Source: Physcia stellaris
Lineage: Eukaryota > Ascomycota > Lecanoromycetes > Caliciales > Physciaceae
Reading direction: 5' to 3'
Assembly (NCBI GenBank): GCA_018902385.1
Contig: JABSSW010000028.1
Location: forward strand, 522,075 to 586,074
DNA: 64,000 nucleotides
A program made the translations under genes and the position numbers. Within the stretch, counting starts at the first letter, position 1; every line of letters begins with the position of its first letter. Positions 1 to 64,000 of this stretch are shown piece after piece. The notes under the pieces are model-generated. The model was not told the origin of the DNA, did not search any database, and saw only the letters and a program-made list of their open reading frames with translations.

Positions 1-1172
1 GAGCCTCATGTCTTCGAGGTTACCTTGTATACGGTCAGGGAACCTCAAGTGACCTACCAGCCTCCTGTACCCCGTCCTGTTGCTCCATACCAACCTAATC
101 CATCCATCGGAGCACAGAACGGCCTTCCTCACGGTCATCCGCAACCCAACCCATCTCCACTCCCCTTCCGCCCTTTCGAGAGGGATTCGCGCGGTTCGAC
201 CCTCACGGACTCTCGTCCTATCAGCCTTCCTACACAAACCCTCCATCTCACCCGGCGGCCGCGTCTCCAAATGCTGCGATATCCCCATCTGGCGCAGTAG
301 AGGCTAATGGCGCACAATTGCAGAGTCCAAAGCCCAGTCCGGATCCAGTGATTCAAATGCTTGCGACAAGAGCAGCATCGGACCATGGTCTAAAAGCCTT
401 GATGAAAATGGTCGCTTCGGGCAGAGCAACGCAGACCCAGCTGAGAGAATTTCAGAATCATATAGATGACCTGAATGCAGAAATCAAGGCTGGGCGCGGA
501 CCACTACCAGTGTCGCCGCATGATGGAAATCCTCCGAGACCACCACCTCCTGGTGGGCCGTCTCTTGCATCAGTGTCTACCCAGAGTGTAGCACAAATAA
601 AAAATCCAACAGCTAGTCAGCCAAGCACCTATGGACAGCCTGCTCCTATCAAGCTCGAGGATCCTCCAAAATACTACCATCCGTATCAGCAACCGGTGAA
701 GCCAAAAAGTATTATCCAGTACAAATCGGACATAAGTGCAGTAGTGTTTGACTTCGGTGGCTCTGGAGATCGATTCTCCATTCCTCGGTTTAGCATCCTC
801 GAGTATCTCCCAGGAGCTAATCAAGTTATCGTTTCATTCCTAGTCATCAGAAAAGGCGATGCCAGTTTGCCTGGAAATTACAAAGATAATCTTAGCTATT
901 ATCAGCCTGTCACCATGCGACTATCCACACCTCAGCCCCGGACGCTAGAGCCTTTGGCTAAAGTTGTGGCCCCGGCAGAAGAAGTTAGGAGGTATATGGA
1001 GAGTGTCTTTGACAAGATGAGCCCAATTGAGACAAGCTTCCTGGCGACCCGGCTACCACGCGTAAGGGAGGAAGACTCACAGGCGACCAAGGAGCGAGCA
1101 ATTCCAACTGAGGAGCCAGTGTCTAAGACTCACTATCCGCCGCCAAGTTCTTTGGTCCCTCTGGTAGCTTGA
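1..1172 (+). CDS. Swc3-like protein (SWR1 complex subunit candidate), 5'-partial, one frame break
   Basis: The gene is open from the first base of the window, so its start lies outside. The first part (bases 1 to about 175, frame 1) reads EPHVFEVTLYTVR followed by Pro-rich sequence. The main part (frame 3, open from base 99 to the TGA at 1170-1172) contains a short helical segment (LKALMKMVASGRATQTQLRE) and a conserved globular C-terminal block (ISAVVFDFGGSGDRFSIPR, then ILEYLPGANQVIVSFLVIRK, then YYQPVTMRLS). I associate this helix-plus-beta layout with fungal SWR1-complex protein 3, which helps exchange H2A.Z into nucleosomes. That is recognition from memory, not a search. The two parts are in different frames and meet near 160-190, with no convincing intron there (GTCATC...TCGAG at 134-180 would be a poor one), so a 1-2 nt indel is likely. 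The coding part is solid; the family name is tentative. Confidence 0.55.
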
Positions 1173-1834
1173 AGAGACCTCATTCGAATTCTCGCTAATC
1201 GGACTTACTTCGTGGTTGTAGATGGAAAAAAAGTTCCACGTGATACCCTTGTTGAGAGGTTGAATTGCTTCATCTCTAAAGCCGAGAACCAATCTTCCAA
1301 CTGAAGTTAAAATGAGTCCCTTTCGTTGAGAGGTTGAACTGCTTCGTCTCTGAAGCCGAGAGTCAATACTCCAACCGAAGCTAAAACGAGTTCCTTTCGA
1401 GAGGCAACACTAGAGTTTTATCGTTACACTTCACTACGGAAACCAACTCCTATGCTACGCAAACGGCTGTCGTGTTTAGCTTTAAGTAAGTATATGTCTG
1501 TAACGTTAATAAAGCTATACAGACGTTGCTCCAAAGTTCTAGTTGAGTGGGGCGTCGTAGCATGGCTTGAGGTACCATAGAGTTGGGCCCAACATCCGCC
1601 CTCCATGCTCTCAACAATTGAAAGTAAGTTTCTAGAAGCTTTGCTCTTCGTTCAAACGCTTTCTATATCTACACCCATTCGCTTCCAGGACTCTGTTCTT
1701 TCCTCACTTCTGTCTAGTAGTAATAAACCCCAATCTACGCCCACAAATCCTATTTTTATCCAAGTCCAATAGCGATTACCTGCATTTATCAATAGAAACA
1801 CTTCCTTTTCTTCGGGCTCTTCTACGTTGCCATC
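1173..1834. other. Intergenic region with a tandem duplication
   Basis: No convincing gene is seen. It holds the 3' flank of the Swc3-like gene, a 74-bp tandem duplication (listed separately) and, towards 1700-1834, a pyrimidine-rich leader before the ATG at 1835. Confidence 0.6.
1251..1398. repeat. 74-bp tandem duplication, two diverged copies
   Basis: Copy 1 starts at 1251 and copy 2 at 1325; both begin GTTGAGAGGTTGAA. The copies differ at about ten positions. At most of them copy 1 has T or A where copy 2 has C or G (for example AATTGC against AACTGC, and AAAATGAG against AAACGAG), which suggests C-to-T decay of copy 1. Confidence 0.8.
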
Positions 1835-2668
1835 ATGTTGCCCTTGAACGCCACACTCGCTGTTACGGGTGTTTACACAGTTCTCATTGTCTGGATCTTC
1901 ATCGCCGCCGTCACCTGGTCGTGGTGGACCCCATTTAAAGAAGTGCAAAGCTTAGCACGAGGAGGAATTACAGCTCCTCTACCTAAATCGGTTCCCGATG
2001 CCCTCCTTGCGACGTTGATTCTACTTTTTACGCAGGGATGCTGGTGCATCTTCACATTTGGTCAAATCATCACTTTGTACATGGCGACAGATAGCAGCAA
2101 AGACCCTCATCGGAATGCGTATTTAACTAACGCCCTGGCATTATGGTCACTTATCTCCGTCCTCTGCATCATCGGAGGCATAAAGCTTGCAGCGATAACC
2201 TATGATAATCTTCGTCAGATCGGTCTCTTCCCTAAGGAATTTCGCCCACGCCTGCGGAGAGGGCACCCGAGAGCAAACGACATTGAAAGACCGGCTCGAC
2301 GGCTTTCCAGATATCGCGACAACTTCCACGCGGACATTGAGTCAACCCCAGGCTACGGAACCTTTTACAATCCGGGAGAAGATCAAGGCTATGATGATGA
2401 AACGGAATTCTACTACCCGAGCAATCCCCACAGGAGCAGGACTTTAGCGTCCCGCTCTTTCGTACCGGGCTGTCGTGAATGCGAGGAGTCGATGCTCTTG
2501 GAGCGTGCTCCAGAGCGAGGAGATCCTCACCGTTCGCTACAAGGATTGTCGCACTCGCCACTGTACGAATCGCCCATGAATGGGTCGCAAAGTGAGGTCT
2601 CGGACGCGGACGATGAGCTGGAGGAAGTTGGAGATAGCGGTGCGGAGCTTGAGCGTGCTCGAGGATGA
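1835..2668 (+). CDS. Three-TM membrane protein of unknown function with charged cytosolic tail
   Basis: A single uninterrupted 277-residue frame that I do not recognise. Three hydrophobic segments are visible: about residues 8-30 (VTGVYTVLIVWIFIAAV), 56-82 (LATLILLFTQGCWCIFTFGQ) and 95-120 (LALWSLISVLCIIGGIKLAA). After residue 130 the protein is Arg/Pro/Glu-rich and looks disordered. The WSWWTPF sequence just after the first segment suggests a membrane-interface loop. The start is the first ATG in frame, preceded by a pyrimidine-rich leader, and the stop is followed by non-coding sequence. A role in membrane organisation is possible but nothing in the sequence proves it. No intron is needed. 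Confidence 0.7.
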   Translation: MLPLNATLAVTGVYTVLIVWIFIAAVTWSWWTPFKEVQSLARGGITAPLPKSVPDALLATLILLFTQGCWCIFTFGQIITLYMATDSSKDPHRNAYLTNALALWSLISVLCIIGGIKLAAITYDNLRQIGLFPKEFRPRLRRGHPRANDIERPARRLSRYRDNFHADIESTPGYGTFYNPGEDQGYDDETEFYYPSNPHRSRTLASRSFVPGCRECEESMLLERAPERGDPHRSLQGLSHSPLYESPMNGSQSEVSDADDELEEVGDSGAELERARG

Positions 2669-4114
2669 CTTCTCGGTATGAGGGGCTGAGGGCGAAGGGA
2701 AGTAGGGCAAAGCAACGAGGGCCTATGCTTTTGGTCGATGTGGACAATTGGGATAAAGTGTGAGTGGTGCCGTGTGTCCCAGATATCTGTGGGATCTAGG
2801 ACTTTCACGAAGAGCACGAAGAGAAAGATTGTGCCTTGCGGATCATCACGGTTACCTGGAAACCCTTTTTTCCAATGCACTTTATGCACCTCGATGACTA
2901 CCAGCATATCGGCACAAGCCTCGGTAAAAAGACTTGGTATAGACGGACATTTTGAAGCGATTCTGCCAGGCTGATCAGGGAATCCTCACGGCGCTAAAGC
3001 AAGGAGCTATACCACCTTCCTATCAAAATATCACGCAATCCCAAGAACCACACGACCGATGCCCAGCTCGCACAACTTCTTTTCCCAGCGTGGATTCAAC
3101 CTCTCATTCTTCTCGCCACTTGGACCTGTGACTTTGTGCCTAGCCAATATTTCGAATATATAACCACCAAACATCAGCCCGTGTCGTGATATCACCCAAG
3201 TTGGCATCTACCTCACAGCCGGTTAACAACCCATCGCCAACCAATCCAGCTTCCCCGCAACTCAATTAAAAATCTCAGCAAATCCTCAAAACTTGATAGC
3301 TCTACACCTCTTTCTTATACTTACCTGTCCACCACCGAAAGAAAGAGCCGCTCACCAGCAAAATACTCGATGGCCAATTCTCAAAAATTCGGTTTGCATT
3401 GTTCGAAAAAGTTTTCGACGCCTATCCCCAGCCGGAAACCTTCCTGGATAAATGTTATCTTACCCACTTTGGCGTTGGTCGGGGGTGAGTTGTTCTTTTC
3501 TGGATTGGTATTTGTCATTGCTATAGAACGCACAATAGAGACTGAGCGGAAGGAACATGAGTTAGTAGACAGTCGAAGTATATATAGCTGGTGATTCGCT
3601 TGGCATGTGCTCGTACCGTCTATATTCCCAGTCCAGTTTGAGCAGGGAGTCGACGAGCCGCGGCGCTGAGTGCCTCGTCGCCTTTTCTCCCTGATGGCCG
3701 ATGGGGATTCAGATAGATGAAAGCGCTAGTTTAGAGTTAGGTACATGGGGGAGTTTCGCTGGGATGTTCCTTCTGTTTGGTGAAGCTGGGTTTGAGCACA
3801 GTGCTGAGTTTGGCTTGGGATTTTGGAGTTTTTGAGGATGCGATTTTGTATGGTTTTTTGTTTGGGCTATGCCGTTTCTGGTTGAATATTTCATGGGCAG
3901 CGGCGGTATTGTAATGTTACCGATGGGTTCGAACATTCGATCTCTGAATTTGGCGATTTCGATTTCGTTTAAGTTTTCATCGGATGCAAGTGGGATTTCT
4001 CAGGAGATCAGTAGGAACGGGTTTGAGATGGTGTGTGGAGATAGAAAGCAGTATAAGGTATCTACAACATTTTTTACAGAGTTTATGAACATGCTTCCCC
4101 GCAACTCTTAGTCA
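2669..4114. other. Intergenic region, no supported gene
   Basis: About 1.4 kb between the membrane protein and the convergent end of the TyrRS gene. Bases 3190-3370 are CT-rich and promoter-like and run into a short frame (3370-3594, 74 codons). That frame has no recognisable features, so I do not call it a gene. Confidence 0.5.
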
Positions 4115-6332
4115 TTATCGGCGAGACCTGGGATTCCGCATGGACGCATCTCTCTTCGCGACAGTATACTTCCTTTGATACTCACGGTCATCCTCAGCGC
4201 CAGTCTCGGTCCCCTCGTTCCGCCGCGCATTCTTCACGTCCTCCTTCCTATTACTACTTCGAATCGGCTCGAGCGTCTTTCGAAATTCCGTTTTGGGTTC
4301 CACCGCTGGCCGATACCTGACCTTCTCTTCCTCGGCTTCGACCGCTGCACCATCGTCTTGAGGTGCCTCGGTCTCAGACTGGGTGATACCCGTCTTGTCT
4401 TCTATAGGCCATCCCGGTGCAGTCAAGCCCTTAGCCTCAAATTCCTCATCACTGACAATCCTGACGATCTTCATCCTCCATTTCCCCACCCTCAGAATCA
4501 ACACTTTCCCATCAATGATGTGAGACGTCGTGTCCCCCGCGTTCCAATTCTTGCAAGGCGTGAATTCCAATTCGTCACCCATCGTTCCTTGGTTCGAGGG
4601 TCGGCTCCCCACATACGCCCCCTCTTGGGAGCAGAGACGGTGGCCTTCTGAACGGGAGGCGACTAAGCCTGCGGAGTAGAGCACTCGGGCAATAGGTTGA
4701 TCGACAACGAGTGAGGCAGGGAGAGTGACGTTGAGGGAGGGAGCGTCATAGACGGTGGTAATGGGAGCGTGTCGATTGAGACTGTTTGAAATGACTGCGG
4801 GTTTGCTGGAATCCGGAGTGTCAGCGACACTCTTGCTCGGGGATAATTGTTGGATCGTAGGTTTGCGTTTGAAGAGCTGGGCGTGCTGCGCGGCTGCTTC
4901 TTTGGCGTCTTTCTCGCTGTGGATCAGGCAAAGGACCTCGTGGGCGAGATTGTGCTGGGCTATGCGCTTGGAGGCATCTTGGTTGTGCTTGGACATCATG
5001 GTCTGGATATCCGCGAGAGGGATGAAAGTGAAGAGCTTCAGGTATCGCTCTACGTCTGCGTCGGCTGTTCGCAGGAAGAACTGGCATCCTTGTCAGTAAT
5101 TGGATTGGCGGAGTGCGAAGGACTTACTTGGTATAGGTCAAAAGTGCTTGTTAACTCTTTGTCCAGCCAGATGGCATTTCCAGCGCTTTTCCCAAACTTT
5201 TCCCCGGATGCTGTTGTTAGAAGAGGTGTAGTAAAGCCCGTGGGCTTGTCATGAAGTCCAGGGCTTTCTATCCGGAATCTTGGGTCGGCATGGTGCTTGA
5301 TTATGTAGGTGACGGCGTCGATTCCTGCTGTAATATTGCCATATTGGTCTGACCCTCCAATCTGCATCTGGATATTCTTGGTGTGGTACATATGCCACCA
5401 ATCCCAAGACTGAAGTATTGGGTACATGAACTCGGATAACGACATTCCATCGCCGCTTTCCATTCTTGTTCGGACACTGAGACAGCAGACTTTTCAGCTC
5501 ATTGTCGCGGGTATTCAAGGATTACCTAGATGGACTTACTCACGTCTCTTTTCCCAACATCGGCCCCATTCGAAGGCCTGATCCGAGCATTCGAAGGACC
5601 TCTGTCACCGGTAGCTTGTTGAGCCAAGTATTGTTGTTAATCAGCTCTCTGTGCCATGCCCATTCCCAATTGTAGCCGTAAGTCCTTGCGTGAAACTCGG
5701 CTTTCTGCCAGAGCGTTTTGAGCTGAAAGTGCATGCTGACCATGTTTACTTTCCTGGTAGCTGTATCCGTATCTTCTCGAGCACTGGTTCGCCCCGTTGG
5801 ATCTCCGAACTTTGCTGTCGCACCACCCAGCTGAATTATATAAGCTATGTTGACCGAGCACATGAGATTGAGCACTCACTAATGAGACAACGTGAAAGCC
5901 ATGAATGTACATCCAATACAAGGCCATGAGAGGTAGTAGGTGTCCAATGTGCAAAGAAGGGGCTGTAGGATCAATACCAACATAGGCACCGACCCTTTTC
6001 TCCGTCATCAATGTATCGAGGGCGTCTCTCGTGCTACCCGTATCAGTGTGGATCGAGCAACTTAGAATGTCGAATTACCCAGCGATCTGACTGACAAGGC
6101 CCCTGCTTTCAAGTATTTCCAGCATACTCTGTTTTTTGCCATGGCGTATTTCTTCGGCTCGCTCTTGCCAATCATTGGCCGCGTCTTCTTGCTTCTTCAA
6201 CCATCTTTGGTGATAAGATCGTTTGGGAAATTGATCTGGTGATCGAACAAGGCCAGGGTGTTTTCGTGCGCATGAGCGGCATATGTACGGCGTTGATGAT
6301 GAGAGGCGGCTGCTGTTCCTTGCCAGGATCAT
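4115..6332 (-). CDS. Mitochondrial tyrosyl-tRNA synthetase, CYT-18 type
   Basis: Five exons: 6332-6079, 6033-5880, 5830-5544, 5476-5128 and 5080-4115. The introns are 45, 49, 67 and 47 nt with good GT-AG ends, and the splice gives 669 residues in one frame. The N-terminus is a Ser/Arg-rich presequence. A charged helix follows (about residues 45-75), where Neurospora CYT-18 carries its RNA-splicing extension. Class I signatures are present: HIGH at residues 113-116 (PSLHIGHLL), the bacterial-type block GGATAKFGDPTGR, GGSDQYGN at about 272-279, and KFGKS at 325-329 in place of KMSKS. The C-terminus has an S4-like RNA-binding domain, then an acidic/basic tail. The enzyme charges mitochondrial tRNA-Tyr. 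In Neurospora and relatives it also folds group I introns; whether this one does is inference. The length is close to that of CYT-18. Confidence 0.95.
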
Positions 6333-6847
6333 TACGATTTACCTCGAGTTTAGTACCTTGCGCGATAGAACAGGAGATTGCAATGATCAGAGCGCCTGAG
6401 GTGCTTGATGAGCTTAAAAATACCAACTGGGTAAAGCTCCTGCGGAAGCGGCTTCATGGGCCGAAGCTCCATAGAACTAGTCTAGAGTCTCGTCCACTTG
6501 AGATGGTGACGATATTGAGAGTTGAGGTCGCAGTCATGCTGACCAAAGTCCTCGATGATACTAAACCCTTCCAATTGAAGTTTGTGAGGCCAGCGCAAAT
6601 GCAACTCTTCGCCCGCGCACTCTGTGACCCTCCTTTGGGGCAGACCACAGTCATTCCATCTCATCAGTCTCTAGTAGGTCAAGTCTCCTACTATCTCTAT
6701 AAAATCTGCCGATACCACGATAACCATTGGCAATCTTCAATGGTGTAGTGATTACTCCAATGATCTGCTGCTTCTAGAATTCTGTATCGCCTTCTCGATA
6801 GTAGAATATTTGGTGCATGGCCAGATTTCTCGGACTTCTGCAGTCAA
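6333..6847. other. Divergent intergenic region between TyrRS and the GH36-like gene
   Basis: About 500 bp between two divergently transcribed genes, so it should hold both promoters. A frame runs through it (6239-6748, +), but it overlaps exon 1 of the TyrRS on the other strand and has no domain-like sequence. Confidence 0.5.
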
Positions 6848-9514
6848 ATGACTACTTTACTTTCTCCCAGTAACTGAAAGCGTGGTAGGTGACTTTCAAT
6901 GTCTGCATCGAATCTAGCAAATCCTTTCCGGAACAAGGATGGGAAGCCATCCTTTGGCACAACGGCCACGACAATCGGGAATGGAGGGAATTGGCTTTTG
7001 AAGAAAATCTCACGACCAATATCCCAGTAGGTTGTAGCAAAGCATCTCACGATTTCATTTGCTGAAGAAAATCAAAAGCTGGCCATCAGCTCCAAAGGTC
7101 GCCCAAGAGTGTATCGACGCTACTTCACCGCTCGCTTATTACGGCCCTCCAGTTCTGAATCCATTCAGTTCACGCTCAAGTATCGTACTTCCTCAAGTGA
7201 TTCGTGGAAATGGGTCAACGAGCACTCGTCGCTGGAGGACGGCGAACTGTATTTCCAACCACAGCAACTTCCTGTTGAACTTAAGGATTATTTAAAGGGT
7301 TACGATCCCAGACTTTCAATTAGTAGTGAAGCTAGTGACACTCCCCAAACGCTTCTCTGGTCAATTACGGCAGCAGTCTCGAAAGCCGAAGGCAAAAATT
7401 CAGGTTATACGGATATGAATCTAGGTTTGCCAAATAGTTTCACGAGATGGTTCTCACTTGTTAGGATATGGAGTCCTTGGCTTGCACCCCGTCATGGCAA
7501 AGGAAAATTTGCTCCGACAGAAGACGCTGTTCTCTCATCCTTTCTACGTTGGGACGGTCTGCATTTGGTAATTCTTGCGATTAGTGGAACACAGGATGTC
7601 CTGACTGTGCTCAGGCCTGATGCCGATGGTAATGTGATTGCTCACTCTAGAAATGATGATGAGGAAAAAGGAAAGCTTCAAGTGGTCGTCGCTGTTGGGC
7701 GCACATTCGAGACCGCGAATGCCGCAGTCATGTACCACGCCCGGAAGCTGGTCCAAGGAGACCAGTATATGAGTCGTGAGACTAAAGAAGAGATGAAAGC
7801 TCAAATTGATAATGGTATTAAGCCAGAGTGGATGGAGAATTGGTATGATGGCCTGACTTACTGCACATGGAACGGTCTAGGCCAGAACCTGAATGAGCAA
7901 AAGATATTCGATGCTCTTGACATCTTGAAATCGAACAACGTAAAAATCACGAATCTCATAATCGATGACAATTGGCAGAGTCTTGACAACACTGGCGACT
8001 CGCAATTCAAGCGAGGAATGACAGATTTCGAAGCTAACAAGGAGGGATTTCCTAATGGACTTAAGTACACCGCGTTCACCATTCGCGACAATCATCCCAA
8101 CATCAAGCATATCGGTGTATGGCATGCTATCCTTGGTTACTGGGGAGGGATATCCCCAACTGGAAGCATCGCCCAAAACTATAAAACCAAATTAGTCCGA
8201 AAGCAAAAAGGTGTTGCTGGAGGTACATTCACTGTGGTTGACCCGGACGACGCGCCTCGCTTTTACAATGATTTCTATAAATTTCTCTTAGAATCCGGTG
8301 TCGACTCTGTCAAGACCGATGCACAATTCTTCCTTGACCTCCTAGATGATGCAGATGACAGGAGGCGCTTTATCAATACCTATCAGGATGCATGGACTAT
8401 TGCAAGTTTGCGATACTTTTCCATCATGGCTATCTCTTGTATGTCTCAGATACCACAGATCCTATTCCATACTCAGATGCCGACGAGCAAACCTCGTCTT
8501 ATGGTCCGCAATTCGGACGACTTCTTTCCAGATGTCCCTTCATCGCACCCTTGGCACATCTTCACAAACGCCCACAACTCTGTCTTCACTTCTCACCTGA
8601 ACATCTTGCCGGATTGGGACATGTTCCAAACTTCACACCCTTACTCGTCCTTCCATGCTGCTGGTCGTTGCGTTTCGGGTGGACCTATCTATTTTACCGA
8701 CGAGCCTGGCAAGCATAACCTCGACCTGATCAAGGAGATGACTGCGCAGTCAATACAGGGAAATACGATCATTCTCAGGCCGGATATGATAGGCAAGACT
8801 GTAAACGTTTATACCGCGTACGAGGAAGAACGGTTATTGAAAGTGGGTACCTTCGTTGGAGGTACAGGTGGGATAAGTATCCTAGGTTGCTTCAACGTTT
8901 CAGAAAGACCTCTAGCGGAATTCATACGTCTCAGCGACTTCTTCGGTATAGAATGCGGAGAAGATTACATAGTACGGAGTCACACGACAGGCGAGCTTTC
9001 TCCTCCTGTGTCTAAGGATAGCGAGAGCCCAGCTGTTTCACTTGAAGTGGGAGTGAAGGGTTCTGATATTCTCACGGCGTATCCAGTACGCTCGTTCACT
9101 CTGAGTGGAAGCACTGGCCTTAGGCAAGAGGCCACACAGGTAGCTGTCCTGGGTCTGCTTGGGAAAATGACTGGAGCTGCGGCAGTCGTTCGGAGCGAAA
9201 TGCGAATCGAAGACAACGGACGGCTGAGACTAAAGGCAACAACAAAGGCTCTAGGGATATTTGGTCAGTTGAAACTCAAAGACCATTGGCAAATACTAAC
9301 CATGAAAGGCATTTACATATCCTCCCTCCCTGCTCTGGTCATCGAGGAGCATCTGCTCATTACAATCTATAGCAGAGCTATACCTCTGCACACAGTCAGG
9401 ACGAGCCAATCGTCTGCCTTAGTCCTCGAGATAGACATCGAGACTGCATGGGATGAGATGGGCCTTCAAAGCAGTTGGAACAACGAGATGACCATGGAGG
9501 TCTTTATCAAATAA
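6848..9514 (+). CDS. GH36 raffinose-synthase/alpha-galactosidase-like protein (Sip1 family), frameshifted N-terminus
   Basis: The long frame from 7034 to 9514 (about 825 codons) is a glycoside hydrolase clan-D barrel of the raffinose synthase/seed-imbibition family. It has WYDGLTYCTWNGLG, the second strand LIIDDNWQS, the nucleophile motif DSVKTDAQ and the acid/base region VRNSDDFFP. Family members act on alpha-galactosides of the raffinose series, as galactosyltransferase or galactosidase; the fungal substrate is unknown. The N-terminal beta domain is present but split. Frame 1 from 6889 reads VTFNVCIESS, then WEAILWHNGHDNREWREL, then NIPVG. It passes into the main frame at about 7031, where one extra T would explain the shift. 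Another +1 step is needed near 6885-6890, and probably a third before it. The start at 6848 is therefore only a guess. It is either a recent pseudogene or holds insertion errors. Confidence 0.8.
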
Positions 9515-10511
9515 TTTCCATGATGTAAAGACCACCATCGCGCACCTTCTGTATGAGTGTGTCATTGGCCTCGAAGGTGGCCAAGTACTGTTGGATGGAA
9601 TGAAATGAGCGACATATGCGCATCACTTTGCATTGCCATGTACACGTCAGATACAGGTTTATCTCGAATCTGTTACGGTTGGAACGGTCTATGCGGTCCA
9701 TCTACACTTACAGGGTCTTGTTTCCGCTCGAATGGAGACATCTGATCGTCTGTTTCTTTGAGCTGTGGGTGGAAAGGTGGTAATGAACTCAGCCAGTTTA
9801 CTTATCTTTCTCCAGCTAGAGTCGAGGTATCCAATGGGTCTAAACAAAGCCGAAGTGGCCAAATCACAAAAGATGAAATAAAGTGGCTAGGGAGATTGAT
9901 TTGACTCTGCTAGTCATCCCATCACCTTTTCTGCCTCAGATTTGTCTCTTGTTTCCCCCTTCCAAGCTTGTGGCTATTACTCACCTTGATGGCTCAACCG
10001 TTCATTTGAGGGGTCTTTGCTGAAGTTAACCTGATTGCAAAGACAGAACGAGTAGATTTTGGTGTTTCGCGGTACTTGATGGCTATTAGAATCCATCGGA
10101 TCCGAGCACAATGCTCGTTGATATACATCCATACCATCAATGAGGCTTCAAAGTGTTAAGTGCCCGCAGAGAACAGATGTCTTAACGAATCGACAAGAGA
10201 TTGATTTTTATGCGTCCCGGCAGGACCTGCCCTATCTACCTTCCTGTTGGAAGTTGGGCAGGCTGAAGCTAGCTTTTTATGTAAGCTCCACGTCGAAGGA
10301 TTCTTGTCATCGATGTTGATGCTTCTGTCAACATAAAAGTCCACTTTCATTTCAGTACATCACTGACCCCCGGCTGTTAAGCGGCCCAGAGAATGTAGGA
10401 TCAGTAATCACGTTTATGGACAACTTCATTCATGAGCTTCTTCAATGGTCCAATCCTGATCCTATTGCCCCGTAGCCAGAGAGAGAGCATAGAATAACTG
10501 ATCTGCTCGGC
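9515..10511. other. Intergenic region, nothing recognised
   Basis: About 1 kb between two genes on the same strand. I see no coding frame with family features, no tRNA-like fold and no obvious repeat. It must contain the 3' end of the GH36-like gene and the promoter of the ankyrin gene. Confidence 0.5.
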
Positions 10512-12055
10512 ATGGAAGCAGTTGGCTTCGTGGCCAGCGTGGTCGGCGTGGCTACAGCGGCTCTGGCCTCTAGTCGGGCCTTGTACGAGATGGTCGACGA
10601 AGTGCGCAACGCTCCAGATGAGCTCTCAGCCATCTCAAAAGATACGCATTCTATGCACGATGTGGTGACATCTATTCAGTTGGCACTCAGAGACACCATT
10701 GTTATCAAAGTGCTTCAGGAAGACCGACAGCTTTGCGACCTGGTAACAAGACTGGAAGATCCGATGCTGAACTGTACGACTATGATGTCACAACTTAAGC
10801 TGAGGATAGAGCCGCACTTAAAGCTGGGTAGTAGCGGTACACTTCGGTTCAGCAGCATCGACATTCGTTGGGGTTTCAAAAAGAAGGACATTATCGAGTG
10901 TAGAAATAGGCTTGAAACCACGAAGTCAACGTTGAATGCCGCTCTTGCCTCAATAGTGTTCTTTATTACCCTGAGATCCGCTGGCCAGAATACAGATAAC
11001 CTGCTAAGCCCAGACTTTGCCATCGGCACTAGCAAGTATGATGTCGACGCTGGGTCAGTCTTGATGGAATATGCCGAGTCAATTGAGCCACGGTCTCCCC
11101 CACTCATTACCATAGCAGATACCATAATGGAACCGGTGGAGCTAATGGCAAACGTTCCGATTCCGATTTCCGCCTCACGAGTCGAGGCGATTGAGGAACC
11201 AGAGGAATTTTACAGAGATCATGTTATCGACCCTCCAAATGCTATCGAGATGAAGGACATAAAGGCAATTAATGAATTACTCAAACAAGGCCGCGATGTA
11301 AACCGTCGAAATAAGGATGGAGAGACACTGTTGCACTGGGCTGCCGTAAGTGGGAAGACAGATGTGGTGAGGTTCTTAATCTTACATGATGCCGACATCA
11401 ACGCCAGACGAACAAGGGACGGTCGTACTCCTCTGCATTGTGCTACCGCCGGGAAACATAAGGATATCGTTGAGATACTCCTAGCACGCGGCGCCGATGT
11501 GGCAGCTCTCGACTGTGATAACCTCAGTGCTTTGCAGATGTGGTTAGGATTCGGTAATGCGACTATCTTTTTAGGGATGTAGACGTCTTTTCTTGGGATG
11601 TAGATGAAGACACTGCGATGTTGTTGCTACGAGATGGACCTCCATTACTGAGTTTAGAGCACCAAAGAGCGCCGCCATTACTCCTTGCAATCTGGACAAA
11701 TCTCCCGCGAGTTGTAAAGGCGATACTTGAGAGAGGAAGGCGGACAGGCCAACTCTCAGCAATGCTAGGGAAGTTTGACAACAAAACAATCCTTATCCAT
11801 GCGATCGGGAAAGGCTCAATTGAGATCGTCAGTATTTTGTTGACCTTTGGCGTCAATATCAACGAGTGTGACTCGATTCAACGAACACCGCTCATGATAG
11901 CTGCTGGCAACGGACAATTAGATATCATGTGGTGTCTCATAGAAAAAGGCGCTGACCGTCAGGCAAAGTCCAAGAATGGTCGACAATTCTGGGAGTTCTT
12001 GAAGCAAAACCATCCTGAAGCCTATGCGGAACACTTTTGCAGAGTTCGCGACTAA
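10512..12055 (+). CDS. HeLo-like N-terminal domain plus ankyrin repeats, one frame break
   Basis: The protein opens with GFVASVVGVATAALASSRAL and a helical stretch to about residue 160, the look of the HeLo-like/fungal STAND N-terminal domain. After a linker (residues 165-245) come ankyrin repeats, e.g. DGETLLHWAAVSGKTDVVRF and DGRTPLHCATAGKHKDIVEI. Frame 1 ends at 11582. Repeats continue in another frame from about 11558 to 12055 (LLLAIWTNLPRVVKAIL, IQRTPLMIAAGNGQLDIMWC), so one protein was intended. The break lies at a short imperfect duplication (GGGATGTAGA at 11574 and again at 11596). A 68-nt intron (11515-11582, GTGATA...GTAG) would restore the frame but removes part of a repeat, so I favour an indel. 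No NACHT or NB-ARC domain lies between. HeLo-type domains can form membrane-active assemblies in incompatibility; such a role here is inference. Confidence 0.75.
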
Positions 12056-13958
12056 TGAATGCTCCCTCTCGAACGATGTGCAGGTATCCAATCTTCGTGA
12101 ACCGCCAGCATCTGAGAGTCTGGCCATGGAATTCTAGCGAGGGAATGCCAAAACATAGTATTGCTTCCACAGCAGCGGGAACACCTGTATCCCATCGTCT
12201 GGTCCCAAGTGGTGAGATTATTGAACATCTACCCTGACAAAACTGCGACTACCCGACTTGGGCCGGAATCAGCGAGTGAGGTTTTCTTCATGTCATCTTC
12301 AAATGCTTTGTGCCAAAACGGGTCCACGTTTTGTCACAATGAGTGTACCTCCGTATTGGTGGCGATGCATCGGAGGCAGCATCGCACCACAACAGACCAT
12401 GTGACAGGTCCTTACCGCATATACCCCTCAGACATATGCCCTGGAGTCATCCCATTGGATCGTCTGGCTCAATGCCTTGTGTTATCGACATGGCATTTCG
12501 CGAAAGGGTCCAGCTGTGTTTCCATGCTCTCTTTACTCTGCAATACCTACGAATGATCCGTACTCTGTGAGGATTAGGCTTATTGGACAGATTGTCGGAT
12601 GAGGAGAAGTACTCCGCAAAGACGTCGAGCTCGCCACTGAATCTATTTGAGAAGCCAAACCGCAGACAATGTGCAAAAAAAGTAAACCGAAAATAGAAAA
12701 AGCAGATGTCTCGATGTAGACGTATTGCACAATGCAATGCAAAATGTGATACGAGAGAAAATTGATGGTTTGTCATTGGTGATTATTAGTAAGAAGGTTC
12801 TTATACTCGAGGGTTTTGATGACAATTAATATTCGGAAAACGTTATGTTGGATACTGCCATATGAGCTAATAATCGGCCGGGAAGCCTGATTTAGGATGC
12901 ACTTTGATCATGGGCCGCTTGTTGCGTTGTTTTAAAAGATCTCATCGATCACGAGCCCTATGCTACTGCAGTTGACAGCCTCAGAGACCCGGTGGGTCGC
13001 AAGAGTCGCCTTAGATATCCAGTATCGTCGCCGATCAATACACGACTTGATGGTAATCAACGCTTTACTTGCGATCCTCTGAAAACTTCTCTGGCATCTC
13101 CAAGGACGAAAGTAATCACAATACTATCACACTACTTCCGAACCCAAATGTCATGGGATTGCAGACAACCGCACTACGTTGTCCATGAAGGTTGCTCTCC
13201 ACCACGTGGTATAGAACTACTTAGCGTCAAAATTCCTTGAAGTTGATGGCAGTCAGCCAATTCATCAGCTGGAAGATGTCATGATCTCCTAGCTTCGCCC
13301 AATATGCATGAAAGGACGTACTGGGAAATTATACATGAAAAATCATGATAAGGCAAAAAAGAAGCGTCTCTCATCTAAAATTAGATGATGTAAAATGAAA
13401 AAGACATCAGTGAAATGCTCTATCTATTATATTATAATACAGCAACTACTACTGTACCAACATGGGCTACGGTACGTGTGCCTCCAAGCGGTCCAGATAT
13501 CGAATCGTTGTCGACCTTCGACCCCTCGATCGTGGATTATTAGAACAAAGAAGAATGCAGGCTAGACAGATTCCGAGCCAATCCGTCAACTGAGGAGCCA
13601 ACGATCAAAGAAATGGAGACGATTACTACGTCTCTTTGTTCTTCAATACATCCGCATTTTGGGGCAACGCCACTATGAGTCCTGCCATGTCGACCGTCAA
13701 AGGTACACCTATCCCACAGGGTCCGTGTTATCCCATATACGACATCAATGGCGGTCTGGATGATCTCATCCCCGCTCATTGTTTTCCTTATATAGTCGAC
13801 CAGAAAGCCGTTCAAACCTCCCTTTCTCCCAATCCATCACCATATACACTCGCTCAAGCGGTTCAATATCTGCCTATTGCTCTTCAGCATACACTGCTTA
13901 CAGCACACATTGCTCACAGCACACACTTTCACTAAGCAAATACTATCAGATCCTCAAT
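12056..13958. other. Intergenic region, no supported gene
   Basis: Several frames of 60-130 codons exist (for example 12161-12556), but none has domain-like or compositional support. Bases 13,340-13,440 are AT-rich. The last 170 bp form the promoter and leader of the secreted-protein gene. Confidence 0.5.
13788..13795 (+). promoter_or_regulatory. TATA-like element of the secreted-protein gene
   Basis: TTATATAG lies about 165 bp upstream of the ATG at 13959 and is followed by a C/T- and CA-rich leader (13800-13940), the usual look of a fungal core promoter for an abundantly transcribed small gene. Confidence 0.45.
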
Positions 13959-14672
13959 ATGCATCCTTCAGTCCTTCTCTTTGCGCCAGCGCTCCTTTCG
14001 CTGCTGGTGGCCAGTAGCCCAGTCCCTCAGCAAAAGACCGCCAAGCTAGCAACACGCTCTACACCATACCGCAACCCCAATTTCTGGAGGCCGCTCAATC
14101 CCAAAACATGGGAGAAGATTCACCAGCGGCAAACCGATGATGTGGACATCGACGTCGAGGAATTAGATCTCAAGACTCGCTCCACACCCTTCCACAACCC
14201 GAAGTTCTGGAGACCGAAGAACCCAAAAGCCTTCCAGAACATCCACCAGCGCGACGAACCTACATCTACTACAGTCACTCCGTCTGCCGCCAATGCTACC
14301 ACTGTCCCTTCCCCAACCACCAACTCCACTGCTGCCGCTTCTGCCACTCCCGTTCCCACCGACGATGAGTCCTCCACTGACCCCACAGACCCCTCCAACG
14401 ACCCCAGTGCCGCGGACGAGGACCTCGTCTGGGTCGACGATGACGATGAAGATTCGTACCTCGACAAACGCCACGACACTTCCGCCACTGATGAGGACTC
14501 GGATGACGACGTCGTGTACCACTACCTGTACGATGAGCGCGAAGCTGCGGGTAGTGATTCGGCACCTGTACCAGAGGCGGACAAGAGGGAGGTCGTGAGC
14601 AAACGAGAGGTTGACTACGATGAGGACCTTGATTATCTGTTCGATGATGGGACTGCCGCGGAGGATTTCTAG
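13959..14672 (+). CDS. Secreted acidic protein with two peptide repeats and Kex2 sites
   Basis: The start is set at 13959 because it begins a clean signal peptide (MHPSVLLFAPALLSLLVASS, cleavage probably near residue 20-22). An in-frame start further up would bury that peptide. The 237-residue product has two copies of a repeat of about 25 residues: TRSTPYRNPNFWRPLNPK and TRSTPFHNPKFWRPKNPK, each ending in IHQR. A Thr/Ser/Ala/Pro-rich linker and a very acidic tail follow. The tail carries dibasic Lys-Arg sites (DKRHD, DKREVV, SKREVD) typical of Kex2 processing. The order (signal, repeats, KR sites) resembles fungal Kex2-processed repeat proteins, which include pheromone and ribosomal-peptide precursors. 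No cysteine is seen. Function unknown; a secreted peptide precursor or a cell-wall/effector-like protein are both possible. Confidence 0.8.
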   Translation: MHPSVLLFAPALLSLLVASSPVPQQKTAKLATRSTPYRNPNFWRPLNPKTWEKIHQRQTDDVDIDVEELDLKTRSTPFHNPKFWRPKNPKAFQNIHQRDEPTSTTVTPSAANATTVPSPTTNSTAAASATPVPTDDESSTDPTDPSNDPSAADEDLVWVDDDDEDSYLDKRHDTSATDEDSDDDVVYHYLYDEREAAGSDSAPVPEADKREVVSKREVDYDEDLDYLFDDGTAAEDF

Positions 14673-15953
14673 ACAGGGAGGGAATGGCGAGTGATTGGGA
14701 ACAGAGATTTATATTTCTTCAATCTATATTTTGGGACGGTACTAGTATGTGGGGTGCGATGAGGGACAGTAGCTCGCGGACCATCGGCTCTACTTTCTTT
14801 GATTTGTTACATTCACTTCTTCTGCGCTGATTGGCGTTCCATTTTGTTTTCTTCTACAAAAAAGCGGTTTTTTCTGGGGACTTTTGGTCTGCAGCACCTT
14901 TTTTGCTTCTAAACATTCATTTCCTTCTTTTTTACACATATCATATCAAAAGTAGCCAATATTGCTTAAAGGCTGTTCTGAGCTCCCCGTACAAACTTCC
15001 AAGACAAAGCATCCCTTTCTACCGAACTCAAATGTGGTGGGTAGGTGCAAGGGTAGGATAGACAATTGACCAGCGTCACAAGTACTGGCTGTCAATAAAA
15101 ATCCATACTCCTACCCACCCATTTCCTATTCCCCTCCAGTAAGTAAGCAGTGTGCCTGTCCTCGATGACCCTTGATCGTCAATCGACCCTACCCTCCACA
15201 CAGAAGTAGCACTCTCACTCTCATCTCATACCTTCCGGTATTCTCGTTCCAACCCTCCCTCTTCCATCCCCCTCGCCTTTGAAATCTTCATCCACCCGCT
15301 CATCCCCCTCCCCCAAGCCCACTGTTTCCACCACCGCCCTTATTACCTTTCGCGGAAAGGGGATACCAAAGCCGATTGGCGGGGGTGACGTTCATGATTT
15401 CGTTTTTTTCTTTTTCTGGCTGTGTTGAGGGGGTTATTGAGTCCTTGAAGGAGGCGGTTGAGGGGAAGATGAGTTTGAGGCTGATTCTTGGGGGAGAGAT
15501 GGGGTTGGAGTGGAGTGGGATGAAGTGGGGTGAAGGAAAAAGAAAGGGGAAAGGCGAGAAGAAGGGTTTGATTCGAGTACATAATGATGGTGTTCATACT
15601 GGTGAATAAAGACGGACCGTGACTTGATTATTTGGACCTGGGTCGGCATGTATGGATTCTATCTATCACTGCGGAAATGGAATGATGTACAGTTCTAATA
15701 GATAGTACTGAGTATTAGGCTCATCGGGGGAGTAGCCTTCACTGCTGAGGTCCGTTCGGCTACTAAGCTGTAAGGTTTTGTCGTTTTGGGGGTTATGCTA
15801 CCCTTCGGAGACCAGATGTACCTATTCATCCCTCTTTCGTTCTTACGATTTTCCACGATTGAATGTGTAATACAAGTAAAAACAAGAGAATGACTCACAT
15901 ATCAAGCTTCCATCAATTATTCTAGACTACTTAGGTAGTAGAGAAGACTTACA
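14673..15953. other. Intergenic region, strongly strand-skewed
   Basis: About 1.3 kb without a supported gene. Bases 15,080-15,340 are pyrimidine-rich on the + strand and 15,400-15,600 are purine-rich. This opens frames on both strands (15376-15609 and 15343-15597) that look like by-products of the skew. Confidence 0.5.
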
Positions 15954-16565
15954 TTACAGCAAGGTACACCTACTATTCCAAGTCTTTCTCCCCCTCCTCT
16001 CTGACTTCAACCCCAGATCCGCATTCCTCGGCAAAGGCAAAAAGTCTTTCAGCCCATTGAGCTCTCTCCCACAAGGTACCTTACGACGGATCTTGGGATT
16101 GGAGGAAGGCTTGCTGATGCGTGACGACGACTCTTGTGGACTGCGAGCGGGACTTTTGTTGGAAGCGGAGACGACCCGATTATCGATCGACGAGGAGGAG
16201 GAGGATGTAGTTCTCTTCATTGACAGAAGCGCGATTGCTGCTTCCTCTACGCTCACCTCAGAATTCGTAGCACTCCAAGACTTCGAATAGCTGACTCGAC
16301 TGTTAGCGGATGCTGAGGAGGAGATAGATTCCTTCATACCAAGAAGCGTAGCTGCTGCTTCTTCTTCTTGGGTCGTCTCAAAGGTCTGAACTATAGCGAA
16401 GGCATTAGCAGACGGGTTTGGCGCCTCACGTACCTTGCGCTCATGCTCATTATCCGTCAGCTCGTTCGATAGCGCTTGTGAGGTTGCTGTGTTGGAAGCG
16501 GTAGCTGAGGGTCGAGGAAGAGGCCGCTGGTTGTCGAGGGCGCTGAGGATTTGTGTGATGTTCAT
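15954..16565 (-). CDS. Small Ser-rich protein with a duplicated E-A-A-x-x-L-L-x-M-K motif
   Basis: Two exons, 16565-16434 and 16385-15954. The 48-nt intron has donor GTACGT, branch TGCTAAT and acceptor TTCAG. Its length is a multiple of three, so the unspliced frame is also open, but the splice signals are strong. The 191-residue product starts MNITQILSALDNQRPLPRP. It contains two copies of a motif followed by a serine run: EEEAAATLLGMKESISSS and VEEAAIALLSMKRTTSSS. The C-terminus is basic (KIRRKVPCGRELNGLKDFLP). I do not recognise the family. The repeated amphipathic motif next to serine-rich phospho-acceptor-like segments suggests a regulatory nuclear protein, but this is inference. The frame stays open upstream to 16652, so a longer start is possible. 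Confidence 0.6.
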   Translation of the reverse strand: MNITQILSALDNQRPLPRPSATASNTATSQALSNELTDNEHERKVREAPNPSANAFAIVQTFETTQEEEAAATLLGMKESISSSASANSRVSYSKSWSATNSEVSVEEAAIALLSMKRTTSSSSSSIDNRVVSASNKSPARSPQESSSRISKPSSNPKIRRKVPCGRELNGLKDFLPLPRNADLGLKSERRGRKTWNSRCTLL

Positions 16566-17598
16566 GGTTTGATGGATCGCTGCTGCTGTTCGTTGAGGCA
16601 TGTAACGCAGAAAGATGAAATGCAAGTAACCTTGTAGAGTAGCTATCTGCAATTAGATGTTTCCTCCACTCAGGATAATTTAGAGGCTGGAATGAAGAAC
16701 AGAATGTTGCCTTTACCATACGTTCTATATGTAGTGAACGGATTCCCGCAGAGCACCGTGCTTCTTCTCACAATGGCAACAAAGAAAGCGAAGAAAAGTA
16801 TAAAGAAAATAACAAAGAAAGCAGAAAAGACTGTGTTTCGACAATGAATTGTGTTATTGGATTTTCGCACATTCCAAAGTCTGTGATCAAATGCAACTGT
16901 ATCGGCAAGCCAGCCTGATGCAAAGGTTTAGAGTTGTAAGTTTCGAGTGATATGTAGCAATCTCGACGACAAGCCTTTCGAAGTTCGGTAAAGCAGCTTC
17001 TTCATCTCTCCCTCGATAGAAATAGTGTCCATAATCCTGGTCTGCTAGTCAGTAGTAACTTGTACTCCGGGGAAAAGTGGCCAAGGTGCAAGTAATGCAT
17101 GATGAATACTATCAAGAACACTCAAACCAACGAACCATACAATACCCTGATAGGCCGACCACGTTGAGATCTTCTCGCCAAAGTAGTGACCTCAGAGGTC
17201 CTCGCTCGATCACCAGTAGAAGCGTGCTCGTGATTGGACACTCTCCGGAAAACCATCCCGAATGCTCATAGTCGTGCAAGGCACTTCAGCTATTTATATA
17301 TCACCGAGGATTCGGCCATCACCCAGGGTTTGTTTTGTTGCCCTAGTAGTTAACATGGATATCGTAGACATTCTGCGATTATTGAAATTCTATCGATTCT
17401 TGCCGAGACATGAAAAGCAAGTACTAACGATTGAGGGAATCCGCCATCTATGCAGCAAGAAAACTCTAGTCTTCGATCGAAGCGACGGCCACTACCTCAA
17501 GATTATGTATCCACACCCCGACCTCTCTATCCATGAACCAATCCTCCTACTTTTTGATATAACATGCGAAAAGTAACATAAGAATATCCTGCCCCTTT
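16566..17598. other. Intergenic region, one weak short frame
   Basis: About 1 kb. The only frame of note runs from the ATG at 17355 to 17576 (73 codons, MDIVDILRLLKFYRFLPRHE). It has no support beyond being open, and I do not call it. Confidence 0.4.
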
Positions 17599-20500
17599 TT
17601 AGTCCTCAATAGTCCCAATATCCACCTCTAAGCGCTGTCGTTCCCCACTTTGCTGGACCATGTCCCAAAAGACGCCTCTTTTCTCCATCAACGCTTTCGG
17701 CGTATCGAATTCTGCAGCCAAACCATCACTCATAACTAGAATTTTGTCAAAGTCTGATATTGTCGAAAGTCGATGTGCGATCACCAACAAGGTGCTGTCC
17801 TGGAACTCTTCCCGGATGGAGCGTTGAATAAGAACATCGGTTGCCATATCAACTGCGGAAGTAGCTTCGTCGAGCACCATAATCTTAGGACGAGATACAA
17901 TGGCACGAGCAAGGCAAAGAAGCTGCCTCTGACCTTGAGACAGGTTTAGCCCGCCTTCACTGATGCGAGAGTGCAGGCTTCCAAAGATGTTGGTATTAGT
18001 ATCCAATGGTGTGCCCGGAACCCCGTGTCCACTGTTCGACAACTCGTCTCTTGAACCAGGGCCGGTGTTACGAATTAGGTGTACCCGCTCCAGGGCGTCA
18101 AAGAGTTCCGCATCACTGTGTTCGCCAAATGCGTCTAGATTAGAGCGAACAGTGCCCGAAAAGAGTACGGGGTCTTGAGGTATGATCGCCAGGCGACTTC
18201 GAAGATCATGAAGCTTGATCTTGGATATATCCACACCATCGATAATGATACTACCAGCCCGGGGTTCCAGAAAGCGGAATAGAGCCAGGGTCAGTGACGA
18301 TTTGCCAGCACCCGTTCGGCCCACAACTCCGATGCGCTCATTCTTATCAATCTTGAAGCTGAGTCCCTTGATCACTGGGGGAAGATCGGGAGCGTAGCCA
18401 GCAACTAGGCCGTCAACTTCAAGTCGACCCTCCGGTGGCCACGCTGCAGATACTTCCTGTCCTCCCTGATCTTCTGTAGGAAGTTTAGAGTATTCGACAA
18501 TCCGTTCCGTAGCATTCATTGCAAGTTCAACGTTGGCATATTGCCGGATAGTCCATATCATTGCGCTACTGTACTGTAATGCGAAAGACAGCGCAAATCC
18601 AGCGAGGGAGGCGTCAATGCCGGCTTGTAAGACAATGACAGCAGCCACGAAGGTGGCAAAGAACCCTCCTATGATATTAAGATTGATCATTAGCCATCTG
18701 TTACATAGCCACAGATACCAAAAGGCTCTGGCATGATCATCGATTTTACTGAACATCTTCTGCGTGTAAGCCTCAGCTTTGTCGAATGCGCGGATTGTGC
18801 CGAGACCCACGAGGATCGAACCGAATTGCTCGAAAATAGGGCTTTTGTAAGTGCTTTCCAAACGCTTTATTTCGCGAGCGCCGGCCAAGAAAAGCGTAGC
18901 GACGAAAAGGCAGAAGAGTAGGAGTACAACTGCGAAGAGTAACATAAAGGGTGACACAAATGCTCCTGCGACGATAATACCAATTAACTGTATGATTTGA
19001 TAGAGCATGAAGCCCAGATCACTACCCATCCTCGAGTCAACAGCCACAAAATCAGCTGTGAAACGGTTCAATATCCGCCCCACGGGAACAGTGTCGAGCC
19101 ATCTGAGCGGTGCGCGTAGTATAGTGTGGGTAAGTCTTTCGAAGAGGATCCGGGATGCCCTGAGAGATCCCAAAAAGACACAGAAGTACCTGACGGTACC
19201 CATGAAGCATATTGCCACAGAAATGCCGACGTATATTGACAAGTAGAATTTCAGGCTGCCATTCTCTTCGTTTTGCGTAGCGAATCCCTTGAAGGATGTA
19301 CGGTCCACAAGATAGAAGGCTTTGTTTTGGGAGAAGAGAACTGTCTGCAACTCGTGTGTCTCGTAGGAGCGAGTCCAAAGGCTGACCCACCATGCCCGCC
19401 CTAAAAGCATTGCTTGGTAAGTGGCGTAGAGTAGCAGGATCGGAATCCAGAACCACACGCCTCCGGATGTTTCGAGGTACTCTTTATAGATTGACACCTT
19501 AATGGCACCGGTTTCTCTTGATTCTTCCTCCGTGAACTTCTTAGGCTGGCCCTCAAGTTTAGCATCCAAGACACCATGATTACCAGCAGGTGCTGTCTCA
19601 GACTCCATTGTAAGCACCTTGACCAAGGATTCGCCGTTGTTGTCTTGAAAATTTAACAAACTCTGGTCGTCATACTGTTCTGATGGTCTTGACTGAGCTT
19701 GCTGCTCATCCGACAGAATCTGATTCAGGACGCCGGCACGTTGAAGATCTTCGACAAAACCCGCGTGCTCTGCAGTGCCTTCAGACAGGACTACGGCATA
19801 AGATGTGCTGGGTAGACAAAGCTCGATATGATGCGTGACCAGGATACGTGTACGCCCCTTGCCCAAGTCACCTATCAATGCTTCCTCATAGAGATGGCGG
19901 CCGACATGAGCGTCAACAGCACTGAAAATGTCGTCAAGAACCAGGATACCTGCGCGCGAGTAAAGTGCGCGGGCAAAAGACAGCCGCCATTTTTGGCCGC
20001 CACTGAGATTGATGCCGTTAGCTCCGATATCAGTATTGTCGCCGTCTGTAAGCATCTCGAAATCTTTCGTAAGTGCGCACGCTGACACGACCTTTCTATA
20101 GCGGCCAGCATCATAAGGGAGGCCAAACAGAATATTTTCCTTGATCGTAGCATTCTCGATGAAACATATCTGGGCTACAAAAGCGATTGCCGAATCGATA
20201 ATCCAGTCGCTCTTGTTGGCCTTGAAGTCATGCCTTTCGCTCAGCGGTGGAGCAACCGGAACCTCGATTCGACCGGCCAATCTGTCAACCTCTCCAATGA
20301 TTGATGCTAGAAGTAGAGATTTCCCTGATCCAGTTTGCCCTGAAATGACACTCAACTTCCTCCTTGGAAACTTGATGTTGAGGTTTCGCAGTACAAAACG
20401 CTCAGTGGCATCTTCATCCGAAGGCCATGCTATGGAAGCATCTTTATAAGAAATCTCGACACCAGGTACGATGTAATGTTGCTTTTCAGGGGCTTCGAGA

Positions 20501-22480
20501 TACTCTGCGATCCTTCCAAGGCTGACCCATGCTTCTAAGGCGTCTGCGGTCAGTTCAGGGATGACAGCTAGGTTGATCTCAATCTGCGCGAAGATAGCGA
20601 TTGTTGTAAAAGCAACGGAAGGCGTGAGGTCACCGTGGAGAAACGCATACCTTGGGCAGTTAGCAGATTTTGACAAGCGATCAAGTTCCTTACATTGCCA
20701 ATGCTACAGCGGACAACATCACAGGCCCGAGTATCCAAATCGAGATTAAGACTGTATCCAAGCAAAAGACTCTCCACTGCTTAGCCAGCTCTGCGGATCG
20801 AGACTGCCTGATCTTCGATTCCCACTGCCGTTCCAAAGCAGAAAACTTGATCTGGCGTATACCCTGTAGAGCTTCTGTAACGACAACCTGTCATGGCGTT
20901 AGTAACTTAGTGGTCTGGTAGAACACACCTTTATCATACCATTTTCTGGTCACGAAGTGTCATTAGCTCTCCCTGCGTTTTAGTATAGGCCTTGGAGGCG
21001 TAGACGTTGATTGGAAGTACCAGAACGAATACGCCCAAGCCAGCGAGTAGCGCTGCCCACCCAATGAGGGTCTCTAAGATCCAAACGCTCACGATTAACC
21101 GAACGACTGTTGACGGATAGAGAAACCAGAAAGTTGCAAAGTCAGCGACCCTTTTGGTATCAACCCCCACTAGGTTTATCTGAGCTTGCCGGCTCTTCTG
21201 TGCGTCTTCATCGATCGGCTTGCCATTATGATCCCCTAAGATGGCACCATTGGTAGACCCATTGCCCGGAGTCGTTGTAGCAGTTCCTGTCTTTGCAAGG
21301 GATTTGACATCCTTGCGCCGGGTGGCCTTAGCTACGATGAAAGCGGACAGCTCAGAGCGAATCATGGCCCCTAATCGCGCCCCTATGCCAACCAATGTTA
21401 AATCATGTGATGCGAATCTTTCATATCCACTTACAGACAATCCACAAGAGCCAAGTCTCGAGGGAGTTGGTGATAATTATTGAAGCTCCGAGTCCTATAA
21501 TCCAAGCCCACGCATCACTGCTGACAGCTTCACCTTCTGAACGGTGCTCCAGAAGCTCCAAGAATTTGTACATGGCGAGCGAAGGTGCAAAGAGAAGGAT
21601 ACCATGAACGGTAGACAAGACTGTCTGAAATAAAGCTTCCGGATAATGGGCAGCTAACAGAGTTTTCCAAAGGCGATCTTTGGTCTCCATTGTGTTAAAT
21701 TGATCATGAAGATGAGCTGATCGGACACCAAGATGGAGATATGGTAGGTCCTCCAGATCTAGACCTTTATTGGCCTTGGCAAAAGACAACAGGCTGTTGA
21801 CCCAGCCGAAAGTGTATCGGCTAAAGGCAGAAACAGTGTATTGCTTGTCAACAGGGTAGCCCAGAAAGTAGACCATCGGTCGTCGCGGGTACAATAAGGA
21901 AAGTATGAGACACAACACGCCAGCGGCAAATTGAACAGCATCCAGGACCATGCTTGTGCTGTTCCTGCTCGAGCCATAATCGTTGTATTGCACAAGGACA
22001 TTTTTCGCAGCTATAGAAACAACGAGGATCAAAAAGGCGAACGCTGTTCTCAATGCCAAATGATAGAGTAGAATAGGCTGGCGCGAAAGATGAAAGACTG
22101 TGATTTGGGGACAAATCAGAAGCTGTAAGATTGATCAGCTCAGCCAACTCTGTTGAAGAGATAGGCTTGCTCACCCAGCTAGCGAAGGTCATCCAGTCGA
22201 AGAAAAGTAGGCTTCTTATGGCAGTTGTGTTCAAGATGGCAGCGGAGAGTGCCAGGATACATCCTGCACTCCACAACGCTGCGATGGAGTATTTGAGGAC
22301 ACGGACATAGTTCAAATACCCTTTCTGCGAATCTTCGGTCGCAACGCCATCATGATCTTCATAAAGCTTCTTCTGGCTTGCGTTCGAAGAGGAGCTCCTA
22401 AACTTCCACAGTGTCTGGGCAGCAAGGATACAGATAAAGGCGGTGCTGATGGCGCTGATAACGAGGGGCAGATGATCCAT
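17599..22480 (-). CDS. Full-length ABC transporter, ABCC/MRP subfamily
   Basis: Five exons: 22480-22175, 22122-21435, 21382-20940, 20887-20694 and 20650-17599. Introns are 52, 52, 52 and 43 nt. The splice gives 1560 residues in one frame. The layout is TMD0-TMD1-NBD1-TMD2-NBD2. NBD1 has Walker A GQTGSGKS (about residue 648), signature LSGGQK and Walker B VLDDIFSAVD, with Asp where the catalytic Glu would be, the degenerate NBD1 site typical of ABCC proteins. NBD2 is canonical: GRTGAGKS, LSQGQRQ, VLDEATSAVD and the switch AHR. Members export glutathione or other conjugates, drugs or metabolites across vacuolar or plasma membranes; substrate unknown. The linker between the halves is acidic. The start is the first ATG giving a TMD0-like helix (LPLVISAISTAFICILAA). 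The frame is open to 22603, so the N-terminus could be longer. No biosynthetic genes are adjacent. Confidence 0.93.
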
Positions 22481-24806
22481 AATTACAATAGTGAAGATGC
22501 TCAAGATCAAATGGCATCTTCTTCCAGCGAGGGCGCAGAGAGAAGGAAGGAGAAAAGGATTGCGGGACAAGCCCAGACAGATGTTCAAGGTTGTCCATGG
22601 CAAGCATCACTCTCGTCAAGAGTCAGGATCCAGGCACTTTTTTCGGTTGCATGTGCAGTGATCATCGCGATGCCCCACCAACGATTTTCTGGAACTAAGG
22701 TACGGACCACTGAGTCACCGACAGGGGAATGTGTCGCCTATCCGCAAACAGCCGCCTTTTCACTATTCCCCTTTTCGACCAACGAGACTGGAATCATGAG
22801 CACATCACTCCTAGCTCCCAGCCATCGACCATGTCTAGAGAGTGAGATAAACTTTCTCCTCATGCAAGATCTGACGCTAAACATGTCTGCATCCTGTCAA
22901 TACGCATCCATCCTATGATCAAGGTGCGTTTTGCATTTGCAGACTTCGTACGGAAAATTCTTGCAAAGCACACTGCACATGGCTTGTATCTGCCGCCAAT
23001 GAAACGGCCAAAGCTACGAACCGACCACTCTCTGACTGCTTCAACAGCCAATGTGGGAAGCGTCCTGCGACGAGATCGGGAAATTTCCCCTCAAAGACGT
23101 TGACTTTCCAATCAATCAAACTTGCATTATGCATAATCATCTCGGATTGCAATCATCCGAGTACAAGATCTCGCAGCTCAATTTCACAAGGTAGCTTTTT
23201 GACGAAATCCTATTCATTCAGTGGTTTGCGTTAACAAAAGGGATTCACATGTATATCCACCCTCGCCACCCTGCATGAAATATGGTCGTACCCGAGACTT
23301 CGTCCGGAGAGGATCCAGAAGATTACTGGCGCCCACCAAACATCCGAGCTAATTGCAAAATCCACTTAGGAAGCCTCATCGAAAGCCATCCTCGCCATCA
23401 CACTCACCGAGAACGCCCAACGAGAACACCCAGCTAGAACATCCACCTAGGTGCCCAGCTGGACTATCTCAGCTAAGGTATTAAGCTAAACCTCTACCTA
23501 TGCACAAGACACCTCTATATAACTCGTTCGTGAGGCCTCGAAATGACTGATGTAAGACGCAATTGACTGAGACAAATCCGATGCTTGAAACCACCTCGAT
23601 AAAAATATTCACATGAACGCGAGAATGCGGCGCCAACGGACTTTTGGGAGCCGTGAATTCCACGTCTTGAGGTCGAAAACCCAGCGGTACTTACATGTAG
23701 ATAGACAAAGAAACCTTCGTTACCCACGTGATGTACTTGGCTTTGCGAAGATATCTGGATCGTTGGATGATTCTCCTGGTCTGAACGAGAATTGCTTGAA
23801 ACAGGTCTTCATAAGCGAAGATTCCATGGTCGGATAAGGTCGTGTGCTTTCAACCATCCGGCAGGTTCTGTATGAGATTGTCGAGTACTCAGCTGGTCGT
23901 CAGTTTTGAGGCCCACGAATATATTAAAACTAGAGACCGCCACGCTGAAAGATTACCATCTGTAATGAAGCAGAATCATAATGCTGCTCAGTCACGCGAC
24001 ACGAATACCATACGTTGGCGACACTTGTACCTTTGGGTACTCTCTTGGATGGGCAGTGATATGAGAAGTGTTGCCAACCCTGTGAGATACGAGAATAGCC
24101 TAGAATTGACGAAGAATCGAACGCAATGAGGAATAGAAGTTCGTTGATACATTTTATCACAGGGTCCGATAGCTAGAGCTAGTTCATCATGGTGTATTCC
24201 TATTACCTTGTAGCAAAGCGTTAAGCGTTGACTTGGTAACGTGGCGTCGTTGCCATGGTATCGTGTGCTCAGGTCGACTTTGTAATTCTTCATGGCGACT
24301 GTTGACTTTTGACAATACAATTGCTGTTGAAGGTACATACCAACGCCTTTAGTGAAGTGGAGGATGAGAGTCGGCAAGTCGGAGAGGCTGGTCGTTGGAT
24401 TTGAGACGATCTCGTGTCGTTGAAACCACGCTAGTCACGCGCTGCTCCAGCTGGAGAAATGCGGAGAAGTGCTCCTGCAAAACCCAACAAGACGACAATT
24501 CAACTTTCCTTCTCCGCAAACTTGCATTGAATACCCTGCTTCTGAAGTTTGTCGATATTGAAGACATACAAAACATCCTCACTCCGCCCTTTTCGTTTCC
24601 TCCGGCAACTTTCTTCAACCCTCAGCAAGCTCCAAGCTCCGTGCGGGATCCTGCTCACAGTCTAAATGTACAGTTGTTGGAGAGACTGATCCCACCCAAC
24701 ATCATTGTTCCCGCCTGTGTCCACTGTTGGATATTATCAAGAATAACCGCCCTACTCTCGATATTACAGAAGGGACAATTACCGATCTTTCCCCCCTCTA
24801 CGAGCC
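22481..24806. other. Long divergent intergenic region
   Basis: About 2.3 kb between the start of the ABC transporter (-) and CAC2 (+), so it holds both promoters. Short frames (22352-22918, 23842-24129, 24395-24841) have no recognisable content. Around 23,390-23,470 there is a cluster of loosely repeated CCCAGCT/GAACA motifs. Nothing else is seen. Confidence 0.45.
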
Positions 24807-27195
24807 ATGAAAGCCTCTCCAATTCAGATCACATGGCATAATGACAGTAAACCCATATTTTCCGCTCATTTCGAACCTCATGGCAAGGGTCGACTAGCCA
24901 CTGGAGGTGGAGATAATAATGTCAGACTCTGGAAAGTGAACAAAGATGGCGAAGAGAGGACGGTGACATATCTGACTACCTTGGTGAAAGTAAGTAATTC
25001 GCCCGATAGTGGGTATCTCGTCAATTGACTAAGGGCCCCTTCTAGCATACTCAGACTGTCAACGTTGTTCGCTTTGCTCCTCGAGGTTCGTACTATTCTG
25101 GACTTGATCAATCTCAACTGATTATGGGCAGGGGAAATGCTTGCAACAGCTGGAGATGATGGCAACGCGCTACTATGGGTCCCATCAGAGACACATAACT
25201 CCGCTCCAGCCTTTGGGGAAGATGCACTCGAAGATAAAGAGACTTGGCGAATAAAGCATATGTGTCGCTCGACCACTGCTTCTGAAATATATGATCTTGC
25301 CTGGTCTCCTGACGGAGTCTTCTTTATCACAGGAAGCTTAGATAATGTAGCTAGGATATACAACGCTCAGACCGGTAAGAGAACATTGGCATGGGGCGGT
25401 CTTAGCGCTGGGCTGATATATAATAGGATCAATGGTGCGACAGATTGCAGAGCACAACCACTACGTGCAGGGCGTAGCATGGGATCCCCTCAATGAATAC
25501 GTAGCAACGCAGTCTTCAGATCGTTCTGTCCATATCTACAGCCTCAAGACCAAAGATGGCCAATTCACGCTCAGCCAGCATAACAAGGTGACCAAGATGG
25601 ATCTCCCCGGGCGGAGGATATCTTCAAGCAGTCCGGCCCCTCAAGACCTAGGATCTCGATCATTGATCGGACTTGACTCTACATCTCTAGCTCCAGCGTC
25701 ACCCGCGCCTTCAATGCCAGGTACCCCAACATCCCTAGCGCTGCCTATGAATCCGCCTGCAATCACCCATAGCCGGCGCTCTTCTTTCGGTTCATCGCCA
25801 TCCATGCGGCGCTCTGCGTCCCCTGCTCCATCTATGCCCCTACCAGCAGTTCGACCGATGGAGAACTCCCCGAATCCATACCTTGGCGCTGGAATTGGGG
25901 TAAAAAATGCAAGCATATATTTCAATGAGACATTAAACTCCTTTTTCCGTCGTTTGACCTTTGCACCGGATGGAAGTCTTCTGTTCACGCCCGCTGGCCA
26001 ATACCGGACACCCCATGCCGTCGACGGAGCAAAAACCTCGGATGATGTGATCAATACAGTCTACATATACACTCGAGCTGGTCTAAACAAACCGCCAATT
26101 GCTCATCTTCCCGGCCATAAGAAACCTTCCGTTGCAGTAAAATGCTCGCCAGTTGTCTACACCCATCGATCCAACACCAAGCCAACGGCTCATGTCACAA
26201 TGGACACGTCATCGGCCGAGGAGGCATTAGCAGCTCTACCCGAACCTGTCGTACCATCTAAAGCCCCTACAAGTAACTCCGCCATGGACCCACCTCCATC
26301 GACCAGTACCACCATGCCTTCGCCGAGTGACGTTACAAGGCCAGCGTCATCACCTCGGAACGCTGAGAACGAGACACCAACGCAGCCCCCAGGACCAAGT
26401 CCTGCATTTGGGCTACCGTATCGAATCGTGTACGCAGTCGCAACGCAGGACTCGGTGTTAGTCTATGACACGCAACAGCAGACACCTTTAGTGGTTGTGA
26501 GTAATCTGCACTACGTGACATTCACAGATGTTACATGGTTAGTTCTTTATCAGCTGTTCTGTAATCTGTAAGGAGCGCTGACAATCGCTACTAGGTCAAA
26601 CGATGGTCTGACTCTTATCATGAGCTCCTCGGATGGCTATTGCTCACACCTTGCATTCGCTCCTGGAGAGCTCGGACAAATCTACACGGGGCATGTGCCA
26701 ACAGCCCATCATCCATCTCTAGCTTTGTCCGCTCCCTCGACTGCCCAAGTCACGCCTATAGCTACACCAATAACGGCGGCAGCGCCGCCACTAGAGAAGC
26801 AGCTCCCGCCTGGATTCGTTTCGTCAAACTCTCCAGCGCTAACTCCTGCCCGGAGTACAACCCCAAGTACTCAGCAATCTGCAATTCGACCACCAAGCCC
26901 GACCAGGTCCAATTCAACATCATCTGTCGCCACCCAATCAGGCATGGTTAACAGCAACCCTACACCGACATTGGGGAGCGTGCCCAGCGTAGCTGCGAGC
27001 AACACGTCTTTCTCGGGCCTGCCATTGACAACACCTCCACAGACACCGATGTCCGGGCTTGTCAGCGGGCCGAGCTCCGTCAGTGGCAGCGTGCTTGGAA
27101 AAAGAGACAACAGTGAATCTGAAATGGAGGACCCTGCTGGTGTGCCGAAAAGGAAGAGGATAGCACCTACCCTTGTAAAAGGGGAGAGATCGTGA
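24807..27195 (+). CDS. CAC2: Chromatin assembly factor 1 subunit B (Cac2/p60), WD40 protein
   Basis: Five exons: 24807-24989, 25046-25085, 25132-25374, 25427-26537 and 26595-27195. Introns are 46-57 nt and the product is 725 residues. The N-terminus MKASPIQITWHNDSKPIFSA and the repeat segments GRLATGGGDNNVRLWKV, MLATAGDDGNALLWVPSE, IYDLAWSPDGVFFITGSLDN and YVATQSSDRSVHIYSLK are characteristic of the CAF-1 middle subunit. They build a seven-blade propeller that, with the large and small subunits, deposits H3-H4 behind the replication fork. Ser/Pro-rich loops interrupt the later blades (residues about 200-270 and 370-460), as in other filamentous fungi. The C-terminal third is disordered and ends in a basic KRKRIAP nuclear-localisation-like patch. 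All splice junctions keep the frame and no residue of the conserved blades is missing. Confidence 0.95.
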
Positions 27196-28023
27196 AGATA
27201 ATCCACATGGATTATGAAATTCCTAATGCGGCTGGACATTGTTTAGCAGGGATCTTGAATCTATGCGGATTAGCACGGCGCTTGGAGGTTAGCTATGGCT
27301 TGCTTTTCTGTTATAAGGCTGTACTTGGACATTGCATTATGAAGATAGCTTGGGATACTTGGGATACTTGGGATGACGAGTAAGGTAGCTTGTCAGAAGG
27401 TCACATGACGGAGAGATGGCTTGAATACCATCATGCTTTTGGAAGAACTTACAGGATAGCAACGCCCTTGCTAGGGGCTGGGACCAGGGCCACCAATTGA
27501 TATCTTCTGACTGATAGGGGTGCTCTCATAGAAGGTATCTAGACTGATCATGAGCCTTTGGATATGTGAGCGATGCAGATGTTCGTTGTAATCTAACGCA
27601 GTATGACGACGTTGTGGCTTGAAGATCACGTGCAGTCACCCTGACAATCTGTAGCGCGAAGCGGGACACCTCAAGGACCAGTCAAGCAGCACCTCCAGCA
27701 CATCTGCCTTCCTCACTTCAAACTCACCATTGTTGTCAACTTCCACAATTACCCTGTGCTGATCATACCAGTAAGTTGCCCTGCATCTTTCAGCGACAGG
27801 AAGACACCTGTCGTTTCACGCCAGTTGGGGGCGCTTCCTTTCTACGTCACAGCCTTCACAGCCTCAAAAGCCGAGAAGATCAGAACTGTCCACAAGACTG
27901 TTCTTCACTACATAGATTTATCCTCTCTTGATATAACTCAGAAGCTTACCTTCTACTGCTCAACAGGGACATCTCATCAAACACCTACTTACAAGTTGAA
28001 GCGTCACCACAACTCCACGCAAC
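27196..28023. other. Intergenic region
   Basis: No supported gene. A short imperfect repeat of TGGGATACT lies at about 27,350-27,372. The last 300 bp, rich in CA and CT, are the promoter and leader of PIL1. Confidence 0.5.
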
Positions 28024-29485
28024 ATGCATCGTACCTACTCTATGCGCCAGTCGCGCGCCCCGACTGCCTCGCAAATACAGAATCCTCCACCACCTTCATC
28101 TTCCACCAAGTCAGGTCGCTTCTTTGGCAAGAGCAGTGTCGGTAAGTGATAGATCCTCAACTCCAACCTCCGATTTCCCACACCAGCTGCATTCGATCTT
28201 CGATGTCCGGACCTGCGATGGCATACACTATGCCAGTGATCGCTTGCCATAGCTGGTGTATTACTCTTACTCTTTTCCGTGCATCAGTAATGTTATCCCT
28301 CACGTCAAGCCTGCGTCCAGCTTATGCAGCGCTTCGGAGTCTTTGTGTCCCAAGCATTGTTTGGTCGCCATCACTGTTGAGAAACAGATTGATAGCCAGA
28401 AGATGTGTTTAAGATCAAAGCTGACATCCTCGTTCTATAGGCCATGCATTCCGTAAATCCACTGCGGGCGCATTTGGACCAGATTTGGCGAAGAAGCTCT
28501 CACAGCTGGTGAAAATGGAAAAGAATGTCATGCGGAGCATGGAGTTAGTCGGCAGAGAGCGTATGGAGGTTGCTGTATGTATTTCAATAATTACCACCTT
28601 ATAAGTGATGGTATTAACGATTACGCAGCAACAACTTTCGATCTGGGGCGAAGCTTGCGACGATGATGTCTCGGATGTTACTGATAAGCTGGGTGTCTTG
28701 ATTTATGAAGTAGGCGAGCTCGAGGACCAATTTGTCGACCGCTACGATCAATACCGTGTGACTATCAAAAGCATCCGCAACATCGAAGCCTCAGTGCAGC
28801 CCAGCAGAGACCGCAAGCAAAAGATCACGGACCAAATTGCTCAACTGAAGTACAAAGAACCAAACAGCCCTCGCATTGTTGTCCTTGAGCAAGAGCTTGT
28901 CCGTGCTGAAGCGGAGTCGCTTGTCGCAGAGGCTCAGCTTTCCAACATCACCCGCGAGAAGCTCAAGGCCGCTTTCACCTATCAGTTCGACGCATTACGT
29001 GAACACAGCGAAAAAATGGCAATCATTGCTGGCTACGGCAAACATCTTCTAGAGCTTGTCGATGATACTCCTGTCACCCCTGGCGAGACTCGCCAAGCTT
29101 ATGATGGATACGAGGCTAGCAAAGCGTACGTTCCCTTAGAGTCTAGTCGAAGGCTTCTATTAACTCTGTTCCTAGTATCATTCAAGACTGTGAGGACGCC
29201 CTTACGAATTGGGTTACAGCCAACGCTGCCGTGTCCCCCAAACTTAGCACGCGTGCACGCAACCTCTCACAGCGACGCAAGCAGCGCACTCAGGGCGAGG
29301 GCGTCGATCTGAGTGGTCAAGATTCCAGCATGAAGGACCGTGAGAGCGGTCTGTGGGTTCCAGCCGGCGCACATCGTGAGTATGCCGATGATGGGGAGGA
29401 GGAGGAGGAAGAAGAGGAAGAGGAGGCAGCCACGGGTCACCCCGAGGAGCGAGGACGGGAAGGTGAGAGGGTTACGGCGGCTTAG
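28024..29485 (+). CDS. PIL1: Eisosome core component Pil1/Lsp1 (BAR domain)
   Basis: Four exons: 28024-28141, 28441-28574, 28629-29125 and 29176-29485. The product is 352 residues. The N-terminus MHRTYSMRQSRAPTASQ and the segment GRFFGKSSVGHAFRKS form the membrane-inserting amphipathic region. The BAR domain (about residues 55-265) includes LSQLVKMEKNVMRSMELV, IWGEACDDDVSDVTDKLG and SIRNIEASVQPSRDRKQ. Pil1/Lsp1 dimers polymerise into half-cylinders under furrow-like plasma-membrane domains (eisosomes), with phosphorylation by Pkh-type kinases controlling assembly. The tail is acidic (a Glu run at about residues 324-334) and probably disordered. Intron 1 is 299 nt, far longer than the other introns here, while introns 2 and 3 are 54 and 50 nt. 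The gene is intact. Pil1 and Lsp1 are close paralogues and cannot be told apart without a tree. Confidence 0.95.
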
Positions 29486-29911
29486 TAGCTGAGACAAGCA
29501 TGTAATGTGAAAGGTGTGCAGACCAGGTTAAGGTATACCCACGTGGAGGATGCGATCGAGGCGACCTCGGGCTTTATTTCCTTGTTGGTTATTTCATGCA
29601 AGTAAGTGGTGGATGCTGGAATGATCTCAAGAGCTATGAGCGGACGAGGAGAGTAGTTGTAATGATCTGAGAGCCTTTGTGTCTTTGCTTGCCTTTCTTA
29701 TTAGATACCTGCAAGATCGTACATGTTCCAATTACTTTCCATCTCGTGCTACACCAAATGTCCCACCTCTAATGTCGTGCTATTTAACAACGTCAAGGGC
29801 CACGAAACCGAGGAGCAGATCACGTGATTTTTGAAAACCCTAAGAAAGCATCTCAAGTCTTCGGACCTACCGAGGGTGCCATGTTTTGCAACTGTATAAT
29901 ATGTGGAAAGA
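29486..29911. other. Intergenic region
   Basis: About 430 bp containing the 3' flank of PIL1 and the promoter of the phosphoesterase gene. No feature recognised. Confidence 0.5.
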
Positions 29912-31665
29912 ATGGAGCATCCTACAGGCTACGACTCAGACACCACAGCTACAGATCTGGATTCAAAGGACTTGACGTTCGTTCCCAGAAGCTCACCACC
30001 GACCTCTCTCGAAGCACCGATCTCGCCACCTCCATTGAAGCGCAGAAAAACTGCACTCGAATCTACAACAAAATTATCTCCCAGGCCGGAAACCGATGAT
30101 TCCAAAGATTTGTCTAATCTCGCAGCTATTGAAGCCGGTGAGGCTAAGATCGATGACCATCTAAAGTATTTCTCGGGGCATCTGCGGAAATACGTTAAGG
30201 AAGGAAAGGGAGGGTTGGAGGTTATGAGAGTTGAGGAGTGGATGGATTTGTACCGCAGGAATGAGCATGCGCGGGGGAGGCATTTTGTTGTGCATCAGCA
30301 TGATCATCCTGTCGCTGGTGGGTCGATTCGACTTCGGGCTCTTCTAAATTCTACTTCGTTTCTTGTCTTGCTGGCGTCTTATCTTCTAGTTTCCCATTCT
30401 CTTAAGTTGTAGAGCAGCATGATTTCCGATCGTAATGACTAAAGGAGCAGGTTTTATTTCTTGTAGATATATTGAAGAGGTGCTAAATGAGTGAGGCAGG
30501 CGTGCATTATGATCTCAGACTCCAGATCTCAGAGAGTAGTAGCATCAGCTTTGCGATCATGTACGGCCTCCCTGGGAACCCAAACTCGAGAAGACTGAAT
30601 AGGAATGCGACCGAGACGAGGGTGCATAACCTGTGGGTAAGTATTCGTTTCTCCTCCTCATGTTTTGAATTTGAATGGTATGATCGACCGTTTCATGGAG
30701 TGCAATTAGACACCATTTAGTATCGGTCCATGTTCCCCTAGACTGACTTTCCAAAGAATCACCTCATCGAAACCGCCTCGTCGCAGACGGGAAGCCTTCT
30801 GATATGGGACACTGGCGAATACTCCATCCTTCCCTTCCACGAAACATCCTCTAAGGCCACGGACGACGAAGATTCAGAAACCTCGTCCGTCTCTTCATCC
30901 GCTCCACGGACTTCAATATCCGAAAGCGAGAAACTGCATCACGCTTTCCAAAACGTACGTCTGCACTCTAAGCTTTTTCCATTTCACTACTTCCCCATTT
31001 AATCTGCATACACGAGACGCCAAAAATCCCCATATTTATCGAAGATGAAGCTCACACCACGAGCACAGCGCAAAATCCGCCTCCGCCTACACGGCCACCG
31101 CCTGCCCCCAAACTACACCATCTCGCTCCGCCTCCTCCCCAGCAACAACCTTGCCTCGCAGCCCCCAAAACCCCTCCGCAAACGCCGTCGTCGGCCTTCC
31201 ACCCACCTCTTTACCAAAGGCCCAAATACCAGCGACGAGGACTCTGAATCCGACACCGCTTCCACTCCCACATCCACTGTCAGCCCAGATGGCAAAAGCA
31301 TCGAGTTGAAGAGTAAGTCAAGAAAAGAGCTCGCCCAAGAAATCGCAGACCAAGAATCCGAAGCCGTGCGCCTGCACAACGCCTACCCCGGCGCAACGAA
31401 CAGCATCGGCTCCATCCACCAGCGCCGCTGGTTCCTGAGTATGGATCGCCGCGCGTCGGGGTTTGTGCCTGTTGCTACTGCCGAAGGAGAAAGGAGATGG
31501 GTTAGAGGTGGGGATGGGGATGGGGATGGGGATGGGGGCTTCCTGGTGCGCGGAAGGGATGTCGAGAGGAGTGTGCTTACGGGGAGGAACGCGGATGAGG
31601 TTATGCGCGATGAGGCCGTGAGGGGGTTTAGGGGAAGGAGGGGGTGGAGGGCTGTTGTGGAATGA
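29912..31665 (+). CDS. DNA ligase D-type 3'-phosphoesterase domain protein
   Basis: Four exons: 29912-30317, 30500-30636, 30757-30954 and 31069-31665 (445 residues). A last acceptor at 31044 is also in frame and would add eight residues. The domain reads RGRHFVVHQHDHPVAG joined across intron 1 to VHYDLRLQISESSSISFAI, then MYGLPGNPNSRRLNRNATE, NHLIETASSQTGSLLIWDTG and KIRLRLHGHRLPPNYTISLR. The His/Asp residues of HQHD and HYDL are the metal-binding set of LigD phosphoesterase domains, which trim 3'-phosphate and ribonucleotide ends in bacterial end joining. Fungi often carry this domain without ligase or polymerase modules, as here, so a DNA end-processing role is likely but unproven. The N-terminus is Ser/Pro-rich with a KRRK patch. 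The C-terminal region includes a Gly/Asp run from a GATGGG hexamer repeat near 31,508-31,533. Introns (182, 120, 114 nt) are longer than the local norm. Confidence 0.88.
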
Positions 31666-32742
31666 GTTTCGAGGGGGTGGAGGTGGGTTGGATTTTTTGA
31701 TTTGGGGGTTTTGGGGAGAGGAGGTGGGTTGATGAGGAATTGATAGGTAGGTCTTTTAGTGCTGAAGTGAAAGAAGGAAGTGTGAGATGCCAGTTTTGGA
31801 AAAACCTTTTGTTATTTATTGAAAAGGCGCCGCGTTTGGGCCTTCTTGTTTTCTGGATGCCTGGTTTCCATGGCTTTGATGATCCTGATGGGGGTTTGGT
31901 CAGACTTGAGACTGGTTCAGATGGATTTGACGACTTGACGATTTGACGACTTGACGACTTGACGACTTGACGACTTGACGACTTGACGACTTGACGACTT
32001 GACGACTTGACGACTTGACGACTTGACGACTTGACGACTTGACGACTTGACGACTTGACGACTTGACGACTTGACGACTTGACGACTTGACGACTTGACG
32101 ACTTGACGACTTGACGACTTGACGACTTGACGACTTGACGACTTGACGACTTGACGACTTGACGACTTGACGACTTGACGACTTGACGACTTGACGACTT
32201 GACGACTTGACGACTTGACGACTTGACGACGTGAGGACTCGACGACTTGACGATTTGGGAATGAAATTTGCCAAGAGGTCAATTGACGATATACTGATCT
32301 TGGTTTCGTACCTCGTATATCGGGTTCGATACTAGTAGGCCTAAGAATTGACAAGAGAGATATTATACATGAGGATTGCGGTCGTTGACAGTTTCGTAGC
32401 GACTAGGAGGAACATACTGGATAGAAAAAAAGAAAAGAAGGAAAGGGGCATAAAAAACGTGTGAGAGAGAAGAAAAAGAAGAGCATAGCCACCGGCATCA
32501 GTATGATCAGTCACAGCGGGACTTCGTAGATGCGTGAACGGAATCGAATTGATGTCAATACCAATCAACCGACTCTGTTTAATCCGAAGCATTTCTCTGC
32601 ACTGTTTCCATAAGCATGAACATATCCAAGTCCCAACTCCAATTGCACGGGAAAAGGACCGGGTAATCCAACACCCATCGTTGCGTCCCATCATCACTTA
32701 CAAACCTGTACACCCTACCCACGAACCACCCCAATCCAAAAC
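31666..32742. other. Intergenic region dominated by an octanucleotide satellite
   Basis: Between the convergent phosphoesterase (+) and Cys-rich (-) genes. It contains the GACGACTT array (listed separately). Bases 32,400-32,740 are otherwise unremarkable and hold the 3' flank of the Cys-rich gene. Confidence 0.6.
31929..32257. repeat. Octanucleotide tandem array (GACGACTT)n, about 41 units
   Basis: Bases about 31,945-32,230 are an essentially perfect run of about 35 GACGACTT units. Variant units lie at both ends (GACGATTT at 31,937 and at 32,249, and GTGAGGACTC at 32,231). Because 8 and 3 share no factor, every frame of one strand reads the same eight-codon cycle. On the minus strand it is the open octapeptide KSSSRQVV; on the plus strand it contains a stop. 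The open frames seen here are therefore a by-product of the repeat. Confidence 0.97.
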
Positions 32743-33623
32743 TCAAGGCATCCACCCAATCCCCCCAACCCAATGCCTCCCCTCCATACCATGCCCCTGC
32801 GCTTGCCCACTGCCACTCCCACATCTCCTCCTCGCCCCACAACAAGCCAAACACTCCCTCCCCACCCCTCCCGCATCCACAACCGCACACATGCCACACA
32901 CCCTCCTCCCACAGCCCTCGCACTCAAACTCCCTCCCCGACTCCCTCTCATCGGTATCGATATCCATTCCGCTCATATCCACATCCGCGGATGCGGGCGG
33001 GGAGGAGGGTGGGTAGAGGCACAGATCGCAGTCTTCGCAGCGCGGCATCGGCACGGTGGTGTGTGGTGGTGGAGGAGGAGGAGAAGTGGGTGCTGGGGCG
33101 GGAGGGAGATGCTGCCAGAAGGCGTTGAGGGAGGATTGGGTGCGTGGTTGGGAGGAGGTGGATGTGGAGGACGAGGATGCGGATTGGATGGGGGAGGGCT
33201 TGGGCCGGGGAGGGACGTTAGGGGTGGGCGAGCGGGCGGCGGCGAAGAGGAGGGAGTATGTGTTTTCTGGGCAGTTGTGTTAGTTTTGTCTGTTCGTTTT
33301 GCCAATTGAGGAGGTTGATGGCTGGAGTTCGAGGCGAGGAGAGGAGGGGGGAATGCACCATGCACCGTCTCTTCGCTTGGGCGACTGTTTCTGAATCGCT
33401 TTCTTGTTCGCGAATGGAGATGCTTGTCTATGGAGTTGGCAGATGATGGAGGCGATGCGTCTGGTGTCCATGGATAACGTGGGACGGAAGCGTTGTGGTA
33501 GGAGTCGGACATGGGCGCATCTTCGTCTGTGGAATCGTTTGTGGGGCTGAAAGGGTGGTCACGGGAGAAGGCGGTCGCATCAGACGGGGAGAAGTTGCTT
33601 GAGCGTTTGCGTTTGATTGCCAT
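32743..33623 (-). CDS. Small nuclear-type protein with Cys-pair metal-binding motif, unknown function
   Basis: Two exons, 33623-33359 and 33266-32743, separated by a 92-nt intron. Splicing joins SRPSEETVH to ENTYSLLFAAARS and gives 262 residues. The N-terminus MAIKRKRSSN is a basic, nuclear-localisation-like sequence. A second basic block is TRKRFRNSRPSEE. The middle has SSLNAFWQHLP. The C-terminus carries paired cysteines, PRCEDCDLCL and FECEGCGRRVCGMCAV, then ECLACC, which could bind one or two zinc ions. I recall similar conserved fungal proteins without a known role. The reading is supported by the good splice sites and by cysteine spacing that only the spliced frame delivers. The last ten or so codons after the cysteines are Gly-rich and may include a missed intron. 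Confidence 0.7.
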
Positions 33624-34084
33624 ATTGAAATGAGATCACTGGCGTTGTATTTGAGACGAAGGGCAAGGTGGGCTTGTTTTCGAGAAGATGATGACGATCT
33701 TGAAGCGGACGCGGGGCGCGTCAACTTACACGCGAAAAGACCATCAGAAGAACGCTTGACTGCATTGGGTGACACTTCGGTTTTAAGGTAGCCAAATCTC
33801 ACTTATAGCCAACTCTCCTGAAGCATTATTGATACTGCGTACTCGCGTGCTTCAGACGCATTTATCATGTAGTTGTCCCCGGCCCAGAAGCTTCTTGATC
33901 GGCCGACCTTCCTCAGGATTAGGAGCCAATTAGGAGACCCCATTCAATCATTAGGTGGTGGATGAGTTTCGGAAGAATCCACGGTACCTGATTTTTGCCA
34001 TTGATTATCACCACAAGTAAAGACTCGTTGTGTCAAAATTCCCAAAAGAATAAATTCTCCATCAGCGTAAAGATAATATTTTTA
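33624..34084. other. Intergenic region left of the DNA transposon
   Basis: About 460 bp holding the promoter of the Cys-rich gene. The last eight bases (34,077-34,084, TATTTTTA) are the left target-site duplication of the transposon that follows. Confidence 0.6.
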
Positions 34085-34184
34085 GGGAGCGCCTATCCGG
34101 ACTTGAGATCGCTATTTGGACTTGCCAAGACCTTTATATCCGGTATATCCGGCCTGCAGCATACGGTCCCAAATGCTCGATTCT
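34085..34184 (+). repeat. Left terminal inverted repeat of the DNA transposon
   Basis: Pairs with the right arm at about 34,807-34,906. The outer 47 bases are identical and the inner half drifts (for example CCTTTATATCCGG against CTCTTAATCCCGG). Confidence 0.9.
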
Positions 34185-34389
34185 GAACGATTCAGCACCA
34201 TATCACGATTGTACATGCTATCGAATTGAGTTTAGCGTGAATAGACCAATTGCATTGATATTGATGTAGAAAGGGCCCGATTTTCTACCTAACAACAGGA
34301 CCTCGGCCAATCAGATGAGGCCTGCAAGGTCGCAAAGATTATTCCTCCCCTCTCCGCCTGCTCTTTATCCTTCGCATATCTTTCATCTC

Positions 34390-34707
34390 CTAGTCAGTCT
34401 TCGCTCGCTTGTTGATATTTGCATTGGTGTTGGTCTTCCGTTTGCGTCCGGTGATGGTCCGCACTGAATTGGTTGTGGCCGCGGTGGAGCCAGTAAATTC
34501 CCCATCGTATTGCATCGCTTGACTGTACAGTTGGCTTGGTGAAGAAGGCATAACCGTGTAACTAGACGGAGGAGGTTGGCTCGAAGGGACTTGCACTATT
34601 TCGTCAGTCGTCAAATCAATTGCTTTCTTGAAGGGTTTTTTGATGGGTGAACCATTCCCCCCCCAACGGCGGCGAGAGAAGGGCATCGGGGGGTGTTTCC
34701 GACTCAT
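34390..34707 (-). other. Open frame inside the DNA transposon (cargo or captured fragment?)
   Basis: A frame of 105 codons starting MSRKHPPMPFSRRRWGG and ending in a basic tail (GRKRKTNTNANINKRAK). A second minus-strand frame (34616-34975) overlaps its upstream part, and the two are separated by a run of eight C at about 34,660, so one of them could be a frameshifted continuation of the other. It resembles no transposase that I know. It may be a captured host gene fragment or the remnant of an internal domain. Confidence 0.35.
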
Positions 34708-34806
34708 ATTCGCTAACAGTGAAAGGCGTCGTGGCCTTACTAGGAGGAGAGATCATAGCAGGGGTCTGATTCGCGATGCAGGTGGGTGGTAGGTAGGTAG
34801 GTAGAT

Positions 34807-34906
34807 AAAATCGAGAATTGGGAAGTGGGTGTTGCAGGCCGGATATACCGGGATTAAGAGTCTTGGCAAGTCCAAATAGCGATCTCAAGTCCGGATAGGC
34901 GCTCCC
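34807..34906 (-). repeat. Right terminal inverted repeat of the DNA transposon
   Basis: Reverse complement of the left arm, ending GTCCGGATAGGCGCTCCC and followed at once by the TATTTTTA duplication. Confidence 0.9.
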
Positions 34907-34914
34907 TATTTTTA

Positions 34915-35864
34915 CTCCTCTGAGACTCTCGTCCTTGTCCCATCTGTATTGGGTTAGCGCAGAGCTAGTCGCCAAAGCAAATCTGGGTAATACTCAAGCG
35001 GAGGGTTTTCACTGAAGAAGATCCTCCATCCATACGTCACAAACATCATATAATCGTGCTCGCCCAACGTTTTTGCCTTTCGCTCTATCACGGCGTCTGT
35101 ACGAACATGGAAGCAAGACATAGAGATGGACGACAAGACGGCATAATCACCTTAGCTTTCGAAGATTCTATTGAGACTATTTATAGCGTGCACGGGCCGC
35201 AATTCATCTCCTTTGACGACATGCGATCATCTCGCTGGTATCCACCACGCCAACACATTGTTGCTGATCAGATCCAGGTCTTGTCTGACAGCAGTTGGAT
35301 GAGCCTTCCGACATGTTCGAGATACTATGCTTATCAGTTGAGTTGGAGTGGTGTGTCGACTCACCTCACACTTCTGTCTTGGTGCAACTGTTGGGTCCCG
35401 ATGAATAAACCCGAGGTAGCCACATGAAGAATATGAGTCCAAAACACACTTCAAGGAAGACCGAACAGAAACTGAGACAGTCTCTTAATTCTGCAAGGCG
35501 TCAATATCGAAGACTCTGCAACTGTCTTGGTACAACACCTTCAAGCATCGACAGACAATATAGGTCACATCTGACTGAAGTTGTCTTTGTTCTGCATTTT
35601 ATTGACGGCCAAAGCTGACAGGTAATATACCCGACGCGCATCAAAGCCATGGCTCCTTCATCAAGCGCGCAGCATACCGGGACTCAGGAATGTACCTCGA
35701 GGACCCGGCGACAGTATGAAGAAATCATAGTGACAATTGCCAAGCTTTGACAGGCACCAACTCCTAGCTCAAGAGATCTAGTCTAAGGAAAAGAAAGGGT
35801 GAAAAAGGGTCATAAAAGCGACACAACGAAAGACCACAGATCGCTCACCCACATGTCCCAGCAT
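34915..35864. other. Region right of the transposon with a possible gene fragment
   Basis: On the minus strand a frame from 35,136 (MSSISMSCFHVRTDAV, then FVTYGWRIFFSENPPLE) can be spliced through a 52-nt intron-like segment (GTATTA, CTAAC, ACAG) to WDKDESLRG just before the transposon edge. This may be a small gene cut by the insertion, but I cannot find its continuation on the far side. A + frame at 35056-35427 overlaps it and has no support. The rest is featureless. Confidence 0.3.
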
Positions 35865-36572
35865 TTAAATCTGCAGCCAAGCGAGCAGTCCTTGAAGAAA
35901 AGAGGCCAGCGCGAATATGGCTGCACTCACGGCCACTCCAACGTCCGCTCTGCGCGAGTATCCACCGACCAGTGCCCCGATTGCGGGCGAAACGACCAGC
36001 ATAGAGATCAGCAACCAAGCAATCCTTCTTTTGTCGAACACCCTTCGAATAAGGATGACTTCCTTTCCACCTAAACTCATTCGTCTTTCAGAAGCCGCGA
36101 CGGAGAATTGCGTGTTGTCCTGGACATATGTGCGCTCGTGGATCATCACATTTGGATTGAGGAAGGCTTCGGTAAGGATACTGTCGTCTCTACAGTCTTT
36201 TACGTTCACTCTTTCGTAAGGCTCGTTGCCCAGTGTACTTCCTATCTTGTACACGAACCAATGTTAGCACTTCTCTTCGACATGCCACATGATGCTTTTC
36301 TTTACCCATTGTATCTTTGCTGTGCCCACGACAGTCCTTGTCAAAAGCAAGACGAACCGACTCTCTTTACAAGCACTTCGAGCCGCTCTCTGGTAACAGT
36401 CTCTTAATTCTTCAAACGTCCTTTCGCCCGTGTCTGTGGCACCTAAGGGAACAAAAAATAGGTACGACGCCCCGTGAGTGTTTTGAGCGACGACTGCCCA
36501 TTGAAGTTGGGGCTCGACAAATTGTGGAGGCGAGCACCAAGCTCTTGGATAAACAGGACGATTTTGACGCAT
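35865..36572 (-). CDS. Protein with two C-terminal membrane segments, unknown function
   Basis: Two exons, 36572-36306 and 36245-35865, with a 60-nt intron (GTAAAG donor, GCTAAC branch, ACAAG acceptor). The product is 215 residues. The soluble part includes FEELRDCYQRAARSACKES and IGSTLGNEPYERVNVKDC. The end has a paired hydrophobic module, FDKRRIAWLLISMLVVSPAI and GVAVSAAIFALASFLQGLL, separated by a short GGYSRRAD loop. I recall a large family of uncharacterised filamentous-ascomycete proteins with the same FDKRRI...two-TM ending. The pattern implies a tail-anchored hairpin with a cytosolic N-terminal domain. The splice is required to join the two frames. Function is unknown; the start is the only ATG that precedes the conserved part. 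Confidence 0.7.
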
Positions 36573-38253
36573 ACTCTAGGTATCTGCACTTCGAAGTGTC
36601 TTTGAGCTGCTAAGAAACTATGTATGGATTTGAGGCGGCACTTCTCTTAGGGCGGATCTTATAACGAATTATACCAAGAATATGTCTGATCAAGTTGTCA
36701 ATTGAGACATTGTATGATATATCATACGGTAGAAAAATGAAGAAACTCAAGCTATATTTCGGGTTGAATCTGCGAAGCTCATCTCGTCGAAGCAGGTAAA
36801 GTATAAACAAAATACCTGAGGTGGCAACGATGGCCGCAGTGGCGGCAATTTAATGTGTAGATTCATAAATCGACCTACATGTTTAGGCGGCATTCACGAA
36901 TTTAGGTACCGTGCACTAATTGGATGCGCAGCTGGAGTACATTTACTAATTTTCAGGTACTTTTTTGACAGTTGGTAGTGTTTTGACTAACCACACCGTT
37001 CTTAACTTAAAGGAGTAATCGTGGGGTTGCCGCAAATCGTGCTGCGGCAAATCCACGGGCCACATTCACATGTACTCCAAAGTCGCAGATCGTAGTTCGT
37101 CCTGCTCTACCCCTGCAGAAAGCACCCCATGGGCCATGGCATAAGGTTGGTCTTGGACCAAACCACTCCTTGACAGCTCACCCCGGGTCTGGCTTCCAAA
37201 CTTGACAGTTCGCCATCCAATTTACTAACCATCGACTCCCTTTCAGTTCTAGTAAGGTCCTGATGCACGATCATGCCGTTTGCCAGCACTTCCTCGTAAA
37301 AGGCCCAATGAGAAGCGAAGTTTCCGCTGACAAAGCCGCCGAAGATGGTCGTTCGTACAGAGACGGTGCATTATTGCGCGTGTTCGAGATGTCAAACGTT
37401 GATGGGAGCCAATCGCCAATTGTCCTCCAAGGCGATGTGAGGGCCCGGCGATCATGCTGTCATGTAGATCTGGGCTGCGAGCCTCACGCAGGCTAAGGTA
37501 TTTTCCGGGCCCGCTCGAGCTAGTAAGGATTGTCAGGTCGGATGTTTTACTTCACTTCAATGGTTGTTATCGATATCTACTGCAGTCTATCAGCTTTAAC
37601 ATCTTCATCATCTTAATTCTGATTGTATTACATATGGCATCGAAGTCGTGCATAGATGAAGCTCTGTAATCCATTTCTGGAGCTGTACCCTTGGCTTTGA
37701 TCAAATGAACTCTCCATCAAAGGTGCAGTAAATAGTGTGCCCTCTATACAACTTGGTTCACGGACTTGTGTCTGCAACTTGATACTTTGGAAATGTATAA
37801 GGACATCGAAACAATCTTCCCTGAAGGAAAACCTCAGCCGTTTGGGACACAGCGCCGAGCAAAAGAATTAGAAGTAAACGCTCAGAGCTTCTCAGCAGGG
37901 TTTTAAAGCTCGTGATTATAATTTCATGACATCCTGAAATAGTTGAAGTTGAGCTACCTTTTGACAAGACTTTTTCAATCGTTATAGAATGAATGGCGCA
38001 AATCAGATGTTTCAATAGTGCCGCAATGGCTCTAGATAGAGAATATGTATCATTATAAAGCGTGGAAGGACCTTGGATCATATGTTTAAATCTCAAACAG
38101 CCATCTTTGAAGAGCAGACTGGATATCCTGTTCTTCTATGTGTAATTCAAGTCACTAAGTCCCTACCCAGAGACGTTGTGTCTGCAGTGTTGTATTGGGC
38201 AATAGGAAGGGCATATTTAGTGTTCATTTTGTGCCACCGGTCGCATTCGAGAA
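36573..38253. other. Intergenic region with scattered decayed coding sequence
   Basis: No intact gene. Bases 36,650-37,020 are rather AT-rich. Bases 37,107-37,446 contain minus-strand coding-like fragments (listed separately). The remainder (37,500-38,250) shows only short frames. Confidence 0.4.
37107..37446 (-). pseudogene. Coding-like fragment with a frameshift, unrecognised
   Basis: On the minus strand one frame reads SPWRTIGDWLPSTFDISNT. An adjacent frame continues VRTTIFGGFVSGNFASHWAF, then YEEVLANGMIVHQDLTRTE. Residue use looks like a real protein, but the frames do not join without an indel and no start is seen. Probably the remnant of a decayed gene. Confidence 0.3.
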
Positions 38254-39450
38254 GGTTTTAATGGGTAGGCAAATCAAATAACGATGGAAAGGAATCAATC
38301 ATCCCTTCTAGCGCTCAGAGGGTGCGTTATAAGGTGATAGACTTGTGGTGAGTATACGATAGCTATGACAAACGGCGGCGTTATTGGGATTAAAGCGACG
38401 TCATCAACATCAATATCGCTGACTTGGACCTATTTTATCTTGACCTGTTTCGAAATCACTCAAGATGAGAGATTAAAGAGAACATAATTACCATCGTTAT
38501 GTTGCCAATTGTACCAGCCACTCTAGAGAATCTGATATTTGATGAACAATTGTGTGTATTGGAAAGAGGTCTTCTGCATTTATGAAAATTTGGGGTAATG
38601 CAGCTACGTCGAAGATCTGTCCTCTTTGAGATCTTCGTTGATCTGTAACCACTAAGTTGTCTCCATCTCCAAGACAGCCACTCCACGCTGGATCATACGT
38701 AGATATATCAGGGGAATGCTCATCAGTGGGCTCAGGGCCATCAATGTGCCGTTTGGTCCCCCATAGCTCGTCTCCTGGAATGTGAAGTATTGAGCGCACC
38801 TGCTCTCAAACTGCCAATTTTGCTGCGGACTGATAAAGTCCTGAAGATTGAGGAGCTTGTAGTCACCGAACCCATGATAGCACCCTTGACGCAGTGTCGA
38901 AAGGTAATTTGGAGGATACGCCCTCGTTATACTGTAATAGACATCCCCGATCGTGATGTGGGTATCATAATGGGGAGAGAAGAGGGCTACCGCGGCCAGC
39001 GTATTGTAAACAACATATACAGAAGGTGAGGTACTTATGGCCGATTAGTCAGAGCTTTCGCACAGACTGAGATGATTGAGACAAACAATGTAAAGCCATC
39101 CGCGACGAGCGTCGTAGCTACCGTGGATTCAGGTGCTGATCCATTCGATATCTCTGACTTTGGTAAGAAAAAGAGTACTTGCAGCGTCGACGCAAGCAGG
39201 CTACAGGCTCGTTGATTAACAGTGCTGTTCACGCTAAAGCTGGAAGTTGATATTGAAGAGGGTGCGCTAGACACCAATTCTGTGTGATTACTGTATGAGC
39301 CAGCGACTAGCATAGTGTAGGCGAACAAATCGAAGAAGCCTAAGACGCGACTTGGATTGGAAAGCATCGTAGTATACCACCAAGGTCTCAACAACTTTCG
39401 ATATGCGATCAGGGCCCCGCGTTGGTAAACAGGAATAGGAAATCGCTAGC
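38254..39450 (-). pseudogene. Decayed gene on the minus strand, several shifted frames
   Basis: Successive minus-strand frames look coding but change phase. They are about 39,450-39,035 (ALIAYRKLLRPWWYTTM, FFDLFAYTMLVAGS, then TLVADGFTLFVSIISVCAK), 39,045-38,652 (VYVVYNTLAAVALFSPHYD, DVYYSITRAYPPNYLSTLR, then WQFESRCAQYFTFQETSY) and 38,660-38,497 (IFDVAALPQIFINAEDLFP). A last piece at about 38,430-38,310 reads VALIPITPPFVIAIVY. The pieces are collinear, and some junctions show splice-like AG. The hydrophobic segments suggest a membrane protein. I could not assemble one intact product and do not recognise the family. An intact gene with introns that I misplaced is the alternative. Confidence 0.35.
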
Positions 39451-40293
39451 TTCACTCGAAAAGGCGAGTAGAGTAGAGAAGCATGATTTAGCGGAAATGG
39501 GTACTTTAGCAATCATGCGCAGGATATTTCTTATTTCCGAGGTCAGCCTTGCCGGCGTGCCTGGAGCATATGCTTACAGCCCCAAGCAGCACAGAGCGGT
39601 ACGAGTAGATGTCAGCAAGCGATGTAACGAAAACAGAGACTCAATCACCGTATCCGTACAGCTTCCCTTTAAAGTGCTGCGGTACGTTACCAACCTTGAT
39701 GTTCCACAGGTAAACTGCAGCTGATGGTTTATAATTAGAGATTATGGGTCGAGAATATCCCAGCAAAATTACCGTGGGATTCAGGTTGTATAAGGGGCAG
39801 GCATTTGTACAGCCTGCATATTGGCCAGATTACAGGTGCCAACCTGACGATCCCCTGAATTATGTACTTGCAATTTGTTGCAACAGCAAAATGAAAGTAT
39901 TCATCGCTAGAATGTTGACAGAAGAACCGCAAAGCTCTTTGCCCATACCAGCGTGGCAAAAAAGCCGCAATTTATGGACAAATTCCTACCCCTACACCAT
40001 GGTGCTTGAATAGTCAAGCTTGCTGGATGGACTTCGTGTGCTCCAATAAATTGATAGCTCACAGATTAGCGGTCTGTAAGTAGGGATGCTTCCAAAGTCT
40101 GCTGGTGATTGTATGTGTAAATCAGAATGCTGGCCGCTCACTGCGGCACAATTTTATAAGCAATCAAAGCCTCCTTTCGTTACTTTACTAGCCAGCTGGG
40201 GCGGAGAGATAGTATCCTTTGGCTTATCACCTTCGCGAGGAAAGAATAGATACGATCACTACTCAATGTTAACGCCACTTGTCAACCTCGGAC
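39451..40293. other. Intergenic region, possibly the upstream part of the decayed gene
   Basis: Minus-strand stretches such as ILRMIAKVPISAKSCFSTLL (about 39,530-39,450) and NILAMNTFILLLQQIAS (about 39,930-39,860) look coding-like and may be earlier exons of the decayed gene. No intact frame is seen. Confidence 0.3.
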
Positions 40294-43200
40294 TCACACC
40301 TCAGTCTCAACGCCTGGCTCTCGCTCATGGTGCTGAAAGTGGCTCGTCAGATGGTCTTTGCCATGCTGTAGCTTGGTCTTCATCCAGTCTGCGGTTCGCA
40401 CTCCTTTGAATTGCATGATCCCTCTTTGTGTTCGCTTCAATTCATCTGAATGTTTGGAATAATCTTTGATTTGATCAAGCGCGTTTCGCTTTCCGTCATC
40501 ATGGTCCCCTTTTCCGTCGTCGTCTTCGTCATCGGAGCTGCTCGAGCTGCTACTGCTCGAATCGGCGCCGTTCATAGCGATCTTCACCTCCTGATTGTCA
40601 TCGGCTGTCGCAAGAACCTCGAAAACATCCTGTAGATTTGGACTATCCCTTGCGAGGCCTTTATGGTAGCCACTAAGGCCACGCAAGAATCTCAGCGGTA
40701 CGTCGAGGCTGCCAATCTTTTCCCCTAAATCATCCGCACAGCAGGTCTCTCCGCGCTTCAGGTTTTCATGGCCTTTCCAAACAGGAATGTTGACTCTCTG
40801 CTGCTCTTCATCTGGGATATCCTTGAGCCAAAGGACCGCGAAAGCAGGTGTTTTATCGGGACCCAGACTGTTCTTTCTGAATTCGATGACGAGACAGGAA
40901 CAATACCGCTTCTTTACCGCTAATCTTACTTGTCGATCACGCTTGCCCATCCATCGGACCCCTTGTTCTGAGGTCGATGCGTACATCTTGCCACGTGAGA
41001 TAGAGGTACGAAGTTTGATGCGTAAGCCTCTCAGGTCATGGGGGAGATCTTCCGATGTGATCGGTCCTGTGATGTCTAGCGTGCCGTAGTCCCAGCCAAG
41101 GAGTTCTCGCGGAGCCTGGAGCTCAATGGAGCGGAATACCATAGAAATACGAGCGCGACCGTAACCTATTCCGCCTACCAGGGGAAATTGATCAACGATC
41201 TGTGAGCGGTGTTTGAAGATCTTTGCAAGCGGCAGATAAACCATTCCTAATAGCGGATCATTCTCATGAACTCGAGAGTCACGCACTGAGAGCATGACTT
41301 CTGTTGTTCTCCAGTCACGAATCAAGCGTTCTGTACCCGCGTTGAAAAAGGGTTTAGCGTTCTTCGGCTTTGTCCTGGTTTTGAAGATCTTCTGGTGATT
41401 GAGTATGATAGTACAGTAGCTAGAAGGTAGATCACCGGCGCCCTCTTCAGTATCGTCACCCTCATTTCCCTCATTCTTATTGATCTGTTGGAACTCAAGA
41501 CCTGTGATCTGATGTATCTGGATCGAAAAGATTCCAGTTGGGTGGTGACTGGACGGAGGTACAGAAATAAGCATGTTGTCCTCTTTAATCTTTAGGTCCT
41601 GGGCTTTCTGTTGATCGATCTCCAGTGTTTCGGCTCGATCAGTGGCCTCGCGAAGTTTCCGGTCTACTTCTTTGGATACTTTTTCTTTCAATTGTTCCAT
41701 ACTCTTGACATCGGGGTCGACCGTTTGACGTTCGAATTGTTCTTCCTGAATACGAGTTTTGGGGAAATAGCCCACGCTCCAGTCTAACGATCCTGGCATA
41801 CCTTTTCCGGACTCGAAACCTAGGAAGCCATCATGTCTATCCCACATACGCGCTTTGGATTTTGCATTATGCATGAGCTCTTTAAGGCTTACTTCGATTT
41901 TGCCTAGATCGTCGTCAGCAGATAGCCGGTCTGAATCCCAAAGCTGTATCCGCAAACGCTCATCTGCATTGAGCTGCTCCTGTCCAACAAGGACAAATGA
42001 AGTCTCGTCCCAAACTGGTTTCATATCTTCCACAATTACACGAGTCGACCAGATAGGCTTGCCAAACTTTGCCCAGCCCACGGTGACGTAGGCATCTGAT
42101 GAGCCCTTCTTCAAACCCCCATACCGGGATCACCCTCTTTGAAATCATCACCCTTCTTTATTCTAACCATCAGAACACCCCGAGTACTTGTATCCTTCTT
42201 AAAATCGTCCCCAACAAGCATGTCCTTGAGATCCAGAGTTAAGCTCTTGGGAGCAACATATTCCGCTAGAGCGGCATCAATCGAGCTCTGAACAAATGAG
42301 GATATCAGAGGAAGGTCCATAAGATTCAAGCCTTTCTTCGTCAAGGGTACACAGGAGAGGTCGGCTTTGGGCTGTCCGAGTAAGGTCAGAGTACAGAGAC
42401 TGAAGAATGGTGGATCAGGGCAGAGCTGCAGTCGCATGCGCATAGTGCCAATGATGCCCCTGAGCTCAACCCAGACAGGAAGACGTATGCCACCTGGTAG
42501 ATAGAATGCAAGATACAGATGAGCATTTTTGGCTTTTACCTTCAAGCTCTTGCCGCTGCTCGAAGCTCTGTACGAGAAAGCGACTTCCACATTGACAAAA
42601 TCACCTTCTTCCGCCTCCATACCCTCGGCGATATTCTCGTCGTCATCTTCTTGCTTCTTCTCGTCTCCTTCGTCTTGCTCACCTGCATCCGGATCATTTT
42701 GCGATTCGGACTCCGGGCCATCATCGACCTGACCCTCGCCAGGAACCTTTCGGTCGCTGCTCTCTTTCTTCTGATCCGATTGAACGCGTCCATCAACAGA
42801 GACATCTTTTGCTGCAGCACCTGTCGGGAGCCATCGTATGCCTAATATACGAATCGACTCGCTCCCTTGTCCAAGGTCCTCTACACTAATCATGCGCACA
42901 AGTTTCGGGAGTGACGCTTGCATGACGTCCTCCAATGTGTCCGCTAGACTTGTGAATAGATCTGGATTAATGAGGGACCATATGGATGCAAGTAATGAAT
43001 TGAGCCATTGAGTAGACTCTGGAGTTGGAGATTTAGCTCTGTCGTATTCGGCGGATCTCGATGCATCCCAGACCTCTTCCTCCCAAACATTTCGAATACG
43101 TATACTCATCCACCCTTGTAGACCCCAGATGATACTACCCCCAACAAGTAGCCCAACACTGAGTATTATCGATGAAGAAAGTGACAAATAGAGCCAATTC

Positions 43201-44030
43201 CGCGCAAACCCACCGTTTCGGATGGTCATTAAAGCATGGACGCCGACAGTTAGCACTAGAGTGATAAATAATACGGACCCTAGGCCAACGCTAATGGCAA
43301 GTTTATAAATAGCAGCAAGCTTCTCTTGCGCGTCATCGTAGTTTGGTGGAGGAAAAAGCTTTGCCATGCCTTCATGCTCTGCCTGGATCTCCTCCGTCTC
43401 CTTCTTGAGCTGGCTCTCGCTTTTCGAGAATCCACTGAAACCTGTCGAGGTTCGAGGCCCTGAGCCAGCCGGAGGCTCATTTTCAGGCGCTTTGCGCAGC
43501 TCTTTGGAGGTTGAATCATGTATCACCACGGGCAAATGCGTTACTGGATCGGTGACTTCACGTCCTGTGTCATCCCGTTTCATGTGCTTCATGTTTTTCC
43601 TCTTCTGCCGAGGATCGAGTGCGTTCGCAGCCGTTTGTGTGGTATCCTCGGATTGTTCGCCCTTCTTTGGGCTGGACGGTCCATTGGGGCTCTGCTCGCC
43701 TGCTGGGCCCTCAGACACCCCATCCGCATTATTTCCGTTTAAAGGAGGTTGATCTACGTTACGATTGTGACTGTCGTAAAGCTGGCCCTGCGAGGTGGAT
43801 CTTTCAGGTGGTTGTTCTTTTAGGTGTAGTCGAGTCTTCAAACTTCCAATTATACCATCTTCTTCCTGGTCTGCTACACCGTCGTGAGGTCCGTTGGAGG
43901 CGATGGCCGCATTCTCTTCTTGCTTTTGTTCACGGTAATCTTGAACGTTTGGCACTGGATGGCGTGAACTGTATGGTGCGGTATAAGTTCTCTTGGACGC
44001 GTTTTCATCAAAGTCGCTGCTAGCAGACAT
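40294..44030 (-). CDS. Mug190-type protein: TM hairpin, SMP domain and C2 domains; one frameshift
   Basis: The start is the ATG at 44030 (MSASSDFDENASK). The first 240 residues are hydrophilic. Two membrane segments follow (ISVGLGSVLFITLVLTVGV and LSSSIILSVGLLVGGSIIWG), then an SMP-like lipid-transfer domain (ESTQWLNSLLASIWSLINPD to LTLLGQPKADLSCVPLTKKG) and two C2 domains (KKGSSDAYVTVGWAKFG; GIFSIQIHQITGLEF). The C-terminus has an acidic Ser run and a basic tail. The plan is that of tricalbins and fission-yeast Mug190, ER proteins at plasma-membrane contact sites. The gene is one open frame except at about 42,111-42,125. There a run of five G then three T breaks the frame inside the first C2 domain, and one missing base would restore a 1245-residue protein. 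A homopolymer error is the simplest reading; a real disabling mutation is possible. Confidence 0.88.
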
Positions 44031-44444
44031 AGTGCATGGAGTTTCTTCGTAGTATTTGGCAACGTGAGGATTTTCACTGAAGCTCAAACGCTGAGGTAGT
44101 AGGCGTTCAAGCGATTGGCGATGGTGAAATAAGTGGTGGTGCCAACAGACCTGCTGCGGAAAGCGCAGGATATTTGAATGGGGAAAGAGCGTGCCATATC
44201 CAAGGCCAAGGTCGGAGAAACCTGTTTGAGTTTGGCGATGAATTACAAGCTCTTGGACCCTTGCCTTCCAATGTGGCTAGCGTTTTGCGGGGAAGCTACG
44301 TAAGGTAAGGTGGGAGGGTGGGGGCTTGAGGCTCGGCGGGATCTGCACCTAAATTGGTTGAAGCGCCCCCACTAGAAGGACTAAAAAGATTCCAGTCACT
44401 TTGGACAACATGGATGGGTGTTCCTTTGGGATGCACAGGGTGTT
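44031..44444. promoter_or_regulatory. Divergent promoter region of the Mug190-like gene and DPH4
   Basis: A 414-bp gap separates two divergently oriented starts, so it should contain both promoters. The strand around 44,310-44,340 is G-rich (GGTGGGAGGGTGGGGG). No clear TATA box is seen. Confidence 0.5.
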
Positions 44445-44966
44445 ATGACGTCCTTTTCGTCAACTCAGAACCACTACGAGGTACTCTCACTCACTTTGGC
44501 GTCTAGTAGAGGTGAGGCGCACACTCTGAGCGACATAAAGAGCGCCTATCACCGTGCTTTACTCGCCCATCATCCTGACAAATCTCTTCCCTCAACCTCT
44601 ACAAGACCCAAGTACACGGTAGATCAAATAACGCAAGCCTATCGCATACTCAGTGATCCTGTTTCTCGCTCATCTTTCGATCGCCAGCTTCGACTAAACA
44701 CGAACCCCAACACGTTCACGAAGGACAGTGTGACTACTGTCTCAAAGACCGGCACCGCTAGCGAAACGGTTGATCTGGATGACCTTAACTATGATGACCA
44801 TCAAAGATTATGGTTCCGAGAATGTCGATGCGGGCAAACAAAAGGCTTCGTCGTCACCGAGAGCCATCTGGAGCATAGAGCGGCCGATGGGGAAGCCATC
44901 GTGGGTTGTGCAGGCTGTAGCCTATGGTTGAGAATCCTCTTTGCAACGGTTGAAGATGAAGGCTGA
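44445..44966 (+). CDS. DPH4: Diphthamide biosynthesis protein 4 (J domain plus CSL zinc finger)
   Basis: A single exon of 173 residues. The N-terminal J domain has QNHYEVLSL, helix II (DIKSAYHRALLAHHPDKS, with the HPD motif) and the helix ITQAYRILSDPVSRSSFDRQ. The C-terminal CSL-type zinc finger has its four cysteines in ECRCG and GCAGC, with the conserved WFRECRCG and GCSLWLRI. This pairing is diagnostic of Dph4/Jjj3, which supplies electrons or iron to the Dph1-Dph2 radical enzyme in the first step of diphthamide formation on elongation factor 2. The start at 44445 is chosen because it begins the conserved MTSFSSTQNHYEVL; an upstream in-frame GTG is not needed. The gene appears intact. Confidence 0.93.
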   Translation: MTSFSSTQNHYEVLSLTLASSRGEAHTLSDIKSAYHRALLAHHPDKSLPSTSTRPKYTVDQITQAYRILSDPVSRSSFDRQLRLNTNPNTFTKDSVTTVSKTGTASETVDLDDLNYDDHQRLWFRECRCGQTKGFVVTESHLEHRAADGEAIVGCAGCSLWLRILFATVEDEG

Positions 44967-45440
44967 GCGCTATGGCGCTACATCAAGAATTCCGAAAATT
45001 ACATTGACAGATCAAAAATGAAATTGGTTAACCTCCGTCGAGTTCTTACAGTTTTCCAAGTCCGCCATGTATCGCTTAGGTACCGGAACAGTCAACTCCG
45101 CATTTTCAAGAAATTCTGCCACGACAAATCATGATGACCCCAAGGTGCATTGGCCCGGGGTCCACCCTCTTGCTATCTGATCGATTCTGTTTCACTTGCA
45201 AACTGTCATAGACCTTGTCGGATTTTGGCTGCTTTCTGAAGACCACTCAATCAATCAGAGCAGGATCTTGATCTGAAGGACGCGACGGGTCCTGATGAGG
45301 TTTACTGAAGGTCGGGAGCGGTCCACGCTAGAAACGAGGAATGAGGTGCTCAAAGGGCAGCATGACTCCCAAGCCGTGTGGAGGCCAAAAAGACCTGTAT
45401 ATTGGGGACAAACGTCTAATGGACGTGAAGATGACTCGAG
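44967..45440. other. Intergenic region between convergent genes
   Basis: About 470 bp between the ends of DPH4 (+) and the Pro/Gln-rich gene (-). No feature recognised. Confidence 0.5.
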
Positions 45441-47164
45441 TTATCCGAAGTTCTTCTCAAGCCTCTTGAATAGGCGGTTCACGCCTTTATCGACTTTTGC
45501 AGCTTTTTGCTCAAATCTACCTGGTTGCTGACCTGGTCCAGCCTCGGAATGCTTCCGGTGCTTATGAGCCTCTTCCTCTGTTGGCCTGTAGAACTGATTA
45601 TGCACGTCATATTCACTACCTTGAGAGCTATGGCTATGATGCCGTTGGGGTTGCTGGCTGTAGTCAAAATTCGAGTAACTTCCTGTCGGAGCATGCTGCT
45701 GAGCTTTTTGTGGCTGCTGTGACTGAGGGCGAGACCCAAGGTAATCTGCATACTGCGGCTGCAAATGCTGTAATGGCTGTTTCTCACTACTGACATAAGA
45801 GGTCCCCAAGATCTCGGCAGTCGCGGTCCTTTGCAATCTGGGCTCTGCGCCATAGGGTTGTACGTTGGGGTCGACAGGTGGCGGTCCGAAAGACGGCATG
45901 GATTGTTGAGGTGGTGGAGAGACTGCAGTGTGATGGCTCTGAGGCATCGACGCAACGGAAGGCGTGGAACCATATGGGCTTACTGTGTTTCGACCGACCT
46001 GTGGAGGTGGTGGGATGGACGAGATACTCGAATGGCGCTGTCCTTGCACAATAGGCGGAGGAGAAAATGCAGGCTGAGCTGGTGGCGAGGTATGAGGACT
46101 TCCGTAAGCCTGAGGTTTCGGAGGACCGCTAAAGCCTTGCAAGAGAGGTGACTGGCCATAAGAAGGTCGCGAGGTAGGAGCCGGGGCCTGAGAAGGCAGG
46201 GGAGAAGGCATGGGTGAATAAGCTTGTGAATGGTCTCGTTGCGCTGCTGCAGCAAGCCCAGTCCCTTCCTCAGCATCCAATGGTGGAGGTGTCTTCTCAC
46301 GGTGTTTAATAGGTTCTGGAGCAGGAGGTGCCGCCGGGTTGTAGGCCAAAGGTTTGAAGGCTGAAGCGTCCTCTGCATGCGGTAGCTCTTGTCTGGTAGA
46401 GCTTTGTGATGTGCTTGGGGTGGAAGCAGAGGTAAAGGCCACAGAGCTGTTTCGAGAATCGCGTGTCTGGCCATTCTGATAGGCAGGATCCTGTACCGCC
46501 ATATTCTCTAGCTTTTGTACTACAGGACTGGTGATGTCTTGATGGGGATCTTGAACAGGAGGTGCATCCAGCACTTCGACTTGACCTTTTTCTAATATTT
46601 TGCTCACGCAACTGATAAAGGCATTCGCATCCTCGGCTTTCCAGAAGTAGAGATCAACAGTATGCAGGCGGAACAGAAACTTGCCTTCGTTTCTTGGGTC
46701 CGTGTTGGGGAGTCGCCAATGGTACTCTTGATTCTGGATTGGTATTTTCGGATCAGCTTGAAATCCGTCAACGGTGATGGTACATAAGGTCGGATGCTTG
46801 TGAGATTGTCTGATGGTTGCTGATTCTAACACTGTATCTCTCTTTAGCCCATTGGTGCTTGATTAGGCCATTGAAGTGCCACCTACACCCAGTAAAGGCG
46901 TCCTGCTCTTGCTTCCCCACATTGTTGGCGATCTCCAAGCGCCCTCCTTTACGAGTCTTGTTTCGGTGAAGATAGAGGTAAGACCCCTTGTCAAATCGAT
47001 GAGATAATGGTCGAGGGGTTGGGGCGCTGAAGTAGTAATGGATATCGGCGAAGCTAAGGCCGCTCTCTGTCAGCATCGATACAAAGGAATGGGCGATACA
47101 CCAGCAGTAAGGTATCTCCAACATACAGAATCAGCATACGCTCTTCCCCGTCGAGACTCGCCAT
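45441..47164 (-). CDS. Conserved fungal protein with PH-like N-terminal region and long Pro/Gln-rich tail
   Basis: Three exons: 47164-47127, 47053-46887 and 46831-45441. The introns are 73 and 55 nt and the product is 531 residues. The first exon encodes only MASLDGEERMLIL. The conserved N-terminal part (FSAPTPRPLSHRFDKGSYLY, HPTLCTITVDGFQADPKIP, then FLFRLHTVDLYFWKAEDANA) looks like a small beta-rich, PH-like fold, by inference. From about residue 160 to 480 it is Pro/Gln/Ser-rich and probably disordered, and it ends in a basic helix (KVDKGVNRLFKRLEKNF). I recall conserved ascomycete proteins of this design with no assigned role. Its start codon lies only about 170 bp from the edge of the RIP-like AT-rich block, so its promoter is squeezed against heterochromatin-like DNA. 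The gene itself appears intact. Confidence 0.75.
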
Positions 47165-47339
47165 GAGCAAACCCACTTGTAGCTTCCTCAGTAGTTTGGC
47201 TTTTCCTGCCTATCTATGGATCAGAGTTAGATCGCTCAATGCTCTAGGCTGGTCCAGAGCAAGGCGCCCAACTCCTGATTCCCTCTGTCTGATTGATTGA
47301 TTGAATCATTCATTAAGCACTCGAAACCGACCTTAAAGA
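47165..47339. other. Boundary between normal and AT-rich isochore, with a GATT tract
   Basis: Composition changes abruptly after about 47,335. A short GATT tract (47,291-47,304; AATC on the minus strand) lies at the left edge, where the 3' end of the minus-strand LINE is expected. It may be that element's simple-repeat tail. Confidence 0.5.
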
Positions 47340-50300
47340 TCCGTTATGCGGCTAAAAACAATCGAGTCAATCATCTTCTAAAAATTTTTGACTCTATACA
47401 GAATTATTTGCTTTTGATGTTTTGTTTTTTATTCGAACAAATCATTTCAAACATTTTTATTTTCATGATTTTTTCTCATTTTCATTTTGTACGAAAATTT
47501 CAATTTAACGCATTTTTTTTGCAATTTTTATTTTTCGTCGTTCGTAATTGAAATTCGTAAATAATCAATGAATTCGAATTTTTCGATAAATTTTGTCGTT
47601 TTTGTCAAATTGATCGAATTGATCAATATGTTCATCAATTTTATTTTTTTCATTTCGTTTTTTTAATTTCGTTAATTCATAAATTTTTGCGAAATTTTTT
47701 CAATTTTGCATTCGAAAAATACGTGTTTAATCGTTTGTTTGTTACATATGCATAAACACATGAAATTTTCGATTTGTTTTTTGTTATATAAAAACGTTCG
47801 TAAATTTATTTTGATTGTGCGAAATTGTATTGTTATGACATTGAATTTTTTAGTGAATTTTTCGTGTAATCGCAATATTGTTTTATTGAATTTCGATGTA
47901 ATTTTATACAAATTTTTTTTATTGCAATTTTTTTATTTTTCATTTTATTGTTGTTTTATCGATTTATTTATCACGATTTTGACGACGTTTTTCAACATTT
48001 GCACATTCGTTTGTTGTGTTTTGTGATCGATGTTTTTTTTTTTTTTCGTTTTTTCAATTTTCATTTCGTGATTTGTTTGATCGCAACGTTTGTTTGTTCG
48101 TTGTTTTTGATATCGATGTGAATCGAAATTCAATGCAATTTCATTTCAATATATTTGTTTCGCAATTCGTTGATCAATCAAATTATTCATTTCATCAAAT
48201 ATTGATCGAAATTGATTTTTGAATTGTGCATCGTTTGAATTGCTGTTTGATTGTCGATGCATATGACGAATTTCGATTTTTTTGCAAATTTCAAAAACGA
48301 ATGCAATCGCATGTTCATTGTTAAAACGATGTCATATAATTCAACAAAATAAATCGTGTATGACGTAATAAATTTCAAATACGTTTTTGTTATAAATAAT
48401 TTCGTTTTTGCAAATATCGTTGTTGCATTCATTTTATCGTTAATGTCGTTTTCGTTTGTATATATATAATTGATCGAATTCGTTGTTAATTATATTTTGT
48501 AATATTTTTCAATTTTTTTGTTTTTCATGATACGTGCAATTGACGATGTTCATCATGACAATACGACAAAAAATAAAATTTTTTTCATATCGTATGTTTT
48601 GATGTTTTTTTTTTTGAATTTATTCATTAGTTTTTTCAATAAATTGACGTTTTTCGATTTTTTGATGAAACGATCGCGTATAATCGTATCGTATATCGAA
48701 TTTGTTATTAATTTCATTGCGAACGCGTTGATGAATTTATTCAAACGTAAATGCATAAACATTGAATTGATTTCGATGTTGAACGTTTTTTTCGAAATGA
48801 TTTTGTATGTTTTCGTTATGATTTTTTCGATTTGATATTGAACATTCGTTAATTTTTTGATTATTTTTTTGTTGTGATTTTTTTTTTGTCGACGTGTATC
48901 ACATCGAACATGCGTATGTGAATTGTGAAATGAAAATCGTTTGCATCATTTGTTTCATTTTCGAAAATTTAACATTTCATGTAATGTCGTCGAAATTGCG
49001 TAATGTTTTTATAAATTTCAATGTTTTCGTTTTGTTTTGATTGATTTGTGTTTTTCAATTGAATTTTTCGTTCATTATGATTTTCAAATATTTCATTTTT
49101 TTGTTTGTTTTGATTTTTTGATTGAATTCAAAAAATAATATCGATTCGATGACGTTTTTTTTTTCGATTGAAATAAATGAATTGATATTTGAAAAATGCA
49201 AATTTCATTTTATATTTCAATGTTCACGATACGTAAACTTTTTTTGTGTGTTTTGATTATAATATCGTTACATTTTTCGAAAATGTGATTTTTCGTCAAC
49301 ATTTTTACATCGTCGACGAATTCGTTCGCTAAAATATTTTTTTTCAAAACTTTCAATAAAAATGCGTTGTAAAAAAAAAAATCGATAACATAAATGAATT
49401 TTGAGAAATATATATAAATATTTCGAATCATTCGATATCGTATTCGTTCGTTTTCAAAATCGTCATTTTATTGATCAAAAAAAACAATTTATTTTATTAA
49501 TTTTTCGTTTAAACGTTTCATTTTGAAATTGTGTAACAATTTTAAACGCGTTATATTGTCGAAAACGTTCATCACGTCGAAAAACATGATCACGATTATA
49601 ATTTTTTTGTTTTATGTCGAATGTATTTCATTCGCAAATTGATGATCGATTTCTCAAATACGTCAAAATCTTATAAGCGAATTTGATGAATCAAACGTAT
49701 GTTTTGCTTACAAAAATGTCAAACGTTTTCAAATTGATGAAATAATCATTCAATTTGACAAGAATGTTCAAATTAACAATCATATTTTTTATTGTCAAGA
49801 ATTTTCTGATTCTCAATAGCTTGTAAAATTCAAAATTCTTGAAAAACATATCGTTTCATGCTAATTAATGACATTTTCGAATTTTTGTTTTTTTTTTGCA
49901 TTGTTTTTTATTTGAAAATTTATGCATCACAACGTTCGCAAAGATATTTGACAACATTGTGAATGTCATGTATGAAAAGTTTCATTCGTGTTTTCATCAT
50001 ATCAAATTTCTTCGAATATTGTCAATTTTATATTCTCGATGATTTTTATTATACTATAAAATCACGATAGTTTCGAAAATTTTCTATGCATGATGTCATG
50101 CATGATGTCATTGTAAATAATGTCGAATTGTTTTTTTTTTTCGTTGTTGAAAATTTTTCAAACAAATTGAAATACGATGATCATTGAAACATGATTAAAA
50201 TATATTTTGTTCATTGTTAAACGTCTGAGCATTTTGTCGATTACTCGAATTCTTGAAAATTCTTAAATGAATCGTCGTGAATCAAATTCATCAATTTTCG

Positions 50301-51336
50301 AATTCTCGTCGTCGATTTAAGAAATGTTTTGTAATTTTGATCGTCGTCAAATTGTTTATCATTTTCGTCGTATCATCAAATCATTTCATTTTTTTCAACA
50401 TTGCATTTTTTTTGAATTGAATTCAAATTGTATTCAAAAACAATTTGTATTCAAAATTTTCGAATCGCGTTATTCAATCAACAAAACTCAATGCATTCAT
50501 TTTGCGTTGATTTTTTTTTTTTTGTTTGACGTCGTCGCATTTTGCGTGATATTTGTTAATTGTATATTGCAAATTTCATTGATTTGAATTATTTTTTTCA
50601 ATTTTTTCGTTGTCGACGTTGTATTGACATCGAACATGACATCAACGATGCGCGAATCAATCGAATTTTGATTTTTCAACATTAACGACATGATTTCAAT
50701 TTTTTTCGTTTAAAATAAATGCATTGCATATCGAGTGAAATGTGTCGATTATATTTATTTTCGATTTTGCGTTGATTTTTTAACGATATAATTATTCGTC
50801 GATTTTTTTGATCAATTGACAATCATTAATTTCGTGCAACGACAATTGTTCAGCGTGTCGAAATGATTGAATTGATTTTTGCATTCGTGAACAAATCAAA
50901 TTATTGCAACAAAAAATCGAATGATATTTATTTTTGTAAATTGCAACAGAAATTTTTTCGATAATTTTGTTCGCAAATTCTGTTCAAATCAAACAAATTT
51001 ATTCAATTTTTAATCATGTTTTTATCGTCGCGTTTTTTTCGATTGTTTCGTTTTCGACTCGACGATCGCTGTTGACGTTGATAAAATCATTCATTGACGT
51101 TAATTCGTCGAATAAATTGTCGTCAAACGTCATTTGATCATTTTTTTCATGAAAATCGTCATTTCTTGTTCGAACATTTTTTACGTTTTTGTCGTTTGAT
51201 CGCGAAAAATCGCGTCGCGATTTATCAGTTTTTTTTTTTTTTGAATTTGCGAAAAACAATATAAATCGTCGAAACATTAACGATGAACATTTCGTTGATG
51301 TTAATCAAATGCGACATGACATGCAATATCATTGTT
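47340..51336 (-). mobile_element. Mutated Tad-like LINE (non-LTR retrotransposon), minus strand
   Basis: Very AT-rich sequence (poly-stop after C-to-T decay) still shows LINE domains in minus-strand order. A reverse-transcriptase core lies at about 49,431-49,210 (VIDFFFYNAFLLKVLKK, then ANEFVDDVKMLTKN with the FVDD catalytic box). RNase H is at 48,432-48,187 (CIDNQTAIQTMHNSKINFDQ). The C-terminal Cys/His segment is at 47,911-47,672 (MCLCICNKQTIKHVFFEC). A charged, gag-like segment at 51,277-51,014 would be the upstream ORF. The element's 3' end faces the gene block. It is truncated on the right by the gypsy insertion at 51,342 and may continue after 63,595. No intact protein can be made. Confidence 0.75.
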
Positions 51337-51341
51337 TTATC

Positions 51342-51558
51342 TGTGACGAACGTACATCGAATTCAACATCTGACAGATTTAACATCGAGTTAACATCGTT
51401 ATTTTATCACATCGAATGTTAAGATCGAGATTCGTTTTGACGCATTCAAGAAATCAAATCTTTTACATATGTTTTTGCAAATTTCATGTATTTGCTTTTT
51501 ATTTCGATATTCTCGTGTAATTATGTAGTAATATTATATTTTTGCATAGCATTTCACA
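51342..51558 (+). repeat. Left LTR of the gypsy element
   Basis: Starts TGTGACGAACG and ends CACA. It is collinear with the right LTR at 63,375-63,589, with many C/T and G/A differences, and is preceded by TTATC. Confidence 0.88.
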
Positions 51559-52448
51559 TTATATCGAAGTCATTCTTTTTCATGTTCGTTTATGATACGC
51601 GAGCATTCAAATAAACAAAGCTTTCTGTTTCAAAATTCAAAGATTGATAGAAAAGCATAATAAGTTCGTATCGTTTGATCATTCAAAAGAAACAACAAAA
51701 CGTAACAAATTGATTGTGAATGCGAAGAAACGAAGATAATAAATTCGTTTGTCGATTCAATTGAATATTTTGACAGACGAATCTCAACGATAATCGATGT
51801 CACGAAAAGATTTTCTCGAACGTCGATTCAAATTCGCTTCACTATTAATTGACAAAATTTCTTTGTTTCAGAAATGATTCGATTACATCATCAAACACAT
51901 ATCAAATCATTTCGAAAAAATGACATTCATACAAAAAAACATCAAAAAATTAATCAAAAATTTCACACTCAATCGATTATTTAAGTTTTTTATATTTCGA
52001 ATTTTTTTTTCTTTTTTTTTTCAATTCAATCATTTATTATTTTTTATCATCATGATTTTTTCAATTCGTCTGAAAAAACGTCAACGATTCAACGAAATAA
52101 AAGAACTGAATATTTTCGATTTTAATCAAAAAATCGATGATTTTGAACGTTTTCTCGATATTTATATGATCACAACAATGTTCGATTTTACAAAATCGAA
52201 TTTCATCATGATTTTGACGTCAATTGACATATTCAATTTTTCGAAATTAAAAAGCGATTTTTGAACAATTTGCACGATTCTGAAAAGTTCTGAAATTTTT
52301 TCGAAAAAATAGAAACAAAAACATCAATATCATTCGTGTCTGAAACAATCGCGAAAAATACATAAAAACGAAAAATTTAAAACATTTTTTAAAATTCGAT
52401 GAAATCAACGTTCAACTCGAAACAAATCGAATTGAAACTCATAAATAT

Positions 52449-52599
52449 TGTTACGGTAAACCTTCGCATAGGGCTGGAGTCAGAATATCTTGACCAGAAG
52501 AGACTAGCGCCTTGGCAGCCTGGCCCATATCTCGCACTCTGCTTCCTAGATAGTAACAATCAAGCATATTATCCACCCACATCACGATTTATCGTAACA
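52449..52599 (+). repeat. Left LTR of the small element
   Basis: 151 bp, TG...CA, with a 7-bp inverted end (TGTTACG/CGTAACA). It is preceded by AATAT. Confidence 0.93.
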
Positions 52600-52970
52600 A
52601 TGGTAGCATCATCGAGTTCGATTGACAGCTTTCATCGCTGTCTTAAAACGCAGCTCTAGTTACCGTGTAACGCCTAGCTGCTGCGCAGTTCTAACTCCCG
52701 TGGAGTATCTAGTTCAGCAGACGATAATTGCTGCAGCCCCTGTGGAGCATCTAGTTGCTCTGCAACGTCCAGCTTTCGAGCACCTATCGAGTCAGAATAA
52801 CCTAGCCATTCGGCACCAGAATCCCTACTCACCCACGAGTCCTCCGCATCTCAATAACTAGCCACCGAGCACCAGAAACCCCGGTCCCGAGTCCGCGGTA
52901 ACCAGATCCAGATATTCGACCAGAAGATCTATCTACCTATCTACCTACCTACCCGTCAACTACCGAAATC

Positions 52971-54475
52971 ATGACAATGGCAGTCAGCATTGAAGAGACG
53001 TGCAGAAAGCTTGATACCATGACGAATGCGCTCAAGATCACTATGGCAGAACAAGAAGCGATTGCACGTAAGGATTATCATCGAGAATGCGACATTTTCA
53101 TGCCAAGTCTCTTTGTATCTGATAAATATCCTGAAGAAGATGTGATGTACAAAGAGGACATAGCCATTTATCGAGACGCTAATCGCTTCATTAACAACCT
53201 CAAGATCAAGCGTAACGACGGCTTTCAATTCAAAGCGAAGCTCGTTGCACGGTACTGTTTTCAAGGCTGAGTCGCAGATTGGTTTTTCGACCTTATGAAG
53301 AAGTTGCAAAATCAAATAGCATTGAATCTCGATATCCTTTGCAACCGCTTAGATCAGAAGTACGAGCAAGAATGGCGAAGCATGCGAGATCAACAACAAC
53401 AGAAGAAGCAGCGCATAAAACAAGAAACCGAAGAAGCTCGTATAGCAAAGGAGCGAGCAGAAGCATTTGCCTGCAGACGTTGCCCTGCCAAGTTTCCGAG
53501 CAATACGAAACTCCACCAGCATATCCAGGACCACCACCAGAAGCCTGCAAAGCCTGCAGGCGAAATCGCGAAACCTACACCAAGCGAGCCCGCCAAGATG
53601 ACAACCGCAGATCTTACACCCCCGCAAAACCTCCTCCACCGAGTGAGCCAGCATTGATGCTCACACCACCTATTAGCCAGTCAAAACCGACCTCCGATAC
53701 CTCACTTCCATTGACTCCACCTGCTACACCAATGGCCTCGAAGCCGTCAACTCCTGCCAGCCCCGCAACACCACGAAATCAATTATCCTGGGCCGAAATA
53801 GCCTCACGCCCAGTCATTGCGCCAAAGCCTTCGCGTCTCCCAATTCCTACACCAAAGCGACTACCAAGTATCGCAGAGACTGCACCAATCACATGCCCGC
53901 CTACTCCGCAGCCAGCACCGAAACACCAGAAACCCTACCTTACAATCGAAGACCTGTTCGAGATGTTCGGTGGGAAGCCCAAGAGAACAGACCTCTTCCA
54001 TACCAAGCATCACACTAGGAACGATGCGCATTCTCGAGCCATCTCCCCCTCCTCCTACTCCTACCAGGCCAAGATCACCGCATACTTCAGCCCCGCAGCC
54101 AATCAGGGCATCAGGATTAGTCAGGGCTCGAAAACTCCAAATCCGAGGAGTTTTCAGCAGCATACGCCCGCGGAATCGAACCGCACCAAATCCACCCCCA
54201 GCAAGTGGTCTGAGAAATCGGCCATTTCACCATACAAAACATCGACCTTCTCCCGCCTACCTACCTCAGAGATATCGAGCATCCTGCCATACAAAATGCC
54301 CGTCATCTCTGGCCGCCTACACCGTTCACCTACTCAAGCCCCTTCCGGCATCTCCGCCTTTCGCATACCTGCCGCATCTGCAGCGGTTCTTTCGGATCGA
54401 ACAATGGCCTGCATCGGCACCTAAAAGCAATCCATTTCAACCAAGCGATTCGCCGGCATTGCCGTTGATCATCTA
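52971..54475 (+). pseudogene. Gag-like C2H2 zinc-finger ORF of the small LTR element, broken
   Basis: It begins at 52,971 (MTMAVSIEETCRKLDT) and includes YRDANRFINNLKIKRNDGF. A TGA at 53,268-53,270 interrupts it, and the same frame resumes with WFFDLMKKLQNQIALNL. A first C2H2 finger follows (FACRRCPAKF...LHQHIQDHH). The protein then changes frame near 53,620 to a Pro/Thr-rich part (LSWAEIASRPVIAPKPSRL; TIEDLFEMFGGKPKRT) and again near 54,380 to a second finger (CRICSGSFGSNNGLHRHLKA, ending IH) that stops at about 54,475. I recall similar two-finger proteins as repeats in ascomycete genomes. The stop and two frame changes make this copy non-functional unless it uses frameshifting. Confidence 0.7.
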
Positions 54476-54644
54476 GATCTGGCACCGGGCGCAATCCACA
54501 GAGATATCTGTGCCAATGGACGGAGAACTCGGTGGATTCCTTACTTCTTTACATGTATTACTAATAGAGTTCTCATGGATGGATCGAATGTCCCCGCCAC
54601 ACGGCACAACGAGGGCGTTGTGGTCTTCTTTCGTTGGTGGCATC

Positions 54645-54794
54645 TGTTACGGTAAACCTCCACATAGAGCTGAAGTCAGAATATCTTGATCAGAACAGAC
54701 TAGTGCTTTGACAGCCTGGCTCATATCTCGCACTCTGCTTTCTAGATAGTAAGAATCAAGCATTTATTCATTCACATCACGATTTATCGTAACA
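54645..54794 (+). repeat. Right LTR of the small element
   Basis: 150 bp. Against the left LTR there are about 15 substitutions and one gap. Twelve substitutions put T or A here where the left copy has C or G, and ten of those twelve are in CpY/RpG context. It is followed by AATAT. Confidence 0.93.
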
Positions 54795-55204
54795 AATATC
54801 GTACAAAAATCAACAAGCGATTCGTCGCTAATCGTAAACTAAAAAAAAAACAAAGAAAAAATTTTCGAACGATTAAATTGTCGACGTTTTTTCAAAAATT
54901 AATTATGACGAAAAAATTGATTTTTTCAAAACTCGTTCAAGAAACAAAAAATTAATTTCTAAATACATCGATTTTTCTATTTTTATGAACACAAAAATTC
55001 AAACATTTTCGATTACATTCGATATGATATCTGAAAAATAAATGCGTAAATAAATTGAAAATCAATGCGAATTGATATTTCATTAAACAACAAAAAGTCA
55101 TTGCAATCGTTCAATGATTAAAAAACAAAATCGTCGAACACGTTAAACATTCGACGTAAAATTCAACGTCATTTCTTTTTCGATTATCAAGAAATTTTCA
55201 TGAA

Positions 55205-55663
55205 TTGTTCGATATCATTTACGTTAATGCAAATCATGATCGAAATATTCGACGTAAATACGACGATTTCAAAATGAAATTTTCGAATGTGTACAACGAA
55301 TTTTATTCAAAATTTCTATTATTGATTAATCAATTATTCAACAAATTTGATGACGACAAAATTCATGATTTGAAAAAAAAATTTATCGTTAAATTCAAAT
55401 TGATTATGAATAATTTGAATAATTTCATTTCGTTTGATGTTTTTCATCGAAAAATTCAAACAATCGATAATCGTCATCGACGTATTCAAAATGATGACGA
55501 TAATTTTTTCAAATTTTCGAATTCGATTGCAAACATTTCGAATTCGTCGAAACGAAAAATATTTTGCGAAATTGATCATCAATTACATCAATTCAATCGA
55601 AAAATTTTTTACAAAACTGTCATAATTCGAATTTTTTTTTTGAATAAAAAATGTCGTCGTTAA
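55205..55663 (+). pseudogene. Gypsy gag remnant
   Basis: A frame of 152 codons with the gag layout: NIRRKYDDFKMKFSNVYNEF, then YSKFLLLINQLF, and a run of polar and aromatic residues. It matches the capsid region of fungal Ty3/gypsy Gag after C-to-T decay. It lies just right of the small LTR insertion, which therefore landed within or just before gag. Confidence 0.6.
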
Positions 55664-56477
55664 TTTGATAATTTAAAAAACATTGATAAAAAAAAAATGA
55701 AATCAAACAAATCGTTATTCGAATGAATAAACGATTTGATTAAAAAAAAAATATTCAATTTTCAAAATATTGCAACGATTTTCGATTATGTTAACAATAT
55801 ATTCATTGTTTTTTCATTTTTCGATGAATCGAAAAACTAATTATCTTTTTCGAAAACGCGAAAAAAATTATCAAAATTTGTTCACGAAATTTTCAACATA
55901 ACATTTTTAACGAATTTCTTTGTAAATTTTTAATTAAGAAAATAAATTTGTTTTTGACAATCGAAAAATCATGATTCGCGACTTAATTGATATCGATGTT
56001 TTTGAATATGTTTTCGATTAATGAGAAAATTGCGCAAAAAATTTTGTAATAAATTAAAATTAATTTCAATATTTCTATCGAAATTCAAAAGAATTTTTAA
56101 TTTCGAAAAAACAAAAATCAAATTTATTATTCATCAAATATTGTTCAAAATGACGATACAAAATCATTCGAAACTTTTCGCTTTTTCTGTTTATAGAACA
56201 CAACCTATAAAAAATATCTATCGTTTCCTCTACAAAAAGTTTACTACCTTATTGGGTTAGACCAATCTTGGCGAAGAACATCAAAGTTTTGGTGCAATTT
56301 TTTCGCACATTGCACACCAACCAAGAACTTGATATGATTTTTGTCTATGTAGTCAAAGTTGTAGAGTTTAATGAGGGGAATCCAATACTGTAACGTTTGT
56401 TGAATTCTGACGTGGGCGCATCGAGTTATTGAAATGCGGAGTTTTGATCGCATACAAATTGATGGATTCGGGGTTCG

Positions 56478-58022
56478 ATGACCCAAACACCAACAACAAC
56501 ATCAACTTCAACTCCATATCAACTCAACCACGAGAATTTCAACGAATCCCAACAAATCATGCAGCTGACGTTGGATTTAGGCCTTTCTACTACGGCGCGT
56601 TCGCGTGGTGCAGCAAATCGCCATGCCAAAGAGCGAGAGAAACGGGGTGCTCTCCAGAAACTTACTCCTACTTCTACGTTTACCTTTACTTCTGCTGCTG
56701 CATCGATCGAAATCAGCGCTCCCTACGAATGTCATTCAATGACTGTTACACCTCAAACACCCGTCGAGTTTCGAGAGCCTCACTACACAATCAATGGCCG
56801 AAATGGAATGACGTTGGATAGACAAGAGCCTGGAATCTATCCGGTCCCACAGCCAGCTATTATTCAGGATCCAATGACTAAAGCACGTCCCATGTTTGAC
56901 GTTGCATTCGATGTTTCAAAGGTTAAGACACATACGCGTTCTCAAGTGGAATCACAGCAAAAACTGCTGCAAAAGGATCAGGAAGCTTGGGAGGGTCAGA
57001 TCTTTCAATACTTTTGGCGATTGGAACGATCTGAAATCATACGAATCAATGGAGAACTTTTTCTTCGGATCTCGAATATCGGTTAGGACTGTCTGGAGGG
57101 GCTTTGTTTCAAGAGCATTTTCGTTTTCAACCTTGGACGGAGCGTTCTGTATGGAGTGGTTATGCTCATTGCAAATTCAAAAGTATTACTCTCCTCTTTC
57201 TACGGCTGTTCGAGCCAACGATGAGGAGAAAATTCGCTTGCATATGAGGGAGGAAATAGTGAAACATAGCAGTCGTTTTCTTCTCAAATCGTTGACGAAA
57301 TACGCCTGCAATGCGATGCAAAGAAAGAGATGGAAACTTGATCCTCCACACAATATCCCAACCCCGAAGAAGCTCAACTTGCAAAGGATATCAAGCGGGC
57401 GAAAAAGGCGAACGAAAGAGTGAAAGCGGAGGCAACAAGAATAGAAAGGGAAAAGCATTCAGCTTGGCCAGACGAGCCGGACGATTCTGATGAGTCGGAC
57501 GATACATATATGACCGACGAATCGATCGATTCTGACAATCGTTCTGACGACGACGAGGAGTGCAATGGAGCGAGTTGGTTGAATTGAGAACCGAAGCAGA
57601 CGAGCATAAATGGAAGCAAAAAAGAGCTTTACTCGAGTATGCCATGGTCGATATAACCTCCACGAATTGCCCTCTTCAGGCCGAATCGACCTCCACCAAA
57701 TGCCTTATCAAATGCTCCACCGAATGCTCCACCAAATGCCTCAGCAAATGCCTCACCGAATGCCTCACCGAATGCCTCACCGAATGCCTCACCGAATGCC
57801 TCCATGCGCGGATCACTTCCGCAGGCATACACCGATGCAAAGACTGCAGATTCGAGCTTTTCGAGCCTTAATAAGCCAGAAGACCTCGCTGGAGAAACAG
57901 GCCCGATTTGTATGGCATATTCTCGATATCTCTGCCGCAGATGGCCAGGCCAGTCAGAATTCTGGGACCAGCATATGTACATAGTATCCAGAATGGCCAA
58001 TATCAGGGCAAATCTATCCTGA
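56478..58022 (+). pseudogene. Element-encoded protein of the second island, split over several frames
   Basis: The first frame (56,478-57,086) starts MTQTPTTTSTSTPYQLNHEN and includes QLTLDLGLSTTARSRGAANR and MTKARPMFDVAFDVSKVKTH. Coding-like sequence continues in other frames: YYSPLSTAVRANDEEKIRLH (about 57,180-57,240), then a lysine/glutamate-rich stretch with an acidic tail (ERVKAEATRIEREK, SDDTYMTDESIDSDNRSDDD, about 57,380-57,585), and finally a frame (57,804-58,022) with LCRRWPGQSEFWDQHMYIV. The changes of frame suggest decay. I do not recognise the protein; a gag-like or structural protein is plausible from its charge and position. Confidence 0.4.
57694..57804. repeat. 12-bp minisatellite in the second island
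   Basis: About nine units of a CGAATGCCTCAC-type dodecamer, the last four nearly perfect. As 12 is a multiple of three, each frame gives a clean tetrapeptide repeat: SPNA on the + strand and EAFG on the minus strand. That explains the long frames on both strands here. Confidence 0.85.
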
Positions 58023-59531
58023 TACCCTATTGCGCTATACCCAATCGAGAACCATGATATGCTTCGAAGATATGGTCAAATGACTGCAATTTCTGCAGTT
58101 CAGACTCCATGCCTGGCATTGAGACCCCCAGTTATGGACTTCAGATTTGCGGCACTCTTTCCCGATTTAGCTAGCTCAGGGTCTACTTGGCGGCCAACCA
58201 CCAAAAATGTAGTTTGTTGTTGCAGTTGATTTACAACCTGCACATCAATCAGCAATCAAGTATAATTTCCACTTATCTAGCCAGGATTGTAGAGCAGAAT
58301 GAGCGCATTCCAATGCTGCAAAAATAACAGAAATCGGTTCATTATCGCAATAGTTCTGGGGCTTGAAAGGTCATGCTAGAAATGTGCCTGTAGAACAACT
58401 CCGCAACAACGCCTGCGAAGCAACAATGCCATATCCACCATAACTCAATGCGCACTCGCTCGATTTTCGATATTTTTGATTCTTTGAATAGTAAAAACTT
58501 CGTGCTTCAAAACAAGCCTTCGAGTGTATGGTTTACTTACTGGGTTAAGAAGCTATTAAGGTGCGAAATCGATGAGATCGCAAGGGACCCTGATTTCGTA
58601 ATCTTATCAGATTTGACCCTAACCCTAAGAGTTCTCGACAAAGTTTTTTTAAAAAACTTCCGGGCCTACTTGTTATCAAAATAAAACAACATTCGTTGAT
58701 TTTAAATAAATCATGAATGAACAAACATGAAATGATTTTCAACATAATCAATGACGAATGTTATTTCACATCAAATCATTGTGATCATGACGAAAGCATT
58801 TTTTTTATCGTTTCGATCGTCGATATTTCAGAAATTATTCAATTCAAAACAAACAATCAAATAAAACATTTTATTTATCGTTTTTTGAGCGATTTTTCAC
58901 GTCGTTTTTTTTGCGAACGTTCAGAAATATCAAATATTTCAAAACGATCAATTTCGATCTCGTTTCGATCGATTTTTTTTGTCTTATCGTTAAAGACTGA
59001 ATCGAGAAAAAGTCGTCGTTAAAAACTTTTGAATTTCGATTTCAAATATGTCATCGAAAAATAAACAAAGATTATTTTTCGAATAAATTTTTCAAAAAAA
59101 AGCAAAAAGTGAAAACAATACGTGAAATTCAAAAATCGAATCTGATCAACGTTTCGATCAAAAAATTCGATTTATTCAAAAATTTACGCGACGTTTTAGT
59201 CGAAAATCGAAAATTACAATTTTCGAACATGAAAACGACGAGCAAAATTTCGATTTTGACGCATCATTAAATGTCGTCTTTATTGACGCGATTGATTTTT
59301 CAATCGTTAACAAATTTAAAAAAAAAAAATCAAAACATTTTCTTTGATCATGAAAAACTAGACGAAATTATCGACAACGTCAAAAAAATTTAATCAAAAT
59401 AAAGATTGATTTCGATTTGAATTTCAAAAAAATTTTAAAATCATGAAGACAATCGTCGAAAAGTTGAAACGTAAAATTTTTGAATTTTTTAAACGATTCG
59501 AAAGCGTATTCAATTCGAAAAAATCGACAAA

Positions 59532-59783
59532 TTGTTTTCGCATAAATTTTACGATCACAAAATCGAATTGACGAAAAATTCGAATCAATTATTTCGAAAT
59601 CGAATTTATTTTTTATCGTTTAAGAAATTCGAAATTTTTCAGAAATATTTACACGATAATTTTCAAAAGAATTTATTAATTCAAGCAAAGCGTTTTATGT
59701 TTCGTTTATTTTATTCGTCGTCAAATCGAACGAACAATTTCGTGTGTCGATTATCGAAAGTTGAACGTCATAATCAAACGTAA
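59532..59783 (+). pseudogene. Gypsy reverse transcriptase, N-terminal part
   Basis: YDHKIELTKNSNQLFRNRIY, then FQKYLHDNFQKNLLIQAKRF, corresponds to the start of the gypsy RT (the HxIxL..GAxP..PYR and LxEL..YL..NL..GFI blocks) with heavy substitution. The frame is short because stops follow. Confidence 0.6.
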
Positions 59784-60001
59784 TAATTATTTTATTTCGT
59801 TGATTGAAAAAATTTTCGCAAAAATTATCGATTGTAAATTTTGTTCAAATTGAATATCATATTTGTTTTCAATAAATTTCGAATGAATTCACAAAGCGAA
59901 AATTTCATTATTTTTATATGTTTGTTAAACATTTACAAGTATCATGTATTGTTTTTGAATTAATCAATGATTCAATCAATTGACAACATTACATAAACGA
60001 T

Positions 60002-60385
60002 TTGTTGTTCGAATATATCAATCATTTTTGTCAAATGTATTTGAATGATATTTTTATTTACAACAAGATTCGAAAACAACACGAACGACATTTTATTCAA
60101 ATATTTCAAAAATTGAAAAAAAGTCAAATTTCAAATCGATATCAAGAAATGCGAATTTTTTCAAACAAAAGTTTTTTTTTTTTCGACGTCATATTATCAA
60201 CAAAAAAATTTGCGCATGAATTCAAAGAAAATGCAAAATATTGTCAATTGAATTCGTTTCATTTGCATCAAAAAATACAAACGTTTGTAAATTTTTGCAA
60301 TTTCTATCGACGTTTTATCAAAAACGTTTTCGAAATTCGTCAAATTTTTAATTCGAATGATCAAAAAAAAATTGATTTCGAATGA
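60002..60385 (+). pseudogene. Gypsy reverse transcriptase, catalytic part
   Basis: Contains YLNDIFIYN in place of the RT catalytic YLDDILIYS, followed by HERHFIQIFQKLKKSQIS and VNFCNFYRRFIKN, the conserved gypsy block after the palm. The Asp-to-Asn change at the catalytic box is what G-to-A conversion at GpG would give, so the enzyme is dead. Confidence 0.85.
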
Positions 60386-60571
60386 ATCGATTTGATCAAT
60401 GAAACGTTCGAAATTGTAAAAAAACAAATGATCGAAATTTCAATTTTTCGACATTACGATCGTAATCGTAAAACGATTTTGAAAATCGATTTTTCGAATT
60501 GATGTTTAAATGAAATTTTTTCAATACGACGACGACGAAATTTTTCATTCGATAATTTTTTCAACAAAAAA

Positions 60572-60757
60572 ATGATTTTTGTCGAATGCAATTACGAAAT
60601 ATATAACAAAAAAATTTCTAATCATTATTCGATATTTAAAATATTGAAAATTCGAATTCGAAAATATCGACGAATTCGTCGAAATTTACATCGATCACAA
60701 AAATCTGAAAATTTTTATGACAAAACAAAAATTCATTTTTTTCGTCAAATGCGTTGA
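60572..60757 (+). pseudogene. Gypsy RNase H remnant
   Basis: VECNYEIYNKKISNHYSIF followed by RNLHRSQKSENFYDKTKIHF matches the gypsy RNase H block AECNYEIYDKELLAI...TDHKNLEYF. The catalytic TDH is destroyed (it reads HRS). Confidence 0.75.
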
Positions 60758-60921
60758 ATCGAAATTTTGACTGATTACAACATCAAAATTCAATATCAAT
60801 TCGACGTCAAAAACGTTAAAATTGATGTTTTGATTCGAATGTTTGAATTTCGTTCAGCGAAAAACGACGAGAAAAATTTTTATAAAGAACAAATTTTGCT
60901 TTTTTTTTTTCGATTACAATT

Positions 60922-62650
60922 ATGTTGATAGACGCGATGAACGATTTGTACGAACGTGTCATGCAAATCGATCGCGAAAACGAAAATTGTATTAATCATC
61001 GTCAAATTTTGATCGATAATCAAATCATTAACGAAAAAATAAATTTGCAAAATTGTTCGAATCGAAATGAAATTTATTTAAGAACGAAAATCTTTGAATA
61101 TCAAATCGATTAAATTTTATGATTGAAATAATTCGTGACGTTCACGATCAATTTTTTTTGTGCACATTCGAACATGAATCGTATTGAAAAATTCATTAAG
61201 CGTTATTATTATTGATTTAGTATAAAATTATTCATCAAACGTTATATTCGTAATTGTCAAAATGTCAACGATCGAAATTTTCACACGATGATCGTCACGA
61301 ATTATTAATTTCATTATCGATTTTTAATCAACGATGAATTGATATATCGATGAATTTCATAATCGAATTGTTTGATTTCAAAAACAACAATGCCATTTGT
61401 ATTATTATCGATCGTTTGATCAAAAACGACATTACGTTTTTGCGTAATCGATGACGATGACTTGACAATTCAAATTTGTGTTAAAATATTGATACATTAC
61501 GTATTTCGTATTCATGAATTATTTTTTTCATCATTTCAAATCGAGATGATCAATTCGTAAATCGCGTTTGAAAAGTTTTTTGTAAACGACTAAAAATCAA
61601 ATGTAAATTGTTCATTGCTTTTCAATTTGAAACTGATGATCAAATCGAACGAATCAATCAGAATATCGAAATTCGATTGCGTTTGTATTGCAATTATCGT
61701 CAAAACGATTGAATTGATTGAATAAATATAATGAAATTCGTTGACAATAACGATATTTCAACAATTATCGAATTCATTTCATTTTTCATCAATAAAGAAT
61801 ATCATTTTCGAATGATTTTCGAATCAAATCTAAATGATTACGAAATCACAAAAACGTTTGTTGACTAAACAAAACGAATTCACTGTCGAAAAAATGAATC
61901 GTATCATCGAATATGTCAAAATCAATATTTGTCGATGCAAAACAAAAAATGACTGTTCGAATCAACAAGTTTCGTTTGTTTATAAATTTTGAAATAAAGA
62001 ATTATTTTTGATTAAATCGTCGTAATATAAAAACGATTCGCCCATCGAACAAACTCGACGACAAAAAATTGAATTCATACAAAATAATTAAAAAGAAATC
62101 TCGTTTATGAATTGAAATTGTTCGACGACATGCACATTCATTCAGTTTTTCATTTTTGATTGTTGAAAAAATTTAGAAATTCGTTGAAAAAACAACATAA
62201 CGAGTTTTCAAAATCAGTTATTGCAAATGAAATGTTTGAAATGAAAATTCGATAATATATTAAAATCTCGATATCATTATCATCGATTACAATATCGTTG
62301 CAATTGATCGAATGAAATTTTTCGCGATCGAATTTGATATTACGTCGACGACGACGAATTTCAAAATATTCAAAACATCGTCGATGTTTTCACGAAATTA
62401 ATTCAAAAACAGCAAAATTTGTTTTGCGAAATGATTAAATTGAATTTTATTGTTTACGATCGATCAAAAAATTGTCAGCGAATTCGTTACAATTCATTTT
62501 CAAATTGATTTCAATAATTTTTTTTGTCATTCGTTTCGTTATCATTTCGCGTTGTTTACAATCAGAATTTACGTCGCAGAAAAACTGAATCGTGTCAAAA
62601 ATATTTTCAGAAATTGTCGTCGAATTTTATTGAACAATGAATAATAATGT
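60922..62650 (+). pseudogene. Gypsy integrase remnant
   Basis: After a spacer, a frame with LYERVMQIDRENENC is followed (about 61,130-61,220, frame broken) by VHDQFF and MNRIEKFIKRYYYW, the His/Cys zinc-binding block of gypsy integrases. Core-like fragments continue to about 61,760. All are interrupted by stops. The end at 62,650 is approximate. Confidence 0.6.
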
Positions 62651-63374
62651 AAAATGTCATGCAATGAAATAAACGAACGCAAATTGTCAAAAAATTCGAA
62701 TATTTACAAATTCGTCAACAAAATTTTCAATTGTTTACTAATGACACGCGAAATTATTTGTAAAATTCGTTCAAAATATTTGTTTTTCAAAAAATCTAAT
62801 ACGTGCGCATATTTCGTTGAATGCAATGTACGAATCAAACGTCGTATATGCGATAACATCAACGCGTTAATCGTGATAATAAAAAATTCTTTCGACATGA
62901 TCAAATTGTTCGTTTCTCGAAATCAATTTGATGTAACAAAAATTTTCAAAATTTTTGACGTTAAATCGTTCAATTGTTTGTTTATTAATGTTCGTCGAAA
63001 TTATTTCTGACGAATTGTATAAATTAATCATTTTTCACGACATTCATTACATTCACGCTTTGTCGTACGATGTACACATCAATTTTCGCATACGCGAAAA
63101 TATCAAAATCTTAAACATTGTTACGATGATTTTATTAACATGATCAAATTGTTCATTTAAATCGTAAATCGATTTGATGTTTTCACGATTCTTGACGAAT
63201 CGATTTCGCGAACGAAATCGATTTCACAACATTTCGAATTTATTTATTCATTTTATCAATCATTCATTTCAACGTCATTCAACAACACATCTAGATCGCG
63301 CAAAACGTTCATCGTTAAAAACAAAAACATTCAGTTGATCGTTTCGAAACGAAATTGAAAAAAACGAGAAATAA

Positions 63375-63589
63375 TGTGACGAACGTACATCGAATTCAAC
63401 ATTTGACAGATTTAACATCGAATTAACATCGTTATTTTATCATATCGAATGTTAGAATCGAAATTCGTCTTGACGCATTCAAAAGATCAAATTTTTACAT
63501 ATGTCTTTGCAGATTTCATGTATTTGTTTCTTACTTTGATATTTTCGTGTATTATGTAATAATATCATATCTTTGCATAAGATTTTACA
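63375..63589 (+). repeat. Right LTR of the gypsy element
   Basis: Starts TGTGACGAACG and ends TTTTACA, followed directly by the TTATC target duplication. Confidence 0.88.
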
Positions 63590-63594
63590 TTATC

Positions 63595-64000
63595 GAAAAT
63601 ATTGCGAAATTCATCAAATCGAAATTTTCATCATCGTTCGAATTGTTATATATTTTTTTCGTTACAATCGAAATTTATTTTCTGGATTTGATTTTTCGAT
63701 GTCGATCGAGTTTCGCGAAAATATTTCGTCGATCAACTTTTTGCGTTTATCAAACGTTTTTTTCAAACGCGTTTCAATTTTTTATAGATTTTTATTCGAA
63801 CATAAACAAAATGATAAAATGAAAATATATATTTTATCGAGCAATATTGTTTTTGAAACGATATTTGATTATAAAATCTACGTTTTCACTTTTAAAAATC
63901 ATGCAATCATTGTACGAATCACAATGTATTTGATGTTATAAATTGAAAATATTTGATCGTAATTGACATGTGATTCAAAATTTTGCGCTCGTCGTTAAAG
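63595..64000. mobile_element. AT-rich remnant right of the gypsy element, probably the other part of the LINE
   Basis: The sequence has the same CpY-depleted composition as the left LINE block. On the minus strand about 25 codons are open and charged (KKTFDKRKKLIDEIF, RNSIDIEKSNPENK), compatible with the upstream ORF of a minus-strand LINE split by the gypsy insertion. The window ends inside it. Confidence 0.45.

Follow-up and report, generated by a model that had tools for sequence, protein, structure and literature searches.

A probable RIP-type process directed at CpC and CpT in the lichen fungus Physcia stellaris

Introduction

The AT-rich blocks at one contig end of Physcia stellaris are very probably the remains of transposable elements, ruined by a RIP-type process with the target order CpC > CpT >> CpA, CpG. 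This order is directly observed in comparisons between copies of the same element. It roughly reverses the textbook fungal repeat-mutation system and is missed by the usual tests. The process would be directed at repeats and would convert C to T on both strands, within the limits of the element and much more quickly than ordinary mutation; it would pick its target C by the 3' pyrimidine, unlike described RIP. By analogy with Neurospora, it may be timed around sexual reproduction.

Layout of the window

The window, i.e., the whole stretch of DNA analysed, comprises 64,000 nucleotides and ends with contig C28. A sequence-only reading had assigned RIP-like mutation of CpY (CpC or CpT) to positions 47340-64000. 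Mutated DNA does lie there, yet the range is not uniform: mutation covers about 47290-52446, 54796-56194 and 58670-64000, and the two segments in between, both repeats, are of normal composition (CC observed/expected 0.91 in 52441-54799 and 0.93 in 56201-58699). The features are as follows, with CC and CT given as observed/expected:

47290-52446, minus strand (inferred): family B retroelement copy, CpY-mutated (CC 0.01, CT 0.20; 39 genome matches)
52447-54795, no strand assigned: family C repeat, unmutated, normal composition
54796-56194, plus strand: family A retrotransposon copy, first part, CpY-mutated (CC 0.00, CT 0.21)
about 56195-58669, no strand assigned: family D repeat, itself unmutated and young (from copy identity and empty-site comparison), inserted in the mutated family A copy
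58670-64000, plus strand: family A retrotransposon copy, second part, CpY-mutated, to the contig end (CC 0.02, CT 0.21)
59876-60928, plus strand: reverse-transcriptase/RNase-H-like remnant with YLNDIFIYN (351 codons free of TAA and TAG, five TGA inside)

The strand of the family B copy is taken from its relative L065, where the RVT_1 frame lies on the minus strand. The edge of this element is sharp, as 25 of 30 copies begin within 15 bp of position 47290, where CC/GG falls. Family C carries terminal direct repeats (52449-52600 and 54645-54795, 89% alike) and has at least 65 genome matches (40 of 91 candidates scored), the full-length type mostly at 70-89% identity; a CpY excess was looked for in its relatives in L061 and L062, and none was found. 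For family A there are at least 41 genome matches to the first part (40 of 57 candidates scored) and at least 42 to 59900-60900 (40 of 363 candidates scored), and in other copies the first part joins the part from 58670 onward without interruption. The family D insertion has empty sites in L011 and L035, where the joint shows an overlap of 4 bases. Among the matches listed for family D, 15 of 41 are 98-100% identical, window copy included; mutated copies are L072 and L073, and a mutated piece is also present in L066.

The motif YLNDIFIYN is present in the reverse-transcriptase remnant, as stated earlier, and we take YLDDILIYS to be its intact form. Relatives of this remnant were sought in IMG/VR, where seven pattern matches included none.

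Dinucleotide composition of the AT-rich blocks

The scarcity of CpC and CpT noticed initially is confirmed by whole-block counts over both strands, and the effect is stronger than first described. The four 60-base rows quoted at the time contain 32 C (16 CpA, 16 CpG, no CpC, no CpT), a count on which our own agrees and which constitutes a favourable sample. Over entire blocks, CpC makes up 2 of 1317 C in 47340-52440, 0 of 322 in 54800-56200 and 4 of 1392 in 58700-64000, and CpT makes up 99, 26 and 110 of these C, respectively. The observed/expected ratios in the blocks are 0.00-0.02 for CC, 0.20-0.21 for CT, 3.3-4.1 for CG, 1.16-1.35 for CA and 0.41-0.43 for TA, compared to 0.96, 1.07, 0.86, 1.11 and 0.70 in the control region 1-47000. 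CpY had been called exhausted, a term that suits CpC, which is nearly gone, and overstates the case for CpT, which is heavily depleted only.

The GC content is 23-26% (about 25.5%) in the mutated blocks and 48.9% in 1-47000. Set against the 43.3% reported for the P. stellaris assembly (PMC7513301), these values would imply that about one quarter of the assembly is mutated. A CpY index, defined as (CpC+GpG+CpT+ApG)/(TpC+GpA+TpT+ApA), amounts to 0.03-0.04 in mutated blocks and to 0.88 in 1-47000.

The standard RIP indices give no signal: none of 127 windows reaches the usual thresholds, and TpA/ApT is 0.41-0.43 in the mutated blocks. These values argue against classical, CpA-directed RIP, a scarcely credible reading here despite the RID and DIM-2 genes in the genome and the classical indices of another lichen fungus, Endocarpon pusillum, with a reported TpA/ApT of 1.47 in repeats (PMC3897900). 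CpY mutation retains CpG in AT-rich DNA, without TpA gain. Standard indices, which are based on CpA and TpA, can thus score heavily mutated DNA as RIP-free, and since they are blind to CpY mutation, RIP surveys of fungi may overlook such species.

Mutation spectrum from copy comparisons

The family D copy in the window (56,800-58,200) served as the unmutated reference. It is not poor in the presumed targets from the outset, as 136 CpC and 161 CpT are found among 618 compared C. In L072, C>T changes affect 130 of 136 CpC and 105 of 161 CpT, compared to 3 of 181 CpA; the corresponding values for L073 are 120 of 135, 110 of 165 and 14 of 179. CpG is not the main target, as in CpG-type RIP or decay of 5mCpG, with 7 of 140 sites changed in L072 and 18 of 142 in L073. 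L072 differs from the reference by 120 C>T, 125 G>A and 14 other substitutions, i.e., 245 of 259 are C:G to T:A transitions. The per-strand rates of CpY change (.75-.85) are alike on both strands, and the 5' neighbour is without effect (CT.66-.68).

Family B yields the same picture. The copies L063 and L065 show 93 differences, all 93 of which fall on CpY (38 CpC, 55 CpT), at 66 of 122 sites on one strand and 27 of 60 on the other. Across 28 copies compared with L065, change amounts to 98.0% at CpC, 91.3% at CpT, about 12.6-12.7% at CpA and 5.8% at CpG, with a small 5' effect (GCT.85 versus.93-.95). Changes thus concentrate on CpC and CpT, not chiefly on CpA, and the copy comparisons support the proposed cytosine mutator with an unusual neighbour preference. 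The L063/L065 and family D comparisons refute classical CpA-directed RIP for the copies examined.

CpA and CpG had been described as spared. Both are mostly retained, but many family B copies show a weaker loss, ranging per copy from 2-25% for CpA and from 1.5-20.5% for CpG. This slow loss was counted against a RIP-type process.

A slower origin would be ageing, whereby DIM-2 lays 5-methylcytosine at CpC and CpT in heterochromatic repeats and ordinary deamination acts over long times. A DIM-2 homologue is available in the genome, and unmutated copies of families C and D exist, of which frequent RIP would leave none. However, slow decay would add other mutations, whereas L063 and L065 differ at CpY sites and nowhere else, and L072 combines 235 CpY changes with only 14 substitutions other than C>T or G>A. 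Moreover, CpT loss is independent of transversion age in the 28 family B copies (rho -0.01). Ageing is therefore unlikely.

A RIP-type process agrees with these observations in the broad sense of the term: C:G to T:A accounts for nearly all changes, both strands are affected and a RID-family gene is present. Mutation is also confined to repeated DNA, given the edge at 47290 and the multi-copy nature of the mutated blocks, though families C and D are unmutated in the window. Family D has at least 14 near-identical unmutated copies beyond that in the window, and family C is likewise repeated yet unmutated, which implies that RIP is infrequent or that certain repeats escape.

It is quite improbable that the changes stem from an AID/APOBEC-kind cytidine deaminase, which would edit single-stranded cDNA intermediates of the elements. 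Such enzymes would account for neighbour-ruled C-to-T change, and eight general deaminase matches (PF00383) exist in the genome; APOBEC_N, sought in six frames without introns and without a eukaryote control, gave no match at E<=1. AID/APOBEC-kind deaminases are known to read the 5' base, but the mutation rate is independent of that base in family D and varies only slightly with it in family B, and both strands are equally mutated.

An artefact of sequencing or assembly, in which Nanopore would have miscalled modified C as T and short reads would have failed to correct the repeats, is more improbable still. Illumina data were indeed combined with Nanopore reads in the published assembly (PMC7513301), and polishing is difficult in repeats. 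Yet, 65-96% of CpY sites are changed in the consensus next to intact CpA and CpG, and other repeats of the same stretch are normal in composition. Miscalls are not known to come near such a share of sites. In addition, similar decay recurs in other assemblies, namely in seven metagenome ORFs, three of which stop where relatives carry Trp.

Genome-wide traces

Signs of CpY mutation occur genome-wide in retroelements as well as in DNA transposons, as documented by stop-codon types and by loci found by similarity. The frames of reverse-transcriptase remnants (149 of 150 rows) contain 285 stops, comprising 249 TGA, 33 TAA and 3 TAG; the DDE_1 frames of DNA transposons contain 44 TGA, 3 TAA and no TAG in 10 matches. 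A majority of TGA is expected under CpY mutation and unexpected under CpA mutation. CpY mutation cannot convert CAA or CAG to stops, and the elements consequently die through Trp-to-TGA and missense changes. The same stop pattern in DDE_1 frames also argues against deaminase editing of cDNA.

Comparison with known systems

Clutterbuck (2011) is a main survey of RIP dinucleotides. The RID/DIM-2-dependent RIP of Neurospora crassa resembles the Physcia pattern in its repeat-confined, copy-specific C:G to T:A changes on both strands and in its AT-rich dead elements. The preference differs: TpA/ApT rises in N. crassa, where the order is given as CpA>CpT>CpG>CpC (PMC5496416), and falls in Physcia, with CpC > CpT >> CpA, CpG.

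CpT is also a target in Magnaporthe, Botrytis, Sclerotinia, Colletotrichum truncatum and Anisogramma, and Van Wyk et al. describe CpT>TpT as dominant in aligned elements of RIP-positive controls. As reported, TpA/ApT is raised to 0.93-1.68 in C. truncatum and to 1.31-1.66 in five Anisogramma families (PMC4352252, PMC6180176, PMC10998396, PMC7882544). According to these sources, CpA is mutated there as well as CpT, whereas in Physcia CpC comes first and CpA is nearly spared. Repeat-linked C-to-T change with a dinucleotide signature of its own is reported from Microbotryum and Tuber, where it is CpG-biased (PMC4352252); Physcia, in contrast, keeps CpG.

Among lichen fungi, RIP has been reported for Endocarpon, Cladonia and Gyalolechia, with AT-rich dead transposable elements as in Physcia (PMC3897900, PMC7882544, PMC12542154). 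Cladonia rangiformis possesses RID and DIM-2 homologues and sharp edges, and its low-GC peak lies at about 16% (PMC12542154), compared to the 23-26% of the Physcia blocks. Endocarpon pusillum, Cladonia metacorallifera and Gyalolechia flavorubescens were scored by CpA/TpA indices (PMC3897900, PMC7882544), which the Physcia blocks fail. No CpC-first or CpA-sparing preference was found in the literature searched, as far as its accessible text extends, which leaves absence from print unproven.

Candidate methyltransferases

RID-family and DIM-2 genes were sought in the P. stellaris genome and found: DIM-2, a canonical RID (C5) and a divergent, DmtA-type RID paralogue (C6; G000:C6:791557-792528). 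The targeting enzyme is presumably a RID-family cytosine methyltransferase, and the C6 paralogue might, most tentatively, set the CpY preference. It is conceivable, if rather doubtful, that Physcia and its relatives possess a distinct CpY-specific mutator based on C6, the 3'-base recognition of which was re-specified from purine to pyrimidine; RIP target choice would then be evolvable and mappable to a gene. On this proposal, C6 would form a lineage apart from the RID of other lichen fungi and from their second paralogue. To our knowledge, the way in which RIP chooses its cytosines has yet to be explained; a genome that combines three candidate methyltransferases with a nearly inverted preference and little leakage renders the question testable.

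For a comparison of RID residues, 111 rows were aligned, of which 100 remained for the column test once Physcia and its ten near relatives had been separated from them. The test found no RID residue able to explain the new preference, which was counted against the RIP-type process. A single position is odd in Physcia, residue 672, with N for F; the change is common to Heterodermia and also occurs in Lecanora.

Layout of the mutated elements

The genome searched comprises 44.0 Mb in 147 contigs, and the window lies at the end of contig C28. Physcia stellaris bears apothecia in abundance, and its published assembly (46.57 Mb, contig N50 586.07 kb) derives from an ascospore culture; the accessible part of that paper does not contain the word RIP (PMC7513301). 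GC content is 0.23-0.26 in the AT-rich blocks versus 0.489 in positions 1-47000, and the dinucleotide bias of the blocks far exceeds the expectation from base composition. Observed/expected ratios are 0.00-0.02 for CC and 0.20-0.21 for CT, which bears out the CpC and CpT depletion seen in the sequence-only reading, and 3.3-4.1 for CG, 1.16-1.35 for CA and 0.41-0.43 for TA. A recount of the four rows quoted in that reading again gave 32 cytosines (16 CpA and 16 CpG).

In 150-bp steps from 46800 on, edge steps excluded, CC+GG counts are 6-27 outside the blocks and 0 inside, except for three steps (1, 2 and 1). Composition and these steps resolve a mosaic, in which two pieces of normal composition lie between mutated elements:

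about 47290-52446: mutated element, starting at the family B edge
52447-54795: family C, terminal direct repeats 89% alike
about 54796-56194: mutated element, family A retrotransposon
about 56195-58669: family D insert, normal composition
about 58670-64000: mutated element, family A retrotransposon (with 54796-56194, carrying a reverse-transcriptase remnant)

Surviving CpT is clumped at 49650-50250 and 51300-51900 (up to 11 CT/AG per 150 bp; 0-4 in adjoining steps), as if mutation had arrived in patches. In the gene-rich part of the window, a minus-strand frame at 31628-32278 encodes a tandem protein repeat (KSSSRQVV...), a short minisatellite.

Target preference in aligned copies

The window copy of family D counts as young and unmutated, because its composition is normal and, of 41 matches listed, 15 (the copy itself among them) reach 98-100% identity. 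Mutated copies from elsewhere in the genome have lost cytosines chiefly before C and T.

C-to-T changes by 3' neighbour
Comparison; CpC; CpT; CpA; CpG
L072 vs window family D (1.4 kb); 130/136; 105/161; 3/181; 7/140
L073 vs window family D; 120/135; 110/165; 14/179; 18/142
L066, mutated family D piece; 25/33; 20/55; 7/62; 3/36
28 family B copies vs L065 (reference); 98.0%; 91.3%; 12.6%; 5.8%

Read on the plus strand, L072 differs from the window copy by 120 C>T, 125 G>A and 14 other substitutions. In L072 and L073 the strands behave alike (.75-.85 at CpY,.03-.13 at CpR), and the base on the 5' side has no effect at CpT (.66-.68 whichever of the four it is) and only a slight one at CpC (.90-.98). 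Since unmutated family D is rich in CpC and CpT and its mutated copies are depleted of them, the elements originally possessed CpY. Unmutated copies already lacking these dinucleotides, which the sequence-only reading had named as evidence against a CpY mutator, were not encountered: the window copy has 136 CpC and 161 CpT among its 618 compared cytosines.

Family B has 39 genome matches, and its relative L065 contains an RVT_1 domain. Of 30 aligned copies, 25 begin no more than 15 bp from position 47290 of the window, where CC/GG per position falls from 0.07-0.12 outside to 0.00-0.03 inside; thus, mutation does not leak into the flanks there. The least mutated pair, L063 and L065, shows 93 differing sites in about 1 kb, all C/T or G/A (38 CpC, 55 CpT, no CpA or CpG), with zero other substitutions. 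Copy alignments therefore place most C>T changes at CpC and CpT rather than CpA, as the sequence-only reading had anticipated. The CpT rate is slightly lower after a 5' G (.85 vs.93-.95).

That reading also held CpA and CpG to be spared, which stands only in so far as CpY loss is far larger. CpA loss ranges from 2% to 25% per family B copy and rises with transversions (rho 0.64, p 2e-4), a correlation influenced by the three divergent copies (L066-L068); CpT loss shows no such correlation (rho -0.01). Even the twelve copies whose transversions do not exceed 0.5% have lost 2-18% of CpA, besides 98-100% of CpC, 78-98% of CpT and 1.5-4.5% of CpG, and CpA is therefore a weak secondary target rather than untouched.

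For family A, positions 59900-60900 have at least 42 genome matches among those listed (40 of 363 candidates scored). Thirty copies aligned without a reference copy are C/T-polymorphic in 82/82 C columns before T, 7/7 before C, 83/106 before A and 37/95 before G; counted by cells, the T share is 92%, 96%, 21% and 14%, respectively.

Genome-wide stop codons

CpY mutation can create stops from TGG (as TGA) but never from CAA or CAG; in simulations on five window ORFs, CpY changes yielded TGA only, and CpA changes TAA and TAG only. Reverse-transcriptase matches (149 rows of 150 listed, with 150 of 527 candidates scored) contain 249 internal TGA, 33 TAA and 3 TAG stops; 28 rows carry TAA or TAG and 10 no stop. 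Ten DDE_1 transposase matches contain 44 TGA, 3 TAA and 0 TAG. The spectrum is therefore peculiar neither to the window nor to retroelements. Seven metagenome ORFs resemble the reverse-transcriptase remnant (49-68% identity) and show like decay, three of them stopping exactly at Trp positions of relatives. Two equal-score reverse-transcriptase matches, G000:C5:1166521-1166997 and G000:C12:60312-60788, lie in open frames of 1024 and 1151 codons without a stop and are probably young copies, not yet mutated.

Unmutated repeats

Family C has many relatives in the genome, and two of these (L061, L062) are as unmutated as the window copy (C>T at CpC 7/91 and 6/91); its copies have diverged from each other, yet without C-to-T excess. 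Family D includes at least 14 further unmutated matches (98-100% identical) alongside mutated copies, a near-identical set that reflects either a recent burst or mutator escape. Both families either expanded after the last mutation round or are spared because of their length, their divergence or where they lie. In Cladonia rangiformis, as far as the available text reports, retrotransposons are mostly ripped and DNA transposons often not (PMC12542154).

Comparison with known preferences

Classical CpA-directed RIP was tested and rejected for the copies examined. In the blocks, TpA/ApT is 0.41-0.43 and (CpA+TpG)/(ApC+GpT) 1.34-1.51; 0/127 one-kb windows pass the usual thresholds, as quoted in the accessible part of PMC7882544, and a CpY index below 0.15 flags 21/127. 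The RIP indices that the sequence-only reading proposed to compute thus leave the blocks unflagged. With such thresholds, Van Wyk et al. scored two lichen fungi, Cladonia metacorallifera and Gyalolechia flavorubescens, positive for RIP (PMC7882544). If CpA RIP underlies these two scores, the CpY preference would have arisen secondarily in the Physcia lineage or close to it.

According to the available portions of the cited papers, RIP prefers CpA>CpT>CpG>CpC in N. crassa; in T. reesei CpA and CpG lead and CpC ranks lowest (PMC5496416). CpT and CpA are both targeted in Magnaporthe, Botrytis and Sclerotinia (PMC4352252) and in Anisogramma (PMC10998396), certain Colletotrichum truncatum families are hit at CpT (PMC6180176), and CpT>TpT dominates the elements aligned by Van Wyk et al. 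(PMC7882544); CpT is therefore an already known target. Tuber and basidiomycetes target CpG (PMC4352252). A CpC-first preference with CpA nearly spared was not reported in the accessible parts of the literature searched. We file the Physcia process as RIP-type in the broad sense.

Candidate enzymes

APOBEC-type deaminases choose targets by the 5' base. An APOBEC_N profile search of the six-frame translated genome gave no match at E<=1, and eight general cytidine-deaminase matches were found. A rule set by the 3' base is more in keeping with a cytosine methyltransferase than with a deaminase of the APOBEC type. The PF00145 profile identified three genes (four matches), which supply the RID/DIM-2 homologues sought since the sequence-only reading and are candidate enzymes for CpY mutation:

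C3: DIM-2 homologue, named from length and motifs
C5: canonical RID, 934 aa after splicing, with motifs PPCQ and LEQT; 100% identical to a Physcia stellaris protein across the 295 residues compared
C6, G000:C6:791557-792528 (L005, L070): second RID-family gene, 508 aa after splicing, with motifs PPCQ and MEET

In a 37-row tree, the C5 protein groups with RIDs of Teloschistes, Xanthoria, Caloplaca, Usnea, Alectoria and Lecanora; the C6 protein, with Heterodermia and unnamed metagenome sequences, falls on the Eurotiomycete DmtA side (support 98/95). Grouping C6 with the second paralogue that Teloschistes, Caloplaca, Fulgogasparrea and Lecanora carry was rejected (p-AU 7e-5), the groups having been defined after a first tree and several deep forks being without resolution. 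Among the best 120 of 2567 C6 matches, the first three genera appear only with the other paralogue and Lecanora is absent; a C6 orthologue may therefore be missing from all four, judging by these sequence matches. The C6 DmtA-type RID paralogue sits on a long branch, separate from the second RID paralogue that other lichen fungi carry.
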